Shown here piece after piece: positions 1 to 12,797 of a stretch of DNA of 12,797 bases (its first letter is position 1; every line of letters begins with the position of its first letter). The position numbers and the translations under genes are program-made. Under the pieces are notes generated by a model. The model did not search any database. It was given only the letters and a program-made list of their open reading frames with translations, and had not been told where the DNA came from. Origin of the DNA: Actinomycetota bacterium (GTDB taxonomy: Bacteria; Actinomycetota; Thermoleophilia; UBA2241); assembly GCA_003132645.1 (NCBI GenBank), contig PKYM01000073.1:2241-15037 (forward strand), in the 5' to 3' direction.

Positions 1-576
1 GATCAGCAGCCGGCCGTGATCGGGCGTCCGGCCGCCCAGCACAAGCCAGGAGATCGCGGCGGCGCCGACGAACAGGGCAAGTCCCCAGTAGAGCAGCCAG
101 CGGCCCGCCGCCTGGTAGGCCTCGAGCGCCGTCGAGACACCGGCCACGGCGCCGGCAGGCGAGGAGCGACCCGCCGCGACCACGCCGACGCCGAACGGAA
201 ACGACGACTGGGCCACGTGGCCGTCGACGCTGGAGACGGTGCGCCAGACGACAGTGTAGACGCCGTCCGCGAGCGGCCGCGAGAGGGTGACCTGCAGCGC
301 GGCCGGACGGCCGGGCAGCGGACGCGCGTTCGAGACTCCGCCGACGACGCGGCCGGCGGTATCCAACACCTGGACCGCGGAGAGCTCCGGGTCGGGAGCC
401 TCGGTGAAGATCAGCAGCAGCCGCGACGGCGAGTGGCGCAGCGACGCACCTGACGCGGGCCGGGAGCCCACGAGCAGAGCGTGAGCGGCGGCTGGGGGAG
501 CGAGCGCCGAAAACGAAGACCAGGCGGCCAAGACGGCCAGCAAAGCGATGCCCAGCCCAAGGGCCGGGCGGCTCAT
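1..576 (-). CDS. CopC–CopD copper resistance protein (5' part, cut by window edge)
   Basis: 192 codons are visible before the gene leaves the window. Residues 1–31 look like a signal peptide (hydrophobic core, then PPAAA). The mature protein would begin with His32, followed by LLVGSRPASGASL, the classic start of the periplasmic CopC beta-barrel. The SSVDGH segment (Asp118, His120), together with His32, matches the His-Asp-His Cu(II) site known in CopC proteins. Near residue 158 a first membrane helix begins, as expected where CopC is fused to the CopD membrane permease. The family binds copper outside the membrane and handles its import or tolerance. The ATG at 576 is preceded by a GTAGGTGAG ribosome site. 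CopC–CopD fusions are common in Gram-positive bacteria. The CopC identity is firm; the CopD half is inferred from one helix. Confidence 0.9.
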   Translation of the reverse strand, partial: MSRPALGLGIALLAVLAAWSSFSALAPPAAAHALLVGSRPASGASLRHSPSRLLLIFTEAPDPELSAVQVLDTAGRVVGGVSNARPLPGRPAALQVTLSRPLADGVYTVVWRTVSSVDGHVAQSSFPFGVGVVAAGRSSPAGAVAGVSTALEAYQAAGRWLLYWGLALFVGAAAISWLVLGGRTPDHGRLLI

Positions 577-736
577 CGGCTCACCTACCGCGCTTCTCGG
601 CGGCCGCCCGGCAGCACACGGATAACCATCTGCACTCCTCTTTTCGGCGAGCGTCGCATCGCATGAGCGACGCGTCCCGGCTAGCCTTCCCCTTCCCGCG
701 CCGTTCCATCGCAGTTGCTCCAGGCACGGTCGCCCA

Positions 737-910
737 GTCAAAGTGGTGGGCGACCCGGCCGAGCGCATCATTCACCACGCCGAACAGGGCGGCTTCGACC
801 TGCTCGTGCTGGGCCACAAGGGCCGCTCCCGCGCCCAGCGCTTTCTGCTGGGCAGCACCTCCGACAAGGTCGTCGACCACGCTCCCTGCTCGACTCTCAT
901 CGTCAAGTAG
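737..910 (+). pseudogene. Universal stress protein remnant (C-terminal half only)
   Basis: Reading from about 737 gives VKVVGDPAERIIHHAEQGG, then FDLLVLGHKGRSRAQRFLLG and STSDKVVDHAPCSTLIVK, ending in TAG at 908–910. This is the C-terminal half of a UspA-fold protein. GHKG followed by nine residues and GS fits the ATP-binding pattern G-x2-G-x9-G(S/T) exactly. The N-terminal half (first strand with its Asp, about 80 residues) is missing. Upstream, the frame stays open but reads unrelated sequence, with no start or ribosome site in a sensible place. A GTG at 743 could start a 55-residue peptide, but that would lack half the fold. It reads opposite to its neighbours. Most likely a remnant left by a deletion that fused it to foreign upstream DNA. 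Confidence 0.8.
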
Positions 911-923
911 AGCCTGAGAAGAT

Positions 924-959
924 GGCCCACCGCCTCGGGGGATCGTGAGGCGGCGGGCC
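924..959. terminator. Strong hairpin just after the stress-protein remnant
   Basis: GCCCACCGCCTC at 925–936 pairs with GAGGCGGCGGGC at 947–958 with a single A·C mismatch, around a 10-nt loop. G924 and C959 extend the stem. It begins 14 nt after the remnant's TAG, the place for an intrinsic terminator, but no T-run follows on the plus strand. It may be the surviving terminator of the former stress-protein gene, or a two-way barrier between converging transcripts. Confidence 0.55.
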
Positions 960-962
960 GGG

Positions 963-987
963 CAGGTTCCCGGGTCAGAGGAACCTG
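963..987. repeat. Perfect 8-bp inverted repeat
   Basis: CAGGTTCC (963–970) and GGAACCTG (980–987) are perfect reverse complements around a 9-nt loop. It stands directly beside the larger hairpin at 924–959, and a third small one (CGCTC / GAGCG) follows near 997–1010. No gene lies between them. Role unknown. Confidence 0.5.
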
Positions 988-1146
988 GTGGGGGCGCTCA
1001 AGGGAGCGCTCCGACCAAACAGGCTCAGGCACAGACTGCCACCGCGAGCTGAGAAAGGCATGAGTGTCTGGTGTGGATCGGCTGAGAGTATGGCGAAGCA
1101 GGGGCGGCAGCAGGCGACGTCGCGGACCGCGGGTGGCCCCTCGAGA

Positions 1147-1347
1147 CTAGGCGGCCTGCGTCCCGCGATTGTCAACGGCCTGCGTCCCGCAGTCCTCAAC
1201 GGCGTGCGCCTCAAAGTCGTCGGCCGTCTGCAGCTTGAGTTCAAGCTCGCCGCAGCGCGGACAGGCGAGGGGCGCTTGGATCAGCTGAGAAAGCTCCTGG
1301 AAGATGTCCATGGCGTAGCCGCACCGGCTGCACGACGCGAAGATCAT
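1147..1347 (-). CDS. Small two-CxxC zinc-ribbon protein (FmdB-like)
   Basis: 66 residues. It begins MIFASCSRCGYAMDIFQEL and then has CPRCGE, so two CxxC knuckles (C6/C9 and C29/C32) stand about 20 residues apart. This is the layout of FmdB-type and other short zinc ribbons, which are usually regulatory or of unknown role. An ideal ribosome site, GGAAGGGAG, lies just before the ATG at 1347. The last 20 or so residues are built from an eight-residue repeat (AVEDCGTQ, AVDNRGTQ) encoded by a 24-bp DNA duplication, and look like an unstructured tail added to the ribbon. The plus-strand frame across it has no such motif and is a shadow. No partner gene is evident. The ribbon is a confident call; the function is not known. 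Confidence 0.7.
   Translation of the reverse strand: MIFASCSRCGYAMDIFQELSQLIQAPLACPRCGELELKLQTADDFEAHAVEDCGTQAVDNRGTQAA
1152..1199. repeat. Tandem 24-bp repeat inside the zinc-ribbon tail
   Basis: Two adjacent 24-bp units, at 1152–1175 and 1176–1199, share their first 15 bases (CGGCCTGCGTCCCGC) and agree at 20 of 24 positions. A decayed third start, CGGCGTGCG, follows at 1200. The period is a multiple of three, so copy number can change without breaking the frame. It encodes the repeated C-terminal tail of the zinc-ribbon protein. Confidence 0.75.
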
Positions 1348-1568
1348 GTGCGCTCCCTTCCGTGGCGACCCCGGAGGTGTCGTGCCTCCTGAAAGTCATG
1401 CTTGCTCCCTTCTGGGCGAGGCCACCCGCCGCGCCCGACATCGGTGTGCGGGTCCAGCCTGCCCGTCAAACGTTGGGGAGCCGTGAGGCGTCGATGAATC
1501 TGCAGCGAAGAGCACCCGGGCCGCTGCGCTCGGCTGGACGGCCGCGAGCGCTGCGGCGAGACGAGGCG

Positions 1569-1597
1569 GGCGCCGGCCTGGGGGGAAGGCCGGCGCC
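1569..1597. terminator. Perfect 11-bp hairpin (terminator or leader structure)
   Basis: GGCGCCGGCCT (1569–1579) and AGGCCGGCGCC (1587–1597) pair perfectly around a loop of six G's and an A. Stability would be very high. No T-run follows on either strand, so factor-independent termination is uncertain. If the minus-strand -10 box at 1625–1630 is real, this hairpin lies in the leader of the zinc-ribbon transcript. Confidence 0.5.
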
Positions 1598-1619
1598 TCA
1601 TGGCCCAGGGGAAGGGCTG

Positions 1620-1630
1620 TCCGTATGCTA
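1620..1630 (-). promoter_or_regulatory. -10-like box TAGCATACGGA
   Basis: On the minus strand the sequence reads GGGTAGCATACGGA. TAGCAT fits the actinobacterial -10 pattern TANNNT. The same 11 bases recur exactly at 3811–3821 upstream of the flavodoxin. I see no good -35 element at 16–18 bp. It could drive the zinc-ribbon gene with a leader of about 270 nt. Confidence 0.3.
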
Positions 1631-1844
1631 CCCGGCCATTCTGAAGGTGACGTGAGCCATGGGTGAGTTGGCAGTGAGCTTTGGGGGGCACTCGAAAGCA
1701 CGCGAGAATCCATGGCCCCGCAACCGGCGTCTCGCGCGGCCCTCATCGCACGGGCGCAGAACCAATAGCGTCCGACCTGCTCCGCCGCTAAACATCGCGG
1801 CGCACGCACCGATAGAAACAAGGTACGTCGCAAATGGAGGCACC

Positions 1845-2075
1845 ATGCAATGTTATTTGATGAAGAAGGCGCGCGCCCAGGAACTCGCCGTCGCCCTGGG
1901 CTCGCTACACCCGCGTCTGGCGGACACCGTCGACGCCGAGCTTCTGCGCATGTTCTGCATGGCGCGCGCCGAAGAAGACCCCTCCGTGAGATCCAAATGG
2001 CTCGACTCGGCGCCGGTCGCCGAGATCGCCGCCTGGATCCCCCTCGAGGACCTTCCGGGGTTGGCGCGCGCCTAG
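1845..2075 (+). CDS. Small orphan protein, 76 residues
   Basis: Starts MQCYLMKKARAQELAVALG and ends LPGLARA. The ATG at 1845 has GGAGG four bases ahead, far better than any upstream start in the same frame. Upstream residues also lack coding character, so the short form is preferred over a 138-residue reading. The protein is soluble and predicted helical, with no signal peptide or membrane segment. It has two N-terminal Cys/Met-rich spots (QCYLM, MFCMA) and a final acidic helix (VAEIAAWIPLEDL). I recognise no family. It is the only intact plus-strand gene between the left edge and 12 kb. It converges on the aminotransferase gene with only 16 nt between the two stops. Confidence 0.6.
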   Translation: MQCYLMKKARAQELAVALGSLHPRLADTVDAELLRMFCMARAEEDPSVRSKWLDSAPVAEIAAWIPLEDLPGLARA

Positions 2076-2105
2076 CGCACAGGTGGCGCGCCTAGCGCAG
2101 AGCCT
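2066..2105. repeat. 20-bp tandem repeat carrying both convergent stop codons
   Basis: GCGCGCCTAGCGCA occurs at 2066–2079 and again, identically, at 2086–2099, a 20-bp period. In copy one, TAG at 2073–2075 ends the plus-strand 76-residue gene. In copy two, CTA at 2092–2094 is the minus-strand TAG that ends the aminotransferase. The copies diverge after the 14-base core. No hairpin terminator is evident between the genes. Confidence 0.7.
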
Positions 2106-3204
2106 CGCGCAGAGACGCTGAGATGGCGCGCAGGCCGCCCTCGAGCTCGGCCGCTGTGGGCCAGCCGATGCCGATCCGCATGTGGCGGCGTGACTGTTCG
2201 AACCAGTGGCCCGGGCCGACGTAGGTGGCGTGCTCGTCGCTCAGCAGGCGGTAGAACTCGTCGACGTCGACCGGCGCCTCTAGCCTGATGCGTGGGAAAC
2301 ACACGACACCACCTTTGGGCTCGATCCACTCCATCAGCTCTTCGCCGGCCATCCAGGCGCGCATCGTGGCTAGCGCCTCCTGGATGCGCCCTCCGACGTC
2401 GGTGAGCCAGGCCTCGCGACCGCGCAGCGCCTGGAAGGCGATCTCCTCGTCGACCACGCTGCCGCAGATGCCAATCTGTTCCTTGGCGGCGAGGAAGGTG
2501 GTCATGAGCTCGCGATCGCGGGTCAGCAACCAGCCCGTGCGAATGCCGGGGATGCCGTAGGTCTTGGAAAGCGACGACACGCTGATGGCGCGCGGGGAGA
2601 GCGAGGCGGCGCAGGGCAGCAGGCCGCCGAAGCTCATCTCGCGATAGGTCTCGTCGACCAGGAGGCGGCAGCCGGCCGACTCGACCACCGCCACCAGGCG
2701 GCGCAGATCGGACTCGCTCATGAGCTGTCCCGTGGGGTTGTGCGGCTGGGTCACGCTCACATACTTCGTGCGCGGCGTGATGAGCTTCGCCAGCCGGTCG
2801 ATGTCGACGGCGAAGCCCTCCTCGAAGGTCAGGTCGAGGAAGCTGATGTCGGCTTCGATGGCGCGCGGTGTCTCGATGTTGGTGGCGTAGTTGGGCCGCA
2901 CCACGACGAGGTGATCGCCCTTCTCGAGGAGCGTCGTGCCGATGATGAACAGGGCGCCGGCGGCGCCCGCCGTGACCAGCACATCGTCGGCTGAGAGGCC
3001 GCCGCCGGCCGGCCGCGCGACGATCTCGCGCAGGCCGGGGTGGCCCTCGTGGGTGCCGTAGAACAGCACGAGGTCGCGCAGGTCGACGCCGAGGTCGGCG
3101 AGCGAACGGTCGCGCACCGAGCTCTCCGAGAGGTTGAACTTGATCCGGTCGTAGCCGAACTCCTCGGGCGACTCGACTTCGATGGGCATGCGGACGTACT
3201 TCAC
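2092..3204 (-). CDS. PLP-dependent class I/II aminotransferase
   Basis: 370 residues, fold type I. Visible in order: a short N-terminal arm, PNY (104–106), PHNPTG (154–159, cofactor-binding Asn), DETY (184–187, Asp to the pyridine nitrogen and Tyr to O3'), SSLSKTYGIPGIRTGW with Schiff-base Lys214 and phosphate-binding Arg222, and HMRIG with Arg343 placed to hold the substrate carboxylate. All key residues are present, so it should be an active cytoplasmic enzyme transferring amino groups between an amino acid and a 2-oxo acid. The substrate cannot be read from the sequence; a capreomycidine-synthase-like or aspartate-type enzyme is possible. The GTG start at 3204 has an ideal GTAGGAGG site, which itself contains the stop codon of the flavodoxin gene. 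The two are therefore translationally coupled, with 9 nt between them. Confidence 0.9.
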   Translation of the reverse strand: MKYVRMPIEVESPEEFGYDRIKFNLSESSVRDRSLADLGVDLRDLVLFYGTHEGHPGLREIVARPAGGGLSADDVLVTAGAAGALFIIGTTLLEKGDHLVVVRPNYATNIETPRAIEADISFLDLTFEEGFAVDIDRLAKLITPRTKYVSVTQPHNPTGQLMSESDLRRLVAVVESAGCRLLVDETYREMSFGGLLPCAASLSPRAISVSSLSKTYGIPGIRTGWLLTRDRELMTTFLAAKEQIGICGSVVDEEIAFQALRGREAWLTDVGGRIQEALATMRAWMAGEELMEWIEPKGGVVCFPRIRLEAPVDVDEFYRLLSDEHATYVGPGHWFEQSRRHMRIGIGWPTAAELEGGLRAISASLREALR

Positions 3205-3213
3205 GGTGGCCTC

Positions 3214-3711
3214 CTACTGCATCGACCCGGCGAGCTCGGCTCCCCAGAGTCGCGCCTTTTCCAACTCGCCCTCGCGCAGCGGCCCGAACTTGCCCGCCAC
3301 GACGAAGCTCCGCGGCTTGCCGAGCGCACCGTAGCCCGCGTTCGCCAGACCCTTGGCGATCGCCGGGGCGGCGCTTCCCCAGGGACCGCGGACGCGAGTG
3401 TCGAAGGCGGCCGCCCGGCCGTGCCCCGCCGGCAGCGCCTCGAGCCAGGCGCACATCGGCGGATGGGAGAGGTCGGGCGGCGCCGGCGCCTTGCCGGGGT
3501 TGACCCGGATGCTCTCGCGGATCTTCTCGGACGAGAGCTTGAAACCCAGCACGGGGGCGCCCGCCACGATGAGATCGACGTCGGCCAGGGCCGCGCCGGT
3601 CGCCTCGGCGGTGGAAAGCGCCCGGGCCCCGAGCCCGATGCCCTCGGCCACTGCCGCGGCGACGGCGGCGGTGTTGCCCCACAGAGATTCGTAGACGACG
3701 ACGGCTTTCAT
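3214..3711 (-). CDS. Flavodoxin-domain protein
   Basis: 165 residues. The N-terminus MKAVVVYESLWGNTAAVAAA is a beta strand followed by the FMN-phosphate loop (S9–T14, with GNT), the hallmark of flavodoxin-like proteins. A second strand, DVDLIVAGAPVLGFKL (44–59), fits the first isoalloxazine-contact loop. A third, SFVVAGKFGPLREGELEKA (135–153), fits the C-terminal strand-helix. It would be a soluble electron carrier or flavin-dependent reductase domain. The ATG at 3711 follows AGGAAGGTGG; longer in-frame readings upstream run through the MFS gene and are rejected. It is the first gene of a two-gene unit with the aminotransferase, which raises the question whether a redox step accompanies that enzyme. 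The physiological partner is not visible. Confidence 0.85.
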   Translation of the reverse strand: MKAVVVYESLWGNTAAVAAAVAEGIGLGARALSTAEATGAALADVDLIVAGAPVLGFKLSSEKIRESIRVNPGKAPAPPDLSHPPMCAWLEALPAGHGRAAAFDTRVRGPWGSAAPAIAKGLANAGYGALGKPRSFVVAGKFGPLREGELEKARLWGAELAGSMQ

Positions 3712-3810
3712 GACGGCCACCTTCCTGTCGGCGCGCCGGCAAGGGCGACCACCCTCGCCGACCTTCCCGCGACGAGCACCACAGGCCCTCGCACGACGTA
3801 GTGACTCAAA

Positions 3811-3821
3811 TCCGTATGCTA
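3811..3821 (-). promoter_or_regulatory. -10-like box TAGCATACGGA upstream of the flavodoxin
   Basis: On the minus strand GATAGCATACGGAT is identical over 11 bases to the box at 1620–1630. It lies about 105 bp before the flavodoxin ATG, in the 154-bp gap after the MFS gene, a sensible place for a promoter. No clear -35 element is present. The recurrence is the main argument that it is functional. Confidence 0.4.
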
Positions 3822-3865
3822 TCGCAGCCTGTCGGCCCGCGACGACGAAAGCGGTCAGACGGCCC

Positions 3866-5155
3866 CTACGAACCGACGACGGGTGGCTTGAGAGTGGTCT
3901 CGAGCGACGTCTCGGGAGGTTGTCGGCGTGACGGCCCGCCGGCGTTCCCGACAACGTCGTGCCCCAGGCGCAGCAGCGGAAAACAGACGGCGCCCGCCAG
4001 CCCCAGGGCGCCGACCACCAGGAACGCGCGCTTGCTGCCCAAAGCGTCCATGGCGAAGCCGCCGCAGAGCGGACCCAGCGCGTAGCCACCCAGATAGACG
4101 ATGGTCCAGGCGCCCATGTAGCGCCCACGCAGCTCGGGCGGGGCAAAGGCGGCCACCACGGTCGAAGCGACGGGGATCAGCAGCACGACGCCCAGACTCA
4201 CGAGCAGCACCAGAGCGACGCTCGGCCAGCCCCAGGGCAGCAGCGGCGTGAGACCGAGGCCGACGCCGATCAGGGCGCTCGCCGCGGAGAGCAGCACCAG
4301 CGGGTTCCAGGCGCGCGTGAGGCGCACCACGGGAAACTGCAGCACGCTGAGACCGATGGCGTAGGCGAGCAGCAGCCGGGCCCACTGGCCGGCCGTGATG
4401 CCGAGCGTCTGCTGGAGCGCCACGGGGAAGGTCGAGACGACCTGACCGAAGCCGTACAGCGGCAGCAGGGCGACTGCGCAGAAGGCGAGGAAGCGCCGGT
4501 CGCGCAGGATGTGTCCGAAGCCGGCGGCCGCCGGGCTGTGCCCGGCGGCCGCCGGCTTCGTCTCGCGCAGCCCGCCGAGGATGACCACGAGAAAGCTCAG
4601 ACAGACCGCCCCGCCGACCACGAACAGCGGGCGAAAACCGGGGCCTCTACCGAGGAAGGCCAGTGCGATCAAGGGACCAACGATCATGCCCACGTTGATC
4701 GCCGTCCGCGAGAGGCCAAAGGCCTCGGCGCGGCGATGCGCGACCGTAAGGTCGGCGATCATGGCGTTGCTGCCGGTCAGGAACATGGCCCAGCCGAAGG
4801 CGGCCTCGATCGAGACCACGACGACCACTTCCGCCAGCGTGTGGGAGAGGCCCAGTCCGACATAGAGGACCGCGCTGCCACAGACCGCCAGCACCAGCAC
4901 GCCGCGGCGCCCGAAGCGGTCCGCGAAGGCCCCGCCAAGGACCTGGAAGGGCAGCCCGGCCAAGCCGGTGATGCCCAGCAGCAGGCCGACGACCGTCATC
5001 GAGATGTGCAGACGACCGTTCAGAAAGAGCGTCTCGAACGGAAAGCACATGTCGACGCCGATGACGTAGACGAGGATGCCCGCCGTGAGCAGCCAGAACT
5101 GGGGCGGGAACTCGCTGAGGCTGCGAACGGTGCGAGACGCGGGCGAAGCTTTCAC
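3866..5155 (-). CDS. MFS transporter (12-helix, drug/metabolite efflux type)
   Basis: About 429 residues with roughly 12 hydrophobic segments. After the second helix comes GGAFADRFGRRG, the MFS motif A loop (about residues 74–85 from this start), strongly conserved in the family. The C-terminal half repeats the fold (LGGYALGPLCGG and following helices). A short Pro/Thr-rich tail ends it. Proton-driven export or import across the inner membrane is expected; the substrate cannot be told. I chose the GTG at 5155 because a TAGACT -10 box ends at 5164, so transcription should begin at or just before this codon and the mRNA would be leaderless. A TTG at 5164 would add three residues and has only a GGGGG stretch as ribosome site. 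It lies downstream of the glycerol-phosphate operon on the same strand, but probably has its own promoter. Confidence 0.88.
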   Translation of the reverse strand: MKASPASRTVRSLSEFPPQFWLLTAGILVYVIGVDMCFPFETLFLNGRLHISMTVVGLLLGITGLAGLPFQVLGGAFADRFGRRGVLVLAVCGSAVLYVGLGLSHTLAEVVVVVSIEAAFGWAMFLTGSNAMIADLTVAHRRAEAFGLSRTAINVGMIVGPLIALAFLGRGPGFRPLFVVGGAVCLSFLVVILGGLRETKPAAAGHSPAAAGFGHILRDRRFLAFCAVALLPLYGFGQVVSTFPVALQQTLGITAGQWARLLLAYAIGLSVLQFPVVRLTRAWNPLVLLSAASALIGVGLGLTPLLPWGWPSVALVLLVSLGVVLLIPVASTVVAAFAPPELRGRYMGAWTIVYLGGYALGPLCGGFAMDALGSKRAFLVVGALGLAGAVCFPLLRLGHDVVGNAGGPSRRQPPETSLETTLKPPVVGS

Positions 5156-5163
5156 AGAGCGCA

Positions 5164-5169
5164 AGTCTA
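5164..5169 (-). promoter_or_regulatory. -10 box TAGACT for the MFS gene
   Basis: The minus strand reads GGGGGTAGACTTGCGCTCTGTG. TAGACT fits TANNNT, and the GTG codon begins 8 nt after it, the distance expected for a transcript starting on or near the start codon. No -35 hexamer is recognisable 16–18 bp upstream. Confidence 0.4.
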
Positions 5170-5176
5170 CCCCCGC

Positions 5177-5467
5177 CTACGGAACTCCATCGAGGATCGG
5201 GCGCGCCCGGACTACGTAGGCGACATCGTCGTCGTACTCGTCCGCGTCGCCGTCGGCGAGACGCCTGAAGCCCGCATCGTCGCCTTCGGCAGTCAGGCGA
5301 ACGACCAGATCGCGCAGCGCCGCGACGCGTCCGGCGACGACGCCGGGGAGCGCAACGCGATCGGCGTGGCCCAGGCCGAGTCGCAGCGCATCGCGACAAC
5401 CACTACTCGCACTCCACCTTCTCGGGACTCTCGAGTCGCAGGTCGCGTACCCCTGACCGGGCCGCAT
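5177..5467 (-). CDS. Possible small protein between glpD and the MFS gene
   Basis: A 96-codon frame begins with ATG inside the 3' end of glpD (65-nt overlap) and fills the 230-bp gap before the MFS promoter. From about residue 26 the codons have strong G/C third positions and a natural composition (DALRLGLGHADRVALPGVVA, then an acidic stretch DGDADEYDDDV). The first 25 residues, read inside glpD, do not look natural, and no ATG, GTG or TTG in this frame lies after the glpD stop. A GTG at about 5399, right after the glpD stop and with a fair ribosome site, is in another frame; a single indel near 5385–5395 would join it to this reading. So this may be a frameshifted small gene, a remnant, or chance. 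No family recognised. Confidence 0.35.
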   Translation of the reverse strand: MRPGQGYATCDSRVPRRWSASSGCRDALRLGLGHADRVALPGVVAGRVAALRDLVVRLTAEGDDAGFRRLADGDADEYDDDVAYVVRARPILDGVP

Positions 5468-7139
5468 CAGACGCGGCGTCGCTCAGCAGCGCCTGGGCGG
5501 CCGACTCGGCCTCGAGTCGCGCCAGGTAGTGGGCGATCTCGCGCTCGACCGCGGCCTCGTCCCAGTCGAGCACGGGCGCCATCAGCCGCGCCGCGCCCTC
5601 GGCGGCCAGCCGGCCGCGGTCGGGCGCCTCGAAGGCGATGTGCGTGCGACGCGTGAGCACATCGTCCAAGTGCAGCGCGCCCTCGCACAGCGCGGCGTAG
5701 CGGACCTCGCCGGCCAGGTAGGTCTCGGCTCCGGCGAGGGGGGCGGCCAGAGCAGGGTCGGCGGCGAGCAGATCGAACACCTCCTCGGCCAGCGTGCCGT
5801 AACGCGCGACCAGGTGGTTCAGCTGGCCCGGCATCAGGCGAGCGGCCCCGGGGTGCCTGCTCAGCCTGAACCCAGCGCCCGCCCGGCCGACGGCCCCCAG
5901 CAGCGGGATGTCGGCCGTGCGACTGGCGTCGACTGCGAAGGGCAGGTCGCGAGCGGCCTTGTCGACGGCGTCGCGCGCCATCAGCCGGTAGGTAGTGTAC
6001 TTGCCGCCAGCGACGCTCACGAACCCCGGCGCGCTGCGCCGCACGGCGTGATTGCGCGACAGCTTCGCGGTCTCTTCGGCCGTGCCGCCCAGCAGGGGCC
6101 GCAGACCGACATACACGGCGATGACGTCGTCGAAGCTCAGGGGCTCCTTGAGCACCTCGTTGGCGTGTTCCAGGAGGTACTGGATGTCGGCGTGAGTGGC
6201 CGAGGGGTGGTCCAGGCCGAAGTGCCAGTCGGTGTCGGTGGTGCCGATGATCCAGTGCTCGCCCCAGGGCAGCACGAAGAGCACGCTCTTCTCGGTGGGC
6301 AGGATGAGCGCGTACTCCGACTCGATCCGGTCGCGGGGCACGACGATGTGCACGCCCTTGGACGGCCGCACGATCATGGGGTCCGCGACGCCCGCCAGGC
6401 GCTCCATCTCGGTGGTCCAGATGCCCGTGGCGTTGATCACCGTGCGGGCGTGCAGATCGAATTCGCCGCCGCCCTCGAGGTCGTGCAGGCGCGCGCCCGC
6501 CACCCCGTCGCCGTCGTGCAGAAAGTCGGTCACGGCGACCGCCGAGGCGCAAACCGCGCCGAGCGACGCAGCCGTGCGCGCCAGCACCAGCGCGAAGCGC
6601 GCGTCGTCGACCTGCGCGTCGTAGTAACGGATGCCGCCCGCCAGAACGTTGCCGCGCAAGCCGGGAGCCGCCTTCAGACAGGCGCGCCGCGACAGGTGCC
6701 GGTGGCGCGGCACCGCCGGGTGCAGGCCGGCCAGCGAGTCGTACAGCAGGAGTCCCGCACCCATGTAGAGGCGATCCCAGACCTTGCGCCTGAGGGGAAA
6801 CAGGAAGGGTGTGGGATGGACCAGGTGCGGAGCGATCTTCTCGATCAGCAGCCGCCGTTCGTGCAGCGCCTCGCGCACCAGCCCGACGTCGAGATGTTCG
6901 AGGTAGCGCAGCCCGCCGTGGATCAGCTTGCTGGAGCGGCTCGACGTGCCGGCGGCAAAGTCGCGCCTTTCCACCAGGGCCACCGACAGGCCGCAGCTCG
7001 CGGCATCGAGAGCGACCCCGCAGCCGGTCACGCCGCCACCGACCACCAGCACGTCGAAAGTCTCCGCGGCAAAGCGCTCCAGAGCGCGTCTGCGGGCATC
7101 GGGACCCAGCCATGTCACGCGCGCCTCAGCGGCCACCAT
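5403..7139 (-). CDS. glpD: Aerobic-type sn-glycerol-3-phosphate dehydrogenase (FAD)
   Basis: 578 residues, normal for GlpD. The dinucleotide-binding start FDVLVVGGGVTGCGVALDAA (glycines near 34–41) is followed by the family signature ERRDFAAGTSSRSSKLIHGG (57–76), which contacts FAD and glycerol phosphate. Later come LRPLLGG and GGKYTTYR, matching conserved GlpD segments, and a C-terminal helical domain of about 120 residues. The enzyme oxidises sn-glycerol 3-phosphate to dihydroxyacetone phosphate at the membrane and passes electrons to quinone. The ATG at 7139 follows CGGAGG at ideal distance. It is the last clear gene of the araM-led operon, 38 nt after the GntR regulator. No glycerol kinase or GlpF lies in the window, so the glycerol 3-phosphate must come from elsewhere. 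Very confident. Confidence 0.95.
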   Translation of the reverse strand: MVAAEARVTWLGPDARRRALERFAAETFDVLVVGGGVTGCGVALDAASCGLSVALVERRDFAAGTSSRSSKLIHGGLRYLEHLDVGLVREALHERRLLIEKIAPHLVHPTPFLFPLRRKVWDRLYMGAGLLLYDSLAGLHPAVPRHRHLSRRACLKAAPGLRGNVLAGGIRYYDAQVDDARFALVLARTAASLGAVCASAVAVTDFLHDGDGVAGARLHDLEGGGEFDLHARTVINATGIWTTEMERLAGVADPMIVRPSKGVHIVVPRDRIESEYALILPTEKSVLFVLPWGEHWIIGTTDTDWHFGLDHPSATHADIQYLLEHANEVLKEPLSFDDVIAVYVGLRPLLGGTAEETAKLSRNHAVRRSAPGFVSVAGGKYTTYRLMARDAVDKAARDLPFAVDASRTADIPLLGAVGRAGAGFRLSRHPGAARLMPGQLNHLVARYGTLAEEVFDLLAADPALAAPLAGAETYLAGEVRYAALCEGALHLDDVLTRRTHIAFEAPDRGRLAAEGAARLMAPVLDWDEAAVEREIAHYLARLEAESAAQALLSDAASDAARSGVRDLRLESPEKVECE

Positions 7140-7177
7140 GAAACCTCCGTAGTCTGCGCCACGTCTGTCGCGGCGCT

Positions 7178-7924
7178 TCAGGCACTGACGCCACCAGCCG
7201 GTGCGTCACTCATGCGGTTCACGCTCAGTTCGAAGATGTCGGGCACGTGCCACTCCGAGGAGAACATCACGGGCCGGCCGAGTTCGTCGAAGTCGACTTG
7301 TTCGATCTCCTGCAGGGGGGAGCCGACCCGCACGTGGAGCAGGCGTGCCAGCCGGGCGTCGGCGACCACGGGATGCAGGGTGGCGAGAGCGCTCCGCACG
7401 CCCGCGTGGGCCTCTTCGAGCAAGGCGTAGAGCGACGACGAACCGACGACGCGCTCGACCGCCTCGCCGAGCAGGACCGCCGAGATACGGTCGGTCGAGT
7501 AGACGACCGGCCGGCCGTCGGCGGTGCGGATCCGCTCGACGTACAGCACGGACTCGGTGGGCGCGATCGCGAGGGCGGCCGCCTCCCCGCCTGTCGCTAC
7601 GCGGACCAGGTGCCGGATCAGCTTGCGCCCCGGTTCCAGCCCGGCTTCGCGGATCATGGCCGTGTAGCTCAGGTTGGCGTTCAGCGTGTGGCGGTGGCGC
7701 GGCAACGCCGTCACGAAGGTGCCCGTGCCATGGCGGCGCACCAGATACCCCGCCTCGACCAAGCCGCGAACGGCCTCGCGGATGGTCGCCCTGCTGACCT
7801 CGAAGCGGGCGGCCAGCTCGTCTTCGTTGGGGAGCCGGTCGCCGGCGACATAGACGTTCGAGAACAGGTCGCTGAGCAGCGAGTCCCGCACGCGGTCGGG
7901 CAGCTTCGGACGAGGCCTCTTCAT
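7178..7924 (-). CDS. GntR-family regulator, HutC/UTRA subfamily
   Basis: 248 residues from the ATG at 7924. Residues 8–75 form the winged helix-turn-helix: LPNEDELAARFEVSRATIRE is the diagnostic GntR recognition region, then VRRHGTGTFV is the wing. From about 90 to 235 the UTRA ligand-binding domain follows (VLYVERIRTADGRPVVYSTD, and near the end VMFSSEWH). UTRA domains bind small phosphorylated or sugar-like effectors. A GTG at 7942 would add six residues and overlap the previous gene by 8 bp; the ATG is preferred because GTAGGGA stands before it. Lying inside the operon, it probably controls the operon itself through the palindrome at 11018–11035, with a pathway phosphate as likely effector. 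The regulator class is certain; target and effector are inferred. Confidence 0.93.
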   Translation of the reverse strand: MKRPRPKLPDRVRDSLLSDLFSNVYVAGDRLPNEDELAARFEVSRATIREAVRGLVEAGYLVRRHGTGTFVTALPRHRHTLNANLSYTAMIREAGLEPGRKLIRHLVRVATGGEAAALAIAPTESVLYVERIRTADGRPVVYSTDRISAVLLGEAVERVVGSSSLYALLEEAHAGVRSALATLHPVVADARLARLLHVRVGSPLQEIEQVDFDELGRPVMFSSEWHVPDIFELSVNRMSDAPAGGVSA

Positions 7925-7934
7925 GATCGGGTCC

Positions 7935-8621
7935 CTACTCACGGAGAGCTTCGGCAGCCGCTGTGATGTTCAGGACCTCGGTGATCTGGCCGGCCAGGTC
8001 GGGTGCGCCGGGCAGACGCCCCTCGAAGATCGCGCCACCGATGGTGAAGCCCCACGCCCCCGCCGCGGCGACGAGACGGATCTGCTCAGACGTGGCGATC
8101 GAGCCGGCCACGACGACCGGTCCGGCCGACGCGATGACGACTTCGTGAGTCAGCGCGATGGGGTCCTGGTCGGGACTGCGATAGGCGAGCAGGTCGAGAC
8201 CGTAGACGCCGTCCAGAGCCGAGAGGTTGCGGGCGTCCTGGCTGATCTCGGCGATGCTTCCCAGAAGGACGCTGGGATGACCGTCGATGCGACCCGGGAA
8301 AGGACAGTACTTGATACCGCTGCCGGCGAGGAGGCGCACGCCGTCGTCGGCGTGCGTGCCGCCGAGGATCCAGTCGACGCCGATCTGCCGGGCCGCCTCG
8401 AGCGAGACGAGCTCGGACTCCCGCGAGGTCGACACGACCTCGAGCATGACCTCAAGGCCGTCGGCGTGAGCCTTCTCGGCCACGACGGCGAGCTCGTCGG
8501 GCGTGGCGCCGATGTCCTTGAAGCCGACGTAGTGCAGAGCCGTGCCGCGCAGCGAGTCGTAGACCTTGGCGGCATCGGGCACGGTGCTGTCGTTATGGGT
8601 CAGCATGAAGACGAAGTTCAC
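7935..8621 (-). CDS. TIM-barrel protein of unassigned function with phosphate-binding motif
   Basis: 228 residues with alternating beta strands and helices typical of a (beta/alpha)8 barrel. Strand-end motifs include HYVGFKDIGAT (30–40), VMLEVVSTSRESE (58–70), WILGGTH (84–90) and IKYCPFPGRIDGHPS (103–117). The last two strands carry GSIAT (173–177) and GFTIGGAIFEG (191–201), the standard phosphate-binding loops of the ribulose-phosphate-binding-like superfamily. So a small phosphorylated substrate is likely. I do not recognise the precise family; an epimerase, aldolase or isomerase would fit, and the 'KD' in strand 2 and 'E' in strand 3 are candidate catalytic residues. GTG start at 8621 with AGGAGG; its GTGA overlaps the HAD gene stop. 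It ends against the regulator gene. Its product should act with AraM and the phosphatase. Confidence 0.8.
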   Translation of the reverse strand: MNFVFMLTHNDSTVPDAAKVYDSLRGTALHYVGFKDIGATPDELAVVAEKAHADGLEVMLEVVSTSRESELVSLEAARQIGVDWILGGTHADDGVRLLAGSGIKYCPFPGRIDGHPSVLLGSIAEISQDARNLSALDGVYGLDLLAYRSPDQDPIALTHEVVIASAGPVVVAGSIATSEQIRLVAAAGAWGFTIGGAIFEGRLPGAPDLAGQITEVLNITAAAEALRE

Positions 8622-9484
8622 TGCGAGGCCTCCTGGCGGCGGGAAGAGCGTTCGGGCAGAAGCTGGGCGAGGCTATCGATCACGAAGTCGGGCGTGACGG
8701 AGGCGCCGGCGAGACTGTCGGCGCGAGTCGCCCCCGTCAGGGTGAGGATGCCCGTCATGCCCAGCGACAGGGCCATGGCGACGTCGGTGAGCAGGCGGTC
8801 GCCGATCACCACGACGTCCTGGGCGGGCAATCCGAGCCGGCCCAGCAGGGCACGCGCCATGTGGATGCTCGGCTTGCCGACCACCGCCTCCGCCCTGGCC
8901 CCCGTGCTGGCCTCGATGGCCGCCAGCATGGCGGCGCAGTCGGGCAGCCCGCCCTCGGGCGTCGGACAATAGGGGTCGGGGTTGGTGGCCACGATGGTCG
9001 CGCCGTGGTAGCGCACCGCCTGAAAGGCGGCGTTCAGTTTCTCGTAGTCGAAGGTGCGGTCGAAGGACACGACGACCACCTGAGTCTCCAGCGGGTCCTT
9101 GGTCACCGTGAAGCCGGCCCCGCGGATCTCGTCGATGGTCGATTGCTCGGCCACCGCAAGGACGGTCTCGCCTGGATGCTCGCGGCCGAGATAGTCCACC
9201 AGCGCATCGACTGAGGTCACCACGTCGGCGCGCGCCGTGGGCACGCCGAGGCGCGTCAGCTTGCGCGCGTAGTCGTCGGCGGTGTGAAGCGGCTTGTTGG
9301 TCACATAGACGATGCGCGAGCCGGCCCGCCGGATGGCTTCGATCGTCTCGGCCGCGCAGGGCAGCAGGGCGTCGCCCAGGTAGACCGTGCCGTCGAGGTC
9401 GAAGGCGTACCCCGGGTAGATCCGCGTCGGTCGGCTGGTCGCCGGCAGGCTCAGCGTGTCGCGGCTTGCGATGTCGCAGCTCAC
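8618..9484 (-). CDS. HAD-superfamily class IIA phosphatase (NagD/AraL-like)
   Basis: 288 residues. Motif I is FDLDGTVY with nucleophile Asp29 and acid/base Asp31; motif II is YVTNKP (Thr62); motif III Lys204 lies in VVGKPS; motif IV is IGDRLLTDV (Asp229, Asp234). Between motifs II and III lies a C2-type cap of about 110 residues (ending ATNPDPYCPTPEGGLPDCAA), which identifies HAD-IIA enzymes such as NagD, AraL and phosphoglycolate phosphatase. These dephosphorylate small sugar or polyol phosphates with Mg2+ in the cytoplasm. GTG start at 9484 overlaps the araM stop by 4 bp, and the 3' end overlaps the TIM-barrel gene by 4 bp. In Bacillus subtilis araL and araM are also adjacent. The first 20 residues look dispensable and the start could lie a little further in. 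Confidence 0.92.
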   Translation of the reverse strand: MSCDIASRDTLSLPATSRPTRIYPGYAFDLDGTVYLGDALLPCAAETIEAIRRAGSRIVYVTNKPLHTADDYARKLTRLGVPTARADVVTSVDALVDYLGREHPGETVLAVAEQSTIDEIRGAGFTVTKDPLETQVVVVSFDRTFDYEKLNAAFQAVRYHGATIVATNPDPYCPTPEGGLPDCAAMLAAIEASTGARAEAVVGKPSIHMARALLGRLGLPAQDVVVIGDRLLTDVAMALSLGMTGILTLTGATRADSLAGASVTPDFVIDSLAQLLPERSSRRQEASQ

Positions 9485-10899
9485 GTCGCACCTCCGAGAG
9501 CCGCGGCGTCGGACAGGAGCGCATCGACACAGGCCGCGTCCCAGATGCCCAGAAAGCAGGCCATGTCGGCCACCGAGAAGCGGTCGCGCATCAGATGGCA
9601 GCTGGCGGTGGCCCAGCGCGCGGTGGCTTCGTCGGCCGGCGGCTCCACCTCGGAAAACAGCACCGGGGCGCCGGCGCTGCGCAGCGCCGCCACGAGCGCC
9701 TCGGGCCCGGCCAGCAGGTCACGCAGGGCCCGGTCGTGGACCGGCCAGTCGCGAGCCGCCAGCTCGATCCGCTCGCCGGCGCCCGCCCAAAGCGCCAGCT
9801 TGCGCGAGTAGTCACGCCAGCACTCCTCGCCCATCTGGCCGCTGGGATCGACGGTGAGAAACGCGGCCCGCACGCCGGCCTCGGCCTGTGCTGCGTCCGG
9901 CACGAGGACCCGCGACAGGCCGCCGTCGGCCAGTACGTCGAGGACGCGCTGCCAGAGGAGAGCGGCGACGATGCTGCTGGCCCCCACTTGGGCGCCGTGC
10001 AGGGCCGCCTCACGGCCGGCCTGCATGGTCGCCATCTCGATCAGGTGACTGACGGTGTGCTCCATGCCCGAGCAGGGTGCCGTGGTGCCGGCGATGCCCA
10101 TCGAGATGCCGCTCAGCGTGAGGGTCGCGGCGACCTGGGCGAGCGCCGCCCGGTCGGCGTGCGGCACATGAGGAGCGGTCGCGAGCACGGCCGGTCCCTG
10201 CTCGCGAGCCAGCGCGACGACGGTCGGCGAGTAGGTGTCGTCCATGCCGAGCAGCGTGGCCAGGTACCAGTCGGCGGGCGCCGTGAAGGTGGCGATCAGG
10301 TCGGCAAAGCCGGCGACGTTCATCTCGACCGGAGCGGAGACGAGCACGTCGGTGTCGATCACGAGCGCGTCGGCCCAGGTCGTCGGCGTGGTGCGCTTCA
10401 CCCCGTTGACGAGCAGCACCGAGCGATCGTCGGCGAAGCCGTTGACGCTGTTGGCGGTCTGCACGACGACGTAGGCCATGCCGTGGGCCGCCGCGACCAC
10501 CTTGCCGATGTCGGCGACCGTGCCGGACCCGACCGCCACAAGACAGGCGGCGCCCTCGCCGTCGCGAGTGGCCTTGGCGAGCGTCTCCTCGTCGGCGTGC
10601 AAGGGGTGACCGGGCGTGCCGAGAGCGACGCTGCGCACGCGGCACTGCGCCGCCAGGGTCGCGGTGACGTGGTCCAGCAGATCGGCCGACCGGTAGAGCT
10701 TCGGCGTCCGGTCGGAAAGGATGCCGACGGGGCCCTCGGAACGGCGCGCATCGACGAGATCGGCAACGACCTGGGGCAAGGCCGCCAAGGCGTCGTCACC
10801 GAGGACGACCGTCTGCAGGCCCAGTCGCTCGAGCCTGGCGCCGTCGGGCGCCGCCGCGAGCCGGCGCCTCAGTGCATCGAGGTCAAACAGGTCGGTCAT
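9481..10899 (-). CDS. araM: sn-glycerol-1-phosphate dehydrogenase, AraM/EgsA type
   Basis: 472 residues of the iron-containing-alcohol-dehydrogenase/DHQ-synthase fold. VGSGTVADIGK (123–133) is the NAD(P)-binding glycine loop; TANSVNGFAD (148–157) follows as in AraM/EgsA. Metal ligands are expected at Asp200 (AGFAD), His281 (SGMEH) and His301 (LHGAQ), all present. The C-terminal segment CHLMRDRFSVADMACFLG also fits the family. The enzyme interconverts sn-glycerol 1-phosphate and dihydroxyacetone phosphate, the reaction archaea use to make lipid backbones; in B. subtilis AraM serves heptaprenylglyceryl phosphate synthesis. It is longer than B. subtilis AraM (394 residues). The ATG at 10899 follows GGAGG with a rather long 10-nt gap. 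First gene of the operon, behind a strong promoter. Here a catabolic direction is likely. Confidence 0.9.
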   Translation of the reverse strand: MTDLFDLDALRRRLAAAPDGARLERLGLQTVVLGDDALAALPQVVADLVDARRSEGPVGILSDRTPKLYRSADLLDHVTATLAAQCRVRSVALGTPGHPLHADEETLAKATRDGEGAACLVAVGSGTVADIGKVVAAAHGMAYVVVQTANSVNGFADDRSVLLVNGVKRTTPTTWADALVIDTDVLVSAPVEMNVAGFADLIATFTAPADWYLATLLGMDDTYSPTVVALAREQGPAVLATAPHVPHADRAALAQVAATLTLSGISMGIAGTTAPCSGMEHTVSHLIEMATMQAGREAALHGAQVGASSIVAALLWQRVLDVLADGGLSRVLVPDAAQAEAGVRAAFLTVDPSGQMGEECWRDYSRKLALWAGAGERIELAARDWPVHDRALRDLLAGPEALVAALRSAGAPVLFSEVEPPADEATARWATASCHLMRDRFSVADMACFLGIWDAACVDALLSDAAALGGAT

Positions 10900-10962
10900 G
10901 AACGAGCTACCTCCACAGCATCGAAAAGGATCAGGTATCGCCGGCAGGCCTCGTCGCGGAGT

Positions 10963-11002
10963 GCCACGGCTCGGGCTGCGGCTTCTTTCAGCCCGCAGTG
11001 GC
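10963..11002 (-). other. Structured leader at the 5' end of the araM transcript
   Basis: In the transcript GCCAC pairs with GTGGC (outer stem, 10963–10967 with 10998–11002) and CGGGCTG pairs perfectly with CAGCCCG (10972–10978 with 10989–10995). A competing hairpin, CTGCGG with CCGCAG (10976–10981 with 10993–10998), uses the same bases and cannot coexist. The predicted transcription start (about 11005) lies just outside, so the mRNA would begin with this structure. About 60 nt separate it from the araM ribosome site. It may stabilise the mRNA or switch between forms; no known riboswitch recognised. Confidence 0.45.
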
Positions 11003-11011
11003 CGTCACGCA

Positions 11012-11040
11012 ACCATAACGTCAGACGTCTGATGTATCAA
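11012..11040 (-). promoter_or_regulatory. Promoter of the araM operon
   Basis: On the minus strand TTGATA (11035–11040, five of six to the -35 consensus) and TATGGT (11012–11017, four of six to the -10 consensus and fitting TANNNT) are separated by exactly 17 bp. The start point would be near 11005, giving a leader of about 105 nt before the araM ATG. It is the best sigma-70-type promoter in the window. Confidence 0.7.
11018..11035. promoter_or_regulatory. Operator palindrome between -35 and -10
   Basis: TCAGACGTCTGA at 11021–11032 is a perfect 12-bp palindrome. The full 18 bp, from 11018 to 11035, is symmetrical with only one mismatched pair. It fills the promoter spacer, so a bound dimer would block RNA polymerase. 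The GntR/UTRA protein encoded in the same operon is the obvious candidate ligand; the site is not the textbook HutC operator sequence. Confidence 0.65.
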
Positions 11041-11132
11041 CCACGAGAGTGCGGCCGCGCTTGTCGCCTGTCGCAGGGCGGTCGCCGCTGGGCGCCGGTC
11101 GTCGACGAGGTGAGTCCGCAGATGCCAGAGTG

Positions 11133-11588
11133 TCAGACCGAGACGAGGACCATGATGATCGTTGCCAGCGCCAGAGCGAGGCTCATGACCGTGACGACGA
11201 TGACCGCCCACCAGTCCGGGGCCACCGGGCCACCGGCCTCGAGGGCAGCGTTGATCCGCCGGACTCGCACGAGGGCCTAGGCGATGATGAAGGCGCCCAG
11301 CACGCCGTAGCCGGCGCCGAGAGCCGCGTAGGCGACGCGCGAACCGCCGAGCAGCGCCGGGATCAGGCGGCCGACGGCGAGCGCCACGCCGATCGCTCCC
11401 AAGCCGGTGCGCAGCCAGGCCAGATAGGTGCGTTCGGCGGCCAGCGACGTGCGCCGCGGCGCGCCCTCACTGCCTGGCGCTGCCTGGCCGGCCGGCCGGC
11501 CGGCGTTGACTGGCGGCTGCTCTACGGTCCACCTCCGTGGAAACCGGGTCGCCGCGAAGGCGCCGACCCTCATGAGCGAGCCTATCAC
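11133..11588 (-). pseudogene. DUF202 (YidH-like) membrane protein split by an in-frame TAG
   Basis: The upstream 103 codons give a Gly/Pro-rich lead, then RTSLAAERTYLAWLRTGLGA and a helix ending GRLIPAL, then a second helix ending LGAFIIA: the DUF202 signature ERTxLAWLRT and two membrane segments. TAG follows at 11277–11279. Continuing in the same frame gives ALVRVRRINAALEAGG, then PVAPDWWAVIVVTVMS and LALALATIIMVLVSV, ending in TGA at 11133. This is exactly the charged loop and third helix a DUF202 protein should have. So one gene is interrupted by a single amber codon, probably once a Tyr or Trp codon. Start is uncertain: GTG 11588 or ATG 11573. Function of DUF202 proteins is unknown. A nonsense mutation, a base error or read-through all remain possible. 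Confidence 0.75.
11486..11504. repeat. GGCC tetranucleotide run
   Basis: Four GGCC units plus GGC (19 bases) lie in the N-terminal linker of the DUF202 gene. Tetranucleotide runs can slip and shift the frame. With fewer than five units the effect would be modest, and the linker tolerates Ala/Gly/Arg/Pro changes. Confidence 0.5.
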
Positions 11589-11681
11589 GCTCGCCCCGAG
11601 ACGCGGCTCCAGTCCCTGCTGTCGAGGTGGGCGCGGGCGCAGACGAGCTCACGCTCTGCGGACGCTCCGCCGGTGTGCGGG

Positions 11682-11895
11682 TCACCCGGCGCTGGGCTCC
11701 TGATAGAGGCCGATCACGTTTCCGGCCGGGTCGCGAAACCGGGCTGTGATCTCGGGAGCGTCGGCGCCCAGCGGCTGCACGATCTCGCCGCCGTGGGCCT
11801 TGACTACTTCGACGGTCGCAGCGGCATCGTCGACCATGACGTAGAGCAGCAGACCTGGCATAACAGATCTTGCCGTTCGCCATAGTGGGAGGCAT
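11682..11895 (-). pseudogene. VOC/glyoxalase-like gene with internal deletion
   Basis: Starting at the ATG at 11895, behind GAAGGAG, the frame reads MPPTMANGKICYA, the typical opening of VOC-superfamily proteins, where it should continue into an EIPA-type strand. Instead the family's C-terminal part, PGLLLYVMVDDAAATVEVVK then AHGGEIVQPLGADAPEITAR and FRDPAGNVIGLYQEPSAG, follows at once but in another frame, ending in TGA at 11682. About half of the roughly 120-residue domain is missing. The junction lies at about 11859–11862. VOC proteins are metal-dependent lyases, dioxygenases or resistance proteins; this copy lacks one betaalphabetabetabeta module and cannot fold normally. A 59-residue peptide from the ATG at 11861 could still be made, but has no evident role. 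Confidence 0.8.
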
Positions 11896-12090
11896 CGGGG
11901 CTCCTTCGGCATGTTTCCCCACGTTGTTCCCAGACGGCGCGGCAGACTGACCGTAGCGCCGAGGGCGACGCGGTACGCGGCGGGCAGCGCCCACGGCTGG
12001 TATGAGCGCTCTGAGGGTGTCCCGACAACGCCTTGACGGCGCCCTCAGGGCCGCTTTTCGCCGTGCACGCGGCCACTCGCGTTCGCTCGA

Positions 12091-12096
12091 ATGCTA
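12091..12096 (-). promoter_or_regulatory. -10-like TAGCAT facing the VOC remnant
   Basis: The minus strand reads AGGTAGCATTCGAG, resembling the two TAGCATACGGA boxes at 1620–1630 and 3811–3821. It could once have driven the VOC gene with a leader of about 190 nt. No -35 element seen. Confidence 0.3.
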
Positions 12097-12113
12097 CCTG
12101 GGCCTTGGCGGGG

Positions 12114-12119
12114 TACACT
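12114..12119 (+). promoter_or_regulatory. -10-like TACACT facing the SPFH gene
   Basis: GGGGTACACTATGCGC on the plus strand carries a TANNNT box preceded by G's, like the MFS promoter box. Transcription would begin near 12126, some 130 nt before the SPFH ATG. No -35 element is clear at 17–18 bp. Confidence 0.4.
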
Positions 12120-12217
12120 ATGCGCAAGACCTCGACCGAAAGAAGGCGGGCGCCGACTCCGGCGCCGCTTCGCGCTCGAGGCGTTCGCTTAAAGCCGACC
12201 TAGCGAAGGATGGGGTC

Positions 12218-12262
12218 ATGAACGTCGCATCCGCCGCCCGCGCGCCGGGGCTGTCATGGTAG
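12218..12262 (+). CDS. Possible 14-residue leader peptide overlapping the SPFH start
   Basis: ATG at 12218 is preceded by AAGGATGGGG, a better ribosome site than the one before the SPFH ATG. The frame reads MNVASAARAPGLSW and stops with TAG at 12260–12262, which overlaps the SPFH ATG (12256) by 7 nt. Ribosomes finishing here could restart on the SPFH gene. The peptide itself has no recognisable motif. Could be chance. Confidence 0.35.
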   Translation: MNVASAARAPGLSW

Positions 12263-12797
12263 CCGTGTCGCCCGCCGGCACCGCCGTACTGGTCGGCATC
12301 GGCGTGATCGTCGTCGCGCTCGTCGTCCTGGCTCTGCTCAGCATCCGTGTCGTGCGCCCGACGCACCGCGGCCTGGTGGAGCGCCTGGGCAAGTACCACC
12401 ACTACTGCGGCCCGGGCTTGCACACCGTGTGGCCGGGCATCGATCGTCTGTACCGGATCGACATTCGCGAGGTCCTGGTCGAAGCGCAGCCGCAGGAGAT
12501 CATCACCAACGACAACCTGAACGCCAAGGTCGACGCGCAGGTCTATCTCAAGGTCAAAGACGACGAAGAGAGCGTCAAGGCCACGCAGTACAACGTCACC
12601 AACTATCAGAACCAGGTCGTCAACCTGGCGCGCACCACACTGCGCAACATCATCGGCACGCTGTCGCTGAAGTCGGCGAACTCGGAGCGCGGCAAGATCA
12701 ACGACGAGCTGCGTTCGAACCTTTTGGTCGAGACGGCCAACTGGGGCATCGAGATCCTGCGCACCGAGCTCAAGGAGATCGACCCCCCGCGCGACGT
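12256..12797 (+). CDS. SPFH/stomatin-prohibitin family membrane protein (5' part)
   Basis: 180 codons are visible before the right edge. Residues 9–30 form one N-terminal membrane helix. Then VVRPTHRGLVERLGKYHHY and CGPGLHTVWPGIDRL are the hallmark opening of the SPFH (band-7) domain. The domain continues with ITNDNLNAKVDAQVYLKV (83–100), NLARTTLRNIIGTLSL (123–138) and a helix ending IEILRTELKEIDPP (165–178), all standard stomatin/HflK-like segments. Such proteins oligomerise on the membrane as scaffolds and often partner with an NfeD-type protein, which may lie beyond the edge. The ATG at 12256 has only a weak GGGG site and may depend on the overlapping leader ORF. It reads away from the other genes and begins a new transcription unit. 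Confidence 0.93.
   Translation, partial: MVAVSPAGTAVLVGIGVIVVALVVLALLSIRVVRPTHRGLVERLGKYHHYCGPGLHTVWPGIDRLYRIDIREVLVEAQPQEIITNDNLNAKVDAQVYLKVKDDEESVKATQYNVTNYQNQVVNLARTTLRNIIGTLSLKSANSERGKINDELRSNLLVETANWGIEILRTELKEIDPPRD

Follow-up and report, generated by a model that had tools for sequence, protein, structure and literature searches.

A conserved actinobacterial gene set with AraM-like and GlpD-like dehydrogenases and a TIM-barrel protein, possibly part of a polyol or sugar catabolic pathway

We analyzed a stretch of 12,797 nucleotides (the window) from an Actinomycetota bacterium, in which five genes encode two dehydrogenases, a phosphatase, a regulator and an uncharacterised TIM-barrel protein. 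The host is a soil actinobacterium in which this operon probably turns a phosphorylated sugar alcohol into an intermediate of central metabolism. With a confidence a little short of even, we propose a catabolic pathway that starts with a kinase and breaks down a short polyol or sugar; the operon would supply its dehydrogenase part, and the TIM-barrel protein would act on a ketone phosphate. What we observed are the genes, their order and conservation, the fold prediction, the conserved residues and the kinase and PdxA/DUF1537 neighbours.

Gene order and conservation in relatives

In the open reading frames of the window, the order on the minus strand is AraM-like dehydrogenase of the iron-containing ADH family (9481..10899, 472 aa), HAD-IIA phosphatase (8618..9484, 288 aa), TIM-barrel protein (7935..8621, 228 aa), GntR-UTRA regulator (7178..7942, 254 aa) and GlpD-like FAD dehydrogenase (5403..7139, 578 aa). 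The letters at the araM/HAD and HAD/TIM junctions, GACGTGAGC and GCAGTGAAC, are GTGA overlaps. The tight five-gene run of the initial annotation is confirmed. The TIM-barrel gene and gntR overlap by 8 bp. The gap between gntR and glpD is 38 bp, and GGAGG precedes glpD. The absence of a transporter, also claimed there, holds for the five genes themselves but not for their surroundings, since an MFS transporter gene on the same strand (3866..5164, minus strand, MFS_1 147.3 bits) starts 238 bp past glpD. Its membership in the operon is uncertain. No MFS gene directly follows glpD in either L006 or G438, two actinobacterial genomes that carry the set; L006 has an MFS-like reading about 3.2 kb further on from glpD.

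All five genes are present in the same order in G001, a genome of the same genus. In L006 the order is FGGY-AraM-HAD-TIM with 4-bp overlaps, followed by FGGY-GlpD, and GntR is not adjacent. In G438 it is FGGY-AraM-HAD-TIM-GlpD, followed by a PotABCD-type ABC importer and, at the far end, a GntR 52% identical to that of the window. The neighbourhood check bore out a conserved unit, which is complete in G001, whereas GntR is not adjacent in L006 and is distal in G438. Because the five-gene order recurs in G001 and the AraM-HAD-TIM order in L006 and G438, the grouping goes beyond chance. These three are the ones, among five relatives with a close TIM homologue, that have AraM, HAD and TIM together with GlpD. 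The other two are G431, with AraM and TIM but no HAD or GlpD on a 6-kb contig, and G217, with an FGGY gene directly upstream of TIM and no AraM on a 3-kb contig.

The kinase changes how the unit is read. In both L006 and G438 an FGGY kinase gene and the start of araM share 4 bp, against the earlier idea of a unit lacking a kinase. These upstream FGGY proteins, and the one before TIM in G217, are xylulokinase-like. With a kinase upstream, the pathway is suggested to begin by phosphorylating a polyol or sugar and not by scavenging glycerol phosphates; together with the importer after glpD in G438, this speaks against a unit that gathers ready-made glycerol phosphates. Within the window's operon there is no FGGY gene, and FGGY genes are present elsewhere in its own genome. 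In G001 the FGGY gene is found some 1.8 kb past glpD, with two opposite-strand genes in between, and its product is only 26-28% identical to the FGGY proteins of G217 and L006. Near the AraM gene of G099 there is no FGGY and no GlpD.

To follow the partners further, we took 14 annotated regions from the 44 plasmid records in which AraM had a match. FGGY was found in 12 of the 14 (AraB and XylB counted), GlpD in 9, HAD in 9 and all three in 8, and 2 regions had none of these partners. Among the titles and starts of abstracts listed in our literature search, none describes the gene set.

From our own reading of the sequence, a candidate promoter with a candidate operator lies at 11012..11040 on the minus strand. 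The putative promoter is TTGATA-17-TATGGT, about 120 bp upstream of araM, and the palindrome TCAGACGTCTGA at 11021-11032 lies inside its spacer. The palindrome has one match in the window, which is exact. With up to 2 mismatches it was matched in 82 of 200 shuffles, so that loose matches are common. Upstream of araM in G001 we found CGTCTGACGT and then TATGGT, with the spacing 2 bases longer; the upstream region of G438 shares no such site. The palindrome is a candidate operator for GntR.

The dehydrogenases, phosphatase and regulator

The AraM-like protein scored 76.4 bits against Fe-ADH_2 (cut-off 28) and matched G1PDH structures by phmmer. Against the PRK00843 G1PDH model it scored 133.4 bits, below the cut-off of 413. 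The Asp-His-His metal site is present at the expected positions (D200, H281 and H301). Both His are kept in all 26 aligned rows, and the Asp is replaced by Glu in two, G438 and Shinella WSC3. In the tree, which included G438 and G431 and left out two very-long-branch rows from the window's assembly that are not AraM (one apparently in the wrong frame), the window protein belongs to a 13-row clade (100/99) that is separate from the AraM of the Priestia ara locus. GVKRT is conserved across this clade. The window protein, G001 and L006 join at 94/92 and the join with G438 has 80/55; therefore this grouping is not firm. Identity between window and Priestia AraM is 28.5% over 256 aa. Sato et al. 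(2022, PMC9700705) found that a remote homologue of G1PDH from archaea acts as a glycolaldehyde reductase, with no notable G1P activity. Since the score is far under the G1PDH cut-off, the clade is separate and the archaeal homologue has another activity, G1P can be regarded only as a candidate substrate of the AraM-like enzyme.

The GlpD-like protein matched DAO and DAO_C above both cut-offs and scored 323.8 bits against the PRK12266 GlpD model (cut-off 360). Its grouping with the GlpD proteins of G001, L006 and G438 has support of 92/99, narrowly below the level that the tool marks with a star. The substrate-binding residues of E. coli GlpD, which we take to be R54, Y55, H233, R317, R332 and K354, correspond to R78, Y79, H264, R347, R362 and K380 and are all conserved. 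A seventh position (375) misfitted even in E. coli and was not used. Thus the pairing of AraM- and GlpD-type dehydrogenases held up, with the genes adjoining as a set and ligand residues conserved in both. In the window's 88%-complete assembly this is the only full-length GlpD found. Three other long DAO matches were considered as further copies and rejected, as they match each other and not GlpD (1e-5); this check covered those three, apart from 28 weaker or partial matches.

The phosphatase scored 126 bits against TIGR01460 (cut-off 100.15), carries the HAD-IIA motifs FDLDGT (28), TNKP, GKPS (203) and GDRLLTD (228), and matches NagD and 4-nitrophenylphosphatase structures. The regulator, as first annotated, is of GntR type, with an N-terminal GntR domain (70 bits) and a C-terminal UTRA domain (95.5 bits), both above cut-off.

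These results bear on the original interpretation, in which the operon salvages glycerol phosphates of either handedness: AraM would form DHAP from sn-glycerol 1-phosphate, and GlpD would form it from sn-glycerol 3-phosphate. The TIM-barrel protein would then act on DHAP. AraM belongs to the G1PDH family and keeps its metal residues and GVKRT within the clade, the E. coli substrate-binding residues are conserved in GlpD, and no second full-length GlpD was found. In Rubrobacter, an AraM locus includes GlpD, two FGGY kinases, a hydrolase and an aquaporin, and the second FGGY protein of L006 scores best as a glycerol kinase (430.6 bits, below the cut-off of 590). However, the FGGY proteins before araM in L006 and G438 and before TIM in G217 are xylulokinase-like, the window AraM is remote from proven enzymes, and the remote homologue noted above has another activity. 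We regard this interpretation as unlikely.

AraM could instead be an aldehyde reductase. The TIM-barrel protein or a class II aldolase would split a ketose 1-phosphate into DHAP and an aldehyde, for example glycolaldehyde, which AraM would reduce. Haloarchaea have a HAD phosphatase, a FucA aldolase and a G1PDH-like glycolaldehyde reductase (PMC9700705). Class II aldolase genes, labelled partly by reading, lie near AraM or TIM in six genomes or genera (G276, G383, G217, Shinella, Acidiphilium and G281). However, no aldolase was seen in the operons of the window, L006 or G438, and GlpD is left unexplained. This reading appears rather improbable.

The TIM-barrel family

The TIM-barrel protein had no Pfam match at 1e-3. 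Its AF2 model is a confident predicted barrel (pLDDT 91.3, pTM 0.90), and of 7718 candidates 4031 are homologous to it at E≤1e-3. A family profile of 21 members matched HisA/PriA at 4.4e-7, only in the phosphate-binding part (profile positions 158-211). PF00977 matched 18 of 19 members, at best with 2.3e-5; the window protein scored 12 bits, below the cut-off of 23.6. By sequence, the protein has a predicted phosphate-binding β7-β8 part. D11, K35, E61 and R148 are invariant in the family. Comparison by hhalign gave 0.7% with KGPDC and 2.6% with RPE, whose profiles held only one or two sequences; homology to these enzymes thus found no support, and the chemistry of the protein is not predictable from them. 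Homologues are annotated as "hypothetical protein", HisF or "4-hydroxythreonine-4-phosphate dehydrogenase".

We examined 9 proteobacterial loci of 21 such records. The TIM gene lies directly after PdxA in 8 of them, and a DUF1537 kinase is present in 7. Among distant homologues from one low-GC family, FGGY is nearby in 7 of 9 loci and absent in 2, and several low-GC loci also have a class II aldolase or FucI-like gene; these labels were assigned partly by reading. G384, Staphylococcus warneri and a short Streptomyces fragment showed no pathway neighbours. In Rhizobium RCAM05350 the TIM copy looks broken and PdxA is absent.

The theme common to both contexts is a kinase, a dehydrogenase acting next to CH2OP, and then TIM. 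The carbon adjoining CH2OP is the one that PdxA oxidises, and AraM does likewise; the TIM-barrel protein would therefore come after one and the same type of step in two pathways that are otherwise unrelated. Our best reading is that it would process the resulting DHAP-type ketone phosphate. We tentatively suggest, at somewhat less than even likelihood, that the family is one undescribed catabolic enzyme taking this compound from two unrelated dehydrogenases: in Actinobacteria from AraM, which follows FGGY, and in Proteobacteria from PdxA, which follows a DUF1537 kinase.

Could the protein be a non-homologous triosephosphate isomerase dedicated to the window pathway? No TpiA match was found in the window's assembly, and the partner enzymes are expected to make DHAP. 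However, all but one of 31 genomes surveyed have TpiA, including the other TIM carriers in that set (G438 and G431 were not part of it), which makes replacement of TpiA unlikely; the gap in the window's assembly fits its 88% completeness. We dropped the TIM-barrel protein as a TpiA replacement, and a dedicated second isomerase is quite improbable. PF00121 (TpiA) had no match in the window protein and is absent from the 8 families matched by any of 19 members (E≤10).

PcrB belongs to the ether-phospholipid route of B. subtilis. A lipid-type route, with AraM making G1P and the TIM-barrel protein a PcrB/GGGPS-like prenyltransferase using it, is very improbable: B. subtilis AraM supplies G1P for ether phospholipid (PMC13400652), and GGGPS weakly matches the phosphate-binding part of TIM, but HisA, TrpA and NanE match better, the Pfam search gave no prenyltransferase family match, and the TIM family also occurs without AraM beside DUF1537/PdxA and aldolase genes.

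Proposed pathway and comparison with known systems

In the kinase-initiated pathway that we favour, the substrate would be a short polyol or sugar, which probably has 3 to 5 carbons, and the FGGY kinase would phosphorylate its terminal CH2OH. AraM (expected to depend on NAD(P) and metal) and GlpD (FAD, expected to be quinone linked) would oxidise the carbinol adjoining CH2OP in phosphates of opposite configuration, and both would yield a ketone phosphate of the DHAP type. By isomerase, epimerase or lyase chemistry, the TIM-barrel protein, which has a predicted phosphate cup at β7/β8, would convert this to a product entering glycolysis. HAD would strip phosphate from a dead-end or inhibitory intermediate, and GntR-UTRA may act upstream of araM as a repressor that is relieved by a phosphorylated ligand. 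We infer every substrate, the direction, the TIM reaction, the HAD and GntR roles and the operator.

Counting for this pathway are FGGY in L006, G438, G217 and the low-GC and plasmid loci, and PdxA/DUF1537 beside TIM. Counting against it, two dehydrogenases are superfluous if there is one configuration only, the operon has no FGGY, the FGGY gene of G001 is distant, full partners are lacking in G431, G217, G099 and 2 of 14 plasmid regions, TIM has no pathway neighbours in the three cases given above, 2 of 9 low-GC loci have no FGGY, D200 is Glu in two proteins, and the chemistry of TIM is not predictable.

If the proposal is true, assays of one small protein would name a family of at least 4031 database homologues and explain how two catabolic pathways proceed at one point in bacteria from soil and roots; the family would complete polyol and four-carbon acid pathways alike. 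It would also test bacterial AraM-type enzymes as catabolic polyol-phosphate dehydrogenases versus markers of archaea-type lipids, a question that matters for reading G1PDH genes in lipid-divide studies.

Like the route proposed here, the haloarchaeal non-carboxylating pentose bisphosphate pathway leads to DHAP and includes both a HAD phosphatase and a member of the G1PDH family, whereas it uses another kinase and the accessible part of its description has no such TIM protein, GlpD or GntR (PMC9700705). As in the window type, the Bacillus ara operon brings together an AraM-family dehydrogenase and an FGGY kinase. In B. subtilis, araL and araM adjoin in the ara operon and a HAD phosphatase is present. 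The Priestia plasmid ara locus has AraB and a 354-aa AraM, but no TIM, GntR or GlpD, and its AraM is in another clade.

The erythritol operon has a polyol kinase, a GlpD-type polyol-phosphate dehydrogenase, an ABC importer and isomerase steps, all of which resemble the window type. Its gene list is eryABC/HI (PMC10190533). In contrast, the window type adds AraM and HAD, and its TIM protein has no TpiA match.

The product of the DUF1537 kinase-PdxA2 pathway is DHAP. This four-carbon acid pathway was reportedly described by Zhang et al. 2016. It is cited in PMC7954711. The likeness lies in the TIM family directly following PdxA in the proteobacterial loci counted above, whereas the window type has AraM and FGGY in place of PdxA and DUF1537.

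Gene layout in the window

The five genes of the initial annotation lie on the minus strand as it had placed them, and the GTGA overlaps are present at the AraM/HAD and HAD/TIM junctions. The TIM-barrel gene (TIM) shares 8 bp with gntR, a gap of 38 bp separates gntR from glpD, and an MFS gene on the operon strand begins 238 bp past glpD. The AraM-like protein belongs to the Fe-ADH_2 family and the HAD protein to HAD-IIA; the regulator carries GntR and UTRA domains and the GlpD-like protein DAO and DAO_C domains. TIM had no Pfam match at 1e-3. Most parts of the operon are ordinary, and one is a widespread uncharacterised enzyme family.

About 120 bp upstream of araM, a palindrome, TCAGACGTCTGA, sits between TTGATA and TATGGT (17-bp spacing, by reading). 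In the matching place in G001, the other genome found in this genus, CGTCTGACGT stands just ahead of TATGGT. Since loose matches to the palindrome are frequent by chance, it is a candidate regulatory site only.

The window also encodes, on the minus strand, a PLP aminotransferase (2092-3204). Capreomycidine synthase VioD and guanitoxin GntC are among its best family matches, at about 203-210 bits and under their cut-offs. No biosynthetic cluster was recognised within the window. The minus-strand reading at 3214-3744 (MKAVVVYESLWGNT...) appears flavodoxin-like by eye; neither Pfam nor NCBIfam gave it a match at 1e-3.

Conservation of the operon and the missing kinase

The operon is real and conserved. 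G001 (PLTW01000140.1, Actinomycetota bacterium isolate bog_752) has the five genes in the same order, with 81, 81, 85, 81 and 68% identity in operon order. A Streptosporangiales locus (L006) reads FGGY kinase, AraM, HAD, TIM, FGGY, GlpD; its first FGGY is truncated at the contig end, and 4-bp overlaps join FGGY, AraM, HAD and TIM. In another genome, G438, the order is FGGY, AraM, HAD, TIM and GlpD, followed by an importer of the PotA-PotD-PotB-PotC type and a GntR that shares 52% identity with the window's. AraM, HAD, TIM and GlpD occur together in three of the five relatives with a close TIM, and FGGY heads two of these three. In the GlpD tree, the window, G001, L006 and G438 form one group (support 92/99). 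In G431, AraM precedes TIM with neither HAD nor GlpD adjoining, and in G217 FGGY precedes TIM without AraM on a contig of only 3 kb.

The initial annotation noted that no kinase of the usual glycerol system is present. This holds for the window operon, but FGGY heads the L006 and G438 operons, so the missing kinase is a local matter. Eight FGGY matches are spread over five further contigs of the window's genome (88% complete). G001 has both an FGGY gene and an MFS gene ~1.8 kb past glpD, separated from it by two genes on the opposite strand; this FGGY shares only 26-28% identity with those of G217 and L006. All 14 control genomes gave a TpiA match, as did 30 of the 31 tested; the window's assembly gave none, probably because of an assembly gap.

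Upstream of araM in G001 (L005:3350-5578) is a candidate class II aldolase-class III aminotransferase fusion, recognised by eye; the region ahead of the window's araM showed none.

AraM and its neighbours

When 26 AraM-like proteins are placed in one tree, that of the window joins a group of 13 (100/99), most of them ~470 residues long, and the Priestia ara-locus and rhizobial AraM fall outside. The window protein keeps the metal positions D200, H281 and H301; the Asp is replaced by Glu in G438 and Shinella. AraM matched at 1e-50 in 7 of 396 phylum genomes (8 loci), one of which, in G099, has no FGGY or GlpD near.

Matches occurred in 44 plasmid records, from which 14 annotated regions were fetched. 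An FGGY kinase, as which we count AraB and XylB, is annotated in 12, GlpD in 9, HAD in 9, all three in 8 and none of them in 2. These regions are not independent, as several come from rhizobia that are related to one another and a single Rubrobacter supplies two of the plasmids.

The operon may, as the initial annotation proposed, oxidise both glycerol-phosphate enantiomers. Sato et al. 2022 (PMC9700705) found that a haloarchaeal protein carrying the G1PDH annotation, with 22.5% identity to a proven enzyme of this kind, reduces glycolaldehyde and acts notably on neither G1P nor DHAP.

Several other AraM loci were observed. A conserved alphaproteobacterial locus (L115, L116, L118, L120, L121, L123, L126) pairs AraM with an FGGY or XylB kinase and mostly adds HAD-IIB, GlpD, a 'sugar-binding transcriptional regulator' and a sugar ABC transporter; no description of its function was found in the literature listings covered. 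Rubrobacter plasmids (L117, L122) carry a long polyol-type cluster of dihydroxyacetone kinase, HAD-IIA, one or two AraM, RpiB, FGGY kinases and GlpD. One 14-kb contig (L064, G217:C144) carries AraM, a glycerol-kinase-like FGGY, GlpD, a second TpiA, a class II aldolase, an E1-like protein, DhaK and DhaL (labels partly by reading).

TIM contexts and a proposed step

TIM is patchy among relatives. At 1e-40 it was found in 2 of the 15 genomes from the order and in 3 of 66 from G217's class, and at 1e-10 in 12 of 396 phylum genomes including the window's own. Of 60 relatives searched at 1e-3, 4 had a match, which in two cases was weak and partial.

Three contexts were seen. The first is the actinobacterial operons already described. 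The second is one lower-GC genome family within the phylum, with FGGY near in 7 of 9 loci, several of which also have class II aldolase, FucI-like or PTS-type genes (labels partly by reading). The third is plasmids of Proteobacteria, which make up 21 of the 23 records with a match. By tblastn with Roseateles proteins, PdxA lies directly upstream of TIM in 8 of 9 fetched plasmid loci and a DUF1537 kinase is present in 7; in the sole locus with neither gene, the TIM copy looks broken.

TIM-cupin fusions occur in Mesorhizobium and Aminobacter (L037:8995-10050, L049:6995-8035), and Gluconobacter (L039) has TIM followed by a separate cupin gene.

The explanation we favour, with a little less than even confidence, is kinase-initiated polyol or sugar catabolism in which TIM acts on a ketone phosphate. 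TIM's partners in these contexts would be expected to yield DHAP or a DHAP-like ketone phosphate before TIM acts, and TIM may for this reason use such a substrate. The loci of G431, G217 and G099 and the Glu of the G438 AraM tell against this explanation and slightly lower our confidence in it. PdxA and AraM are unrelated, yet each is known to oxidise the carbon next to CH2OP. The two unrelated partner sets of TIM point to one common chemical step.
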